Assembly (NCBI GenBank): GCA_017994695.1
Contig: JAGOKF010000028.1
Coordinates: forward strand, 1 to 43,909
Length of the DNA stretch: 43,909 nt
Origin: Myxococcota bacterium
GTDB lineage: Bacteria > Myxococcota_A > UBA9042 > DTJE01
Reading direction: 5' to 3'
In this document: positions 1 through 43,909 of the stretch, piece by piece
Numbering within the stretch: the stretch's first letter is position 1
How the letters are laid out: each line of letters opens with the position of its first letter
Translations under genes and position numbers: made by a program
Notes under the pieces: generated by a model
Seen by the model: the letters and a program-made list of their open reading frames with translations, nothing else
Database searches by the model: none
Told to the model about the DNA's origin: nothing

Positions 1-783
1 CTCGGGGGTTCCGTACCTCGCAGCCATGCGGTGGTAGAGGGCCCGGGCCTCGGGGGACCCCGATCGTTCGGCCAGGTCCCGCAGTTCCGCCAGACGCGCT
101 GCCTGGGCGGCCGGGAGGGTGGCGTAGTTCTGGGCGCCCCGCTGGAGGTCCTCGACGACCTGCAGCGCCCGTTCCATCGCCTGGGCCCGCTCCTGGGGCG
201 GCACCGCCGGGGGTTCCTCGGCCGGCGCCGTTGGCGCTTCCGCCGCCGGGGATGCCCCGGCATCGGGGGATGGGGCCCGGGGCGGAGGCTGATCCCCGGC
301 CGTGGCGGTGACGCGACGGGCCTCCTGGGCCAGGCGTTCGTCCACGGCGGCACGGCAGGTCGCGAAGCCTCCCGCCGGGGGAACCAGCGTGCCGTCCTGG
401 GCGATGGGCAGGCAGGCCTCCGGGGGGATTCGGAGGGCGTTGCAGCGGTCGAAGACGTAGGCCCGGCACTCGGTGTTGGGCACCGGTGCCGGTGGGATCA
501 CGGCGTTCTGGCGGGCCTGGGGGAGGGGGGGCAACGAGGGATTCGTCACCAGGGAGGGGGCCGCCCCCGGAGGGCCGTCGGCCGGGGCCGCGGCCGGGGG
601 CACCGGATCCAGGTCCAGGGCTGGGAGGTTCCGGTCGCGCCGCACCCAGTCGATCCAGAGGGGCAGGGAGACGGCCATCAGCAGGAAGACCACCGCCAGG
701 GCGACGGTGGCCCGATACCGGGGACCCCGGGGAGGCGCGGGCCTCCTTCCGGGCCTCTGGGAAGGCGGTGCGCTGGCGGGCAC
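1..783 (-). CDS. Hypothetical single-pass membrane protein, C-terminus cut by window edge
   Basis: Reading the minus strand from a GTG at 783 gives an uninterrupted 261-codon frame to the window edge. An AGGAGG-type ribosome binding site lies 3-4 bases before the GTG. Residues 1-25 are basic and Pro-rich. Residues about 26-44 form one hydrophobic segment (TVALAVVFLLMAVSLPLWI), so the protein is probably anchored with most of it outside the cytoplasm. A Pro/Ala-rich linker follows, then a stretch with four cysteines (motif TECRAYVFDRCN near residues 113-124, then EACLP and ATCRAA), another Pro/Ala linker, and a helical C-terminal part (ERAQAMERALQVVEDLQ, LAELRDLAERSG, EARALYHRMAARYG). Third-position GC is high throughout, unlike the opposite frames. 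I do not recognise a family. The paired cysteines suggest disulfides in an exported domain. It is divergent from the glycosyltransferase gene, 39 bases away. Confidence 0.75.
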   Translation of the reverse strand, partial: MPASAPPSQRPGRRPAPPRGPRYRATVALAVVFLLMAVSLPLWIDWVRRDRNLPALDLDPVPPAAAPADGPPGAAPSLVTNPSLPPLPQARQNAVIPPAPVPNTECRAYVFDRCNALRIPPEACLPIAQDGTLVPPAGGFATCRAAVDERLAQEARRVTATAGDQPPPRAPSPDAGASPAAEAPTAPAEEPPAVPPQERAQAMERALQVVEDLQRGAQNYATLPAAQAARLAELRDLAERSGSPEARALYHRMAARYGTPE

Positions 784-805
784 GGTTCCTCCTGTCCAGG
801 CGCCC

Positions 806-816
806 TATGATACCAT
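806..816. promoter_or_regulatory. Overlapping divergent -10 elements (TATGAT / TGGTATCAT)
   Basis: Only 39 bases separate the divergent starts at 783 and 823. On the plus strand TATGAT (806-811) would place a transcript start only a few bases before the glycosyltransferase ATG. On the minus strand the same bases read TGGTATCAT (815-807), a TGn-extended -10 whose transcript would start near 800, ahead of the GTG at 783. Neither has a good -35. The two elements physically overlap, so RNA polymerase should occupy only one at a time. Confidence 0.45.
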
Positions 817-822
817 GCCTCC

Positions 823-1815
823 ATGAGCGCGCTGGACCTGTCGCTGGTCGTTCCGGTCTTCAACGAGGAGCAGAGTCTCCGGCCCCTGCACCGGGAGATC
901 CGGGACACCCTGGACCCGACCGGATGGACCTACGAGGTGATCTTCTGCGACGACGGCAGCCGGGACGGGAGCCTTCAGGTCCTCGAGGCCCTGGCGTCCG
1001 AGGACCCCCGGGTGAAGGTGCTGGTGATGGCCCGCAACTACGGCCAGACCGCGGCGCTGGACGCCGGGTTCCACCATGCCTCGGGCCGGGTCGTGGTCCC
1101 CCTGGACGCCGATCTCCAGAACGACCCGGCGGACATCCCGAACCTGGTGCGGCGGCTCCACCAGGAGAAGGTCGACGCGGTCTCGGGATGGCGGCGCAGC
1201 CGGAGGGATCCCTTCTGGACCAAGACGCTGCCGAGCCGCATCGCCAACCGGCTGGTCTCCTGGGTCACGCGGGTGCCGCTGCACGACTACGGCTGCACGA
1301 TGAAGGCCTACCGGGCGGAATATCTCCGGGAGGTCCGCCTCTACGGGGAGATGCACCGCCTGATCCCGGCCTACATCGTCTGGGCCGGGGGCCGGGTCGT
1401 GGAGCAGGAGGTGCACCACCGTCCCCGGCAGTTCGGCCAGAGCAAGTACAACCTGTCGAAGACCCTGCGCCTGCTGCTGGACCTGCTGACGGTCCGCTTC
1501 CTGCTGGGCTACACCTCGAAGCCGCTGTACTTCATCGGGAAGTACGGCGTCTGGACCTTGGTGCTCGGGACGCTGTGCTTCGGGTGGGTGCTGGTGAAGA
1601 AGGCCGTCTGGGGCGAGCCCCTCTACACCGACCCTTTCTTCCCGGTCTCGATCTTCCTGCTCCTGGCCGGGGTCCAGATCCTGCTGTCGGGCCTGCTGGC
1701 CGAGATGAACATGCGGACCTACTTCGAGAGCCAGGGAAAGACCCCGTGGCGGCTGCGCGGGATGCGGAACCTCCCGGCCCCGCCGGACCCGCCGGACCGG
1801 GTCCGGGAGTCCTGA
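823..1815 (+). CDS. Family 2 glycosyltransferase (DPM1/GtrB/ArnC-like), membrane-anchored
   Basis: This is a 330-residue GT-A fold enzyme that transfers a sugar from a nucleotide-sugar, usually to a polyprenyl-phosphate carrier at the inner membrane. The N-terminus (SLVVPVFNEEQSL), CDDGSRDGS near residue 45 and the metal-binding PLDADLQNDP near residue 92 are the classic GT2 signatures. MARNYGQTAALDAGF and HRPRQFGQSKYNL are typical of the polyprenyl-phosphate subgroup. Two C-terminal membrane helices (about 240-262 and 272-295) also match GtrB/ArnC-type proteins. The length is normal for the family. The ATG at 823 fits the MSALDLSLVVPV N-terminus. The asparagine synthetase gene follows after 18 bases, so the two are probably co-transcribed. 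The sugar and acceptor cannot be read from the sequence. Confidence 0.93.
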   Translation: MSALDLSLVVPVFNEEQSLRPLHREIRDTLDPTGWTYEVIFCDDGSRDGSLQVLEALASEDPRVKVLVMARNYGQTAALDAGFHHASGRVVVPLDADLQNDPADIPNLVRRLHQEKVDAVSGWRRSRRDPFWTKTLPSRIANRLVSWVTRVPLHDYGCTMKAYRAEYLREVRLYGEMHRLIPAYIVWAGGRVVEQEVHHRPRQFGQSKYNLSKTLRLLLDLLTVRFLLGYTSKPLYFIGKYGVWTLVLGTLCFGWVLVKKAVWGEPLYTDPFFPVSIFLLLAGVQILLSGLLAEMNMRTYFESQGKTPWRLRGMRNLPAPPDPPDRVRES

Positions 1816-1833
1816 GGGACCGGGAGGCCTCCC

Positions 1834-3741
1834 ATGTGCGGCATCGCCGGTTTCGTGAACCCGGAAGGCCCCTCCCCCGCCGATCCGCGGATCCTGGCCC
1901 GGATGGTCCGTTCCCTGGCCCACCGGGGCCCCGACGACGAGGGGTCCTGGACCGGGGACGGGGCCTTCCTGGGACACCGGCGCCTGTCGGTGATCGACCT
2001 CGAGGGCGGGCACCAGCCGATGACCGGCGAGGACGGCCGGGTCGTGGCGGTCTTCAACGGGGAGATCTACAACCACCGGGCGATCCGGGAGGATCTGCAG
2101 CGCCGGGGGCACGTCTTCCGGACCCGGTCGGACACCGAGGTGCTGGTCCACGGCTGGGAGGAGGAGGGACACGCCTTCTGGCAACGGATCCAGGGGATGT
2201 TCGCCCTGGCGATCTGGGACGCCCGGACCCGGACGCTGGTGCTGGTCCGGGACCGGATGGGCAAGAAGCCCCTCTACTACGGACTGCCAGGTCGGGAGGT
2301 GGTCTTCGCATCGGAGCTGCGGGCGATGATGGTCCACCCCGCCGTGCCCCGGGAGGTGGACCCCGAGGCCCTCTGGCGCCTGCTGGTGATGGAGTCGGTG
2401 CCGGCCCCCCGGGCGATTCTCCGGGGGGTCCGGAAGGTGCCGCCCGGGGGCGTGGTGGAATGGCGGGACGGCCAGGTCCGGGAGTGGCTGTGGTACCGCC
2501 TGCAGCCGGGGGCCCTCGGGGAGGCTGCCCCCCGGACCGAGGACGAGGCCCTCGCCCGGATCGAGGCGACCCTGGTGCGGGCCGTGGACGACCGCCTCGA
2601 GACGGAGGTGCCCCTCGGGGTGTTCCTGTCGGGGGGGCTGGACTCCACCGCGGTCCTCTGGGCCCTGACGCGCCTGAGGGACCCGGCCACGCTGGACACC
2701 TACACCATCGGGTTCGAGGACCCCTCCTACGACGAGTCGGGCCCTGCCCGGGAGGTCGCCCGGTTCCTGGGCACGCGCCACCACGAGGAGGTCCTGGGAC
2801 CTCGGGCCGCGGTGGACCTGGTGCGACGGGTGCCGGACCTGGCCGACGAACCCCTGGCGGACCCCTCCCTGATCCCGACGCACCTGCTGTCCCGCTTCGC
2901 CCGGAGATCGGTGACGGTGGCCTTGAGCGGTGACGGGGGCGACGAACTGTTCTACGGCTATCCCACCTTCCTGGCGGACTCCCTGGCCCGGCGGCTGGTA
3001 CGGTGGGTGCCCCGGCGGGTCTGGGAGCAGTGGCTTCCCCGGTGGGTGGATGGCCTCCCGGTCTCGGACCGGGACATGAGCCGGGACTTCCGGGCCCGGC
3101 GGCTGGTCCGGGGGCTTCCCTTCTCCCCGGCCCGGCGCCACTTCGCCTGGATCGGGGGCTTCCTGCCCCAAGACGCCTTCGGGGTCCTGTCCCCGGAGGT
3201 CCGGCGGGCGCTGCCCGACCCCGACGAGGACCCCTTCCCGGAGGTGGATCGCTGGCAGGAGGTCTGCGGCGGCGGCGAGGACCTGCGGACCATCGCGTGC
3301 CTCTATGCCCGCCTCTACCTGGGCGACGGGGTGCTGACGAAGGTGGACCGGGCCTCGATGGCCGTGGGCCTGGAGGTCCGAAGTCCCCTGCTGGACACCC
3401 GGATGGTGGAACTGGCCTTCTCGCTTCCGTCGGAGTGGAGCCTCCGGGGGGCGACGACGAAGCGCCTGCTGCGGAGGATGCTGGAGGGCCGGGTGCCCCG
3501 GTCGATCCTCCGGCGCCCGAAGAAGGGCTTCGGGATCCCCCTGTCCCGGTGGATCCGGGAGGACCTGCGACCCCTGGTGGAGGAGCACCTGTCGCCGGAT
3601 CGGCTGCGCCGGGAGGGCTTCTTCGATCCCGGTGCGGTGCGGGCCCTGGTCGAGGCCCACCTCTCGGGGAGGCGCAACCACCGGAAGGAGATCTATCCGC
3701 TGCTGGTGTTCCAGTTGTGGCTGTCCCGCCACCTGCTGTGA
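1834..3741 (+). CDS. asnB: Asparagine synthase (glutamine-hydrolysing)
   Basis: This 635-residue protein has the full two-domain AsnB layout. Cys2 (MCGIAGF) is the nucleophile of the N-terminal class-II glutaminase, with RLSVIDLEGGHQPM and NGEIYNH also in place (residues 1 to about 190). The C-terminal ATP-pyrophosphatase domain carries the PP-loop FLSGGLDST near residue 265 and the ALSGDGGDELFYGY motif near 370. It would make asparagine, or amidate a related carboxyl group, from ATP, an acid and glutamine. The length matches long bacterial AsnB proteins (about 600-650). A GGGAGG site precedes the ATG. It lies 18 bases after a GT2 gene. Amidotransferases of this kind are common in polysaccharide clusters, so a role in modifying a surface sugar is possible alongside asparagine synthesis. 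Confidence 0.95.
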   Translation: MCGIAGFVNPEGPSPADPRILARMVRSLAHRGPDDEGSWTGDGAFLGHRRLSVIDLEGGHQPMTGEDGRVVAVFNGEIYNHRAIREDLQRRGHVFRTRSDTEVLVHGWEEEGHAFWQRIQGMFALAIWDARTRTLVLVRDRMGKKPLYYGLPGREVVFASELRAMMVHPAVPREVDPEALWRLLVMESVPAPRAILRGVRKVPPGGVVEWRDGQVREWLWYRLQPGALGEAAPRTEDEALARIEATLVRAVDDRLETEVPLGVFLSGGLDSTAVLWALTRLRDPATLDTYTIGFEDPSYDESGPAREVARFLGTRHHEEVLGPRAAVDLVRRVPDLADEPLADPSLIPTHLLSRFARRSVTVALSGDGGDELFYGYPTFLADSLARRLVRWVPRRVWEQWLPRWVDGLPVSDRDMSRDFRARRLVRGLPFSPARRHFAWIGGFLPQDAFGVLSPEVRRALPDPDEDPFPEVDRWQEVCGGGEDLRTIACLYARLYLGDGVLTKVDRASMAVGLEVRSPLLDTRMVELAFSLPSEWSLRGATTKRLLRRMLEGRVPRSILRRPKKGFGIPLSRWIREDLRPLVEEHLSPDRLRREGFFDPGAVRALVEAHLSGRRNHRKEIYPLLVFQLWLSRHLL

Positions 3742-3788
3742 GGGCCTGGATTCGGGGCGGCAGCCGGCGCGGCGATGGGCGGCCGGTG

Positions 3789-4571
3789 CTACCGGGAAGG
3801 CAGCCGCCAGGGGGTCAGGATCTCGCACCCCTCGGGGGTCACCAGCAGCGTGTACTCGAAGTGGGCCGCCGGTTTCCGGTCCCTCGTGACGACGGTCCAC
3901 CCGTCCTTCTGGATCCGGACCTCGGAAGACCCGAGCGTGAACATCGGCTCCACGGCCAGCGTCATTCCCGGCCGGAGCACGGGACCGGTCCCGGGGGTCC
4001 CGTAGTTCGGGATCGGGGGGTCCTCGTGGAGGGACCGGCCGACTCCGTGGCCGCAGAACTCCCGGACCACGCCGAGGCCCTCGGCCAACGCCCACTGCTG
4101 CACGGCGAAGGAGACGTCGCCGAGGCGGGCCCCGGGGCGGGTCTTCGCGACGGCCTCCTCGAGGGATCGCCGGGTGGTCCGGACCAGGCGGTCCACGTCC
4201 GGGGAGGGTTCTCCGGCGACGACCGACAGGGCGGCGTCGGCGATCCACCCCTTCCAGGTGACGCCGCAGTCGATGCTGACCAGGTCCCCGTGTCGGAGGA
4301 CCCGGGGGCCGGGAATCCCGTGGATCACCTCCTCGTTGATGCTGATGCAGGTCGCGGCGGGATACGGGGGCGCATGGGTCACCATGCCGGGCTGGCCCCG
4401 GAAGGTGGCGGTGCAGTTCGCCTCCCGGATCCGGCGGTCGGCCAGGGCCTCCAGTTCCCCGGTGGTGATCCCCGGCCGGACCTCCCCGGCCAGTTCGGTC
4501 AGCAAGTCCGCCAGGATGGACCCGGCGGTGCGCATCAGGGCGATTTCGGGATCGGTCTTCAGGATGATCAT
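3789..4571 (-). CDS. map: Methionine aminopeptidase, type I
   Basis: This 260-residue M24 metalloprotease would remove the initiator Met from nascent proteins in the cytoplasm. The N-terminus (MIILKTDPEIALMRTAG) is typical of bacterial MetAP. The metal ligands are present: the two Asp of SIDCGVTWKGWIADAA, the His of FCGHGVGRSLHEDP, the Glu of AVEPMF and the Glu of HFEYTLLV. The HAPPYPAATCISINEEVIHG substrate-pocket stretch is intact. The length is normal for type I without an N-terminal zinc-finger extension. The frame stays open far upstream, but the family N-terminus fixes the ATG at 4571. It is convergent with asnB (47 bases between stops) and lies 199 bases downstream of the TatT-like gene, with its own putative promoter, so it is probably a separate transcript. 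Confidence 0.95.
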   Translation of the reverse strand: MIILKTDPEIALMRTAGSILADLLTELAGEVRPGITTGELEALADRRIREANCTATFRGQPGMVTHAPPYPAATCISINEEVIHGIPGPRVLRHGDLVSIDCGVTWKGWIADAALSVVAGEPSPDVDRLVRTTRRSLEEAVAKTRPGARLGDVSFAVQQWALAEGLGVVREFCGHGVGRSLHEDPPIPNYGTPGTGPVLRPGMTLAVEPMFTLGSSEVRIQKDGWTVVTRDRKPAAHFEYTLLVTPEGCEILTPWRLPSR

Positions 4572-4598
4572 CGGGCCCCCCCGGTCCTCGGGGGCAAC

Positions 4599-4604
4599 AG
4601 TATC
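4599..4604 (-). promoter_or_regulatory. Putative -10 (GATACT) for map
   Basis: On the minus strand a GATACT hexamer lies 28 bases before the map start. A weak GTTGCC hexamer 16 bases further upstream could act as the -35. The AT-rich stretch stands out in an otherwise GC-rich gap. Supported by sequence match only. Confidence 0.4.
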
Positions 4605-4770
4605 TCCAAGACCGGGGGACGGCAACGCCGACCAGGGCCGGGGCCTGCAGGTTGCGGGACGGGACGCGTGGGCAACGGGGCCCGGGGGGCCGGATCGGAG
4701 GCCCCGGGGAGGTCGCCGGTGGGGGACCGGCCGTCCCGGGCCGCCCGTGCGGGAACACCGGGTCGCCGGG

Positions 4771-5592
4771 TCAGGGGCGGGGCATTCCGTCGGGAGAGGC
4801 CAGGATCCGGCGGGCCTCCTCCCGGGCCGCCCGCTGCTCGGGGACGGCGTCCGGGAAGGCGTCGTCCGGGGCCTCCAGGGCGGCCTCCAGGTCCTGCCGG
4901 AAGCGATCGCGGTCCTTCCGGGGCAGCCAGACGTTCCGGGCCCGGCAGAGGCGGTTCTCGGCCCACCGGGGGAACAGGCGTACCGCCGCCTCGGCGTGGA
5001 TGGCCGCGAGGTCGTCGTCGCCCCCCATGATCCCCGGGGCCTGGTGCAGGAAATCGGCCAGGGTCCGATGGGGCCCGGCCTGGAAATAGGTCTCGTCCAG
5101 GGCGAGGCACCGCCGGAGCAGACGGTGGAAGCGGCGGGCGCCCGAGGCCTGGCGGAACAGGGAGAAGCCGGGAATGGTGTTGCCGTAGCAGAGGGTGGTC
5201 CAGAAGAGGATGCCCACGGCCGGGCGCTCGATGCGGTCCCGGAGGCGATCGACGTCCTCCATGTCCCGGATCGGCAGGCCTCCATCGGCCCCGTGACGGG
5301 CGAGGCCCTGGAGACCGTCGGCCACGCATTGCTTCCAGGCCGTCATCCGCACCGGGGATCCCTCGGGAAGGACCCGGTCTCCCTGGAAGAAGCGGAGGCG
5401 GACCAGGCGCTCGAAGGACAGCCGGTCGGCGGTGCCGGACCGGACGGCGCCTTCCAGGGCCGCCAGGGCCCGTTGCAGGCCGCCGGGGGCGGACCGGGCC
5501 GTCCAGGTGCGGTCCAGGTCCTCGTCGCCCTGGCCCGTCCGGGGGACCAGTGCCAGGGCCACCAGGAGGCAGGACGGAAGGAGGCGCTTCAT
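4771..5592 (-). CDS. TatT-like TPR protein (TRAP transporter T-component family), secreted
   Basis: This 273-residue protein begins with a Sec-type signal peptide (MKRLLPSCLLVALALV, cleavage probably in the following TGQG region). The rest is helical and resembles TatT, the periplasmic TPR protein first described with TRAP transporters in spirochaetes. The matching features are a CYGNTIPGFSLF segment, a first repeat around LALDETYF, then GPHRTLADFL, APGIMGGD (the Gly-Gly-Asp turn) and an A-E-A-A repeat. The family assignment rests on these motifs and the overall size. No TRAP genes (DctP/Q/M) are beside it; the neighbours are map downstream and an ABC-2 exporter upstream. A TACAAT hexamer at 5627-5622 may be its promoter. 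Its partner is unknown. Confidence 0.6.
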   Translation of the reverse strand: MKRLLPSCLLVALALVPRTGQGDEDLDRTWTARSAPGGLQRALAALEGAVRSGTADRLSFERLVRLRFFQGDRVLPEGSPVRMTAWKQCVADGLQGLARHGADGGLPIRDMEDVDRLRDRIERPAVGILFWTTLCYGNTIPGFSLFRQASGARRFHRLLRRCLALDETYFQAGPHRTLADFLHQAPGIMGGDDDLAAIHAEAAVRLFPRWAENRLCRARNVWLPRKDRDRFRQDLEAALEAPDDAFPDAVPEQRAAREEARRILASPDGMPRP

Positions 5593-5621
5593 TCCGGGGT
5601 CCCGGCGGGGGTTCGAGGGGG

Positions 5622-5627
5622 ATTGTA
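5622..5627 (-). promoter_or_regulatory. Putative -10 (TACAAT) for the TatT-like gene
   Basis: CGCTACAAT on the minus strand lies just after the permease stop and 30 bases before the ATG at 5592. The same GCTACAAT string occurs before the lipoprotein gene at 28911 and before the tRNA at 40818. The -35 (TGGCTC, 17 bases upstream) is poor. Confidence 0.4.
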
Positions 5628-5654
5628 GCGACCCGGCGAGGCGGGAGCCACGGA

Positions 5655-6677
5655 TCAGAACCACCGGAAGACCTTCAGGGCCAGCACCGACACGACCCAC
5701 CCGCCGAGGGCCAGGGCGGCCAGCGGAACGGCCACCGAGGAGAGGCCGGCCCCCTCGTTGATCACCGCCCGGAGGCCGTCGTTCAGCAGGGTCAGGGGCA
5801 GGATCCCGACCAGGGGCTGCAGGAAGTCGGGGAACCGGCTGGCGCTGAAGAAGACCCCCGACAGCACGAACATCGGCAGCATGATCAGGTTCATCAGGCC
5901 CGCCACGGTCTCGGTGGACCGGGTCCGGGAGGCGGCCAGCAGTCCCAGGCCCCCGAAGGCCATCGCCCCGGTGACGGCCAGCAGTCCCAGGGCCGTCCAG
6001 GACCCCTGGACCCGCAGGCCGAAGACGGCCATCGCGAAGGCCAGGATCACCGCCACCTCGGTCCCCAGGAACAGCAGGCGGGCCAGGAAGAACGACACCA
6101 GGAAGTCGCCCCGTCGCATGGGCGTCGCGGCCAGGCGCTTCAACAGTTTCCTCTTCCGGGCCTCCACCAGGGCGTACCCGATGCCCCACATCGACCCCGA
6201 CAGGATGTTCATGCCGATCAGGCCCGGGACCAGGAAGTCGATGTAGCGGGCCCCCGGGGCCTCGACCGGGTCGTCCCGGACCGGGGGCGAGGGATCGGCG
6301 GAAGCATCCCGCAGGTGCTGGATCACCCGGCAGCGGGTGGCCGGGGCCTCGGGGTCCCGGGGATCGTAGGTGAGCACCAGGTCCGAGGTGCCCGAGACCG
6401 CCATCGTCACCCGGGCTCCGAGGAACTGCCGGCGGGTCTCCGCTTCCGACAGGGCTTCGACGCGGATTCCCGGGTCGGACCGGAGGGCCTCGATGCGGCG
6501 CTGCTGCTCCGGCCCCGGCCACACGGCCACGACGACCCGTTTCGGATCGGGGTTCTGGAAGGCCATGCCCAGGGCCAGGGTCAGCAGCGTCGGAAAGCCG
6601 TAGGTCCAGAACAGGGCCGACGGTTCCCGGAAGAACTCCCGGAGGCGCGCCAGGGTCATCTGCCACAGGGGGTTCAT
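5655..6677 (-). CDS. ABC-2 type transporter permease
   Basis: This 340-residue integral membrane protein is the channel subunit of an ABC exporter. One helix lies near the N-terminus (FWTYGFPTLLTLALGMAF, about residues 24-41), then a large extracytoplasmic domain (about 42-165). Five helices follow in the second half, including LVPGLIGMNILSGSMWGIGYA, LLFLGTEVAVILAFAMAVFG and MLPMFVLSGVFFSASRFPDF. This is the layout of the long ABC-2/YhfB-like drug exporters. The ATG at 6677 overlaps the stop of the ATPase gene (ATGA), so the two are translationally coupled. The substrate is not predictable; the family exports lipids, drugs and polysaccharides. Confidence 0.9.
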   Translation of the reverse strand: MNPLWQMTLARLREFFREPSALFWTYGFPTLLTLALGMAFQNPDPKRVVVAVWPGPEQQRRIEALRSDPGIRVEALSEAETRRQFLGARVTMAVSGTSDLVLTYDPRDPEAPATRCRVIQHLRDASADPSPPVRDDPVEAPGARYIDFLVPGLIGMNILSGSMWGIGYALVEARKRKLLKRLAATPMRRGDFLVSFFLARLLFLGTEVAVILAFAMAVFGLRVQGSWTALGLLAVTGAMAFGGLGLLAASRTRSTETVAGLMNLIMLPMFVLSGVFFSASRFPDFLQPLVGILPLTLLNDGLRAVINEGAGLSSVAVPLAALALGGWVVSVLALKVFRWF

Positions 6678-7597
6678 CCGTCGGCCTCCAGGGATCGTCC
6701 GGTCAGGCGCAGGAACACGTCGTCGAGGGTCGCCCGGTGGATGCCCAGGGAGGTCAGGGCGGCCCCTTGTTGCTGGACGTGCCGGATCAGGAGGGGGATC
6801 ACGTCGTCGCTCCGATCCACCGTCAGGCGGATTCCTCCGGGGGTCGGGAGGGCCTGCCGAACTCCGGGGATCGAGAGGAGTCCCGTCGCGGGGATCGGGG
6901 GATCGGTGCCCAGTTCCACCACCTCGCTGGCTCCCAGGGAGGCGACCAGTTCCGCCGGGGTTCCCTGGGCGATGATGCGGCCGTGGTCGAGGATCGCCAC
7001 CCGCCGGCAGAGGCGCTCGGCCTCCTCCATCGAGTGGGTGGTCAGCACGCAGGTGTGGCCGCGCCCCAGGGCATCCTCGACCACCTGCCAGAGGTCCCGG
7101 CGGGCCGTGGGGTCCAGGCCGGTGGTGGGCTCGTCCAGGAACAGGATGTCCGGGTCCCCGACCAGGGCCGTCGCCAGGGCCAGGCGCTGACGCTGGCCTC
7201 CCGACAGGCGCATCACCCAGGCGTCCCGCTTGTCGGCAAGCCCGACCTGGTCCAGGACCTCGAGGGGGTCCCGGCCCCGCCGGTGGAAGGAACGGAACAG
7301 GCGGATCACCTCCAGGCAGGTCAGCCGGTCGGCCAGTGTCGTTTCCTGCAACGCCACCCCCAGGCGCTCCCGGAGGTCGCCGTTCGCCTCGGCCCAGGTC
7401 CGGCCCAGGATCCGGACGCTCCCGGACGTGGGCACCAGCAGGCCCTCCAGGATCTCCATCGTCGTGGTCTTCCCGGCACCGTTGGGCCCCAGGAGGCCGA
7501 AGCACTCGCCGGGATCCACCCGGAGGTCGATGCCGGCCACCGCGGTGACGTCGCCGTAGCGGTGCACCAGACCGGAAACCTCGATCGCAGGAGTCAC
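6674..7597 (-). CDS. ABC transporter ATP-binding protein (ABC-2 exporter)
   Basis: This 307-residue ATPase powers the permease encoded next to it. It has Walker A GPNGAGKTTT, signature LSGGQRQRLALA, Walker B DILFLDEPTTGLDP and the H-loop TTHSMEEAERLC. The last 80 or so residues form the regulatory extension common in DrrA/CcmA-type exporters, ending RATLDDVFLRLTGRSLEADG. I placed the start at GTG 7597 (VTPAIEVSGLVHRYG), where the family begins. An ATG at 7729 would add 44 Pro/Ala-rich residues, but the third-position GC of that stretch is visibly lower and it has no Shine-Dalgarno site. The stop overlaps the permease ATG by 4 bases. Confidence 0.92.
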   Translation of the reverse strand: MTPAIEVSGLVHRYGDVTAVAGIDLRVDPGECFGLLGPNGAGKTTTMEILEGLLVPTSGSVRILGRTWAEANGDLRERLGVALQETTLADRLTCLEVIRLFRSFHRRGRDPLEVLDQVGLADKRDAWVMRLSGGQRQRLALATALVGDPDILFLDEPTTGLDPTARRDLWQVVEDALGRGHTCVLTTHSMEEAERLCRRVAILDHGRIIAQGTPAELVASLGASEVVELGTDPPIPATGLLSIPGVRQALPTPGGIRLTVDRSDDVIPLLIRHVQQQGAALTSLGIHRATLDDVFLRLTGRSLEADG

Positions 7598-7828
7598 GGA
7601 ACACCCCGGAACGGACCGCCGGACAGGATGGTCATCCCGAACGGCCGGCGCCAGAGGGCCGGCGGGAACGGACGGGGTGGCGCCAACGGGCGGCGCTGCG
7701 AGCGGGCGGCCGGGTTTCCGCGGGGGCATGGCGGTCGTGAGACCCCGGTTCTGGGGCGGGGATCGGGGACGGAAGGGATTCCCCTCAACCGGAGGATACC
7801 GGCCCGGCGGGGCGGGACGATCGGGAGG
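7598..7828 (-). other. Intergenic leader upstream of the ABC ATPase
   Basis: 231 bases lie between two same-strand genes. A TATCCT hexamer on the minus strand (7798-7793) could be the -10 for the exporter operon, leaving a leader of nearly 190 bases. The leader has several G/C inverted pairs such as GGCCGGCGCC/GGGCCGGCGGG, but no recognisable riboswitch. The open frame running in from 7729 is better explained as leader than as coding, as noted under the ATPase. Confidence 0.3.
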
Positions 7829-8656
7829 TCAGGGAGCCCTCTCCCAGGGGAAGGGGATGGTTTTCGGGAAGCGGGCCAGCCACAGGGAGTCGCGGTCAGC
7901 GAGGTAGAGACCTCCTTCCTCCGTCCGGTCATAGCCGATCCACCGGTGGAAGGGGGCCTCGTTCATCAGGTTCGACATCGCCACGGTCTTGGTCTTCTTG
8001 GTGGGCTTCCGGGTGATCTCCTCGAGGCTGCTCTGGAAGCGGGTCTCGGCGACCCAGGGGACATGCTGGAGGTCCAGTTCGGCGAAACAGCACTGGCGGA
8101 ACACCTTGCCCGGCCGTCGGGTGGCGTACCAGGCGTACTCGGAGGGAGAGAGGTTGCTGATTACCAGCAGTTCCAGCGGGGAGAGCACCATGTACATCCG
8201 GGGCTTCCGGGAGGCGGGCTCGGCCTGGCCGATCCGTCGGGCGATCTCCTGGGGCGGCAGGTTTTCGGGGCAGTCCCCCGGAGGCAGGGACAGCAGGCGT
8301 TCCACGGGATCGAGGGCGAGGGCCTCCCCGCCGGTCTTGACCACGTGGATCTGCTGGATCGCCGACAGGGGGGTGCACAGGAACCCGGAGTTGGAGAGGG
8401 CCGTCTTGGTGCGCTTGCCCGCGGCGACGGCCTCCAGGGCGGCCCGGGAATCCCCCTGGGCGTCCCTCCATCCGCCTTCGTCCAGGAACTGGAAGTCGGG
8501 TCGATGGTCCGTGGTCCGGAGTTCCAGGAACAGGGAGCGTCCCTGGAAGTGCTTGCCGGACCCGGGACTCAGATGCTTCGCGAGACCATCGATGCCCAGG
8601 CTCGTGGCGAGGACCGATCCCTGGGGCAGGATCAGGATCAACCGGGGACTGCTCAT
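7829..8656 (-). CDS. Hypothetical protein, unrecognised
   Basis: This 275-residue protein has no signal peptide or membrane segment, so it is probably cytoplasmic. I cannot place it in a family. It opens with a beta-like strand (SSPRLILILPQGSVLA). In the middle are KTALSNSGFLCTPLSAIQQIH and MYMVLSPLELLVISNLSPSEYAWYATRR, both well-ordered-looking segments with aromatic and hydrophobic alternation. Towards the C-terminus is a lysine-rich loop (RKPTKKTKT) and then RWIGYDRTEEGGLYLADRDSLW. Third-position GC is high, which supports a real gene. Two adjacent ATGs (8659, 8656) follow a GGAGG; the second has better spacing. A near-consensus sigma-70 promoter (8717-8690) drives it. It is divergent from parA and is not visibly in an operon with the ABC exporter 231 bases downstream. 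Confidence 0.72.
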   Translation of the reverse strand: MSSPRLILILPQGSVLATSLGIDGLAKHLSPGSGKHFQGRSLFLELRTTDHRPDFQFLDEGGWRDAQGDSRAALEAVAAGKRTKTALSNSGFLCTPLSAIQQIHVVKTGGEALALDPVERLLSLPPGDCPENLPPQEIARRIGQAEPASRKPRMYMVLSPLELLVISNLSPSEYAWYATRRPGKVFRQCCFAELDLQHVPWVAETRFQSSLEEITRKPTKKTKTVAMSNLMNEAPFHRWIGYDRTEEGGLYLADRDSLWLARFPKTIPFPWERAP

Positions 8657-8689
8657 CATGCCTCCTCGATAAGGAAGTTCCTGGCGCAA

Positions 8690-8717
8690 TGCTAGGAGAA
8701 GGAGGGAGACAGTCAAC
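8690..8717 (-). promoter_or_regulatory. Sigma-70 promoter for hypothetical gene 7829-8656
   Basis: On the minus strand TTGACT (8717-8712) is followed after 16 bases by TAGCAT (8695-8690). This is one of the best -35/-10 pairs in the window. Transcription would start near 8683, about 25 bases before the ATG. Confidence 0.6.
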
Positions 8718-9000
8718 GGGAATCTGCAACGGACCGGTCAAATGGGGACCCCCGAGGTCCACGTGGAGGGGAAGACCGGAGGATGGGCTGGTCATCGGGT
8801 CGTGGCGGGTGCAAGTCGCTCTGGGGGAGGACCGGAAGGTTCCAACCGGAGCAGGGGCCGGGGGTGGCGGTGGTCCTGGCGTTGCGGGAATCGCCTGGAG
8901 CGGATCGGGCTGTTCCGTCGGGACAATGGGCTGCCTGGAGGGGAAGGGGGGAGTCCATGCCGAGGGCCGGAGAAATCGGTGGGAGTTGACCTTTGCTGGA

Positions 9001-9029
9001 TTGCCACCGGACGGGCCTTCTGGCAATCT
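9001..9029 (+). promoter_or_regulatory. Putative parA promoter
   Basis: TTGCCA (9001-9006), 17 bases, CAATCT (9024-9029). The predicted start near 9036 lies just before parS. The -35 and -10 bases also form an inverted pair (TTGCCA...TGGCAA), which could be an operator. Confidence 0.4.
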
Positions 9030-9049
9030 TCGGCCTGCGGAACCGGGGG

Positions 9050-9065
9050 TGTTTCACGTGAAACA
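9050..9065. promoter_or_regulatory. parS centromere site (perfect 16-bp palindrome)
   Basis: The sequence TGTTTCACGTGAAACA is a perfect inverted repeat and matches the conserved bacterial chromosomal parS bound by ParB/Spo0J. It covers the start codon region of parA (GTG 9058-9060 is its centre-right). ParB made from the next gene should load here, spread, and be acted on by ParA to segregate the origin region. Because it overlaps the parA translation start and lies just downstream of the probable promoter, ParB binding could also repress parA transcription. Confidence 0.93.
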
Positions 9066-9861
9066 GTCGAACCGGCAGGATCCGGCAGTCATTGCGGTCG
9101 CCAACCAGAAGGGAGGAGTCGGGAAGACGACCACGGCGGTGAACCTGGCGGCCTCCCTGGCGGTGCTGGAGGTTCCCACGCTGCTGGTCGACCTGGACCC
9201 CCAGGCCAACGCGGGGCTGGCCCTGGGGCTGGACCACCGCGAGGGGCGCCGCCAGGTCTACGAGGCCCTGCTGCGGGGGGTGCCCCTGGCCGACCTGGCG
9301 CTGCCCACCGAGGTCCCTGGCCTCCGGATCGTTCCATCCCATCCCGACCTGGTGGCCGCCGAGGTGGAACTGGTGGACACCGAGCGACCGGCCCTGCGCC
9401 TCCGGGAGGCCCTGGCCGCCCGGGACACCGGGGCCCGGGTGGTCCTGGTGGACTGCCCGCCGGCCCTCGGGTTCCTGACGCTGAATGCCCTGGCCGCGGC
9501 CCGGTATGTGCTGATCCCGGTCCAGAGCGAGTTCTACGCATTGGAAGGACTGGCCCGGCTGCTCGAGACCCTGGGACGAACCCGGGACTCCTGGAATCCC
9601 AAACTGGCCCTCCTGGGCCTGGTGTTGACGCTGTTCGACAAGCGGAACCGCCTCTCCTACGAGGTGGCCGAGGAGGTCGAGCGGAGCTTCCCGGAGGAGG
9701 TCTTCCGGACGAGGATCCCGAGGAACGTGCGCCTGGCGGAAAGCCCTTCCCACGGCAAGCCGGCCCTCTGGTTCGACGTCCAGTCTCCCGGGGCCCAGGC
9801 CTACCTGGCCCTGGCCGAGGAACTGTTGGAACGCCTGGAGGGACGGCCTCGATCCGGATGA
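9058..9861 (+). CDS. parA: Chromosome partitioning ATPase ParA (Soj)
   Basis: This 267-residue deviant-Walker ATPase binds DNA as an ATP dimer and moves ParB-parS complexes on the nucleoid. The deviant Walker A KGGVGKTTT (signature lysine first) is at residues 18-26. LLVDLDPQANAG and VLVDCPPALGFLTLNAL supply the Walker A' and B regions. The C-terminal RNVRLAESPSHGKP is typical of chromosomal ParA. Start: GTG 9058 gives an N-terminus VKQSNRQDPAVIAVANQKGG of normal length; GTG 9049 is a close alternative and both lie in or beside parS. An upstream ATG (8689) would add about 120 unlikely residues. parB follows after 81 bases on the same strand. Confidence 0.95.
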   Translation: MKQSNRQDPAVIAVANQKGGVGKTTTAVNLAASLAVLEVPTLLVDLDPQANAGLALGLDHREGRRQVYEALLRGVPLADLALPTEVPGLRIVPSHPDLVAAEVELVDTERPALRLREALAARDTGARVVLVDCPPALGFLTLNALAAARYVLIPVQSEFYALEGLARLLETLGRTRDSWNPKLALLGLVLTLFDKRNRLSYEVAEEVERSFPEEVFRTRIPRNVRLAESPSHGKPALWFDVQSPGAQAYLALAEELLERLEGRPRSG

Positions 9862-9942
9862 GGGGGCAGCGGGGTCGCCCACCGGAACGGCTCGGATCGC
9901 CGGCGCAGAGGTCCTGCTGGCAGCGAACTGGGAGGAAACGCG

Positions 9943-10809
9943 ATGAAGGAACGTCGTCCGGCACTGGGGAAGGGACTCTCGGCGTTGTTTCCCTCGGTGG
10001 CTGTCCGGGAAGGGGCCCCCGGGATCGAGGACTGCCCCGTCCACCTCATCGACGCGACCCCGGATCAACCCCGGAAACGGTTCGACGAGAAGGCTCTGGA
10101 GGAACTGGCCCGGTCGATCCGGGAGAGCGGCGTGATCCAGCCCCTGCTGGTTTCCCGGGAAGGGGACCGCTACCGGCTGATCGCCGGGGAGCGGCGTCTC
10201 CGGGCGGCGCGGATGGCCGGGTTGATCTCGGTTCCGGTGATGGTCCGGCAGGCCGGGGCCCGGGAGTCCTTCCTGATGGCCCTGATCGAGAACCTCCAGC
10301 GGGAGGACCTGGGTCCCCTGGAACAGGCCCGGGCCTACCAGCGGCTGGTCGAGGAGTACGGGTGGAGCCAGGAGGAGGTGGCCCGCCGGGTGGGGAAGGA
10401 CCGGTCGACGGTGGCGAACGCCCTCCGGCTGCTCCATTGCGGACAGGCCCTGGCCCGGGCCCTGGAGGAGGGACGGGTTTCCGAGGGGGTGGCCCGGGCG
10501 ATGCTGGGGCTTCCGGAGGAGGCCCAGGAGGCCCTGCTGGCCAGGGTGCTCGACGAGGACCTCCCGGTCCGGCAGGTGGAATCCCTGGTGCGACGCATGC
10601 GGTCCGGGGAACCCCGCCAGAAACGGCGCCAGGGGTCGGCGCTGGACGACTACTTCCGGCTTTCCCAGGAGCGGCTGGAGGCGGCCCTGGGACTCCCGGT
10701 GACCATCTCCCGCCGGGGGCACCGGGGCCAGGTGCGCATCGAGTTCCGGAGCCTCCAGGAACTGCGGGCGCTGCTGACGAAGATCCCGAGCGGTAGCGGA
10801 GAATCCTGA
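9943..10809 (+). CDS. parB: Chromosome partitioning protein ParB (Spo0J)
   Basis: This 288-residue protein is a parS-binding CTPase clamp. The N-terminus RRPALGKGLSALFPS is the usual ParA-contacting segment. The ParB/sulfiredoxin-like CTP domain (about residues 28-120) contains PDQPRKRFD, the GERRLRAARMAG phosphate-binding motif and the LIENLQREDL motif. A helix-turn-helix follows (WSQEEVARRVGKDRSTVANAL, about 138-158) and reads parS. The C-terminal part would be the dimer domain. A GGGAGGA site lies before the ATG. The partner ATPase gene and a perfect parS are immediately upstream, so the whole parABS system is present here. Confidence 0.95.
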   Translation: MKERRPALGKGLSALFPSVAVREGAPGIEDCPVHLIDATPDQPRKRFDEKALEELARSIRESGVIQPLLVSREGDRYRLIAGERRLRAARMAGLISVPVMVRQAGARESFLMALIENLQREDLGPLEQARAYQRLVEEYGWSQEEVARRVGKDRSTVANALRLLHCGQALARALEEGRVSEGVARAMLGLPEEAQEALLARVLDEDLPVRQVESLVRRMRSGEPRQKRRQGSALDDYFRLSQERLEAALGLPVTISRRGHRGQVRIEFRSLQELRALLTKIPSGSGES

Positions 10810-11079
10810 CCCGGATCGGCCCGATCGGCTCCCCGTCGGACCTGGAAGCCGTCACGCCCCTGCCTGAATGGGGAAAACGAGGAACGAGGCTCCAGGGAGG
10901 CGAAGATCCTGCGGGAAGGGAACCAGGCGATCGGCGGACTGGATCTGCCACGCCGCCTGGATCGTCGGGGGCTCCGGGAGGGCCATTCTCCTGAGACGTT
11001 CCGGGACGGGACTTCGGGGATCCGGAAATGGGGGGGGGGCGCCTGGGACCATCCGGGAAACACCGCGCACGGGCGGGAA
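10810..11079. other. Convergent intergenic region after parB
   Basis: About 270 bases between the parB stop and the stop of the minus-strand operon. It holds the hairpin above and a run of ten G (11030-11039). A 44-codon minus-strand frame (10986-10852) has fair codon use but no usable ribosome binding site, so I do not call it. Nothing else is evident. Confidence 0.4.
10814..10826 (+). terminator. Short hairpin after parB
   Basis: GATCGG-C-CCGATC is a perfect 6-bp inverted repeat five bases after the parB stop. There is no U-tract, so it would be at best a weak or factor-assisted terminator. Confidence 0.3.
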
Positions 11080-11724
11080 TCAGGCCAGCCAGAGCAGGAC
11101 GAGCCAGGCCAGCAGCAGGCCTGCCGAGCCGAGACCCCACCGCAGGGCCGGGCCGGGGCGCAGGGACCCGTCCGGGGTCACGGCCCGGAAGGCCCCGGCC
11201 AGGGAGACGGCGACCCAGGCCAGGAAGGCCCAGGAGGCCAGGAAGGCGGGCCAGGGGCGGGGCAGGTCGTCCCTGGCCAGGAAGGCCAGGTGCCCCTCCT
11301 CGTCCAGGCCCGGGGACCCGTCGGGCAGGCGGTCCCGCCGGGCCATCTCCCGGGCGATCCGCCGGTTCGCCTCCTCCAGGAGGTCCGGATCCGGCACCCG
11401 GAGCCAGCGGCTTCCCAGGATGGACCCCCGGAGCCCCTGCCAGGCCCGGAGGGCCAGGTCGGCATCGCCCCGGGCCAGGGCCTCGTCCCCGAGGTCCCGG
11501 AGGAGTTCCCGGGCCTCCCGGGAGGCGCCGCCGACCGGCAACTGCCAGCGAGCGGCCCGCCCGGCCATGTCCACGGCCGTCCGGTGCAGTCCGGCCTCCC
11601 GGCAGGCCCGGGCCGCCTGGAGATCCCCGGCCCCGGAGGTCCGGACGCGGACGGCCACCGCGAACAGCAGCACCGCCGCCGTCCCGACGACCGCCGCGAT
11701 CACCCGGAGGGCCGTGGGACTCAC
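11080..11724 (-). CDS. Small membrane protein, last gene of the ABC/sugar operon
   Basis: This 214-residue protein has one N-terminal helix (VIAAVVGTAAVLLFAVAV), a helical domain of about 110 residues (LQAARACREAGLHRTAVDMA, DADLALRAWQGLRG, LLEEANRRIAREMARR) and two C-terminal helices (FLASWAFLAWVAVSLAGAF; GLLLAWLVLLWLA). The central part looks like two TPR-like hairpins. No family is recognised. The GTG start overlaps the permease stop by 4 bases (GTGA), so it is translationally coupled to the ABC exporter and probably an accessory subunit. An ABC ATPase, permease and accessory membrane protein recall the pilG/pilH/pilI group of Myxococcus, but that is only a hypothesis from gene content. Confidence 0.7.
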   Translation of the reverse strand: MSPTALRVIAAVVGTAAVLLFAVAVRVRTSGAGDLQAARACREAGLHRTAVDMAGRAARWQLPVGGASREARELLRDLGDEALARGDADLALRAWQGLRGSILGSRWLRVPDPDLLEEANRRIAREMARRDRLPDGSPGLDEEGHLAFLARDDLPRPWPAFLASWAFLAWVAVSLAGAFRAVTPDGSLRPGPALRWGLGSAGLLLAWLVLLWLA

Positions 11725-12530
11725 GTGAAGTCCCTCCGCTCGAAGACCAGTACCGCCAGCCCGAAGAACAGCAGCACCCATCCCAGGGCATAGCCTCCCG
11801 CGGCGGCCACGTAGTCCCACCCCACCGGGATGCCCAGCACCAGTTCCTTGCCGACGTGGAAGTGGGAGAGGTCCGGGAGGACGAAGACCGCCGCCCGGGC
11901 CAGGGCCCGGACTCCCGGGTCCGTCACCAGGGCGCCCTTCCGGGCCGAGAGATGATCCTGGAGCACCGTCATGGCGCTCCCGATCAGGTAGAACCCCCCG
12001 GTGAAGACCCCGGACATCAGGGGCGTGGCGAAACTGCTGAAGAAGAGGGCCACCGAGGTCAGCAGGGCCGCCTGCATCCAGGCCAGCACCAGGGCCGGGA
12101 CCATGTCCGGGTGGAAGGGGACCCCCTGGATCCGCAGGGCCAGCAGCCAGGCCGCCGCCATCCCGGCCAGGGCGATGGCCAGCACGCCGTAGAGGCCCAG
12201 CAGCTTGCCGGCCAGCACTTCGTAGCGCCGGATGGGCTTCGTCAGCACGACGAAGAAGGTCTTCCGGTCCACCTCCTGGAAGACCAGGATGACCCCCATC
12301 GTGACGGCGATGACCACCAGCAGCAGCGAGATGGCGAAGAGCCCGAAGTCCGTCAGCACCCGGGCCTTCTGGTCCGAGACCGCCAGGTTCGCCAGGGCCA
12401 GCGACGACACCACCAGTCCCATCGCCGCGATGGCCAGGCCCAGGAAGGCCCGGTTCCGGGCCGCTTCCAGGAAGGTGTTCCGAGCGATGGCGCCCACCCG
12501 GCGAAACGGGCCCGCGATGCCCCCGATCAT
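11721..12530 (-). CDS. ABC-2 type transporter permease
   Basis: This 269-residue protein has about six membrane helices. After an amphipathic N-terminus (RRVGAIARNTFLEAARNRAF) come FLGLAIAAMGLVVSSLALA, FGLFAISLLLVVIAVTMGVIL, the cytoplasmic KTFFVVLTKPIRRYEVLAGK loop and LYGVLAIALAGMAAAWLLAL. Further helices follow, then a final one at YALGWVLLFFGLAVLVF. The 'vlTKPirRyevLaGK' loop is characteristic of ABC-2 permeases of the NosY/GldF type. Its ATG overlaps the ATPase stop (ATGA) and its stop overlaps the next gene's GTG. It should pair with the ATPase directly upstream. The substrate is unknown; neighbouring sugar enzymes make a glycan or glycosylated protein possible. Confidence 0.88.
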   Translation of the reverse strand: MIGGIAGPFRRVGAIARNTFLEAARNRAFLGLAIAAMGLVVSSLALANLAVSDQKARVLTDFGLFAISLLLVVIAVTMGVILVFQEVDRKTFFVVLTKPIRRYEVLAGKLLGLYGVLAIALAGMAAAWLLALRIQGVPFHPDMVPALVLAWMQAALLTSVALFFSSFATPLMSGVFTGGFYLIGSAMTVLQDHLSARKGALVTDPGVRALARAAVFVLPDLSHFHVGKELVLGIPVGWDYVAAAGGYALGWVLLFFGLAVLVFERRDFT

Positions 12531-13474
12531 TCCCGTTCCTCCCGGGCCCCCACCGGGCCCTCCCCCGCCGTGGCCATGAACAGGTCCTCCAGGGACACCT
12601 TCCGGTCGCTGACCTGGACCACCTCCAGCCCCGCCGAAAGCAGCCGTCCCAGGACCTCTCCGGTCCGGTCCCGGTCCACCACCAGGCGATGGACCCCGGG
12701 GCCGATCCGCTGGGGGCTCCCGGCGCCGGGAAGGTCCCCGAGGTCGGCCGGCCAGGGACCCGACACCAGCACCTCCCGGCGGTCGCCCCCCGAGAGGAGG
12801 GCATCCAGGTCCCCCAGGTGCCGGACCTCGCCCCGGTGCAGGATCAGCACCCGGTCGCAAAGACGCTCGATGTCGGCCAGGATGTGGCTCGAGAAGAAGA
12901 CCGTCTTGCCCTGGTCCTTCAGCGACACGATCAGGTCGGCCACCTCCTTGCGCCCCACGGGGTCCAGGCCGGACATGGGCTCGTCCAGCAGCACCAGTTC
13001 CGGGTCGTTCAGCAGGGCCTGGGCGATGCCCACCCGCTGGAGCATGCCCTTGCTGAACTTCCGCAGGCGCCGGTTCCGGGCATGCTGGAGCCCGACCTGT
13101 TCCAGCAGGGTGTCGATCCGCCGGCGCCTCTCCCTGGAGCCCAGGCCGAAGATGCGGCCGAAGACGTCCAGCAGTTCCACGGGCGTCAGGTAGTCGTAGA
13201 AGTAGGGCTGCTCGGGAAGGTAGCCCACCCGGGCCATCACCGGGAGGGACCCGGGGTGCCCTCCCAGCACCCGCACCCGGCCCGCCGACGGGCGGATCAG
13301 GCCCACCAGCACCTTCAGGGTGGTGGTCTTCCCGGCCCCGTTGGGCCCCAGGAAGCCGAAGACCTCGCCCCGGCGCACCGAGAAGCTCGCATCCCGGACC
13401 GCGACGACCTTCCGTTGCACGAAGGGGGTCCGGAAGGTCTTCTGCAATCCCTCGACCTGGATCACTTCCTCCAT
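12527..13474 (-). CDS. ABC transporter ATP-binding protein
   Basis: This 315-residue ATPase of the ABC-2/NosF-GldA class has Walker A GPNGAGKTTT near residue 44, a Q-loop in GYLPEQPYFYDYLTP, signature FSKGMLQRVGIAQAL, Walker B ELVLLDEPMSGLDP and H-loop FSSHILADIERLC. The 'SKGM' form of the signature, instead of SGGQ, is normal for this class. The C-terminal 100 residues are the usual variable regulatory domain. The ATG at 13474 lies inside the end of the aminotransferase gene (13-base overlap) with a GGAGG 8 bases before it. The stop overlaps the permease start. Confidence 0.92.
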   Translation of the reverse strand: MEEVIQVEGLQKTFRTPFVQRKVVAVRDASFSVRRGEVFGFLGPNGAGKTTTLKVLVGLIRPSAGRVRVLGGHPGSLPVMARVGYLPEQPYFYDYLTPVELLDVFGRIFGLGSRERRRRIDTLLEQVGLQHARNRRLRKFSKGMLQRVGIAQALLNDPELVLLDEPMSGLDPVGRKEVADLIVSLKDQGKTVFFSSHILADIERLCDRVLILHRGEVRHLGDLDALLSGGDRREVLVSGPWPADLGDLPGAGSPQRIGPGVHRLVVDRDRTGEVLGRLLSAGLEVVQVSDRKVSLEDLFMATAGEGPVGAREERE

Positions 13475-14613
13475 CGGTCTGCCTCCGCCGGGGGAGTCGC
13501 CGGTTCCATCGCCTCGGCCAGGTGCCGGGCGACCTGGCGGACCTGGAAGGGGGCCATCTCGACGTAGAGGGGCAGGGCGAGGGTCTCCCGGGCCAGGGCC
13601 TCGGCCACCGGGCAGGGGTCCGCATCCGTGAACCGTCGCCGCCAGAAGGTCTGCAGCGTCAGCGCGTGGGCGGCCACTCCGGCCTCCACGTCCCGGTCCG
13701 CCAGCCGCCTCCGGACCTCGGCCGCCGGGCGGTCCAGCCGCACCACCAGCGACTGCCAGGTCTGTCCTGGCCGATCATGCCCCGCGATCCACCGGACCCC
13801 CGGAATCCCCCGGAGAGCCTCCCGGTAGCCCTTCGCCAGCACGCCCCGGGCCCGGATCCCGTCCTCGACCCGGGTCCACTGCACCCGGGCGACGGCCGCC
13901 GCCAGTTCCGAGAGGCGGAAGTTCAGTCCCTCCTCTCCGAAGGCGTCCTCGGTCCCCGTGGGCATCCGGCCGTAGTCCCGCATCGACCGGATCCGCCGCA
14001 GCAGATCCGGGTTCCGGGAGGTCACGGCACCTCCCTCCCCGGCCACCAGGTTCTTCCGGGGATGGAAGGAGAAGACCCCCACGTCGCCGACGGTCCCCGA
14101 GGGGGACCCGCCCGGGGTCCTGCCCCCGATGGAGCACGCCGCGTCCTCGATCAACGGGACGCCCCGGGCCCGGCAGACCCCGGCGATCTCCTCGATATCC
14201 GCCGGGATCCCGAAGGCGTGGGCCACCACCGCCGCGGCGTATGGGCCGTCCCCGAGAGCCCGGGCGATCTCCCCGGGAGAGGGGGCCAGCGTCTCCTCCT
14301 CGACGTCCACCGGAACCGGGGTCGCGCCCAGGAAGAGGGCGGCCTGGGCGGCGGCGGGAAAGGTGAAGGCCGGCACCAGCACCCGGTCCCCGGGGCCCAC
14401 CCCCAGGGCCTTCAGGGCCAGCAGCAGGGCGGATCCCCCGCTGGAGACCGCCGCCACCTCGGCCCCCTCCAGCCGCGCCCGGGTCTCCTCCTCCAGGGCC
14501 TGGACCTCGGGCCCCTGGGTCAGGCGTCGCGAGGACAGCACCCGGCGCAGGGCCTCCCACTCCTCGGCCCCCAGGTAGGGTCGCGCCAGGGGGATCCTGC
14601 GATCGTCGTCCAC
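13462..14613 (-). CDS. DegT/DnrJ/EryC1 family PLP sugar aminotransferase
   Basis: This 383-residue fold-type I aminotransferase would transfer an amino group from Glu or Gln to a keto-sugar nucleotide. Family marks in order: IPLARPYLGAEE (N-terminal), AVSSGGSALLLALKALGVG (PLP phosphate site), VPAFTFPAAAQA, PLIEDAACSIGG, the PLP-lysine segment FSFHPRKNLVAGEGG, and DYGRMPTGTEDAF with LNFRLSELAAAVA. The length is normal. Start: GTG 14613 has GGAGGA 7 bases upstream; GTG 14619 would overlap the upstream stop, but only one base separates it from the Shine-Dalgarno. The upstream neighbour makes or remodels NDP-sugars, which suits a shared amino-sugar pathway. The downstream gene is an ABC exporter in the same overlapping operon. 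Confidence 0.92.
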   Translation of the reverse strand: MDDDRRIPLARPYLGAEEWEALRRVLSSRRLTQGPEVQALEEETRARLEGAEVAAVSSGGSALLLALKALGVGPGDRVLVPAFTFPAAAQAALFLGATPVPVDVEEETLAPSPGEIARALGDGPYAAAVVAHAFGIPADIEEIAGVCRARGVPLIEDAACSIGGRTPGGSPSGTVGDVGVFSFHPRKNLVAGEGGAVTSRNPDLLRRIRSMRDYGRMPTGTEDAFGEEGLNFRLSELAAAVARVQWTRVEDGIRARGVLAKGYREALRGIPGVRWIAGHDRPGQTWQSLVVRLDRPAAEVRRRLADRDVEAGVAAHALTLQTFWRRRFTDADPCPVAEALARETLALPLYVEMAPFQVRQVARHLAEAMEPATPPAEADRWRK

Positions 14614-14615
14614 GG

Positions 14616-15575
14616 TCACTTCCTCCGCTCCCGGTACCAGGCGATGGTCCGGGTCAGCCCCTCCTCCAGGTCCACCTTGGGCTCGTAGCCCAGCAGGCGC
14701 CGGGCCTTGCCGATGTCGGGGATCCGCAGCTCGACGTCCACGTACGGCCAATCGACCATCCGGACCTCGCTCCGGGACCCGGCCAGTCGCACCACCTCCC
14801 GGGCCAGGTTGAAGATCGTCAGCGTGCTCCGAGGGTTGCCGATGTTGAAGGCCTCGCCCACGGCCTCGGGGACATCCAGCACCCGCAGGATGCCGTCCAC
14901 GATGTCGTCGATGTAGCACCAGGACCGGATCTGGGCGCCGTCGTTGTGCACCGTCAGGGGTTCCCCGGCCAGGGCCCGGACGATGAAGTGGTGCACGGCT
15001 CCCTCGCCGACCTGCCGGGGGCCGTAGATGTTGAAGGGCCGGATCGAGCAGGCCGGGAATCCGTGCTGCCGGTGGTAGGACAGGGCCAGGTGCTCGGTGG
15101 CGAGCTTGCTGACGGCGTAGGTCCAGCGGGCCTCCCCGACGGCGCCCAGTTCGTGGTGGTCGCCCTCGGTGACCTTGTAGGCGTAGCGGCCGAAGACCTC
15201 GCTGGTGCTGAAGTCCACGAACCGCCGGCAGATGCCGGCGTCGAAGGCCGCCCGGAGCACGTTGCGGGTCCCGATCAGGGCCACCTCCATCGTGCGGACG
15301 GGCATCCGCATCACCGTGTCCACGCCGGCGATGGCGGCCATGTGCACCACCTCGGTGCAGCCCGCCACGGCCTCCCGGACCACCGCCTCGTCCAGCACGT
15401 CCCCCTGGACCAGGCGCACGGCGGGGTGGTCCAATAGCGGGGTCTCGGCCAGGGCGTTCCGGTGGAGGTTGTCCAGCAGCACGACCTCGCAGTCGCATTC
15501 CCGGACCAGGCGGAGGGCCAGGGACGTCCCGATGAATCCCGCCCCTCCCGTCACCAGGACCTTCCGTCCCATCAT
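14616..15575 (-). CDS. NAD-dependent epimerase/dehydratase (NDP-sugar)
   Basis: This 319-residue extended short-chain dehydrogenase acts on nucleotide sugars. The NAD loop VTGGAGFIGTSLALRL is at residues 7-22. VVLLDNLHR binds the NAD ribose. The catalytic Ser/Tyr/Lys are in DFSTSEVFG and WTYAVSKLATEH. RPFNIYGPRQ and RSWCYIDDIVDGI are the substrate-binding motifs, and the tail DIGKARRLLGYEPKVDLEEGL is standard. It could be a 4-epimerase, a 4,6-dehydratase or a UDP-xylose/arabinose-type enzyme; the TSEVFG motif leans towards the last two. Two ATGs (15575 and 15572) follow a GGAGG; the first overlaps the upstream stop. Confidence 0.92.
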   Translation of the reverse strand: MMGRKVLVTGGAGFIGTSLALRLVRECDCEVVLLDNLHRNALAETPLLDHPAVRLVQGDVLDEAVVREAVAGCTEVVHMAAIAGVDTVMRMPVRTMEVALIGTRNVLRAAFDAGICRRFVDFSTSEVFGRYAYKVTEGDHHELGAVGEARWTYAVSKLATEHLALSYHRQHGFPACSIRPFNIYGPRQVGEGAVHHFIVRALAGEPLTVHNDGAQIRSWCYIDDIVDGILRVLDVPEAVGEAFNIGNPRSTLTIFNLAREVVRLAGSRSEVRMVDWPYVDVELRIPDIGKARRLLGYEPKVDLEEGLTRTIAWYRERRK

Positions 15576-16573
15576 TCCTCCTCCCCGAGGGCATGCCCCT
15601 GTTCGTAGCCTGCCCGGAGCCGTTCCGCCATCCGTCCCTGATCGTCGATCAGCGAGAAGAGCGGGGTCGGCAGGAACGGCCACCGTTCCCTGCGCCGCTG
15701 CTCCTCCTGCTCCAGGCCCTCGGCCAGGGCCTTTGAGAGGTGCCGGATCCGCCGGAGCAGCAGCGTCCGCTGCTCGGGGGTCGCCTCGTAGTACTTCTGG
15801 AGCGCCAGGGTGATCCCCAGGGTCCCACGTCCCTGGTTCTCGAAGATCTCCGCAACGAAGTTCGGGTCGATGGGGGCCCCGGGAATACCCGCGGCGATCA
15901 CGAAGTGATCCCGGGCCTTCAGTCGGCTCAGGGCCTTCTCCTCCTCCGACAGCCCCGTCAGTTCGAAGTTCAGGTTGTAGCCCAGGTCCATGTGGAGCCG
16001 CCAGTCCCGGGGGAAGCGCTGGAGCCCCGCCTGGAGGAAGCGGTTGCTGTGCTCGATCACCTCCCGGTCCACGCTCTGGCCCAGTTTCACCACCTGGGCC
16101 GCCCAGAGATAGACCCGGGGATTGTCCGGGTCCAGGGCGGTGATGGTGTCCACGTAGGCGTCGAGCCACTCGAACCGCCGGTCGCCGAAGAAGTGGGACA
16201 GGAAGTAGGCGTGGGCCCGGACGAACAGCAGATCGGCCACGGCGCTGGGATTGCCCAGGGAGATCACCCCCAGCACCACCGGGGGGGGCAGGTAGAGGGT
16301 CTCGGCGGCCAGGCTCGACCCCAGGGCCCGGTGATTCGCCCACTCCTCCTTCGTGGCCGTTCCCTCCCCGATCCGCTGCCACAGGACCGGGTCCCGAACG
16401 GGGTTCATGGAAGCGTAGCGGACGGCCACCAGCCCCGCCCGGGTACCCAGGAAGCCCGCGGCCGCCAGGGCCAGGAACGCGAGGGTCGTCCCGGCCGCCG
16501 CCCGGGTCCGGACCAGGGGGGCCAGCCATCGCAGCAGGGGGCTTCGCTGGGAGAGGGGGCCTCGTTCCGCCAT
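15572..16573 (-). CDS. Membrane-anchored TPR-like protein, first gene of the six-gene operon
   Basis: This 333-residue protein has one N-terminal membrane helix (TLAFLALAAAGFLGTRAGL, about residues 30-48). The rest is a helical domain, probably periplasmic. LGNPSAVADLLFVRAHAYF followed by AYVDTITALDPDNPRVYLWAA is the pattern of a TPR family common in Deltaproteobacteria and Myxococcota ('slG..s.ADllwiraiqYf ... it.LDP.f..aY'). RFPRDWRLHMDLGYNLNFEL and the A-x-x-HFVIAAGIPGAP stretch continue the repeats. Start: the ATG at 16573 precedes the basic n-region; an ATG at 16624 would add 17 residues beyond a divergent promoter. Its stop overlaps the epimerase start. A scaffold role for the ABC complex or glycan assembly is inference. 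Confidence 0.75.
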   Translation of the reverse strand: MAERGPLSQRSPLLRWLAPLVRTRAAAGTTLAFLALAAAGFLGTRAGLVAVRYASMNPVRDPVLWQRIGEGTATKEEWANHRALGSSLAAETLYLPPPVVLGVISLGNPSAVADLLFVRAHAYFLSHFFGDRRFEWLDAYVDTITALDPDNPRVYLWAAQVVKLGQSVDREVIEHSNRFLQAGLQRFPRDWRLHMDLGYNLNFELTGLSEEEKALSRLKARDHFVIAAGIPGAPIDPNFVAEIFENQGRGTLGITLALQKYYEATPEQRTLLLRRIRHLSKALAEGLEQEEQRRRERWPFLPTPLFSLIDDQGRMAERLRAGYEQGHALGEEE

Positions 16574-16615
16574 GTGGCTGCTCCCGCAGTCGTCCGGCTC
16601 CCGCCGGGGCCACGA

Positions 16616-16624
16616 TGGTATCAT
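16616..16624 (+). promoter_or_regulatory. Extended -10 promoter (TGGTATCAT)
   Basis: TGG plus TATCAT is a TGn-extended -10. Transcription would start near 16631, ahead of the ATG at 16654, so the ATG at 16615 would not be in the message. No -35 is visible. The 10-mer ATGGTATCAT (16615-16624) also occurs, on the other strand, between the divergent genes at 783 and 823. Confidence 0.5.
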
Positions 16625-16653
16625 GGCCGGCGTCCCGGGTGCCGGACGCAGCG

Positions 16654-18489
16654 ATGGACCGCCCTCCTTCCTCCCGATGGGTCCCCCTGGCGGGCATCGC
16701 CGCCGCGGGGATCGGTGCCCTGGCGGCCTGTTTCCCCTCGGCGGACCCGGACCTCTGGTTCCACCTGGCCCTGGGTCGCCAGTGGGTCCAGGAGGGGATG
16801 CCGGAGGTGGAGGGGATGTGCGCTCTGTCCCGGGGGACCCCGTTCACCAACCACGAGTGGCTCTGGGACCTGCTGGCCTACGGGGCCTGGCAGACCGGGG
16901 GGCTGCCCGCGGTGCTGGCCGGGCGGGTCCTCTCGGCGGCTTTGCTGTTCGGTCTCTGCTGGGCTGTCGCCTTCCGGCTAGGCGCCCGGCCGTTGGCGGC
17001 TCTCTGGGCCCTGGTCCTGGCGGTCCCCGTGGTGCGGCCCTGGCTCGGAGACCGTCCCCACGTGCTGGCCTATGCCCTGGCGGCGGCGGTGGCTCTGGGC
17101 GTGCTGGATCGGCGCCCTCCGGGGGTCAGGCGACTGGCGCTGCTAGGGTCCCTGGCGGCCCTCTGGGCCAACATCCATGGGTCCTTCCCCTTGGCGGTGG
17201 CCTTGGCGGCCCTTCCCTTCGCCCGCCTGGAGACCTGGAGGGAGCCCGGGGCCCGGAAACGATGGGCGGCGGCCCTGGTCGTGGTCGTCCTGGCCACCCT
17301 GCTGAATCCCTGGGGCCCGGCGATCCATGCCACCGTGGCCCACCATCGGGGAGCGGTGTACCGGATCCTCAGCGAGTGGGCCCCCTGGAACTTCGCCCAG
17401 GACCCCGCCCGGGACCTGGCCCTGGCGGCGCTGGTGGGAGGTGCCGCCGCCGGCTTCCTGGCCCGGTCGCGCCGCCGGGCCCTGGACGAGGTGCTGCTGC
17501 TGGGGATCTTCCTGGTCCCGTTCTGGCGGGCCGAGAAGTTCGCCCCGGGGCTCCTGGTCGGGGCCGTGCCGGTCCTCGCGGCCCACGTGTCCCTGGGGAC
17601 CTGGACGGTGCCGGTCCGGATCCTGGCGGCGGCGGCGACGCTGGCCGCCGGTGCCCTGGCCCGTCCGGGATACGCCCTGGACCTCTCCCTGGATTTCCGG
17701 GAGATGCCCCGGGAGGCCGTCGCCTGGGCCCGGGAGGCCGGCGTCCGAGGCCCGGTGTTCCATCCCTTCAACGCAGGCGGATACGTGGCGTTCTTCGGGC
17801 TCCCGGACCTCGAGCCCCTGCTGGATGGCCGGATCTACATCCACGGGGAGCGGGGCCTTGCGGCCTACTTCGGGGCCCTGGGGTCCGGGGACCGACTCCG
17901 GGAACTGACCCGGTCCCTGGGGATCCAGGGCGTGCTGGCCGACCGCCAGGACGCCTCGTTCCAGGGGATGGTGGAGCGCCTGGACGGGGATCCGGAATAC
18001 GCGCTGGCCTGGCTGGATGACCGCTTCGCCTGGTTCCTCCCCGCCGGGCGGGCCCGAAATCCCTTCCGGGCCCTCCGGGCCGGGACCGATCCCCGCTACC
18101 TGCTGGATCTGCCCGGGGACCGGGTCGACCAGGCCCGGGCCGAGGCGGACCGGGTGCGGGGGACCGGCCGGGGGGAGGAGACGCGGGCCCTGGTGACGGG
18201 ACTGCTGGCCCTGCGGGATGCCCGGATCGGCTGGAACCCGGACACGGTCTTCCGGCCGGAGGTCGATCGGACCCGCAGCGGGGAGGCGGCTGAAGTGCTG
18301 GGGGAACTGTCCCGCATGCGCCCGGACGTGCCGATGTTCGGGTACTTCCGGGGGCTCGCCCTGGCCGGGGCCGGCCGGTGCCGGGAGGCCCGGGAGGTCC
18401 TGGCCGGGGCCCGGGCCTTCCCCGATGCCCGGCGCCTGCTGGAACGGCTGGCCCGGGAGGGGTGTCCCGGGAAATCGGGCGAACCTTGA
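16654..18489 (+). CDS. Polytopic membrane protein, GT-C glycosyltransferase-like
   Basis: This 611-residue protein has about ten hydrophobic segments in residues 10-340, then a soluble C-terminal half. The N-terminal motif SADPDLWFHLALGRQW followed by NHEWLWDLLAYGAW is shared by a large family of bacterial membrane proteins related to GT-C glycosyltransferases and O-antigen ligase-like enzymes. The acidic residue of DPDLWFH sits where GT-C enzymes keep their first-loop catalytic Asp. The loop WRAEKFAPGLLVG and the segment VFHPFNAGGYVAFFGLPDLEPLLDGRIYIHG are also typical. The C-terminal 120 residues look TPR-like (SRMRPDVPMFGYFRGLALAGAG). Start 16654 was chosen from the -10 at 16619; ATG 16615 is the longer alternative. 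The sugar kinase gene follows after 11 bases. Confidence 0.78.
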   Translation: MDRPPSSRWVPLAGIAAAGIGALAACFPSADPDLWFHLALGRQWVQEGMPEVEGMCALSRGTPFTNHEWLWDLLAYGAWQTGGLPAVLAGRVLSAALLFGLCWAVAFRLGARPLAALWALVLAVPVVRPWLGDRPHVLAYALAAAVALGVLDRRPPGVRRLALLGSLAALWANIHGSFPLAVALAALPFARLETWREPGARKRWAAALVVVVLATLLNPWGPAIHATVAHHRGAVYRILSEWAPWNFAQDPARDLALAALVGGAAAGFLARSRRRALDEVLLLGIFLVPFWRAEKFAPGLLVGAVPVLAAHVSLGTWTVPVRILAAAATLAAGALARPGYALDLSLDFREMPREAVAWAREAGVRGPVFHPFNAGGYVAFFGLPDLEPLLDGRIYIHGERGLAAYFGALGSGDRLRELTRSLGIQGVLADRQDASFQGMVERLDGDPEYALAWLDDRFAWFLPAGRARNPFRALRAGTDPRYLLDLPGDRVDQARAEADRVRGTGRGEETRALVTGLLALRDARIGWNPDTVFRPEVDRTRSGEAAEVLGELSRMRPDVPMFGYFRGLALAGAGRCREAREVLAGARAFPDARRLLERLAREGCPGKSGEP

Positions 18490-18500
18490 CGGAGGCTTTC

Positions 18501-19538
18501 ATGGGACGGGCGCTGCTGGCGGTGGACGGGGGCAACACGAAGACCATCGGGGTGCTGGTGGACGAGGAGGGAGACCTGCTGGCCCATGCCCGCATCGGGT
18601 CCTCGAACTGGCAGACACTGGGGGAGGAGGGGGCCCGGCGGGCCCTGGGAGAGGTGCTGGAACCCCTGATGGCCGAGGCGGCGACGCGGGGGCTGCGGGC
18701 CGGCGCGGCGGCCCTGGGCCTGACGGGGTGCGACCGGCTCCGGGACCGGCAGGTGCTGGAGGGGGTGGTGGCAGGCCTGCTGCGGAAGGGACCGGGGTGG
18801 GATCCCGGGGGGGAAACGCCCTTCCTGGTGCTCAACGACGCCTACCTGGTGCACCGGGCGGGCACGGCCGACGACGTGGGGGTCGCGGTTTCCTCGGGAA
18901 CTGGGGGCAACTGCGTCGCCCGGGGGCCCGACGGACGGCGCCTCCAGGTGGGCGGCCTGACCACCGAACTGGGGGACGGGGGCGGGGCCGGGGACATCGC
19001 CCTCCGGGGACTCCAGGCCGCGGGCCTGGCCCGGGATGGAAGGGGCTGGCAGACGATGCTGACGGACCTGCTGCTCCAGGTGGCGGGACTGGACCGGGTC
19101 GAGGACCTGATGGACTTCGCCATCCCGGGGCCCGGGGGGCGGGATCCGGCAGAGGATCTCCCCCGGATCGCCGACCTGGCTCCCCTGGTCTTCGAGGCCG
19201 CCCGCCAGGGCGACCCGGTGTGCCGCCGCATCCTGGAGGACGTCGGCCAGTCCCTCGGCCGCCAGGCCATCGTCGCGGCCCACCACTTCTTCCGCCGGGA
19301 GGACGACTTCCCGCTGGTCCTGGGAGGCAGCGTGATCCGCCGGGGGGCGGTGGACGACCTGGCCCGGGCCATCGTGCTGGAGACCCGGACCCTCTTCCCG
19401 AACGCCCGGCCCGTGACCCTGGCCCACGAGCCGATCCTGGGGGCGGTGCTGCTGGCCCGTGACCTCCTGGTCCCCGGCACGCCCTGGGATCCGGAACGAG
19501 TCGAGACCCTGGGCCGTTCCCTCGACGCCCTGCTGTAG
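18501..19538 (+). CDS. BadF/BadG/BcrA/BcrD-family ATPase, probably an N-acetylglucosamine-type kinase
   Basis: This 345-residue protein has the ASKHA fold. Phosphate-1 motif LAVDGGNTKTIGVLVDEEG is at residues 6-24. Phosphate-2 is AVSSGTGGNCVARG and the adenosine region is VLGGSVIRRG. GGLTTELGDGGGAGDIALRGL matches the eukaryote-like GlcNAc kinase branch of BadF proteins ('GWG..lGDeGSa..ig'), although here TTELGDGGGAG replaces the usual GWGHLLGDEGSA. It would phosphorylate an amino sugar recovered from wall or capsule turnover. An ATG with GGAGG 5 bases upstream fixes the start. It lies 11 bases after the GT-C-like gene and is convergent with an aldose-1-epimerase-like gene, forming a small sugar-metabolism group. 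Confidence 0.85.
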   Translation: MGRALLAVDGGNTKTIGVLVDEEGDLLAHARIGSSNWQTLGEEGARRALGEVLEPLMAEAATRGLRAGAAALGLTGCDRLRDRQVLEGVVAGLLRKGPGWDPGGETPFLVLNDAYLVHRAGTADDVGVAVSSGTGGNCVARGPDGRRLQVGGLTTELGDGGGAGDIALRGLQAAGLARDGRGWQTMLTDLLLQVAGLDRVEDLMDFAIPGPGGRDPAEDLPRIADLAPLVFEAARQGDPVCRRILEDVGQSLGRQAIVAAHHFFRREDDFPLVLGGSVIRRGAVDDLARAIVLETRTLFPNARPVTLAHEPILGAVLLARDLLVPGTPWDPERVETLGRSLDALL

Positions 19539-19541
19539 CCG

Positions 19542-19555
19542 GATCCCGCGGGATC
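19542..19555. terminator. Perfect 14-bp palindrome between convergent genes
   Basis: GATCCCGCGGGATC lies in the 29-base gap between the stops of the kinase and the mutarotase-like gene. It could fold on either transcript and act as a bidirectional stop, though it has no U-tract and a minimal loop. Confidence 0.35.
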
Positions 19556-19567
19556 GGGTCGCCCCTG

Positions 19568-20512
19568 CTACGGCCCCGCCAGGATCCGGACCTCGACGTG
19601 GCGGCGGTCCGTGGCCCCCGGGGGCAGCAGCACGATGCCGACCTTCCGGTCGAAGGGCTCCTGGACCACGTGGTCGTCCATCCCCTGCCAGGGCTCGATG
19701 CAGGCGAAGGGGGCCCCGGCGTTGGACCAGAGGCCCAGGTGGGGCAGGTCCGGGAAGGCCACCCGGATCCCCGTGTCCCCGTCGGGGTCGCGGAGTTCCA
19801 CGGCCCGCAGGCCGGGCGGCACGGTCGAGAAGTCCAGCATGCAGGTGCGGTCCCACTCCTCCTCGGACAGCACCAGCCGCCCCCCGGGGACGGGCCACCT
19901 CGTGCCGTCCAGGAAGCACCGATCGTCGTTGCCGAGGCGCCAGACGCCGTCGGGAATGACCAGCCGGCAATCGGCCTTCTGACCGGCCCCGGGGCGAAGG
20001 GGCAGCCGGAAGCCCGGATGCCAGCCTACCTGGAAGGGCATCGGCCGGTCGTCCCGGTTGGTCACCGCCATCTCCACTTCCAGGGACCGCCCCTCCAGGC
20101 GGTAGGACACCTCGAACTCGAACCGCCAGGGGTACATCGCCAGCGTTTCCGGGTCCCAGGCCCGGCGGTAGGCCAGCCGTCCCTCGTCGACGACCGCCTC
20201 CGCCAGGTCCAGCCGGAGTTTCCGGAGGAACCCGTGGAGGCCCGGGAAGCGGACCTCCTCTCCGGTGGTGCACCGGGACCGGTCGCCGTGGAGGCCCCCG
20301 ACGGCCGGGAACAGGATCGGGGCATGGCTCTTCCAGTAGCGGGGCGGGTCCGACAGTTCCCCGTCCCGCCACAGCAGGCCCAGGACGTCCCCTCCGGGGG
20401 CCTTCCACCGCAGCGAGATCACCTCGGCTCCAGTACGACGGACCGAGATGCCCAGTTCCCCGGTCTCCAGCACGTCGAGGTCTTGCGATTCGTCATGGCG
20501 CCAGCAGTTCAT
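19568..20512 (-). CDS. Aldose 1-epimerase (mutarotase)-like protein
   Basis: This 314-residue protein is of the galactose-mutarotase fold that interconverts alpha and beta anomers or binds sugar phosphates. The family pattern is visible: early RTGAEVISLRWKAPGGDVLGLLWR, SHAPILFPAVGGL, FPGLHGFLRKL with its His, MPFQVGWHPGFRLPL with the second His, and the catalytic-type Glu in ACIEPWQGMDDH. It is closest in look to the LacX/YeaD-type 'aldose 1-epimerase family' rather than true GalM. An ATG with GGAGG 5 bases before it is the start; the longer open frame upstream is antisense to the giant lipoprotein gene. It is divergent from that lipoprotein gene (63 bases) and convergent with the sugar kinase. 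Confidence 0.85.
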   Translation of the reverse strand: MNCWRHDESQDLDVLETGELGISVRRTGAEVISLRWKAPGGDVLGLLWRDGELSDPPRYWKSHAPILFPAVGGLHGDRSRCTTGEEVRFPGLHGFLRKLRLDLAEAVVDEGRLAYRRAWDPETLAMYPWRFEFEVSYRLEGRSLEVEMAVTNRDDRPMPFQVGWHPGFRLPLRPGAGQKADCRLVIPDGVWRLGNDDRCFLDGTRWPVPGGRLVLSEEEWDRTCMLDFSTVPPGLRAVELRDPDGDTGIRVAFPDLPHLGLWSNAGAPFACIEPWQGMDDHVVQEPFDRKVGIVLLPPGATDRRHVEVRILAGP

Positions 20513-20536
20513 CGGGTCCTCCGGTCCGCCGGGAAA

Positions 20537-20545
20537 TGTTAGAGT
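20537..20545 (+). promoter_or_regulatory. Putative extended -10 (TGTTAGAGT) for the giant lipoprotein
   Basis: TGT plus TAGAGT in the short divergent gap would start transcription near 20552, 24 bases before the GTG. On the other strand the same site reads TACTCT and could serve the mutarotase-like gene. Confidence 0.35.
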
Positions 20546-20575
20546 AGTCCATTCCCGGTCCTGGAGGGCAGGTTC

Positions 20576-23500
20576 GTGCCCAGAGGCTTGAAAGGGGTTT
20601 CGCGTGCCCTGGTGGTTGCTCTGCTGGCCGGGACCTGGGCCTGCGAGTCGGAGCCCGGCGGCAACCTGCCGGATTCCGGATCGTTCCCGGATTCCGAAGC
20701 GTTTCCGGACGGCGTTCCCGATCTTCCGCTGCCGGAGGATGCCCTGGTCGTGGCCGAGGGATCCCTGGCGGCTCCCGAGGAGGCGTGGATCGCCGCGGGG
20801 GCCGCGTGGTCTCGGGCGTCGTCGGCCGCGACCCAGATGGTGGTCGCGGTGAACGGACTGGTCCTGTGCAGCCTGGAAAACTACGGGCAGTTCCTGCGGA
20901 AGGAGCGCCTCGACGCGGCCCGGAAATCCCTGGAGGTGCTGGCCTCGGCGGGCGAGGGACTGGCGGCGGCGGCCGACGTCCTGGACGGGTCGGTGGCCGG
21001 GGCCCTGGCCGATCCGGGAGCCTTTCTGCGGTCGCCCGTCACGGCGTCCTTCGCCCTGGCGGTCCGGGACGGGAAGGTGACGGATCGCCTGCGGAGGCTT
21101 GCCACGGCCTGCACGGACGAGGCGGAGCGGATCGGTGCCCTGCTGGACCCCCTGGACTTCCTGTCGATCGACAACGCGGGGCTGGATCCGGTGGTGGAGG
21201 CCCTGGCGGCGGCGCCGCGGATTGCCGTGGCCGCCGGGCCCGTCGTGGCCTCGGCGGGAACGGTGACCCGGGCGGCCCTCCCGGTGCCGGCCCGGGCCGC
21301 GATGGCCGTGGAACAGGCCTCTCTGCTGACCGTCCTGGTCGGGGACCTGCCGGTCGTGGCCGGCACGGCCGGCTCCGACGGGACCGCGGGGCCCGTGCCC
21401 CTGGCCGACGGCGGGGCGCTGGCCTGGAGGGGGGACGGCCTGGCTCCGTCCCCGGCGGATCGGGCCGTCGCGGTGGACCCGGGAACGTCCCTGGAAGGAC
21501 AGGGGGCCATCCTGGCATTCCCCCATCCCCGGGCAGCGGTGGTGGACACCCATCCGCTGGCGCCGGGGGAGGCCTGCCGGGTCGCCGACGATCCCGGAGG
21601 CGGCTGTGCCCTGGCCGCCACGGGCCTGCTGCCCCCGGGCGTCTATGTGGACCGCGAGGCCGGAGGGGCCCTGGTGACCGTCGAGGCAGGTCCCTCCCTG
21701 GCGGTCGGTCGTCGCATCTCCGCGGGGCTGGACCGGTACGAGGTGGTCGTGGCCCTTCCCCAGGACCCCGACGCCGTGATGCCCGCGATCGCCTCGATGT
21801 CGCCGGAGCAGGGCCCCATTGGCACCGCGGTCACGCTGGCGGGCAGCGGGTTCGGCACGGACCCGGCTGCCGTGCGGGTCGAGTTCTCCTGCGGCCTGTG
21901 GGCGATCGTCCCGCCCCTCTCGGTGTCGGACTCCTCCCTGACGGCGGTCTTTCCTCCCAGACCCACGCTGGACGTTGCGGGTCCCTGGTGCACATACCGC
22001 CCCGAGGGGGCCCAGGACTGCGGCGTGTCGGTCGGGGTCCGCGGACTCCGGGCCTGGGGAGGCTATTTCCGGGTCACGGGCCTGCCCCAGTGCCCGCCGG
22101 ATCTCCTGTATCCGTGGGACCACGTGGTCCGGAGCGTCGGCGATCCCGTTTGGGCCGTGGGCTGGGGCTTCTCGCCGATCCCGGACCGGAATCTCGCCCG
22201 GTTCGCCGGCGGGGTCACCGTCCCGGCGGAATCCGTCGAACCCGATCCGTACGAGCCCGAGATCTCCCGGGTGGTCTTCATCGTGCCCGAGGGCGCCGTG
22301 ACGGGGGACGTGTCCTTCCGGAACCTCGACGGCATCGATGCCTGGTCTTCCCCCGAGCACCTCGAGGTCGTCCCGCCCACCGTGCCGGTGCTGCTTCCGG
22401 GCCCCTCAGCCGGGGGGCTCCACGTCCCCTGCCTGGCGTTCGATGCCGGTCGTCCCACGCAGCAGAACTGGTGCCACCCCTTCTCCTGGGTCCTGGGCCA
22501 TCGGGATGTCGGCCTGCTGGACTGGGACAGCCCCAATTCCTCCATCGGCCTGGGGGTCCAGGTGGACACCCGCCTCGGATCCGTGCGGCTGGCCCCCCTG
22601 CCCCTCTCCGACGGCCGCCTGCTGATCGCGAACCTGGAGCCCGCCTACGGGATCCTGGCGGGCCTCGGGCCGGGGGACACGGTCACCTTCCGGGTCGAGG
22701 GCCGCGAGCGGGCCAACCTCTTCTTCCGGAGGTCGGAACCGCTGGTGCTGCCGGTGGTGTCCCGCCCGGACGCCGGCACCTTCCAGGAGGACAACGTGGT
22801 CTTCTGGGACCAGGGGGCCGTGCTGTCCGTGGCCCTGGGGGACGCGGTGGTCTTCACGGGGCTGGGGCCGGGGACCACGCTGACCGCGCCGGGTCTCTGG
22901 GAAGGGACCTTCCGTGCCCGGGCCGAGACACCGGAATTCCCGGGGTGGGAGGACTTCTCCTTCGTGCGGGGATTGCGGGTCGTGCCCCCGGCGCCGGGCA
23001 CCTACACCGTCACGAACGAGAAGGGGATCTCGCGGATCCTGGAGGTGCGCCGGGAGGGGACCACGGGCGTGGGCTGGCTGTCCTGCTACGACTTCGAGCG
23101 CTACGTGAACGTCGCGGTTCCCCACCTGGCGGAGGACGGGGGGCTGCTGGGCTGCGGCGGCGCCCGGGTCGAGATCCCCCCGGGGGCCCTGCCGCTCCAC
23201 GACGGGGACGGCGGCTACCAGGTCTGGTGCGCCCGGACGCCGCTCGACTCCCTGGGGGCTCCCGAACTGACCTCGGGGGGACTCCGGACCCAGGTCTTCT
23301 TCGACCCCGAGCCGTCGCATCTGCTGAAGCCCGTCACCATCACGATCCCCTTCGACCCGGAGGCCCGGGGATCCGAGGCGGAACTGGGGCTCTACGACCC
23401 GGAGACGGGCCTCTACGCGAACCTTCCGGCCGATCGGGACGGCGACCGCCTGCGCCTGGTGCTCCCGGCGGGGGCCTACGGACCGGATCCGGGGGTCTCC

Positions 23501-24964
23501 CCGGGGGCTCCCCGGACCGTCGGCGCGGTCCCCTGGCCCCTCCAGAAACTGTCCGTGAACCGGGTCGTCGGGGCCCTGGTGGCGGTGGCCTACCGGTCCC
23601 GGAAAGGGGTGTTGCTGGACGAGGACCGCCAGTTGCAGGTGAACTACGTCGCCACTCCCGGCGAGGCGTCCTACGTCCCCGATTCCTATGCCGGGGAGGT
23701 CCTGGCAGCGGCCCAGACGGCCTGGGACTTCATGACCCGCGAGGGATGGCCCCGTCCCGACGGCTGGCTCGGCGGCTGGATCGTGCTGACCATCACGGAC
23801 CTGGGTCCCCTGACGCACGCCGAGGAGGGGTCCACGACCAAGGGGGTCTTCGGGCAGCCCTGGGTCACCATCAACAGCCAGGTCGAATCCGGCATCCCCC
23901 TGGCCACCACGACGGCCCACGAGATGGGCCACGTCTTCCAGCGGCAGGTGAACAACGTCTTCAGCCTCAAGTGGATCGACGAGGCCGCCGCCCAGTGGAC
24001 CGCCGTGGGGGCCCTGGGGAGCGGCGCCGACATCTCGGGGGACATCACCTGGGCCTCCGATTTCCCGACGGTCTCGATTCCGCCCACCTTCGGCAGCGGC
24101 TGGACCCTGAGCGGCGGGTACACCCAGGCCCAGGCCTACGCCGCCGGCGCCTTCACGGTCTGGATGGAGTCGGTCTCCCGGGGCAGCGTGCTGCGGGTGT
24201 ACGAGCAGTTGCGGGATTCCTACCTGGCCTACGAGGACGCCCGGGGGACCCTCGCGGCGGCCACCGGCCGCACGATCCAGGACATCGTGATCGAGTTCGG
24301 CAAGGCCTACTGGACCCAGGACATGGACCTGTTGAAGGGGATCCGCCTGGGTGCCGCTCCCTACCGTTCCTGGGTGGACTGGACCGGCATGGCCGTCGGG
24401 GACCGGAGGCCCCCATTGTCCAGCATGCGCTGGGACGTGGACCTGGGGGTGAAGGAGGCCGAGATGGCGGGCCGGGACCTGGTCGTGCGGGCCTCGGGCC
24501 TCGGCCCCGGGCAACTGGCCTACGTGTACCGGGACACCATCCCGTGCACGGAGGGCAGTCCCCGGATGGAGCAGGTCCGCATGCTCGACAAGGACCGTCC
24601 CGCCGACCTCCTGGGCACCCATTCGGCTGGGATCCGGTGCTACCGGGTGCTGGTCCTGAACTTCTCGGCGTCCGAGACCGCGGACGTCACGGTGGTGCTG
24701 GCGGCTCCCCAGGTGTCGGGTCTCTCGCCGAGCCAGGGGAGAAACGCCGGGGGCTACCCGATCCGGATTTCCGGGTTCGGTTTCGGCGACCGCCCCGGAT
24801 CGGTGCACCTGGCCGGCTTTTCTCTGAACGTCACGGCCTGGTCGGACACCGCCATCACCGCGACGATGTTCAACGCCGGCTCCATGACCGGTCCTGCGAG
24901 CCTGAAGGTCCTCACGGCCGAGGGCGCCTGGTCCAACGCCGCGACCTTCACCCTGACCGACTGA
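20576..24964 (+). CDS. Giant lipoprotein with TIG domains and HEMGH metalloprotease motif
   Basis: This 1462-residue exported protein starts at a GTG with GGAGGG 7 bases upstream. The signal (RALVVALLAGTWAC) ends in a lipobox with Cys23; the Trp before it is unusual. A short Pro/Asp linker follows (FPDSEAFPDGVPDLPLPED). An Ala-rich helical region runs to about residue 270. An IPT/TIG domain begins near residue 400 (ASMSPEQGPIGTAVTLAGSGFG). Near residue 860 a ZU5-like beta region is plausible (VEIPPGALPLHDGDG...VTITIPFDPEA). HEMGH at 1115-1119 with a Glu at 1136 (WIDEAAAQW) fits a gluzincin zinc site. A second TIG domain closes the protein (SGLSPSQGRNAGGYPIRISGFGFG). It is probably a surface metalloprotease or adhesin; its substrate is unknown. 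Confidence 0.85.
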   Translation: MPRGLKGVSRALVVALLAGTWACESEPGGNLPDSGSFPDSEAFPDGVPDLPLPEDALVVAEGSLAAPEEAWIAAGAAWSRASSAATQMVVAVNGLVLCSLENYGQFLRKERLDAARKSLEVLASAGEGLAAAADVLDGSVAGALADPGAFLRSPVTASFALAVRDGKVTDRLRRLATACTDEAERIGALLDPLDFLSIDNAGLDPVVEALAAAPRIAVAAGPVVASAGTVTRAALPVPARAAMAVEQASLLTVLVGDLPVVAGTAGSDGTAGPVPLADGGALAWRGDGLAPSPADRAVAVDPGTSLEGQGAILAFPHPRAAVVDTHPLAPGEACRVADDPGGGCALAATGLLPPGVYVDREAGGALVTVEAGPSLAVGRRISAGLDRYEVVVALPQDPDAVMPAIASMSPEQGPIGTAVTLAGSGFGTDPAAVRVEFSCGLWAIVPPLSVSDSSLTAVFPPRPTLDVAGPWCTYRPEGAQDCGVSVGVRGLRAWGGYFRVTGLPQCPPDLLYPWDHVVRSVGDPVWAVGWGFSPIPDRNLARFAGGVTVPAESVEPDPYEPEISRVVFIVPEGAVTGDVSFRNLDGIDAWSSPEHLEVVPPTVPVLLPGPSAGGLHVPCLAFDAGRPTQQNWCHPFSWVLGHRDVGLLDWDSPNSSIGLGVQVDTRLGSVRLAPLPLSDGRLLIANLEPAYGILAGLGPGDTVTFRVEGRERANLFFRRSEPLVLPVVSRPDAGTFQEDNVVFWDQGAVLSVALGDAVVFTGLGPGTTLTAPGLWEGTFRARAETPEFPGWEDFSFVRGLRVVPPAPGTYTVTNEKGISRILEVRREGTTGVGWLSCYDFERYVNVAVPHLAEDGGLLGCGGARVEIPPGALPLHDGDGGYQVWCARTPLDSLGAPELTSGGLRTQVFFDPEPSHLLKPVTITIPFDPEARGSEAELGLYDPETGLYANLPADRDGDRLRLVLPAGAYGPDPGVSPGAPRTVGAVPWPLQKLSVNRVVGALVAVAYRSRKGVLLDEDRQLQVNYVATPGEASYVPDSYAGEVLAAAQTAWDFMTREGWPRPDGWLGGWIVLTITDLGPLTHAEEGSTTKGVFGQPWVTINSQVESGIPLATTTAHEMGHVFQRQVNNVFSLKWIDEAAAQWTAVGALGSGADISGDITWASDFPTVSIPPTFGSGWTLSGGYTQAQAYAAGAFTVWMESVSRGSVLRVYEQLRDSYLAYEDARGTLAAATGRTIQDIVIEFGKAYWTQDMDLLKGIRLGAAPYRSWVDWTGMAVGDRRPPLSSMRWDVDLGVKEAEMAGRDLVVRASGLGPGQLAYVYRDTIPCTEGSPRMEQVRMLDKDRPADLLGTHSAGIRCYRVLVLNFSASETADVTVVLAAPQVSGLSPSQGRNAGGYPIRISGFGFGDRPGSVHLAGFSLNVTAWSDTAITATMFNAGSMTGPASLKVLTAEGAWSNAATFTLTD

Positions 24965-25011
24965 ACGGCAGGGGCCCTCTGGCCTCCGCGGCGGGGGAAC
25001 GGGGCCCGTCG

Positions 25012-25040
25012 TTGACAGCGGCCCGGGGACCCGGCAGATT
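25012..25040 (+). promoter_or_regulatory. Sigma-70 promoter for the thioredoxin-fold gene
   Basis: Consensus TTGACA (25012-25017), 17 bases, CAGATT (25035-25040). Transcription would start near 25047, 22 bases before the ATG, with GGAGGA in the leader. Confidence 0.6.
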
Positions 25041-25068
25041 GTCCCCATCCCGACCCGGAGGAACCGCC

Positions 25069-25626
25069 ATGGCCCTGACCCATTCCTCCCCGCAACCGCT
25101 GGGGTCTCGACTGCCGGCCCACCGTCTGGCCCATCCAGAGGGAGGGCACGTCGAACTGACGTCCCTGGTGGGGGATCGGGGGCTGCTGCTGGCCGTGACC
25201 TGCAACCACTGCCCCTATGCCCAGGCCGTCTGGCCCAGGCTGGTCCGCCTGGCCCGGGAGGTCCGGCCCCTGGGAATCGCCACGGTCGCCGTGAACCCGA
25301 ACCTCCATCCCGATTATCCCGACGACTCCCTGGAGGGCATGGTCCGGGCCGTTTCCCGGTGGGGCATCGACTTCCCCTACCTGGCCGATGGGGATCAGTC
25401 CCTGGCCCGGGCCCTGGGGGCGGTCTGCACCCCGGAGTTCTTCCTGTACGACTCCCGACAGGCCCTGGTCTACCACGGGCGCATGGACGACTCCTGGCAG
25501 GACGAGGGCCGGGTGACCCGGCTGGATCTCCGGGACGCCCTGCTGGCGCTGGTCGAGGGCCGCCCGGTGTCCCCGGACCAGCATCCCTCGATGGGATGCA
25601 GCATCAAGTGGCTGGTCCGAGACTGA
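25069..25626 (+). CDS. Thioredoxin-family (AhpC/TSA-like) redox protein
   Basis: This 185-residue protein has the CNHCPYAQAVWPRL active site near residue 45 (C-x-x-C, with Pro after the second Cys). Other marks are VAVNPNLHPDYPDDSLEGM, FPYLADGDQSLARALGAVCTPEFFLYD (the cis-Pro of the fold in VCTPEF) and the C-terminal PSMGCSIKW signature of this redoxin subfamily. It would reduce disulfides or peroxides in the cytoplasm; no signal peptide is present. The ATG has GGAGGA 6 bases upstream and a clear sigma-70 promoter. The sigma-54 activator gene starts 60 bases downstream on the same strand, so they may share a transcript. Confidence 0.9.
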   Translation: MALTHSSPQPLGSRLPAHRLAHPEGGHVELTSLVGDRGLLLAVTCNHCPYAQAVWPRLVRLAREVRPLGIATVAVNPNLHPDYPDDSLEGMVRAVSRWGIDFPYLADGDQSLARALGAVCTPEFFLYDSRQALVYHGRMDDSWQDEGRVTRLDLRDALLALVEGRPVSPDQHPSMGCSIKWLVRD

Positions 25627-25686
25627 CCCACCGGCCTGCCGGAAGGGCGGGGCAGGGAGTCGGGGACGACGGGGAGGAGGACCCTC

Positions 25687-27144
<1,458 letters not shown>

Positions 27145-27146
27145 GA

Positions 27147-27218
27147 CCGGTCGTGTTGCCCGGGTGACGGAACGCAACATATCGCAACATCAAGACGCAA
27201 CATATGCAACACGACCGG
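27147..27218. promoter_or_regulatory. Clustered GCAACA boxes: probable upstream activating sequence
   Basis: Starting two bases after the activator stop, GCAACA occurs at 27174, 27184, 27197 and 27206, and its complement TGTTGC at 27154-27159. The outer pair forms a perfect 13-bp inverted repeat: CCGGTCGTGTTGC (27147-27159) and GCAACACGACCGG (27206-27218). CGCAACATAT is repeated exactly at 27173 and 27196, 23 bases apart, about two helical turns. The cluster is 59-130 bases upstream of the sigma-54 promoter, the normal distance for enhancer sites. That the neighbouring activator binds here is inference. Confidence 0.75.
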
Positions 27219-27276
27219 CATTGTCCGGGCCCCCTGTAACGCCATGTTTTCGTGAATGTCTTGTGGGCGGCAACAA

Positions 27277-27290
27277 GGCACGCCTCTTGC
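27277..27290 (+). promoter_or_regulatory. Sigma-54 (-24/-12) promoter of the octahaem cytochrome gene
   Basis: GGCACGCCTCTTGC matches the sigma-54 consensus GGCACG-N4-TTGC at every defined position, and a T-run follows. GG is at 27277-27278 and GC at 27289-27290, ten bases between. Transcription would start near 27302, after the ATG at 27256 and before the ATG at 27343, which fixes the cytochrome start. Confidence 0.88.
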
Positions 27291-27342
27291 TTTTTCCAGG
27301 AAGCAGGTCGCGCCTTCCACGGGCGCCTTTCCAGGAGGAACG

Positions 27343-28686
27343 ATGAACGGCCGCGTCTTGCAAGGGTTCCTGTGGGTCCTTCTGCTGCTGCCTCTCTGTG
27401 CCTGTTCCAACGAGGAGTCGACGACGGATCCGGGCGGGACGACCGACGTTCCGGTCCTGGACCTCCCTTCCGATCTGGGGACCACCGATCTGGGAACGGT
27501 CGATCCGGGCGTCCCCGATCCAGGACCGGTGGACCCCGGCACTCCCGATCCGGGCCAGGCGGATCCCGGCACTCCCGACCCCGGCACGCCGGATCCGGGC
27601 ATCCCGGACGAGGGACAGTCGGATCCCGGCGAGTACGACCCGGGGACCCAGGATCCCGGAACCCCGGACGAGGGGACTCTCGATACCGCCACGGACCCCG
27701 GGGTCGAGGACCCCGGACCCCCGGGTCCCGTCCAGACGTTCCCGACCAGCCTCCATGCCACCGTCCGCGGCATGCGGACCGTGTATGAGGAAGGGTACCT
27801 CGCCCTGACCGAGGTGCCCTACGACACCCCGAACCTGGGCTGTGGAAACTGTCACGCCCCGGCCATCCAGAACCTCCCGCGGCGATGCGAGTCCTGTCAC
27901 CTGGTGCCCGGGGAGAAGGTGGCCGACTCCACCTGCATCGGGTGCCACAGCCGGCAGAAGACCTCGGCCGCCATCGGCCTCTATCCCGACGTGCACCTCC
28001 AGGCGGGCATGCACTGCATGGACTGTCACTCGACCCGGGAGATGCACGGGGACGGCACCGAGTACGCCTCGATGTGGGATGAAGGGGCCACCGACACCCG
28101 GTGCGAGAACTGCCACCAGAAGCCCGACTCCGTGTCCCACCAGGTGCACGGCGACAAGCTGGACTGCACGGCCTGCCACGTGAAGAGCGCGGTGTCCTGC
28201 TTCAGCTGCCATTTCGACAGCCAGGTGGACCAGGGAAAGAAGATCCACGCGGGGGCGCTCCACGGCTGGACGTTCCTGGTCAACCGGAACGGCAAGGTCC
28301 GATCGGGCGGCTTCCAGTCCCTGACCTTCCGAAACGCGAATCGCTATGTCCGCTGGGCCCCGTTCCACGACCACACCGTGACGGCCCAGCCGCGCCAGTG
28401 CGGGGACTGCCACAACAACGCCGCGGTGCAGGAATACAAGGCGAACGGCACGATCCGCCTGACCTGGTGGGATCCCGACGCCCCCGAGGGCCAGCCGAAA
28501 CTGAAGAACCTCCAGGGCGTGATCCCGGTGGTGGCCGGCAAGATGCGGTTCCAGTTCATGGTGAACGACGGGACCTCCTGGGTGCCGATGTCCGAGGGCG
28601 TCGTCGCCCCCGACCAGGAAACCTTCTGGTCCTGCTCGGGGCTCACCGATGCCCAGATGACGAAACTGGGCATGAGCATCGAGTAG
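27343..28686 (+). CDS. Octahaem c-type cytochrome lipoprotein
   Basis: This 447-residue exported lipoprotein has a signal (FLWVLLLLPLCAC) that ends in a lipobox with Cys21. Residues 29 to about 125 are an Asp-Pro-Gly-rich linker with 13 DPG units. The haem domain has exactly eight CxxCH sites: CGNCH, CESCH, CIGCH, CMDCH, CENCH, CTACH, CFSCH and CGDCH, between residues 167 and 357. Seven are closely spaced and the eighth is about 65 residues on. The C-terminal 90 residues have no haem site (PVVAGKMRFQFMVNDGTSW). Eight haems on an anchored, spaced-out domain suit electron transfer at the outer membrane or in the periplasm. A GGAGGA site and the sigma-54 promoter support the ATG at 27343. Electron donor and acceptor are unknown. 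Confidence 0.93.
   Translation: MNGRVLQGFLWVLLLLPLCACSNEESTTDPGGTTDVPVLDLPSDLGTTDLGTVDPGVPDPGPVDPGTPDPGQADPGTPDPGTPDPGIPDEGQSDPGEYDPGTQDPGTPDEGTLDTATDPGVEDPGPPGPVQTFPTSLHATVRGMRTVYEEGYLALTEVPYDTPNLGCGNCHAPAIQNLPRRCESCHLVPGEKVADSTCIGCHSRQKTSAAIGLYPDVHLQAGMHCMDCHSTREMHGDGTEYASMWDEGATDTRCENCHQKPDSVSHQVHGDKLDCTACHVKSAVSCFSCHFDSQVDQGKKIHAGALHGWTFLVNRNGKVRSGGFQSLTFRNANRYVRWAPFHDHTVTAQPRQCGDCHNNAAVQEYKANGTIRLTWWDPDAPEGQPKLKNLQGVIPVVAGKMRFQFMVNDGTSWVPMSEGVVAPDQETFWSCSGLTDAQMTKLGMSIE
27427..27732 (+). repeat. Asp-Pro-Gly coding repeat region
   Basis: Thirteen DPG units in about 100 codons, mostly in the forms PDPGT, VDPGx and xDPGx, give imperfect GATCCCGGC/GATCCGGGC repeats in the DNA. They encode an extended linker between lipid anchor and haem domain. 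The short repeats make length change by slippage possible. Confidence 0.75.
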
Positions 28687-28910
28687 CGCGTTGGATCCTG
28701 TTCCGGGCGCGGATCGGGCCAGGATCTCCCCGCGAATCCCGTCCCGACCACAATGCCTGCCGTGCCGCCGCGGACCCTGGGGAAGGTCCTCCCGGTCGAA
28801 CTGCCCGCCCCGATCCGGCGGGGAACCCGTCCGAGCGTCCTCCGGGGTCCCGGCTTCCGGACACCCGACGGGTCCGCTACAATGACCCCATTCCCTGGCC
28901 GGAGACGACC
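28687..28910 (+). other. Intergenic region between cytochrome and lipoprotein genes
   Basis: 224 bases. GATCCTG (28694-28700) and CAGGATC (28720-28726) could form a 7-bp hairpin after the cytochrome stop. The right end carries a TACAAT -10. No gene is supported; short frames here have poor codon bias. Confidence 0.4.
28878..28883 (+). promoter_or_regulatory. Putative -10 (TACAAT) for lipoprotein gene 28911
   Basis: GCTACAAT precedes the ATG at 28911 by 28 bases. The same octamer lies before the tRNA and the TatT-like gene. The -35 is not recognisable. It suggests the lipoprotein has its own sigma-70 promoter besides any readthrough from the cytochrome gene. Confidence 0.45.
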
Positions 28911-30092
28911 ATGAACAGGTGCGGACATCACTCCGTTCCGTCCATCCTGGCCACGCTGCTGGCCGGCCTGGTCGCGGCCTGCGGCGCGGACCACGGCCCG
29001 TCGATGGAGCAGATGGGCCCCGACCCCGACCGCTTCTACGAACCCCCGCCGCAGAAGTCGGTGCACGTGCTGTCGAGCGTGCCGGCCTCGCCGGGAGCGC
29101 CATCGGTGAACTGGGACTACCGCTGGACCGGGACGAAGCGCATCGGGGGGAAGGACTTCGACGTGCTGCTCGGGACCGAGCAGACCGCGACCCCCAACAC
29201 CATCGAGGTCGTCGCCCGGGTGGACGGGGACGCGGTGGAGATCGCCTCCTTCACGGTGGACGACTTCGGCCTGGGGACCGAGGGGATCCCGGACTTCGTG
29301 ATCACCGGCCCCGAGCCGGTCCGGATCCCGCTGGACATCGGAGTGGGCCAGTCCCGGACCGTCACCGCCCAGGGGGAACTGGTCATCGCCGGCGAGGCGA
29401 CCCCAGGGAGCGTCACGGCCACCTACACCCTGGTGGACGACGATGCCACGGTCCAGACGGCCTCCGGCCCCGTCAGCGGATGCCGGCACTTCACCGCCCG
29501 GTCCGACACCACCCCGCCCGTCGAGGGGGAGGTCTGGATCAAGACCGGCGTCGGCGTGGTGGCGGCGAAGTACGACTTCTTCCTGATCAGTCCCGGAGGC
29601 CCCAAGACCTGGAACCTGGAATCGATGACCGCCGCCGAGGAGGACGGAGGGCGGGTGCGGGAGCGGGCCGACCAGGTCCTGGTGCCCGGCGGCCCCTGGA
29701 TGGTCCTGCGGACCGGCGCCGCCGAGGGGGGCAAGGCCGACGCCGACAAGAACGTCCATGCCAAGTTCCTGGTGGAGGCGCGGTGGGCCGACGAGGACCG
29801 GGCCCGGACCGACGATCCGCCGCCGGTGCTGGTGACCGTGTATGCGGGACCCTTCGGCTACTTCCCGGAAGGGAGCGCCCCCTGGCAGAAACTGCCCGTC
29901 AGCATCCTGAACCCCACGGAGAACGGGAAGGGCTTCTCCTTCTGGTTCAAGTGGGTGGACCAGGCGGCCAAGAACGACCCGATGCAACCCATCGGCTACT
30001 CGATCGAGGCCCGGTGGGACCCCTCGGCAGCCGTCCAGGAGGGCGGCGTCCGGGTGTCGATGGTGATGAACTACCCGAAGTACGAGCCCTGA
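28911..30092 (+). CDS. Hypothetical lipoprotein, beta-rich
   Basis: This 393-residue protein has a lipoprotein signal (SILATLLAGLVAAC, Cys24) followed by a Pro-rich spacer. The middle third is beta-rich: WDYRWTGTKRIGGKDFDVLLGTEQTATPNTIE, then TAQGELVIAGEATPGSVTATYTL. SGCRHFTARSD followed by VEGEVWIKTGVGVVAAKYDF is typical of secreted 'surface' domains. The C-terminal half is a separate domain with VLVTVYAGPFGYFPEGSAPW and FSFWFKWVDQAAK. I recognise no family. A GGAGA site and a TACAAT promoter element support the ATG at 28911; the longer open frame before it is out of frame with the cytochrome and not coding. It is 224 bases after the octahaem gene on the same strand, so a partner role for the cytochrome is possible but unproven. 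Confidence 0.82.
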   Translation: MNRCGHHSVPSILATLLAGLVAACGADHGPSMEQMGPDPDRFYEPPPQKSVHVLSSVPASPGAPSVNWDYRWTGTKRIGGKDFDVLLGTEQTATPNTIEVVARVDGDAVEIASFTVDDFGLGTEGIPDFVITGPEPVRIPLDIGVGQSRTVTAQGELVIAGEATPGSVTATYTLVDDDATVQTASGPVSGCRHFTARSDTTPPVEGEVWIKTGVGVVAAKYDFFLISPGGPKTWNLESMTAAEEDGGRVRERADQVLVPGGPWMVLRTGAAEGGKADADKNVHAKFLVEARWADEDRARTDDPPPVLVTVYAGPFGYFPEGSAPWQKLPVSILNPTENGKGFSFWFKWVDQAAKNDPMQPIGYSIEARWDPSAAVQEGGVRVSMVMNYPKYEP

Positions 30093-30147
30093 TCCGCCCG
30101 TCTCCGCCGGTGGAGTCCCTCGATTCCCGAAGGGCCGTTGCCGCCCG

Positions 30148-31275
30148 TCAGGCCACGTAGCGCCCGTCGCGCATCAGGGGCAGCGTCGTGCCGTCGGGCC
30201 GGACCAGGTCCACCGCCGGGACCCGGACCCGGGGCTGCAGCGACGGCAGGTAGACCCGGTCCGCGTGCACGACGGCCTCGGGGGCCGTGAAGTCCCCGGG
30301 CCCCACGCGGCCGCCGAAGTGATCGCTGCGTCCGAAGGCGACGTGCAGGCCCAGTTTCTCGTCCAGCAGGACCTCCCCGACCGGGTCGATGCCCATCTCG
30401 GACAGCACGCCAAGTCCCAGTTCGGCCAGGTTGCCGTAGGCCGGTTCCCGGGCCAGGACCTCCCGCTCCCGGGCCGCCACCGGACCTTCCCCCTCGGCCG
30501 CGACGGCCCGGTTCCCGGTCACCCGGTAGCGCACGACCTCCCCGTCCAGTTCCACCGGAAGGACCCCCTCGCTCCGGGAGGGCTCCCCTTCCCCCTCGTA
30601 GGGCACGATGTAGGCCTCCCCCGACGGCAGGTTCCCGACCTGTCCCGGCGCCCGCAGCAGCCCGCTGCTCCGGTGGGCCTGCCGGTGGCGCAGGTCCAGG
30701 AACAGCGACGCCGGCTCCCGGCCGTCCACCAGGAAGCGGAGCCGTGCCCCGGCGGCCTCGTCCAGCAGCGCCGCCAGCCGCTCGACGCGCCGGTGCACCT
30801 CCTCCAGGTCCAGGCGCAGGGCCGGCACCATTGCCGAGGTGAACCCCGGGAGGGTGGCCCCCCGGAACCCGATCCGGGCCGCCATCCGCTTCAGGGGCGC
30901 CGTGGCCGAGAACCGCGTCGGGGCCAGCACCAGGGGCCGGGAGGCCAGCAGGTCCTCCAGGCTCGCGGCGGCCGAGGGATCCAGGTCCTCCGCGGCACCG
31001 GGCATCCGGCCGGGATCCAGGGGCCAGGCGACTCCCGGCAGGTCGGCGTTGTTGCGCCGGGCGTTGCGCAGGCCGAACAGCCGGCACCGGAACCGGGACC
31101 CGTCCAGGGCAGCGGCCCAGGAGGCCGCCAGGTCCCGGAGAGACCGCCAGGCCGGGGTGTCGGGGACCTCCCGGTCGGGGAGGTCCACCAGGATCAGCAC
31201 CTCCTCCTCGTCCGGGGAAGGCCCGAAGGCCCGCTGCACCAGCGCTTCCAGTTCCGCCCGGGTCAGGTGTTCCAT
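30148..31275 (-). CDS. M29 aminopeptidase-like protein
   Basis: This 375-residue soluble protein resembles M29 (aminopeptidase T/AmpS) in its C-terminal 180 residues. Marks there are GNLPSGEAYIVPYEGEG, NLAELGLGVLSEM, VLLDEKLGLHVAFGRSDHFGG and EAVVHADRVYLP, which include the Glu, His and Asp metal ligands of that family. The N-terminal half (RAFGPSPDEEEVLILVDLPD) is less clear. In M29 enzymes the metals are held by two Glu, His, Tyr, His and Asp; the Glu, His and Asp positions can be seen here, the rest need alignment. The start ATG has GGAGG 5 bases upstream. It lies 73 bases after the PKD lipoprotein gene on the same strand and is convergent with the lipoprotein at 28911. Confidence 0.7.
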   Translation of the reverse strand: MEHLTRAELEALVQRAFGPSPDEEEVLILVDLPDREVPDTPAWRSLRDLAASWAAALDGSRFRCRLFGLRNARRNNADLPGVAWPLDPGRMPGAAEDLDPSAAASLEDLLASRPLVLAPTRFSATAPLKRMAARIGFRGATLPGFTSAMVPALRLDLEEVHRRVERLAALLDEAAGARLRFLVDGREPASLFLDLRHRQAHRSSGLLRAPGQVGNLPSGEAYIVPYEGEGEPSRSEGVLPVELDGEVVRYRVTGNRAVAAEGEGPVAAREREVLAREPAYGNLAELGLGVLSEMGIDPVGEVLLDEKLGLHVAFGRSDHFGGRVGPGDFTAPEAVVHADRVYLPSLQPRVRVPAVDLVRPDGTTLPLMRDGRYVA

Positions 31276-31348
31276 CGAGGCCTCCTGGGGAATCCGAGGG
31301 GAAGATCGCGGCAGGGACCCCCCACCTCTGCTCCCGGCGGTTCCCCAG

Positions 31349-34234
31349 TCAGGGGGCGATCCGGCAGGACACCTGGTAGTCCCACGCCGTGCCCGGCTCG
31401 CCGCCGATGACCCGCACCGTGAAGAAGTCGGTCCGGCCCTTCACGAACAGTCCCGAGACGCTGCCGTAGCCGGGACCGGCGATCCCCCCGGGATAGCGGG
31501 GGTTGCCCTCGTAGGACGCATCGCCCCGCCAGCCCGTCGAGAGGACCACGAGCCCGTCGGGGTACTCCGCCAGGAACATGTCAGGGATCGAGTAGGCATC
31601 GAACTGGAGGTCGAACACGGCCCCCTTGGGAATGGCCGAGATGTCCCAGGTGTCCACGGTTCCCGACGATCCCCCGGAACCGGCGGCCTGCCAGGTGTTG
31701 CAGATGGTCAGGTCGTACTCCCGCTCGGGGACCTCCCCGATGACCACCATCGCGGTGCCGTCGGCGAGGTTCCGGGCCTCGGCCTGGGCCACTGCGTAGA
31801 CGCCGAAGGATCCTTCGGCGGCGAACCGGTGGTAGATCGTCGTCCCCGCCCGGCCTCCCTGGACGGGCAGGACCTGCTGACCCAGGGCCGTCTCGGACCC
31901 GTCGCCGAAGTTCCAGGACAATGTGACGGCGCCGACGCCCGCCGGGATGCCCACCACGTCGATCTGGAAGGGGTATTCGCTTTCCGGGTCCCCGGAGAGG
32001 AACGACGGCACGATGGTCAACTGGGTCCCGACGGTGACCGCCGCCCGGGCGTCGGCCATCTGGGCCCCCGTGTCGGGCCGGAGGACCTGGGCGGTGACGA
32101 TGAAGGACCCCGGCGCCTGCCAGGCATGCCGGATCGAGGTTTCGGCCTTGCCGTCCACGACCGGCTGGTCCTCCTCGCCGGTGGTCCCGTCGCCGAAGTC
32201 CCAGGCGAACCGGACGGTCTGCACCTCGGAGGGGATGCGGTTCGCCTGGAGGGTGAACGGATAGGTCTCGCCCACCTGCCCGCCCTCGATCCGGGAGGGG
32301 TCGATGGTCAGCGAGGTGTCCACCACCACCTCGACCTCCGGCATCTTGTCCGGGTCCCCGATGCCGTAGGGCAGGCCGACGGCCCCGAAGAACCCGTCAT
32401 AGACCCGGACGTTCAGGGCGTACCGGCCGTCCTCCCCTTCCTTCGGCTTCCATTCCTGCTGGACGATGCCATCGGGGGGCATCGTGGCCTCGATCAGCGT
32501 CTTCATGGGCGGGTTCGGAACGGCCTCCGTGGGTTGCGGGAAGGCCACGAAGACCGTCCGCGCCCCCTCGGCCCCGATGGCGTCGGCCCGCAACTGGACC
32601 ACCTCGTCCACGGTCACCTTTCGGGGGCTGGCCCGGAGCCTCGGTTTCGGGGAACCCTTCAGCACCCGCTTGTACTGGAACAGCACCACGTCGATGCTGC
32701 CCATCGAGGGCAGCCCGAGCCTTCGCAGCAGGCGGTTCACCGGGTCCAGCGTCTCCATCAGCGGCGACAAATCCGCCACGACCCCCGCGTAGACGTTCCA
32801 CTCGGGCCCCTTGTAGGACCGTTCCGCCGGGTCGAAGGGCAGGGCCAGGGCCAGGTCGAGGCCCCCGAAGATCTTCAGGCTCACGGTCTTCGCCGCCAGC
32901 AGTTCCCAGTGGGCCAGCTGGATCGACTTGGCCAGGATGGCCCGGAAGAAGGGCTCCAGGGACACCTTGAACTCGTTCTTCATGCCGGCGCTGGCCCCTC
33001 CGAGGGTGACCCCCTCCCCCGTGTCCTGGCGGTCCCGGATCGGGTAGAAGCCGCTGCCGGCGTCGTAGCCGAATCCCACCTTCACCTCGACGCCCTTGTC
33101 CACCTTGGGGCCGTTCAACTTCACTTCCCCGGCGGCGTAGGAGATCTTCAGTTCGAAGCCGAACTCCGGCTTCACGCTGGGGGCGATCCCCACGGGCCCC
33201 AGGAGCGGGAAGAAGGCGAAGGGGATCGTCGCCACCTCCTGGGAGCATTCCAGTTTACCCGTCAATCCCCCGGTCAGCGAGATCTCGCCGAGGGTTCCCA
33301 CGATGGCGGCCTGGCCCCTCAGGTAGAACTCGAACTTCTCCACCGTGCTGGAGACCCAGCCCCGGGTGATCCGGATCTCGACCACGGGGTGCAGCTCGAA
33401 GCGCTGTTCCAGCGAGAAGCCCGAGATCCCCACCTGGACCGTGCTCCCCTCGGTCTTGCACTTCAGCCCCGACAGGGAGAGGGCCGACTGGAGAGCCCCT
33501 TCCTCGTCCGGGGAGGTCTCCTCGGGGGCCTCCCGGGACCAGTCCCGGGAGGTCCGGGTCACGCGGACGCCGTCGTCGTCCAGCACGCCCTCGAAGATCA
33601 CGGGCGCCCCCTCGGCGATCACCGAGAGTTCTTCGAAGACCTCGGTCAGCGTCGCGGGGACGGTCTCCCAGGTCCCCCGGCCGTCATCCTCGTCCACCAC
33701 GTCCACGACGCGGTCCAGCAGTCCCCCGGTCCAGCCCCCGAAGAGCACGGTGCCAATGCCGATGTTCCCGGTGGCCGCGGTCTTCCGGAGGGTCACCCAG
33801 GCCCGATCGCGGGTGTCGGGGTCGGGATACGCGATGCCCTCCAGGGCGTCCCTGGGGACCACCACGGCACCGTCGGCCAGGTCCGCGATGGCGACGACCA
33901 CCACGGCGGGCGGGAGGGCGCCGGCCTTCACGGTGATCGTCGCCGACCCCACCTCGCCGGTCATCGCCGTGACCTGGCCGCCGTCGTCCACCGAGGCCAC
34001 CTCTGGGGCACTGGACTCGAAGGACAGGGCGACGCCCTCGACGACCTTCCCCTTCGGATCGTGGACCCTTGCCTGGATCCGGGCCGTCTGGCCGGCCTCG
34101 AAGAACACCAGGAAACCGTCCGACACGATCTCGATGTAGCCCTCGTCCGGCGGCGACGAGGAGCCGCAACCGCCCGTCGCCACGATGGATCCCAGGACCA
34201 GCGCGGCGGCCCACCGGTTCGACCTTCCTGCCAT
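31349..34234 (-). CDS. Large surface lipoprotein with Ig-like and two PKD domains
   Basis: This 961-residue lipoprotein has signal RWAAALVLGSIVATGGC (Cys23). An Ig-like, Big2-type domain follows (GQTARIQARVHDPKGKVVEG, SSAPEVASVDDGGQVTAMTG). The next 400 residues hold a beta-rich region of unknown type (GQAAIVGTLGEISLTGGLTG, then KLNGPKVDKGVEVKVGFGYD). From about residue 690 two PKD domains appear, marked by FAWDFGDGTTGEEDQ and LSWNFGDGSETALG. A C-terminal domain closes it (YDLTICNTWQAAGSGG). Start: ATG 34234 has GGAGG 6 bases before it. ATGs at 34264 and 34291 lie further upstream and give no better signal peptide. It is probably a surface protein binding glycans or other proteins; no enzymatic motif is seen. 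Confidence 0.85.
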   Translation of the reverse strand: MAGRSNRWAAALVLGSIVATGGCGSSSPPDEGYIEIVSDGFLVFFEAGQTARIQARVHDPKGKVVEGVALSFESSAPEVASVDDGGQVTAMTGEVGSATITVKAGALPPAVVVVAIADLADGAVVVPRDALEGIAYPDPDTRDRAWVTLRKTAATGNIGIGTVLFGGWTGGLLDRVVDVVDEDDGRGTWETVPATLTEVFEELSVIAEGAPVIFEGVLDDDGVRVTRTSRDWSREAPEETSPDEEGALQSALSLSGLKCKTEGSTVQVGISGFSLEQRFELHPVVEIRITRGWVSSTVEKFEFYLRGQAAIVGTLGEISLTGGLTGKLECSQEVATIPFAFFPLLGPVGIAPSVKPEFGFELKISYAAGEVKLNGPKVDKGVEVKVGFGYDAGSGFYPIRDRQDTGEGVTLGGASAGMKNEFKVSLEPFFRAILAKSIQLAHWELLAAKTVSLKIFGGLDLALALPFDPAERSYKGPEWNVYAGVVADLSPLMETLDPVNRLLRRLGLPSMGSIDVVLFQYKRVLKGSPKPRLRASPRKVTVDEVVQLRADAIGAEGARTVFVAFPQPTEAVPNPPMKTLIEATMPPDGIVQQEWKPKEGEDGRYALNVRVYDGFFGAVGLPYGIGDPDKMPEVEVVVDTSLTIDPSRIEGGQVGETYPFTLQANRIPSEVQTVRFAWDFGDGTTGEEDQPVVDGKAETSIRHAWQAPGSFIVTAQVLRPDTGAQMADARAAVTVGTQLTIVPSFLSGDPESEYPFQIDVVGIPAGVGAVTLSWNFGDGSETALGQQVLPVQGGRAGTTIYHRFAAEGSFGVYAVAQAEARNLADGTAMVVIGEVPEREYDLTICNTWQAAGSGGSSGTVDTWDISAIPKGAVFDLQFDAYSIPDMFLAEYPDGLVVLSTGWRGDASYEGNPRYPGGIAGPGYGSVSGLFVKGRTDFFTVRVIGGEPGTAWDYQVSCRIAP

Positions 34235-34302
34235 CTCCATCCTCCTGTCTTCGAACGTCTTCATTGAACCCCTTTCCGGACGCGAAGCCAAGGGGGCGGT
34301 TT

Positions 34303-34321
34303 CCGGGGACCCGGTCCCCGG
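34303..34321 (-). terminator. Stable hairpin between DUF1846 gene and lipoprotein gene
   Basis: CCGGGGAC-CCG-GTCCCCGG is a perfect 8-bp stem with a 3-base loop, just after the DUF1846 stop on the minus strand. An outer pair, CGAAGCC (34283-34289) and GGCTTCG (34320-34326), could extend an alternative fold. There is no U-tract. Confidence 0.45.
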
Positions 34322-34345
34322 CTTCGTTGTTCGGATCCGGGTCGT

Positions 34346-35878
34346 TCAGGACACGAACAGATTGTTGGTTTCGAAACTGGGCACGCAGGTCAGGTTCACG
34401 CCGAGGCGCCGGAGGGCCTTCTCGTCCCCGGGGCCGGGGATGTGGGTCAGGTGGACCTCGCAGCCCCGCAGCCGCGGCAGCTGCTCCATGGCCAGGCCGG
34501 CGGCCGGATTGGTGGTGGCGCTGATCGACAGGGCGATCAGGGTTTCGTCCAGGGACAGGCTCGGGGAGTCCCCGCCGTAGACCTGCCGCTTCAGGGTCCC
34601 GATGGACTCCATCACGCTGGGGCTCAGGAGGTCCAGGCGGTCGGGCAGCCCCGCGAGCCGCTTCGCGGCATTCAGCACCAGCGCCGACGCTGCGTGCATG
34701 ACCGGGGAATTCCGGCCCGTGACCCGGGTCCCGTCGGGCAGCTGGATCGCCGCGCCCACGAAGACCCCCCGGTGCCCCTTGATCCCCGCCGCCTGGGCCT
34801 CCTCGGCCGCCCGGCGGGCCTCCCGGACCACGGCCCGGTCCTCGGGGTCGATGTCGTGCTCCTGCATCAGGCGCTCGATCCGCTGCACGGCCTCGGCACT
34901 GCCGTTGCCGCTGACGTGGTCGCAGGCGGACCGGTAGTAGCGGCGGCGGATCTCCTCCCGGGCCGCCTCCCGGGCCGCGTCGTCGTCGATGATGGCGAAT
35001 CCCGCCCGGTTGACCCCCATGTCCGTCGGGGACTGGTAGAGGGACCGGTCGCCGCTGATCCGTTCCAGGATGCGCCGGAGCAGCGGGAAGGCCTCGACGT
35101 CCCGGTTGTAGTTCACCGCGGCGACCCCGTAGGCCTCCAGGTGGAAGGGGTCGATCACGTTGACGTCGCCCAGGTCGGCCGTGGCCGCCTCGTAGGCCGC
35201 GTTGACCGGGTGCCGGAGGGGGAGGTTCCAGATGGGGAAGGTCTCGAACTTGGCGTAGCCCGCCCGGTTCCCGCGCCGGTGCTCGTGGTACACCTGGGAC
35301 AGGCAGGTTCCCAGATTGCCGCTGTTGGGTCCCGGGGCGGTCACCACGACCAGGGGCCGCTCGGTGGCGATCCAGGGGTTGGCGCCGTAGCCGGCATCGC
35401 TGACGGTCCGGTCCACGTTGGCGGCGTAGTCGGCGATGGGCCGGTGGAGGTACACCTGGATGCCCCGCCGTTCCAGGCGATCCCGGAAGGCGATGGCCGC
35501 GGGCTGGTCCTGGAAGCGGGTGATCACCACCGCCCGGACCAGCAGTTCCCATTCCCGCAGATCGTCGATCAGCTTGAAGGTGTCCGAGTCGTAGGTGATG
35601 CCGAAGTCCGCCCGGACCTTGCGCCGCTCGATGTCCCCGGCGTGGATGCAGATCAGGATCTCCGCCTGGTCCCGGATCTGCTGGAGCATCCGCATCTTGA
35701 CGTTCGGGTCGAAGCCGGGCAGCACCCGGGCCGCGTGGTAGTCGAAGAGCAGCTTGCCGCCGAACTCCAGGTAGAGTTTGTCGAACCGGGAGACCCGCTG
35801 GAGGATCGCCTCGGCCTGCTCGGCCAGGTAGCGGTCGTTGTCGAAGGCCCGGGGTCCGTGGACGACGGTCCGGTACAT
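34346..35878 (-). CDS. DUF1846 (UPF0371) family protein
   Basis: This 510-residue cytoplasmic protein clearly belongs to UPF0371. The N-terminal FDNDRYLAEQAEAILQRV, KLYLEFGGKLLFDYHAARVLPGFDPN, ILICIHAGDIERRKVRADFGITYD and LVVVTAPGPNSGNLGTCLSQVYHE are near-universal in the family. Later PIWNLPLRHPVNAAYEAATADLGDVNVIDPFHLEAYG and GVFVGAAIQLPDGTRVTGRNSP are also conserved. The length is normal (about 500). The biochemical role of the family is not established to my knowledge. Start 35878 (MYRTVVHGPRAFDND) has AGGAG 10 bases upstream; ATG 35920 with AAGGA is an alternative that adds 14 residues. The gene follows the AGCS symporter on the same strand, but a hairpin lies between them, so co-transcription is uncertain. 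Confidence 0.93.
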   Translation of the reverse strand: MYRTVVHGPRAFDNDRYLAEQAEAILQRVSRFDKLYLEFGGKLLFDYHAARVLPGFDPNVKMRMLQQIRDQAEILICIHAGDIERRKVRADFGITYDSDTFKLIDDLREWELLVRAVVITRFQDQPAAIAFRDRLERRGIQVYLHRPIADYAANVDRTVSDAGYGANPWIATERPLVVVTAPGPNSGNLGTCLSQVYHEHRRGNRAGYAKFETFPIWNLPLRHPVNAAYEAATADLGDVNVIDPFHLEAYGVAAVNYNRDVEAFPLLRRILERISGDRSLYQSPTDMGVNRAGFAIIDDDAAREAAREEIRRRYYRSACDHVSGNGSAEAVQRIERLMQEHDIDPEDRAVVREARRAAEEAQAAGIKGHRGVFVGAAIQLPDGTRVTGRNSPVMHAASALVLNAAKRLAGLPDRLDLLSPSVMESIGTLKRQVYGGDSPSLSLDETLIALSISATTNPAAGLAMEQLPRLRGCEVHLTHIPGPGDEKALRRLGVNLTCVPSFETNNLFVS

Positions 35879-35939
35879 GCCGGGGGTCTCCTGCTGGGGC
35901 CCGCCGGGTTGTAGTCCCATCCGGGATCCTTTTCAAGGG

Positions 35940-35960
35940 CCGGAACCGCGGGGGTTCCGG
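35940..35960 (-). terminator. Strong hairpin after AGCS symporter gene
   Basis: CCGGAACC-GCGGG-GGTTCCGG is a perfect 8-bp stem with a 5-base loop, 26 bases after the AGCS stop on the minus strand. No U-tract follows, as elsewhere in this GC-rich window. It is the best terminator candidate for the transporter operon. Confidence 0.5.
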
Positions 35961-35986
35961 ACCGCCCGGGGATCTTCCGAGCGCCG

Positions 35987-37402
35987 TCAGGCCCGGGTCG
36001 GCCGGTGTTCCATCGCGAAGTATTCCCTCGTCCGCCGGACGACCTCGGGGGACAGGATCAGCAGGGCGACCAGGTTGGGGACGGTCATCAGCGTCAGCAC
36101 CGCGTCGACGAACTTCCAGACCATCTCCTTGGCCCAGACCGCGCCGATGAAGACGAACACGCAGTAGAGGTAGCGGTAGGGCAGCACGAACCGGCGGCCC
36201 AGCAGGTAGCCCACCGCCCGGTCGCCGTAGTAGGACCAGGAAATGGCCGTGGTGAACGAGAACAGCAGCAGCGAGATCGAGACGACCGCCCCCCCGACCT
36301 GGATGCCCAGCACCTGGATGTTCAGGCCCGTCTCGAAGGCCTGGTAGGACATCGCGGCACCCATCTTCCCCGAGGACCAGGCCCCCGTGAGCAGCAGCAC
36401 CATGCCGGTCCCCGTGCAGATGATCAGGGTGTCCACCAGGGGTTCCATCAGTGCCACGAGCCCCTCCCGGACCGGGAACTCGGTCCGGGCGGCCGCGTGG
36501 GCGATGGGGGCCGACCCCTGCCCTGCCTCGTTGCTGAAGAGGCCCCGGGCGATGCCGTACCGGGCGGTCAGCAGGAAGGTGGAACCGACGAAGCCCCCCG
36601 TCGCCGCGGTGCCGGTGAAGGCCCCCTCGAAGACCAGGCGGAACATCTCGGGGATGCGGTCGTACTCGAAGGCGATCACGGCCAGGCAGGCCGTCACGTA
36701 GAGGATGGCCATCAGGGGGACCAGCCGCTCGGCCACCGAGGCGATGCGCCGGATGCCCCCCAGGATCACCGCGCCGACCAGGCCCGCCAGCACGATCCCC
36801 GACAGCCAGGTGGGGATGCGCAGGCCGTCCCCGAGGTCGAAGGAGTGGATGGCGTCGGCCATCGAGTTGCTCTGGGCCATGTTGCCGGTCCCGAGGCTGC
36901 ACATCACGGTGCCGACGGCGAAGAGGATCGCCAGGGGCCTCGCCGCCGGGCCCAGGACTCGGGAGGCGGCCCGCTCGATGTAGTACATGGGGCCGCCGCT
37001 GACGCTGCCGTCCGGGTGGACCTCCCGGTACTGCTGGGCCAGCGTGCACTCGGCGTACTTGGTCGCCATGCCGAAGAAGCCGGTCATCCAGAGCCAGAAG
37101 AGGGCCCCGGGTCCGCCGTAGTAGATCGCCAGGGCCACTCCCGCGATGTTGCCGGTGCCCACCGTGGCCGAGAGGGCCGTGCAGAGGGCCTGGAAATGGC
37201 TCACGTCGCCGTGGTCCCCGGGCCGGTCGTAGCGGCCCATCACCAGGTCCGTCGCGTGGCGCAGTCCCCAGACCTGGATGAATCGCAGGCGCAGCGTGAA
37301 CCACAGTCCCACGGGGAGCAGCAGGGCCATCAGGGCGTAGGTGCCCACGTAGGTGTTGTAGGCGTCCAGGATCCGGCCGATCGCCTGGCTGATGTCGTTC
37401 AT
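35987..37402 (-). CDS. Sodium:alanine/glycine symporter, AGCS family
   Basis: This 471-residue inner-membrane transporter has about 11 helices. AGCS family marks include ATVGTGNIAGVALAIYYGGPGALFWLW, FFGMATKYAECTLAQQYR, VSGGPMYYIER, LFSNEAGQGSAPIAHAAA and GMVLLLTGAW. It would import alanine, glycine or D-alanine with sodium. The length is typical (450-540). Its ATG begins one base after the stop of the NSS symporter gene (TGA-C-ATG), so translation is coupled. A partial alanine dehydrogenase gene 6 kb away (43352) would fit alanine use as nitrogen and carbon source, though it is not in the same operon. Confidence 0.95.
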   Translation of the reverse strand: MNDISQAIGRILDAYNTYVGTYALMALLLPVGLWFTLRLRFIQVWGLRHATDLVMGRYDRPGDHGDVSHFQALCTALSATVGTGNIAGVALAIYYGGPGALFWLWMTGFFGMATKYAECTLAQQYREVHPDGSVSGGPMYYIERAASRVLGPAARPLAILFAVGTVMCSLGTGNMAQSNSMADAIHSFDLGDGLRIPTWLSGIVLAGLVGAVILGGIRRIASVAERLVPLMAILYVTACLAVIAFEYDRIPEMFRLVFEGAFTGTAATGGFVGSTFLLTARYGIARGLFSNEAGQGSAPIAHAAARTEFPVREGLVALMEPLVDTLIICTGTGMVLLLTGAWSSGKMGAAMSYQAFETGLNIQVLGIQVGGAVVSISLLLFSFTTAISWSYYGDRAVGYLLGRRFVLPYRYLYCVFVFIGAVWAKEMVWKFVDAVLTLMTVPNLVALLILSPEVVRRTREYFAMEHRPTRA

Positions 37403-37403
37403 G

Positions 37404-38777
37404 TCAACTGAGGTCCTTCCCGGTGACGACCATCATCAACAGCCCCAGGATGGCCAGGGGGGCCACGACCCGGAGGGCCAGGCGGAACAGCCGGAAGGCC
37501 GGGCCGTCCCTCCGGAGTCCCAGTTCCTCGGCCACGGCATCCGCCGGGAGGAACCAGCCCACGAAGACGGCCGTCCCGAGGCCTCCGAGGGGCAGCATCC
37601 AGTTGGCCGCCAGGTGGTCCAGGGTCGCCAGCAGCCCGTCCTTGCCCTCGAAGAACCGGAACGAGGACAGGGCGGGGCTCGCCCCGAGCGACAGGGCGCA
37701 GGCGACGGACCCGACCCAGATGACCGCCGCCGAGAGGACCGTGGCCCGGGATCGCCGCAACCCCCAGCGGTCCACCAGGAAGGACGTCGCCACCTCCCCG
37801 AGGCTGATGGTCGATGTCAGCGCGGCGAAGGCCACCAGGACGTAGAACAGAGGACCCAGGACCACCCCGCCGGGCATCTGCGTGTAGAAGAGCTCCGGCA
37901 GCGTCACGAAGAGCATGACCACGGTGGACCCCGAGACCCTCTCGGAAAGGCCCGGGATGCTGTGGAGCAGCGAGAACATCACCATCGCCGCCACCAGGGC
38001 CACCGCGGTGTCCAGCCCCACGACCCACGCGGCGGTCCGGCCGATCCGCTCCTTCGGCGACAGGTAGGACCCGTAGGCCACCATCGCTCCGAGGCCCAGG
38101 GACAGGCTGAAGAAGGCCTGTCCGACCCCGAGCAGCGCCCCCTGGGGAGGCAGGTCCTGGAACCGCGGGGCGAACAGGTGCCGCAGTCCCTCGCCGGACC
38201 CGGGCAGAGACAGGGCGGTGACCAGCAGGTAGGCCAGGATCGCCAGCAGCCCCGGCATCATGACCTTGGAGGCCCGCTCGATCCCCGACCCGACGCCCCG
38301 ATAGACCACGAAGGCGGTCAGGAGGGAGAACGCCGTCGTCAGCAGCACCTGCTGGGGACCGTCGGCCAGGAAGGCCGGGAACCGGGCCCCGGCGTCTGCC
38401 GGATAGCCCTGGAAGGACCACTCCAGGCACAGCACGAAGGACCGGATCGACCAGCCGGCGATCACGGTGTAGTAGGACAGGATCACCACCCCCGAGAGGA
38501 CGCCCAGGGCCCCGAGTCCGGCCCACCCGGGGCCCCCGAGGGCCGCGAAGGCCGGCACCGCGCTGGCCTGGGCCCGCCGTCCCACCAGGATCTCGGCCAT
38601 CATCAGCGGGAAGCCCAGGATCGCCACCGCGACCAGGTAGGTGGCGACGAAGGCCCCGCCGCCGTTCTCCCAGCAGAGATAGGGGAACTTCCACAGGTTG
38701 CCGAGGCCCACGGCGGAACCGGCCGCCGCCAGGATGAACCCCAGATGGGACCCCCAGGTCCCCCGATCCCCCCGCAT
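37404..38777 (-). CDS. Neurotransmitter:sodium symporter (NSS/SNF) family transporter
   Basis: This 457-residue protein has the LeuT fold with about 11-12 helices. The N-terminus SHLGFILAAAGSAVGLGNLWKFPYLC contains the unwound TM1 sodium and amino-acid site (GSAVGLGNLWKFPY). ENGGGAFVATYL in TM2, SYYTVIAGWSIRS in TM3 and GQAFFSLSLGLGAMVAYGSY in TM6 are family marks. Bacterial members take up amino acids such as Trp, Tyr, Leu or Gly. The ATG at 38777 has GGGAGGGG 5 bases before it; the longer open frame upstream covers the divergent promoter of the next gene. Its stop is one base from the AGCS start, so two different sodium-coupled amino-acid carriers are made together. Confidence 0.94.
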   Translation of the reverse strand: MRGDRGTWGSHLGFILAAAGSAVGLGNLWKFPYLCWENGGGAFVATYLVAVAILGFPLMMAEILVGRRAQASAVPAFAALGGPGWAGLGALGVLSGVVILSYYTVIAGWSIRSFVLCLEWSFQGYPADAGARFPAFLADGPQQVLLTTAFSLLTAFVVYRGVGSGIERASKVMMPGLLAILAYLLVTALSLPGSGEGLRHLFAPRFQDLPPQGALLGVGQAFFSLSLGLGAMVAYGSYLSPKERIGRTAAWVVGLDTAVALVAAMVMFSLLHSIPGLSERVSGSTVVMLFVTLPELFYTQMPGGVVLGPLFYVLVAFAALTSTISLGEVATSFLVDRWGLRRSRATVLSAAVIWVGSVACALSLGASPALSSFRFFEGKDGLLATLDHLAANWMLPLGGLGTAVFVGWFLPADAVAEELGLRRDGPAFRLFRLALRVVAPLAILGLLMMVVTGKDLS

Positions 38778-38857
38778 CGGGACCCCTCCCGGATCCAGTG
38801 GTGCGGTGAGGCTATCACGAGGGCCGGGGTTCCAAGAAGGAAAACCTCCGGGAAATG

Positions 38858-38866
38858 TGCCAGAAT
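38858..38866 (+). promoter_or_regulatory. Putative extended -10 (TGCCAGAAT)
   Basis: TGC plus CAGAAT in the 149-base divergent gap would start transcription near 38873, 54 bases before the ATG at 38927. No -35 is visible. Confidence 0.35.
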
Positions 38867-38926
38867 GGGCGGGCCCCTGGAGCATCGGCCGGTCGCGGGA
38901 GTCGGGACCTCCGCGGGAGATTCGAG

Positions 38927-39862
38927 ATGATGGGAAAGAGCCTTCGCTGGTGGGCCTTGTGGGCATGGCTCCTCCCGGCCGCGGCGGCCGCCGGGGAGCG
39001 GGTGGGCGTCGTGGTGGAGGGGCCGCCCGACGGGTCCGGGGCCCTGCTGAGCCTGCTGCGGACCGAGGTGGAGAACCGGGGGCTGGCCGCGGTTCCCCTC
39101 CGGGGGGCCCGCATGACGGAGGAGGAGGTCCCCGCCTGGGCCGAGGAGGCCGAGAGGTCCTCCCTGCAGCGGGTGCTGGTGCTGACGGTGATCCCGCTGG
39201 AGAGCCGGACGGTGTTCGCGCTGGCCGATCGCCGGGTTCCGGGCCTGGAGGCCGCCCGGGCCGAGCGCATCACCGCGGCCTCCCTGGACGAGGCCGACGT
39301 GCTGGTCCCCCGGCTGGTGGAGGCGGTGCTGGGGCGGCTTCCGGTCCGGGAGACCGCCACGCTGGACCGGGTGGCCGAGGCCGAGACGGCGGCCTGGCAG
39401 AGCCGTCCGGGGCAGTTCCTGTGGGGCATCGGCATCCCCTTCGGGGCGGCGATCCGCCGGGGCGGACAGATCTCCTACGGGGCGGCCGTGCGCCTGGCCT
39501 TCGAGATGGCCCAGGCCCGGGTGGACCTGAACCTGACCTCCCAGTTCAACGCGGGGCCCGAGAGACTGCGCTACGGCAACTTCGCCCTGGAGGCCTTCTG
39601 GCTGGCGCTCCAGAAGGACGTCTCGCCGTACCTGGGGGGCGGGCTGGGCTACGCGGTGATGGAGGTCGGGGACTCCATCGGGGACCTGAACGGCGGGCTG
39701 GTCTTCAACGTCCGGGGCGGCGTGGAGTTCTTCCGCCTGCAGCGGTGGCGGCTGCTGCTGGACGTCGGGGTCGCCCTGCCGGTCTTCCGCCTGCACCGGG
39801 ATTCCCCCTCGACCCGGTACTGGATCCCGGTCTTCACGACCACGCTCTGCTTCCTGTGGTAG
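38927..39862 (+). CDS. Exported protein with C-terminal beta-barrel-like region
   Basis: This 311-residue protein has a clear signal peptide (LRWWALWAWLLPAAAAAG). Residues about 28-150 form an alpha/beta region (RVGVVVEGPPDGSGALLSLL, LQRVLVLTVIPLESRTVFALAD, DEADVLVPRLVEAVLGRLP). From about residue 170 alternating strands with aromatic and glycine positions (WGIGIPFGAAIRRGGQISYG, VSPYLGGGLGYAVMEVG, FNVRGGVEFF) resemble outer-membrane beta-barrels, ending in Trp (FLW). A GGGAGA lies 6 bases before the ATG at 38927; an adjacent ATG at 38930 is equally possible. It is followed after 28 bases by a second outer-membrane-type gene. No family name can be given. Confidence 0.78.
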   Translation: MMGKSLRWWALWAWLLPAAAAAGERVGVVVEGPPDGSGALLSLLRTEVENRGLAAVPLRGARMTEEEVPAWAEEAERSSLQRVLVLTVIPLESRTVFALADRRVPGLEAARAERITAASLDEADVLVPRLVEAVLGRLPVRETATLDRVAEAETAAWQSRPGQFLWGIGIPFGAAIRRGGQISYGAAVRLAFEMAQARVDLNLTSQFNAGPERLRYGNFALEAFWLALQKDVSPYLGGGLGYAVMEVGDSIGDLNGGLVFNVRGGVEFFRLQRWRLLLDVGVALPVFRLHRDSPSTRYWIPVFTTTLCFLW

Positions 39863-39890
39863 ACCCGGCGGGCTGCCGGACGGAGGACCC

Positions 39891-40700
39891 ATGCGCCGGA
39901 TCCTGGGGTGCTGCCTGCTGTTGTCCCTCTGCCCGGCGGCGGCCCGTGCGGGCGAGGAGGTCGTCGCGGCCGGGGATCCCTACTCGAGTCCCTACGTGTA
40001 CCAGAACGCGGGCCGGGGATCCCGGCAGTCCTTCACGGTGCAGTACGAGGTGGGCTACGGGACCCGGGAGAGCCGCAACTTCGCCCAGCAGGGCGTCGAG
40101 CAGGGCCTGCGGCTGCGGTACCAGCCCCTGGACTTCCTGGGGATCGAGGCCTTCGGGGGGATCGTGATCGATGCCGCCCGGGGAGGCCTCCGGAACCAGG
40201 CAGCCGCGGTGGAGGTCATCGCCCGGGCCCTGCGGCAGGATCGCCACCACCTGAACCTGGACCTGGGCCTGGGCTACATCTACGACTACCGGTCGGACCA
40301 CGTCCCCCGGATCCGGCTGGCCGTCGGCCGGTCCTTCGGCGCCCTGGACCTGTCCCTGTCCGGCCTGCTGGAGGTCCCCGTGGGGTCCGCCGGGAGGGAC
40401 GAGGCGGACGTGATGACCGCCCTGGCTGTTTCCTACGCGGTGGTGCCTTCGCTGCGGATTGGCCTGGAAGTCGCCGGGGAGGACCTGGAGGGTCTCTTCG
40501 AGGAGGAGGAGGCGGAGGGGGGCGCGAAACTGCTGTTCGGGCCGACCCTCGCCTGGAGCCTTCCCAAGGGCTTCTTCGTGAAACTGAACACCTCGGCGGT
40601 CCATGCCTTCCTGGGCAACCAGCGCTTCGCCCCGGGGGAGGAACGCCCGGCGGCCTGGGGCTTCATGGGCCGCATGGCCCTGGGCTGGACCTGGCAGTAG
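39891..40700 (+). CDS. Outer-membrane beta-barrel-type protein
   Basis: This 269-residue protein has a signal peptide (RRILGCCLLLSLCPAAARA), then alternating amphipathic strands: SFTVQYEVGYGTRESRNF, GLRLRYQPLDFLGIEAFGG, HHLNLDLGLGYIYDY, PRIRLAVGRSFGALDLSLSG, GAKLLFGPTLAWSLP, FFVKLNTSAVHAF and the closing MGRMALGWTWQ. Aromatic residues end the strands and the C-terminus, as in porin-like barrels. About 10-12 strands are likely. A GGAGG site precedes the ATG. It forms a two-gene unit with 38927-39862 and ends before a hairpin at 40763-40779. The function is unknown. Confidence 0.8.
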   Translation: MRRILGCCLLLSLCPAAARAGEEVVAAGDPYSSPYVYQNAGRGSRQSFTVQYEVGYGTRESRNFAQQGVEQGLRLRYQPLDFLGIEAFGGIVIDAARGGLRNQAAAVEVIARALRQDRHHLNLDLGLGYIYDYRSDHVPRIRLAVGRSFGALDLSLSGLLEVPVGSAGRDEADVMTALAVSYAVVPSLRIGLEVAGEDLEGLFEEEEAEGGAKLLFGPTLAWSLPKGFFVKLNTSAVHAFLGNQRFAPGEERPAAWGFMGRMALGWTWQ

Positions 40701-40762
40701 GCCGGGCGGCGACTCCGGGAAGCGGGGCCGCCTCCCGCAGAAGGGGGGCGTCGCCGGGCGCG

Positions 40763-40779
40763 GCAGGGCCTTGCCCTGC
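40763..40779 (+). terminator. Hairpin between outer-membrane gene and tRNA
   Basis: GCAGGGC-CTT-GCCCTGC is a perfect 7-bp stem with a 3-base loop, about 60 bases after the stop at 40700. Its right arm shares bases with the tRNA -35 (TTGCCC), so terminator and promoter overlap. Confidence 0.4.
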
Positions 40780-40799
40780 GGGGCCGGCGGTGCTACAAT
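40771..40799 (+). promoter_or_regulatory. tRNA-Arg promoter (TTGCCC-N17-TACAAT, extended -10)
   Basis: TTGCCC (40771-40776), 17 bases, TACAAT (40794-40799), preceded by TG at the extended position (TGCTACAAT). Transcription should start near 40806, about 12 bases before the tRNA. Confidence 0.65.
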
Positions 40800-40817
40800 G
40801 CGTGCGCTTTGGGTGCT

Positions 40818-40891
40818 GCGCCCGTAGCTCAATTGGATAGAGCAGCAGACTACGGATCTGCGGGTTGGGGGTTCGAGTCCCTCTGGGCGCG
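40818..40891 (+). tRNA. tRNA-Arg (anticodon ACG)
   Basis: The 74 bases fold into a complete cloverleaf. The acceptor stem is GCGCCCG/TGGGCGC with discriminator G. The D arm is GCTC/GAGC. The anticodon stem GCAGA/TCTGC holds loop CTACGGA with anticodon ACG (40852-40854). A 5-base variable loop GGGTT follows, then T arm GGGGG/CCCTC with loop TTCGAGT. The next bases are CCCACC, so CCA is not encoded and must be added. It reads CGU/CGC/CGA after A34 is deaminated to inosine. Confidence 0.95.
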
Positions 40892-40903
40892 CCCACCCTC
40901 CTC

Positions 40904-40932
40904 TTGATCCCGGCGGCCAAGGCGCCGATACT
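40904..40932 (+). promoter_or_regulatory. Sigma-70 promoter for the decarboxylase gene
   Basis: TTGATC (40904-40909), 17 bases, GATACT (40927-40932), placing a start near 40939 and a leader of about 21 bases with GAGGGGG. It begins just after the tRNA 3' end, so readthrough from the tRNA promoter is also possible. Confidence 0.5.
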
Positions 40933-40959
40933 TCGCGCCGGCGAGCGAGGGGGCGTCCG

Positions 40960-43212
40960 ATGCGGTTCCACTTCCCGATCATCATCATCGACGAGGACTT
41001 CCGATCCGAGAACACCTCCGGCCTGGGCATCCGCTCCCTGGCGAAGGCCATCGAGGACGAGGGCTTCGAGGTCCAGGGGGTCACCAGCTACGGCGACCTG
41101 ACCAGTTTCGTGCAGCAGCAGAGCCGCGCCTCCACCTTCATCCTGTCGGTGGACGACGAGGAGCTGGAGAAGGACCGGGAGGGCACGCTCCAGGCCATCC
41201 GGTCCTTCGTGCAGGAACTGCGCTTCCGCAACTCGGACATCCCGATCTTCCTCTACGGGGAGACCCGGACCGCCCGGCACATCCCGAACGACGTGCTGAA
41301 GGAACTGCACGGCTTCATCCACATGTTTGAGGACACGCCGGAGTTCATCGCCCGCTATGTGGTCCGAGAGGCCCGGGCCTACATCGATTCCCTGCCGCCG
41401 CCGTTCTTCCGGGCCCTGACCCACTACGCGGCCGACAGTTCCTTCTCCTGGCACTGCCCGGGCCACTCGGGCGGGGTCGCCTTCCTGAAGTCGCCGGTGG
41501 GGCAGATGTTCCACCAGTTCTTCGGGGAGAACCTGCTCCGGGCCGACGTCTGCAACGCCGTCGAGGAACTGGGGCAGCTGCTGGACCACACCGGGCCGGT
41601 GGCCGCCGCCGAGCGCAACGCGGCCCGGATCTTCAACGTGGACCACCTGCTCTTCGTCACCAACGGCACCTCGACCTCCAACAAGATCGTGTGGCACTCC
41701 ACCGTCGCCCCCGGGGACATCGTCGTGGTGGACCGGAACTGCCACAAGTCGGTGCTCCACGCCATCATCATGACCGGCGCGGTGCCGGTCTTCCTGATGC
41801 CGACGCGCAACCACCTGGGGATCATCGGCCCCATCCCGAAGGAGGAGTTCTCCTGGGAGAACATCCAGCGGAAGATCCGGGAGAACCCCTTCGCCCGGGA
41901 GGCCCTCGCCCGGGATCCCGAGGCGAAACCCCGCATCCTGACGATCACCCAGAGCACCTACGACGGGATCCTCTACAACGTCGAGGCCATCAAGCAGATG
42001 CTGGACGGCCGGATCGACACGCTGCACTTCGACGAGGCCTGGCTGCCCCACGCCACCTTCCACAAGTTCTACAAGGGGTTCCACGCCATCGGGAAGAGCA
42101 GCGTCCGGTGCCGGGATTCGCTGGTCTTTTCGACCCAGTCCACCCACAAGCTGCTGGCGGGGCTCTCCCAGGCCTCCCAGATCCTGGCCCAGGACTCCGA
42201 GACGCGGCACCTGGACCGGGACCTCTTCAACGAGGCCTTCCTGATGCACACCTCGACGTCGCCCCAGTACGCGATCATCGCCTCCTGCGACGTGGCGGCG
42301 GCGATGATGGAGGCCCCGGGAGGCAAGGCCCTGGTCGAGGAGTCGATCCAGGAGGCCCTGGACTTCCGCCGGGCGATGCGGAAGGTGGACGAGGAGTGGG
42401 GCAGCGACTGGTGGTTCAAGGTCTGGGGCCCCGAGGACCTGGCCGAGGAGGGCATCGGGAGCCAGGCGGACTGGATCCTCCGGGCCGGGGAGCGGTGGCA
42501 CGGCTTCGGGGACCTGGCCCCGGGCTTCAACATGCTGGATCCCATCAAGGGCACCGTCGTGACCCCGGGCCTGGACGTGGACGGCGATTTCGCCGACTGG
42601 GGCATCCCGGCGTCGATCGTCACCAAGTACCTGGCCGAGCACGGCGTCATCGTGGAGAAGACCGGCCTCTACTCTTTCTTCATCATGTTCACCATCGGGA
42701 TCACGAAGGGGCGGTGGAACACCCTGATGTCCGAGCTCCAGCAGTTCAAGGACCTCTACGACAAGAACCGGCCTCTCTGGAAGGCGATGCCGGAATTCGT
42801 CGCCAAGTTTCCTCGATACGAGCGGGTGGGGCTCCAGGACCTCTGCAGCCAGATCCACGAGGTGTACAAGGCCCACGACATCGCCCGGCTGACCACCGAG
42901 ATGTACCTCTCGGACATGACGCCGGCCATGAAGCCCTCGGACGCCTTCGCCCGGATGGCCCACCGGGAGGTGGAGCGGGTGCCGATCGACGACCTGGAGG
43001 GGCGGGTCACGGCGGTGCTGCTCACCCCCTATCCGCCGGGCATCCCGCTGCTGATCCCCGGGGAGCGATTCAACGGGACCATCGTGCGGTACCTCCAGTT
43101 CGCCCGGGAATTCAATGCCCGCTTCCCGGGGTTCGAGACGGACATCCACGGCCTGGTGAAGACCCCCGAGGGCGGCTACTTCGTGGACTGCGTGCGGGAG
43201 GACGACACCTGA
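40960..43212 (+). CDS. PLP-dependent Arg/Lys/Orn decarboxylase (fold type I, AdiA/LdcC/SpeC group)
   Basis: This 750-residue enzyme decarboxylates a basic amino acid to agmatine, cadaverine or putrescine. An N-terminal wing domain (FPIIIIDEDFRSENT, IPIFLYGETRTARHIP) precedes the PLP domain. SWHCPGHSGGVAFLKSPVGQMFHQFFGENLLRAD is split across the family signature at about 165-200. FVTNGTSTSNKIV binds PLP phosphate. DEAWLPHATFHKFY carries the ring-binding Asp. STQSTHKLLAGLSQ holds the Schiff-base Lys at about 397. The C-terminal PYPPGIPLLIPGERF is conserved. A length of 750 is nearest to biodegradative arginine decarboxylase AdiA (about 755), but lysine or ornithine cannot be excluded. No antiporter gene (AdiC/CadB/PotE) is adjacent. 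The ATG follows GAGGGGG. Confidence 0.93.
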   Translation: MRFHFPIIIIDEDFRSENTSGLGIRSLAKAIEDEGFEVQGVTSYGDLTSFVQQQSRASTFILSVDDEELEKDREGTLQAIRSFVQELRFRNSDIPIFLYGETRTARHIPNDVLKELHGFIHMFEDTPEFIARYVVREARAYIDSLPPPFFRALTHYAADSSFSWHCPGHSGGVAFLKSPVGQMFHQFFGENLLRADVCNAVEELGQLLDHTGPVAAAERNAARIFNVDHLLFVTNGTSTSNKIVWHSTVAPGDIVVVDRNCHKSVLHAIIMTGAVPVFLMPTRNHLGIIGPIPKEEFSWENIQRKIRENPFAREALARDPEAKPRILTITQSTYDGILYNVEAIKQMLDGRIDTLHFDEAWLPHATFHKFYKGFHAIGKSSVRCRDSLVFSTQSTHKLLAGLSQASQILAQDSETRHLDRDLFNEAFLMHTSTSPQYAIIASCDVAAAMMEAPGGKALVEESIQEALDFRRAMRKVDEEWGSDWWFKVWGPEDLAEEGIGSQADWILRAGERWHGFGDLAPGFNMLDPIKGTVVTPGLDVDGDFADWGIPASIVTKYLAEHGVIVEKTGLYSFFIMFTIGITKGRWNTLMSELQQFKDLYDKNRPLWKAMPEFVAKFPRYERVGLQDLCSQIHEVYKAHDIARLTTEMYLSDMTPAMKPSDAFARMAHREVERVPIDDLEGRVTAVLLTPYPPGIPLLIPGERFNGTIVRYLQFAREFNARFPGFETDIHGLVKTPEGGYFVDCVREDDT

Positions 43213-43317
43213 GGCGGCGGTCAACCAGGGACGCCTGCCTCGGTTTCCCGGTCACCGCGGCCGCCAGACCCCTTCGTCGAGGACCCCGCCTTCGGGATGA
43301 AGCCTCCCGGGGCGCGG

Positions 43318-43326
43318 TGGTATGCT
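43318..43326 (+). promoter_or_regulatory. Extended -10 (TGGTATGCT) for the alanine dehydrogenase gene
   Basis: TGG plus TATGCT lies 25 bases before the ATG at 43352. No -35 is recognisable. It resembles the TGGTATCAT element at 16616-16624. Confidence 0.45.
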
Positions 43327-43351
43327 CGGGCAGGGAGGTGGGGAACCGGCG

Positions 43352-43909
43352 ATGAAGATCGGCGTGGCACGGGAGGTTCGCTACCAGGAGTACCGGGTGG
43401 GCCTGACCCCCTCGGGGGCGGCCCGACTGACGGGGCTGGGACACGAGGTGCTGGTGGCCTCGGGGGCCGGCGTCGGGGCCGGGTTCCCCGACGACGAGTA
43501 CCTCGCCCGGGGGGCCCGCATTCTGCGGCTGAACGAGGATCTCTACGGGGAGGCGGACCTGGTGGTGAAGTTCCACCCGCCGACGGAGGCCGAGCGACCT
43601 TTCCTGCGCGCCGGGCAGATCCTGTTCTGCTCCCTGCACCTGGCGACGATGCCGGACCTGGCCCGGACGCTGCTCGACCAGGGGGTCACGGCGATCGCCT
43701 ACGAGACCGTGGCCCGGCCCGACGGGCGGATGCCCATCGTGCGGCCGATGTCCGAGATCGCCGGAAAGATGGCGGTCCAGGTCGGGGCCTCGCTGCTCCA
43801 GAAGTCCCAGGGGGGGCGGGGGGTGCTGCTGGGCGGCGTCACGGGGGTGGACCCCGGGGTGGTGACGATCCTCGGGGCCGGCACCGTGGGGATCCACGCG
43901 GCCCGGGTG
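43352..43909 (+). CDS. ald: Alanine dehydrogenase (N-terminal part; cut by window edge)
   Basis: 186 codons of an alanine dehydrogenase/transhydrogenase-alpha family protein are present. The N-terminus MKIGVAREVRYQEYRVGLTPSGAARL, VVKFHPPTEAE with the substrate Lys, and LFCSLHLATM with the catalytic His fit Ald (NAD + alanine to pyruvate, ammonia and NADH). AYETVARPDGRMPIVRPMSEIAGKMAVQVGA is the family signature region, and VTILGAGTVGIHAARV is the NAD-binding Gly-rich loop at the edge. The alternative is the NAD(P) transhydrogenase alpha subunit; the missing C-terminal half would settle this. The start follows GGGAGGTGGGG, though spacing is long. Confidence 0.85.
   Translation, partial: MKIGVAREVRYQEYRVGLTPSGAARLTGLGHEVLVASGAGVGAGFPDDEYLARGARILRLNEDLYGEADLVVKFHPPTEAERPFLRAGQILFCSLHLATMPDLARTLLDQGVTAIAYETVARPDGRMPIVRPMSEIAGKMAVQVGASLLQKSQGGRGVLLGGVTGVDPGVVTILGAGTVGIHAARV

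Follow-up and report, generated by a model that had tools for sequence, protein, structure and literature searches.

An ordinary ParABS locus in a Myxococcota bacterium with apparently one parS, its dyad axis on the likely start codon of parA

Introduction

Most species carry more than one parS site (PMC7022226). A perfect parS lies within the parA coding region of Mycobacterium bovis BCG and M. smegmatis, and the authors of the BCG study suggested that ParB bound at this internal site could block the transcription or the translation of parA (PMC2346475). On chromosome II of Vibrio cholerae, ParB2 represses parAB2 more than 4-fold through the site parS2-B (PMC3141006). When the literature was searched for a parS that lies inside parA or on its start, the mycobacterial report was the only one returned (the survey of Livny et al. 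2007 was outside the scope of this search), and the lack of a report of parS on a start codon is weak evidence for novelty.

Here we describe a parAB locus in a 43,909-nt stretch of DNA from a Myxococcota bacterium (the whole stretch is called the window). The locus is best explained as an ordinary ParABS system with apparently one parS, whose palindrome has its dyad axis on the GTG start codon of parA. We put the probability of this reading at about 80%.

Results

The parA and parB genes

9058–9861, + strand: parA, 267 aa, ParA/Soj ATPase (PF13614 (AAA_31), 9e-50; PF01656, 1e-24)
9943–10809, + strand: parB, 288 aa, chromosomal ParB/Spo0J with ParB_N, HTH_ParB and ParB_C domains

The parB gene starts 81 nt past the parA stop codon, and the two genes form a parA-parB operon. 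ParA has the deviant Walker A motif KGGVGKTT and lacks an N-terminal HTH domain. ParB is complete, with its N-terminal, HTH and dimerisation domains (PF02195, PF17762 and PF23552) and the motifs GERRLRA and ENLQRED, and its closest solved relative is Thermus thermophilus Spo0J (1vz0, 1.8e-54). The genome search returned this ParB only, and one additional, more distant ParA paralogue is encoded on another contig (C70). In Caulobacter ParB, the choice of parS over the Noc site depends on the residues R173, T179, A184 and G201, and the Noc residues at these positions are Q, K, K and R (PMC7383237). The ParB described here has R, A, H and G at the same positions, as mapped by hand from residue spacing. 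Its two switch residues are R and G, neither permissive position holds a lysine, and it is therefore classified as the RxxG, parS-binding type. A Noc identity was rejected, since the NCBIfam Noc score (212.8 bits) is below the cut-off of 315 and the residues are not of the NBS type. Judged by its genes, the locus encodes an ordinary Soj/Spo0J-type ParABS system of the chromosomal kind.

Upstream of parA, an ORF of about 276 aa on the opposite strand (7829–8659, − strand) has no Pfam or NCBIfam match. The window also contains a methionine aminopeptidase-like gene (3789–4541, − strand; Peptidase_M24, 1.9e-46) and a tRNA-Arg (ACG) gene (40817–40895, + strand).

Apparently a single parS in the genome

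9050–9065, no strand: parS, perfect 16-bp palindrome TGTTTCACGTGAAACA, consensus match and sole copy found in the genome

A sequence-only reading of this DNA had claimed that all 16 consensus positions of parS are present here, and we confirmed the site with 0 mismatches. It is the sole match in the window at ≤3 mismatches (shuffle expectation 0.03) and the only match at ≤2 mismatches in its own 3.96-Mb assembly, a draft of 158 contigs in which a second parS inside a gap is possible. A relaxed search, allowing one mismatch in the 14-bp core, added one site in the genome. This single degenerate parS-like site, GTTTCACGGGAAAC, lies at 11945–11958 of contig C140. Because no second good parS is found in this 97%-complete genome, the case for the site at 9050–9065 as the one centromere is strengthened, and it is very probably the sole centromere of the chromosome. 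In a sister genome (G001), one 297-kb contig carries both parS (148.6 kb) and dnaA (261.5 kb), 113 kb apart. This distance suggests that the parABS locus is probably origin-proximal; the linkage is known from the sister species only, since dnaA and parS are on different contigs in the own genome.

Conservation of the site and of the first parA codons

9058–9060, + strand: GTG start codon of parA, shared by 10 homologues and favoured by Shine-Dalgarno energy

The GTG at 9058–9060 is the second half of the central CAC-GTG. It is located at the dyad axis of parS and is in frame with ParA. The 13-nt parS core is identical in all ten family loci, and the mean pairwise identity is 1.0 across the site, compared with 0.29–0.53 in the flanking 10-nt windows. 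Codon 2 of parA is AAA in 10/10 loci, while elsewhere in these parA genes AAG is used 45 times and AAA 6 times. These ten genomes are related, and their conservation amounts to fewer than ten independent tests. Judging from the identical core and the AAA codon, parS holds the first codons of parA (GTG AAA CAn) in place, and the earlier proposal of such a constraint thus stands. A sole parS would be hard to lose or to move, which would keep these codons fixed; the start and codons 2–3 would be bound to parS because no second good parS exists.

The site also co-occurs with ParB. Among 13 family genomes, each of the ten with a ParB orthologue has a single full 14-bp core, located where parA starts, and the three without ParB (G004, G007 and G010, from genera g4 and g7) also lack the parS core. 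Two of these three assemblies are clearly incomplete and the third is 91% complete, and a loss of ParABS in these family members is possible.

Probable centromere and possible operator

The site, the operon, the start, the single copy, the conservation and the co-occurrence with ParB were established by sequence analysis, while binding, spreading and segregation are inferred from the protein family. By analogy, a ParB dimer would bind parS at 9050–9065, load there and then spread as a CTP clamp, and ParA would move the ParB-parS complex so that the origin region is segregated. We then consider what ParB at this site might do to parA.

9001–9029, + strand: candidate parA promoter, TTGCCA (9001–9006), 17-nt spacer, CAATCT (9024–9029), with TG upstream; suggested by a weak consensus match

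The candidate promoter block and its spacing are kept in the sister species without codon periodicity; a strict promoter and terminator scan found no forward promoter before parA. ParB on parS, just downstream of the likely promoter, may as a probable side effect lower parAB transcription, which would constitute negative feedback, and it would cover the DNA encoding the parA ribosome-binding region. We consider the odds of such feedback repression of parAB through this parS to be about even.

In the most serious rival, parS serves purely as a centromere. That it overlaps the start of parA would then be a historical accident, in which a parS beside parA was captured as the start moved upstream, and ParB would sit there without regulatory meaning. 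This is consistent with other families of the class, in which parS is about 10–350 nt upstream of a parA starting with ATG, and with the N-terminus of the family ParA, which is extended by a few residues. Among 379 phylum genomes sampled, parS occurs shortly before the Walker A motif only in the ten family genomes and in G033. In G033 it has nearly the same distance from the motif but is out of frame (closed frame), which also favours this rival. The promoter context varies within the family as well, parA being either behind secG or behind a leader of its own. In 7/10 family loci (L004–L007 and L009–L011, from genera g2, g3 and g5), the secG stop codon is 10–40 nt before the parA GTG, and this linkage is absent in the window's genus (g1). 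Thus, the placement of parS relative to the promoter is not conserved, which weakens the reading of parS as a conserved operator. Furthermore, loss of Spo0J in Bacillus subtilis left the expression of parS-adjacent genes unchanged (PMC7022226). On the other hand, ParB/parS autorepression on V. cholerae chromosome II and repression at parS3/parS4 in Pseudomonas aeruginosa argue against a purely centromeric site, as does the position of parS in the window, about 15–30 nt downstream of the candidate transcription start. On balance, we give the centromere-only account somewhat less than an even chance.

The same geometry in other phyla

A scan of named genomes for the pattern yielded at least 120 stretches, and 80 of the matches listed were read. 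Among these matches, parS just before the Walker A motif of parA is seen in many phyla: in 28 the register brings the central GTG into frame (the frame is not open in every case), 35 show the VSRET register and 17 the closed one. Zetaproteobacteria parA loci (L073, L077, L084 and L115) have the same register as the window, with GTG at the centre of parS and a strong Shine-Dalgarno sequence 5–6 nt ahead of it, but belong to another phylum and to a separate ParA clade. In 7/8 zetaproteobacterial loci tested, a strong Shine-Dalgarno sequence (−9.7 to −11.6 kcal/mol) is found 5–8 nt before the central GTG. The family, the Zetaproteobacteria and the Chloroflexota are in separate clades of the ParA tree, the deep branches of which are poorly supported, and a separate origin of the start-codon geometry in these lineages is likely, though not proven. 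The arrangement is therefore not unique; it is a tidy variant of a known system with a recurring geometry. A stronger interpretation would be a recurrent selected design with separate origins in the family, the Zetaproteobacteria and perhaps the Chloroflexota, in which the sole centromere is at once parA start codon and operator and ParB occupancy directly meters the supply of ParA. We regard this as rather unlikely.

The translation start of parA

9045–9050, + strand: Shine-Dalgarno-like GGGGGT, from anti-Shine-Dalgarno pairing energy, overlapping the first parS base

A second in-frame GTG is present at 9049–9051, beside GTG 9058, and the parA start therefore needed testing. If translation started upstream, at GTG 9049 or TTG 9001, the coding sequence would enclose parS, which is the mycobacterial situation. 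In favour of this, 717 nt of open frame precede 9058, the two g1 genomes both have GTG 9049, and G001 also has TTG 9001. However, the central GTG is the only start codon common to the ten homologues, which represent five genera of the family. At the position of GTG 9049 (−9), the homologues have GTG, CTG, TTG, CGG or GGG, and six relatives have CGG, GGG or CTG. In L004, the central GTG is the sole ATG, GTG or TTG from the upstream stop codon to the Walker A motif. Anti-Shine-Dalgarno pairing in the window is −9.9 kcal/mol for GTG 9058 and a weak −3.5 for GTG 9049; several relatives (g2 and g5) have a weak Shine-Dalgarno sequence ahead of this GTG. Between the two g1 genomes, changes at the three codon positions number 3/5/4 upstream of parS, with no third-position excess, in contrast to 21/7/75 in the parA body. 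Because it is shared by the homologues, has the stronger Shine-Dalgarno sequence and is not preceded by codon periodicity, GTG 9058 is the best-supported start of parA, in agreement with the earlier suggestion of a start inside parS, and an upstream start is quite improbable.

Finally, the idea that the parS palindrome acts as an mRNA hairpin masking the start codon was rejected: a six-pair stem with an ACGU loop does form in the folded leaders of the window and some relatives, but it is an automatic consequence of the DNA palindrome, and the folding is no better than that of shuffles (z −0.64 for the window, −0.70 to +0.57 for relatives).

Discussion

Where a lone parS is fused to the start of parA, one site would serve both roles, and the locus could thus be a clean natural experiment on whether par gene expression is controlled by occupancy of the centromere. 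For annotation, a simple rule may apply to these lineages: the parS dyad gives the parA start.

The locus resembles the ParABS systems of B. subtilis, Caulobacter crescentus and T. thermophilus in its ParA without an HTH domain, three-domain ParB, identical parS consensus and parAB operon. Origin linkage, a feature of Soj/Spo0J-type systems, is probable for the locus described here. Unlike most species, the bacterium apparently has one parS, and this is centred on the parA start codon. The mycobacteria differ in that the N-terminus of parA is long, parS is internal, and a second parS is found upstream of gidB (PMC2346475). The chromosome II system of V. cholerae differs in its parS2 sequence and its number of sites (about ten), and parS2-B is in rctA, off the start codon. 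Nevertheless, parS2-B and the site described here would be alike in being centromere sites close to the promoter of their own operon.

What the first reader, a model, noticed from the sequence alone, without database searches (positions are those of the whole stretch)
27147..27218. Unusual enhancer architecture: 13-bp outer inverted repeat enclosing three direct GCAACAT half-sites
The outer arms CCGGTCGTGTTGC and GCAACACGACCGG are perfect complements 46 bases apart. Between them three GCAACAT copies run in one direction, two sharing CGCAACATAT with a 23-base period. Typical enhancer sites are a few palindromes; here direct half-sites dominate and only the outermost pair is inverted. This could set up a hexamer-sized array or a looped complex.
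Basis: seen in the sequence. Interest (0 to 1): 0.55.

Follow-up and report, generated by a model that had tools for sequence, protein, structure and literature searches.

The report
Phased half-site enhancer for octaheme cytochrome
A row of short, mostly same-direction DNA boxes about one helical turn apart, found in several related genomes, is probably the docking site for a neighbouring sensor-activator that switches on an eight-heme electron-carrying protein; it is a sound but modest variation on a well-known bacterial switch.

Summary
The repeats are real and most likely form the upstream activating sequence of a sigma54 promoter. They begin 2 bp after the stop of a PAS-AAA+-Fis activator gene (25687-27144) and lie 70-121 bp before the window's only strong -24/-12 site (27276-27291), which precedes a lipoprotein gene with eight CXXCH motifs (27343-28686). 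The core is GCAAC(A): four direct copies (27174, 27184, 27197, 27206) and one inverted (27154). In the one same-genus genome held, whose activator is 58% identical, the four direct boxes keep their distance to -24 within 1 bp although surrounding bases agree at chance level (26%). Two distant genomes have GCAAC arrays, inverted copies mainly distal and direct ones proximal, before octaheme cytochrome genes. In these four genomes direct neighbours peak at 10-bp spacing; inverted partners do not. So direct half-sites do dominate. The 13-bp outer inverted repeat is not conserved as such, and repeats like it arise in 18 of 60 shuffled windows. Binding, subunit geometry and any hexamer link are inferred. 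Tandem half-sites are published for other such activators: a new variant of a known kind.

The parts
25687..27144 (+). sigma54 activator gene (bEBP): PAS - AAA+ with GAFTGA - Fis-type HTH, recognition helix HRVTLWKWMR; full-length homologs align from about residue 30-39, so the start may be ATG 25771
27147..27159 (+). left arm of the 13-bp inverted repeat; contains the inverted half-site TGTTGC (27154-27159)
27174..27179 (+). direct half-site 1, GCAACA (GCAAC starts 102 bp before the -24 element at 27276)
27184..27189 (+). direct half-site 2, GCAACA (-92)
27197..27202 (+). direct half-site 3, GCAACA (-79)
27206..27218 (+). right arm of the inverted repeat; contains direct half-site 4, GCAACA (27206-27211, -70), extended to GCAACACGAC, which also occurs in the G081 array (-112 and -157)
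27276..27291 (+). sigma54 -24/-12 promoter AGGCACGCCTCTTGCT (11 of 12 consensus positions; only GG-N10-GC site at that level in the window on either strand; 20 shuffled windows averaged 0.1)
   Evidence: rpoN present in the genome
27333..27338 (+). AGGAGG, probable ribosome-binding site
   Evidence: sequence
27343..28686 (+). probable target: lipoprotein with DPG-repeat linker and 8 CXXCH motifs
27270..27275 (+). one further GCAACA just before the -24 element, outside the array; not present at that place in G001; unassigned

Best explanation
The element is the upstream activating sequence of the sigma54 promoter at 27276-27291, bound by the PAS-type enhancer-binding protein encoded directly upstream. 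Shown by sequence: gene order activator - half-site array - -24/-12 site - octaheme lipoprotein gene; an array of one inverted distal and four direct proximal GCAAC(A) half-sites spaced close to one helical turn; conservation of that array and of its distance to -24 in the same genus, and of its letters and main polarity in two distant homologs. Inferred: the HTH of the activator recognises GCAAC(A); several activator subunits sit on one face of the DNA; a signal (perhaps redox, through the cysteine-bearing PAS domain) triggers oligomerisation; the short intervening DNA loops so that the GAFTGA loops reach sigma54-RNA polymerase and open the cytochrome promoter.
For: Activator with Sigma54_activat, PAS and Fis HTH domains. 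Only -24/-12 match of 11/12 or more in the window. rpoN in both G000 and G001. Three-box array unique in G000 and, in G001, found only at the orthologous place; a stricter four-box pattern in 52 genomes hit 3 genomes: these two and a plain tandem repeat in G044. Direct half-sites at -102,-92,-79,-70 (G000) and -101,-91,-79,-71 (G001), with 28 of 108 bases (26%) identical outside the four direct half-site cores in an ungapped alignment anchored at -24. Independent test: the pattern search in eight homolog genomes hit, among other places, the activator's upstream region in G081 and G105. There GCAAC/GTTGC count 7 and 6 in 180 bp (3 and 0 of 10,000 shuffles), with a 10-of-12 -24/-12 site before an octaheme gene. 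Of the 9 homologs with a visible [HS]R[VIM]TLWKW[ML][KR] helix, the 3 with HR (G000, G001, G081) have GCAAC arrays, while the 6 with SR do not; three of those have other repeated letters (GTTAAC in G010a; CGTAA in G212 and G021a). A further homolog with another HR helix (MHRTTLWRKA, G010c) has 10 GCAAC/GTTGC in 260 bp (0 of 5,000 shuffles) beside a divergent 10-of-12 promoter.
Against: No binding, footprint or expression data. Few genomes carry the GCAAC version, and the G105 HTH lies beyond its contig end. The G001 promoter scores only 9 of 12 (0.08 expected in shuffles of its 666-bp region). The reversed control of the three-box pattern hit once in G001. In homologs with SR helices any-word enrichment (5-mers; 6-mers) was clear for G010a (2; 10 of 500 shuffles) and G021a (9; 5), weak for G212 (31; 226) and absent for G004 (500; 278). 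G047a and G250 showed no array, no promoter downstream, and upstream only a 9-of-12 match in G047a that I take for chance. In G081 and G105 the three-box pattern also hits elsewhere (6 and 7 hits in all, two at the activator in each; reversed controls 5 and 8), so there it is not unique. In G010c the boxes run in mixed directions. A further GCAACA at 27270 is unexplained.
Confidence: 0.88

Rival explanations
1. The array is a set of ordinary palindromic NtrC-type sites (half-site - N5 - inverted half-site) in which one half of each has decayed; the direct look is incidental.
For: G001 does contain a perfect TGTTGC-N5-GCAACA, the geometry of the NtrC-like regulator NmpR (GCGCA-N5-TGCGC; PMC11841059, passages). 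UASs of this class are described as palindromic (PMC7264223, passages), and Fis-type DBDs are generally held to bind as dimers (recalled).
Against: Over 24 half-sites in four species the direct neighbour signal peaks at -10 and +10 bp (2.58 and 2.62 of 5 letters; mean 1.44, sd 0.36). The inverted signal at -10 is 1.62 (mean 1.20, sd 0.32); 20 of 24 sites have only 2-3 of 5 partner letters in the window -13 to -9, and the two perfect partners are the one G001 palindrome. Against this: the inverted profile has values of 1.8-1.9 at -19, -29 and +5, from the wider inverted pairs.
Confidence: 0.25
2. It is an RNA element: a hairpin in the 3' end of the activator transcript (terminator, attenuator or processing site) formed by the 13-bp arms.
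For: The RNA folds into a stem of the two arms, -34.2 kcal/mol, z = -2.05, 6 of 200 shuffles as good.
Against: No terminator-like site in 25500-28900; no Rfam match at gathering threshold; the outer arms are not kept in the ortholog, while box letters, about 10-bp phasing and distance to -24 are.
Confidence: 0.05
3. The array is a local tandem duplication of a 22-23-bp unit without function.
For: ACGCAACATAT is repeated exactly with a 23-bp period.
Against: The spacing recurs in G001 with different flanking letters, and arrays with different spacings (10/10 in G081; 8/10/8 in G105) recur beside homologous activators.
Confidence: 0.03
4. The boxes bind another regulator (repressor or a second activator), not the adjacent activator.
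For: Recognition was not tested; other HTH proteins also use tandem boxes (for example PhoB, PMC8041468, passages).
Against: Adjacency to genes of one activator family in four genomes, in two gene arrangements (co-directional in G000 and G001, divergent in G081 and G105), and box letters that differ where the recognition helix differs.
Confidence: 0.06

Closest known systems
Nla28 sites of Myxococcus xanthus (PMC9765219; abstract and passages)
   Same: NtrC-like activator, sigma54 promoters, at least two and often three to five tandem imperfect half-sites; changing half-site 1 or 2 abolished binding in vitro
   Different: 8-bp half-site CT[C/G]CG[C/G]AG that is itself nearly palindromic; mean spacing 25 bp; half-site 3 of the nla28 promoter was dispensable for binding; two-component regulator rather than PAS one-component protein
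anfA - anfH region of Rhodobacter capsulatus (PMC7294313; passages)
   Same: Activator gene, then UAS in the intergenic region, then -24/-12 promoter and target gene
DVU3142 - ohcBAC of Desulfovibrio vulgaris (PMC4641369; sections 6 and 10 and passages)
   Same: One-component sigma54 activator adjacent to octaheme cytochrome genes with a predicted sigma54 promoter and binding sites
   Different: Divergent arrangement; site geometry not given in the text read; the cytochrome belongs to a membrane Ohc complex
DVU2394 (direct-repeat motif; PMC3333781, passages) and DVU2956 (three half-sites; PMC4641369)
   Same: Binding sites reported as a direct repeat, or as three half-sites
   Different: Few details in the passages read; that DVU2394 is a sigma54 activator is recalled, not seen
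PilR of Pseudomonas aeruginosa (Jin et al. 1994: only the title seen in a reference list; content recalled)
   Same: Recalled: four tandem (N4-6)(C/G)TGTC boxes upstream of the pilA -24/-12 promoter, i.e. direct boxes about 9-11 bp apart
   Different: Response regulator; different box; no octaheme target
NmpR of Myxococcus xanthus (PMC11841059; passages)
   Same: sigma54 activator with two sites upstream of oxygen-related genes
   Different: Canonical palindrome GCGCA-N5-TGCGC

Membership tests
Bacterial enhancer-binding proteins (NtrC family), for P0001 | sigma54-interaction AAA+ domain with GAFTGA loop | tested here: met
   PF00158 1.9e-70, residues 175-340; GAFTGA read in the sequence
Bacterial enhancer-binding proteins (NtrC family), for P0001 | Fis-type HTH at the C terminus and a sensory N-terminal domain | tested here: met
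   HTH_8 3.8e-07 at 441-471; PAS 7.1e-14 at 37-146
sigma54 upstream activating sequence | Lies upstream of a -24/-12 promoter in a genome with rpoN | tested here: met
   27276-27291, 11 of 12; Sigma54_DBD 8.8e-64
sigma54 upstream activating sequence | Several copies of one site, conserved with the activator gene | tested here: met
sigma54 upstream activating sequence | Sites are dyads (inverted half-sites at about N4-N8) | tested here: not met
   G000 has one inverted half-site, 14 bp from the nearest direct one; its direct copies have at best 2-3 of 5 partner letters. Published exceptions exist, so this is not strictly defining
sigma54 upstream activating sequence | Bound by the activator and needed for activation | not testable with these tools
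   needs EMSA, footprint and reporter
Octaheme tetrathionate-reductase family (TIGR04315), for the target P0002 | Score above the curated cut-off 375 bits | tested here: not met
   P0002 has no TIGR04315 match at E 0.001; G001 ortholog 19.5 bits. Six of the eight target proteins scanned pass (441-555 bits)
Octaheme cytochromes in the broad sense, for P0002 | Eight CXXCH motifs in a secreted protein | tested here: met
   8 CXXCH; signal peptide with lipobox-like LCAC read by eye
Intrinsic terminator | G+C-rich stem-loop followed by T run | tested here: not met
   0 found in 25500-28900 (shuffles mean 1.3)

The most novel reading that the evidence does not exclude
The enhancer is a helically phased rail of about six half-sites that engages the DNA-binding domains of one activator hexamer head-to-tail on one DNA face, one box per subunit, instead of three dyad-bound dimers. 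This would be a non-canonical DNA-binding mode for a Fis-type sigma54 activator, in a family dedicated to octaheme cytochromes.
Probability: 0.2. Interest if true: 0.65.

Novelty: new variant of a known kind. Interest (0 to 1): 0.42.

Why it matters
sigma54 enhancers are usually described as palindromic sites (for example PMC7264223, passages). A conserved enhancer in which direct boxes near 10-bp spacing dominate offers a natural system to ask whether activator subunits can load onto DNA head-to-tail and how box number relates to the assembled ring. The same comparison links an undescribed group of PAS activators to octaheme cytochromes and suggests their target sites from recognition-helix letters.

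Tried and rejected
Cryptic palindromes: tested by offset profile and not favoured. RNA hairpin or terminator: none, none, modest z = -2.05. A second array in the same genome: the three-box pattern hits only this place in G000, so not near the cytochrome paralog at G000:C19 (39% identity), whose upstream side may be cut by the contig end. TGTTGC-N(1-22)-GCAACA is too loose: 49 of 52 genomes match and the reversed control hits in 44 of 52 (in G000 1 against 0, in G001 6 against 0). Relatives of the cytochrome in 84,980 species by peptide pattern: 5 loci, best segments 38-46% identical (no array hunted there beyond the box listing of L033). Homologs of the G212 activator in its order: one more, G251, cut by its contig end and not read. 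Homologs of the G081 activator in its order: none beyond G105 and G250 at 1e-115.

Paper searches. Their listings show no description of this enhancer or of a sigma54 link for octaheme tetrathionate-reductase-type cytochromes in this group; listings are capped and only twelve papers were opened. Of these, PMC4641369 was read in sections 6 and 10 plus passages; the other eleven in passages only. PMC10418997, PMC3262810, PMC6058289 and PMC12316311 gave nothing that I rely on.

The count of six half-sites was kept only for the novel reading: exact counts are 5 (+1 at -6) in G000, 6 in G001, 7 in G081, 6 in G105, and I chose the word counted.

A promoter match of 9 of 12 is weak evidence: shuffles of the same regions give 0.08-0.53 per 666 bp at that level, and 0-0.07 at 10 of 12.

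Full report
Observation. The core is GCAAC(A). Four copies run in one direction, at 27174, 27184, 27197 and 27206 (spacing 10, 13, 9), and one is inverted at 27154; the fourth direct copy is part of the right arm. In the 180 bp before the -24 element, six GCAAC/GTTGC occur (one of them at -6, outside the array); 2 of 10,000 dinucleotide-preserving shuffles reach that. A three-box pattern occurs once in the 3.96-Mb genome, here, with no hit of the reversed control. The 13-bp outer repeat by itself is weak evidence: a perfect inverted repeat of that size with a spacer up to 60 appears in 18 of 60 shuffled windows.

Surroundings. The element starts 2 bp after the stop codon of an activator with PAS, Sigma54_activat and Fis-type HTH domains. 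Downstream is AGGCACGCCTCTTGCT at 27276, matching 11 of 12 positions of the -24/-12 consensus. It is the only match at that level on either strand of the window (GG-N10-GC required), and 20 shuffled windows averaged 0.1. rpoN is present in this genome and in its same-genus neighbour. The next gene encodes a lipoprotein with eight CXXCH motifs. No NCBIfam model covers it above cut-off; in Pfam it has short matches to Cytochrome_C7 and Cytochrom_CIII.

Same-genus comparison. One same-genus genome is held (G001). The cytochrome is 74% identical over its C-terminal 316 residues and the activator 58% over residues 34-474, in the same order. Its intergenic region and the last codons of the activator carry one inverted and five direct GCAAC. 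Measured from the start of the -24 element, direct half-sites are at -102, -92, -79, -70 in G000 and -101, -91, -79, -71, -66 in G001; the inverted one is at -121 and -111. In an ungapped alignment anchored there, 28 of 108 bases outside the four direct half-site cores agree, which is chance level. Five randomly placed boxes match all four positions within 1 bp in 196 of 200,000 trials at the fixed anchor, and in 3,909 of 200,000 if a shift of up to 15 bp is allowed. The stricter four-box pattern hit 3 of 52 genomes of the class: these two loci and a plain tandem repeat in G044, whose reversed control hit five times. In G001 the three-box pattern hits only this place, in three overlapping registers; its reversed control hits once. 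The G001 promoter, TGGCTTGATTCTTGCC, scores 9 of 12; 0.08 such matches are expected in shuffles of its region.

Distant homologs. Homologs were collected from 52 class genomes and 377 phylum genomes (15 with a match at 1e-105 or better). From the tops of those lists I read 24 loci: 18, 5 and G105. Nine have a recognition helix of the form [HS]R[VIM]TLWKW[ML][KR]; a tenth close homolog, G105, loses its HTH at the contig end. Of these ten, eight have a -24/-12-like site (9 of 12 or better) next to the activator and before a plausible target: G000, G001, G004, G010a, G021a and G212 downstream, G081 and G105 on the divergent side. G250 has none on either side, and G047a only a 9-of-12 match upstream that I take for chance. 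The helix with HR occurs in G000, G001 and G081, and these three have GCAAC arrays. G081 has GTTGC at -157, -147, -137 and GCAAC at -112, -102, -92, plus one nested GCAAC at -142. G105 has GTTGC at -136, -126 and GCAAC at -107, -99, -89, -81. Shuffles reach these counts in 3 and 0 of 10,000. These two arrays came up in a pattern search made in eight homolog genomes for that purpose. The search also shows that the three-box pattern is not unique in those larger genomes: 7 of 8 genomes have hits; G081 has 6 and G105 has 7, two of each at the activator, against reversed controls of 5 and 8. In all four genomes the inverted copies are distal and the direct ones proximal to the promoter, except the nested copy in G081.

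A fifth GCAAC locus. While checking this report I saw that one further hit lies upstream of G010c, a homolog 44% identical with another HR helix (MHRTTLWRKA). Its upstream region has 10 GCAAC/GTTGC in 260 bp (0 of 5,000 shuffles), including three GTTGC at spacing 10 and 8, beside a divergent 10-of-12 promoter, but the remaining boxes run in mixed directions. This supports a link between HR helices and GCAAC, and it shows that the tidy polarity is not universal.

Other letters. With the six SR helices the boxes differ or were not found: GTTAAC four times in G010a (any 5-mer as frequent as the best one: 2 of 500 shuffles; 6-mer 10 of 500), CGTCA/CGTAA in G021a (9; 5), CGTAA-like in G212 (31; 226, weak), no significant word in G004 (500; 278), none seen in G047a and G250. 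A homolog with an unrelated helix, G047b, has TGAAAC three times in each direction (0 of 500 for the 6-mer). G012, G030 and G032 showed no significant exact word, though G032 has two near-palindromes by eye. So direct arrays are not universal in the wider family.

Direct or palindromic. Over 24 half-sites from the four GCAAC regions (G010c not included), the mean match to another GCAAC peaks at offsets -10 (2.58) and +10 (2.62); the mean over offsets is 1.44 and the standard deviation 0.36. Values at +20 (2.21) and +30 (2.08) are also high, but -20 (1.42) and -30 (0.88) are not, so only the 10-bp peak is firm. The match to an inverted partner at -10 is 1.62 (mean 1.20, sd 0.32), with its two perfect cases from the single G001 palindrome; the inverted profile is higher at -19 (1.83) and -29 (1.88), from wider inverted pairs. 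This profile uses the same sites that suggested it, so it measures geometry, not significance.

Targets. A first gene behind the promoter was sought at 13 loci. Eight encode proteins with exactly eight CXXCH motifs: G000, G001, G004, G010a, G021a, G012, G081 and G105. Six of these eight are TIGR04315 octaheme tetrathionate-reductase family members above cut-off; G000 and G001 are not. The other five: G030, G047b and G053 encode other proteins by eye, G032 gave no credible gene, and G212 is cut by its contig end. The octaheme link is therefore a property of most of the TLWKW group plus G012, not of every homolog.

Mechanism. Best reading: the activator binds the array, is triggered through its PAS domain (by eye three or more cysteines cluster there in 22 of 23 aligned homologs; signal unknown), assembles, and contacts sigma54-RNA polymerase by a short DNA loop to turn on the cytochrome gene. 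Gene order, promoter, array and conservation are shown; binding, signal and assembly are inferred. Most such activators form homohexamers (PMC7057263, passages), although a tetramer is reported for DmpR (PMC7264223, passages). Most factors bind head-to-head and head-to-tail is uncommon (16 factors in a P. aeruginosa survey, mostly OmpR family; PMC8041468, passages). An array dominated by direct boxes is thus somewhat unusual for this class but has precedents: Nla28, DVU2394 and, recalled only, PilR.

Verdict. Ordinary in kind (a sigma54 enhancer beside its activator) and unusual in geometry, with fair comparative support for that geometry.

Noticed in passing
window 25771-27144; alignment of 23 homologs: By eye, 22 of 23 aligned PAS domains carry a cluster of three or more cysteines (about C-x7-C-x4-C-x6-C in G047a, C-x8-C-x3-C in G032; none in G039), suggesting a metal, Fe-S or thiol redox sensor; G000 has three where its relatives have four.
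   Followed up: partly
L088, L089, L091, L092, L094, L102, L125, L084: Box letters seem to follow the recognition helix: HRxTLW with GCAAC; SRVTLWKWMK with GTTAAC; SRMTLWKWMR with CGTAA; HKATLLRKM with TGCGAC. Could be developed into a recognition code; support is uneven between loci.
   Followed up: partly
window 27420-27720: The cytochrome lipoprotein has a long DPG-rich repeat linker; other targets carry other repeats in that place (TVDPG in G001, Cys-rich repeats in G021a and G105), as if each lineage builds its own cell-surface stalk.
   Followed up: no
G000:C19:12389-12934 (L026, L038): A second, 39% identical cytochrome in the same genome, near a contig end; no GCAAC array elsewhere in that genome.
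   Followed up: partly
window 25084-25626: AhpC/TSA (peroxiredoxin-like) gene directly upstream of the activator gene, same strand.
   Followed up: no
L087 (G047:C415), about 9-76 bases after the activator stop: Three GTTTCA boxes followed by three TGAAAC boxes upstream of a 12-of-12 -24/-12 site and a gene that looks by eye like a metallo-beta-lactamase-fold enzyme: another multi-half-site enhancer of a different activator.
   Followed up: partly
L084 (G010:C58), about 100-350 bases upstream of the activator match at 13007-14305: Ten GCAAC/GTTGC boxes in 260 bp beside a divergent 10-of-12 -24/-12 site; mixed directions.
   Followed up: partly
window 20576-24964 and 31349-34291: Very long ORFs with IPT/TIG and PKD/Big domains flank the locus.
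   Followed up: no
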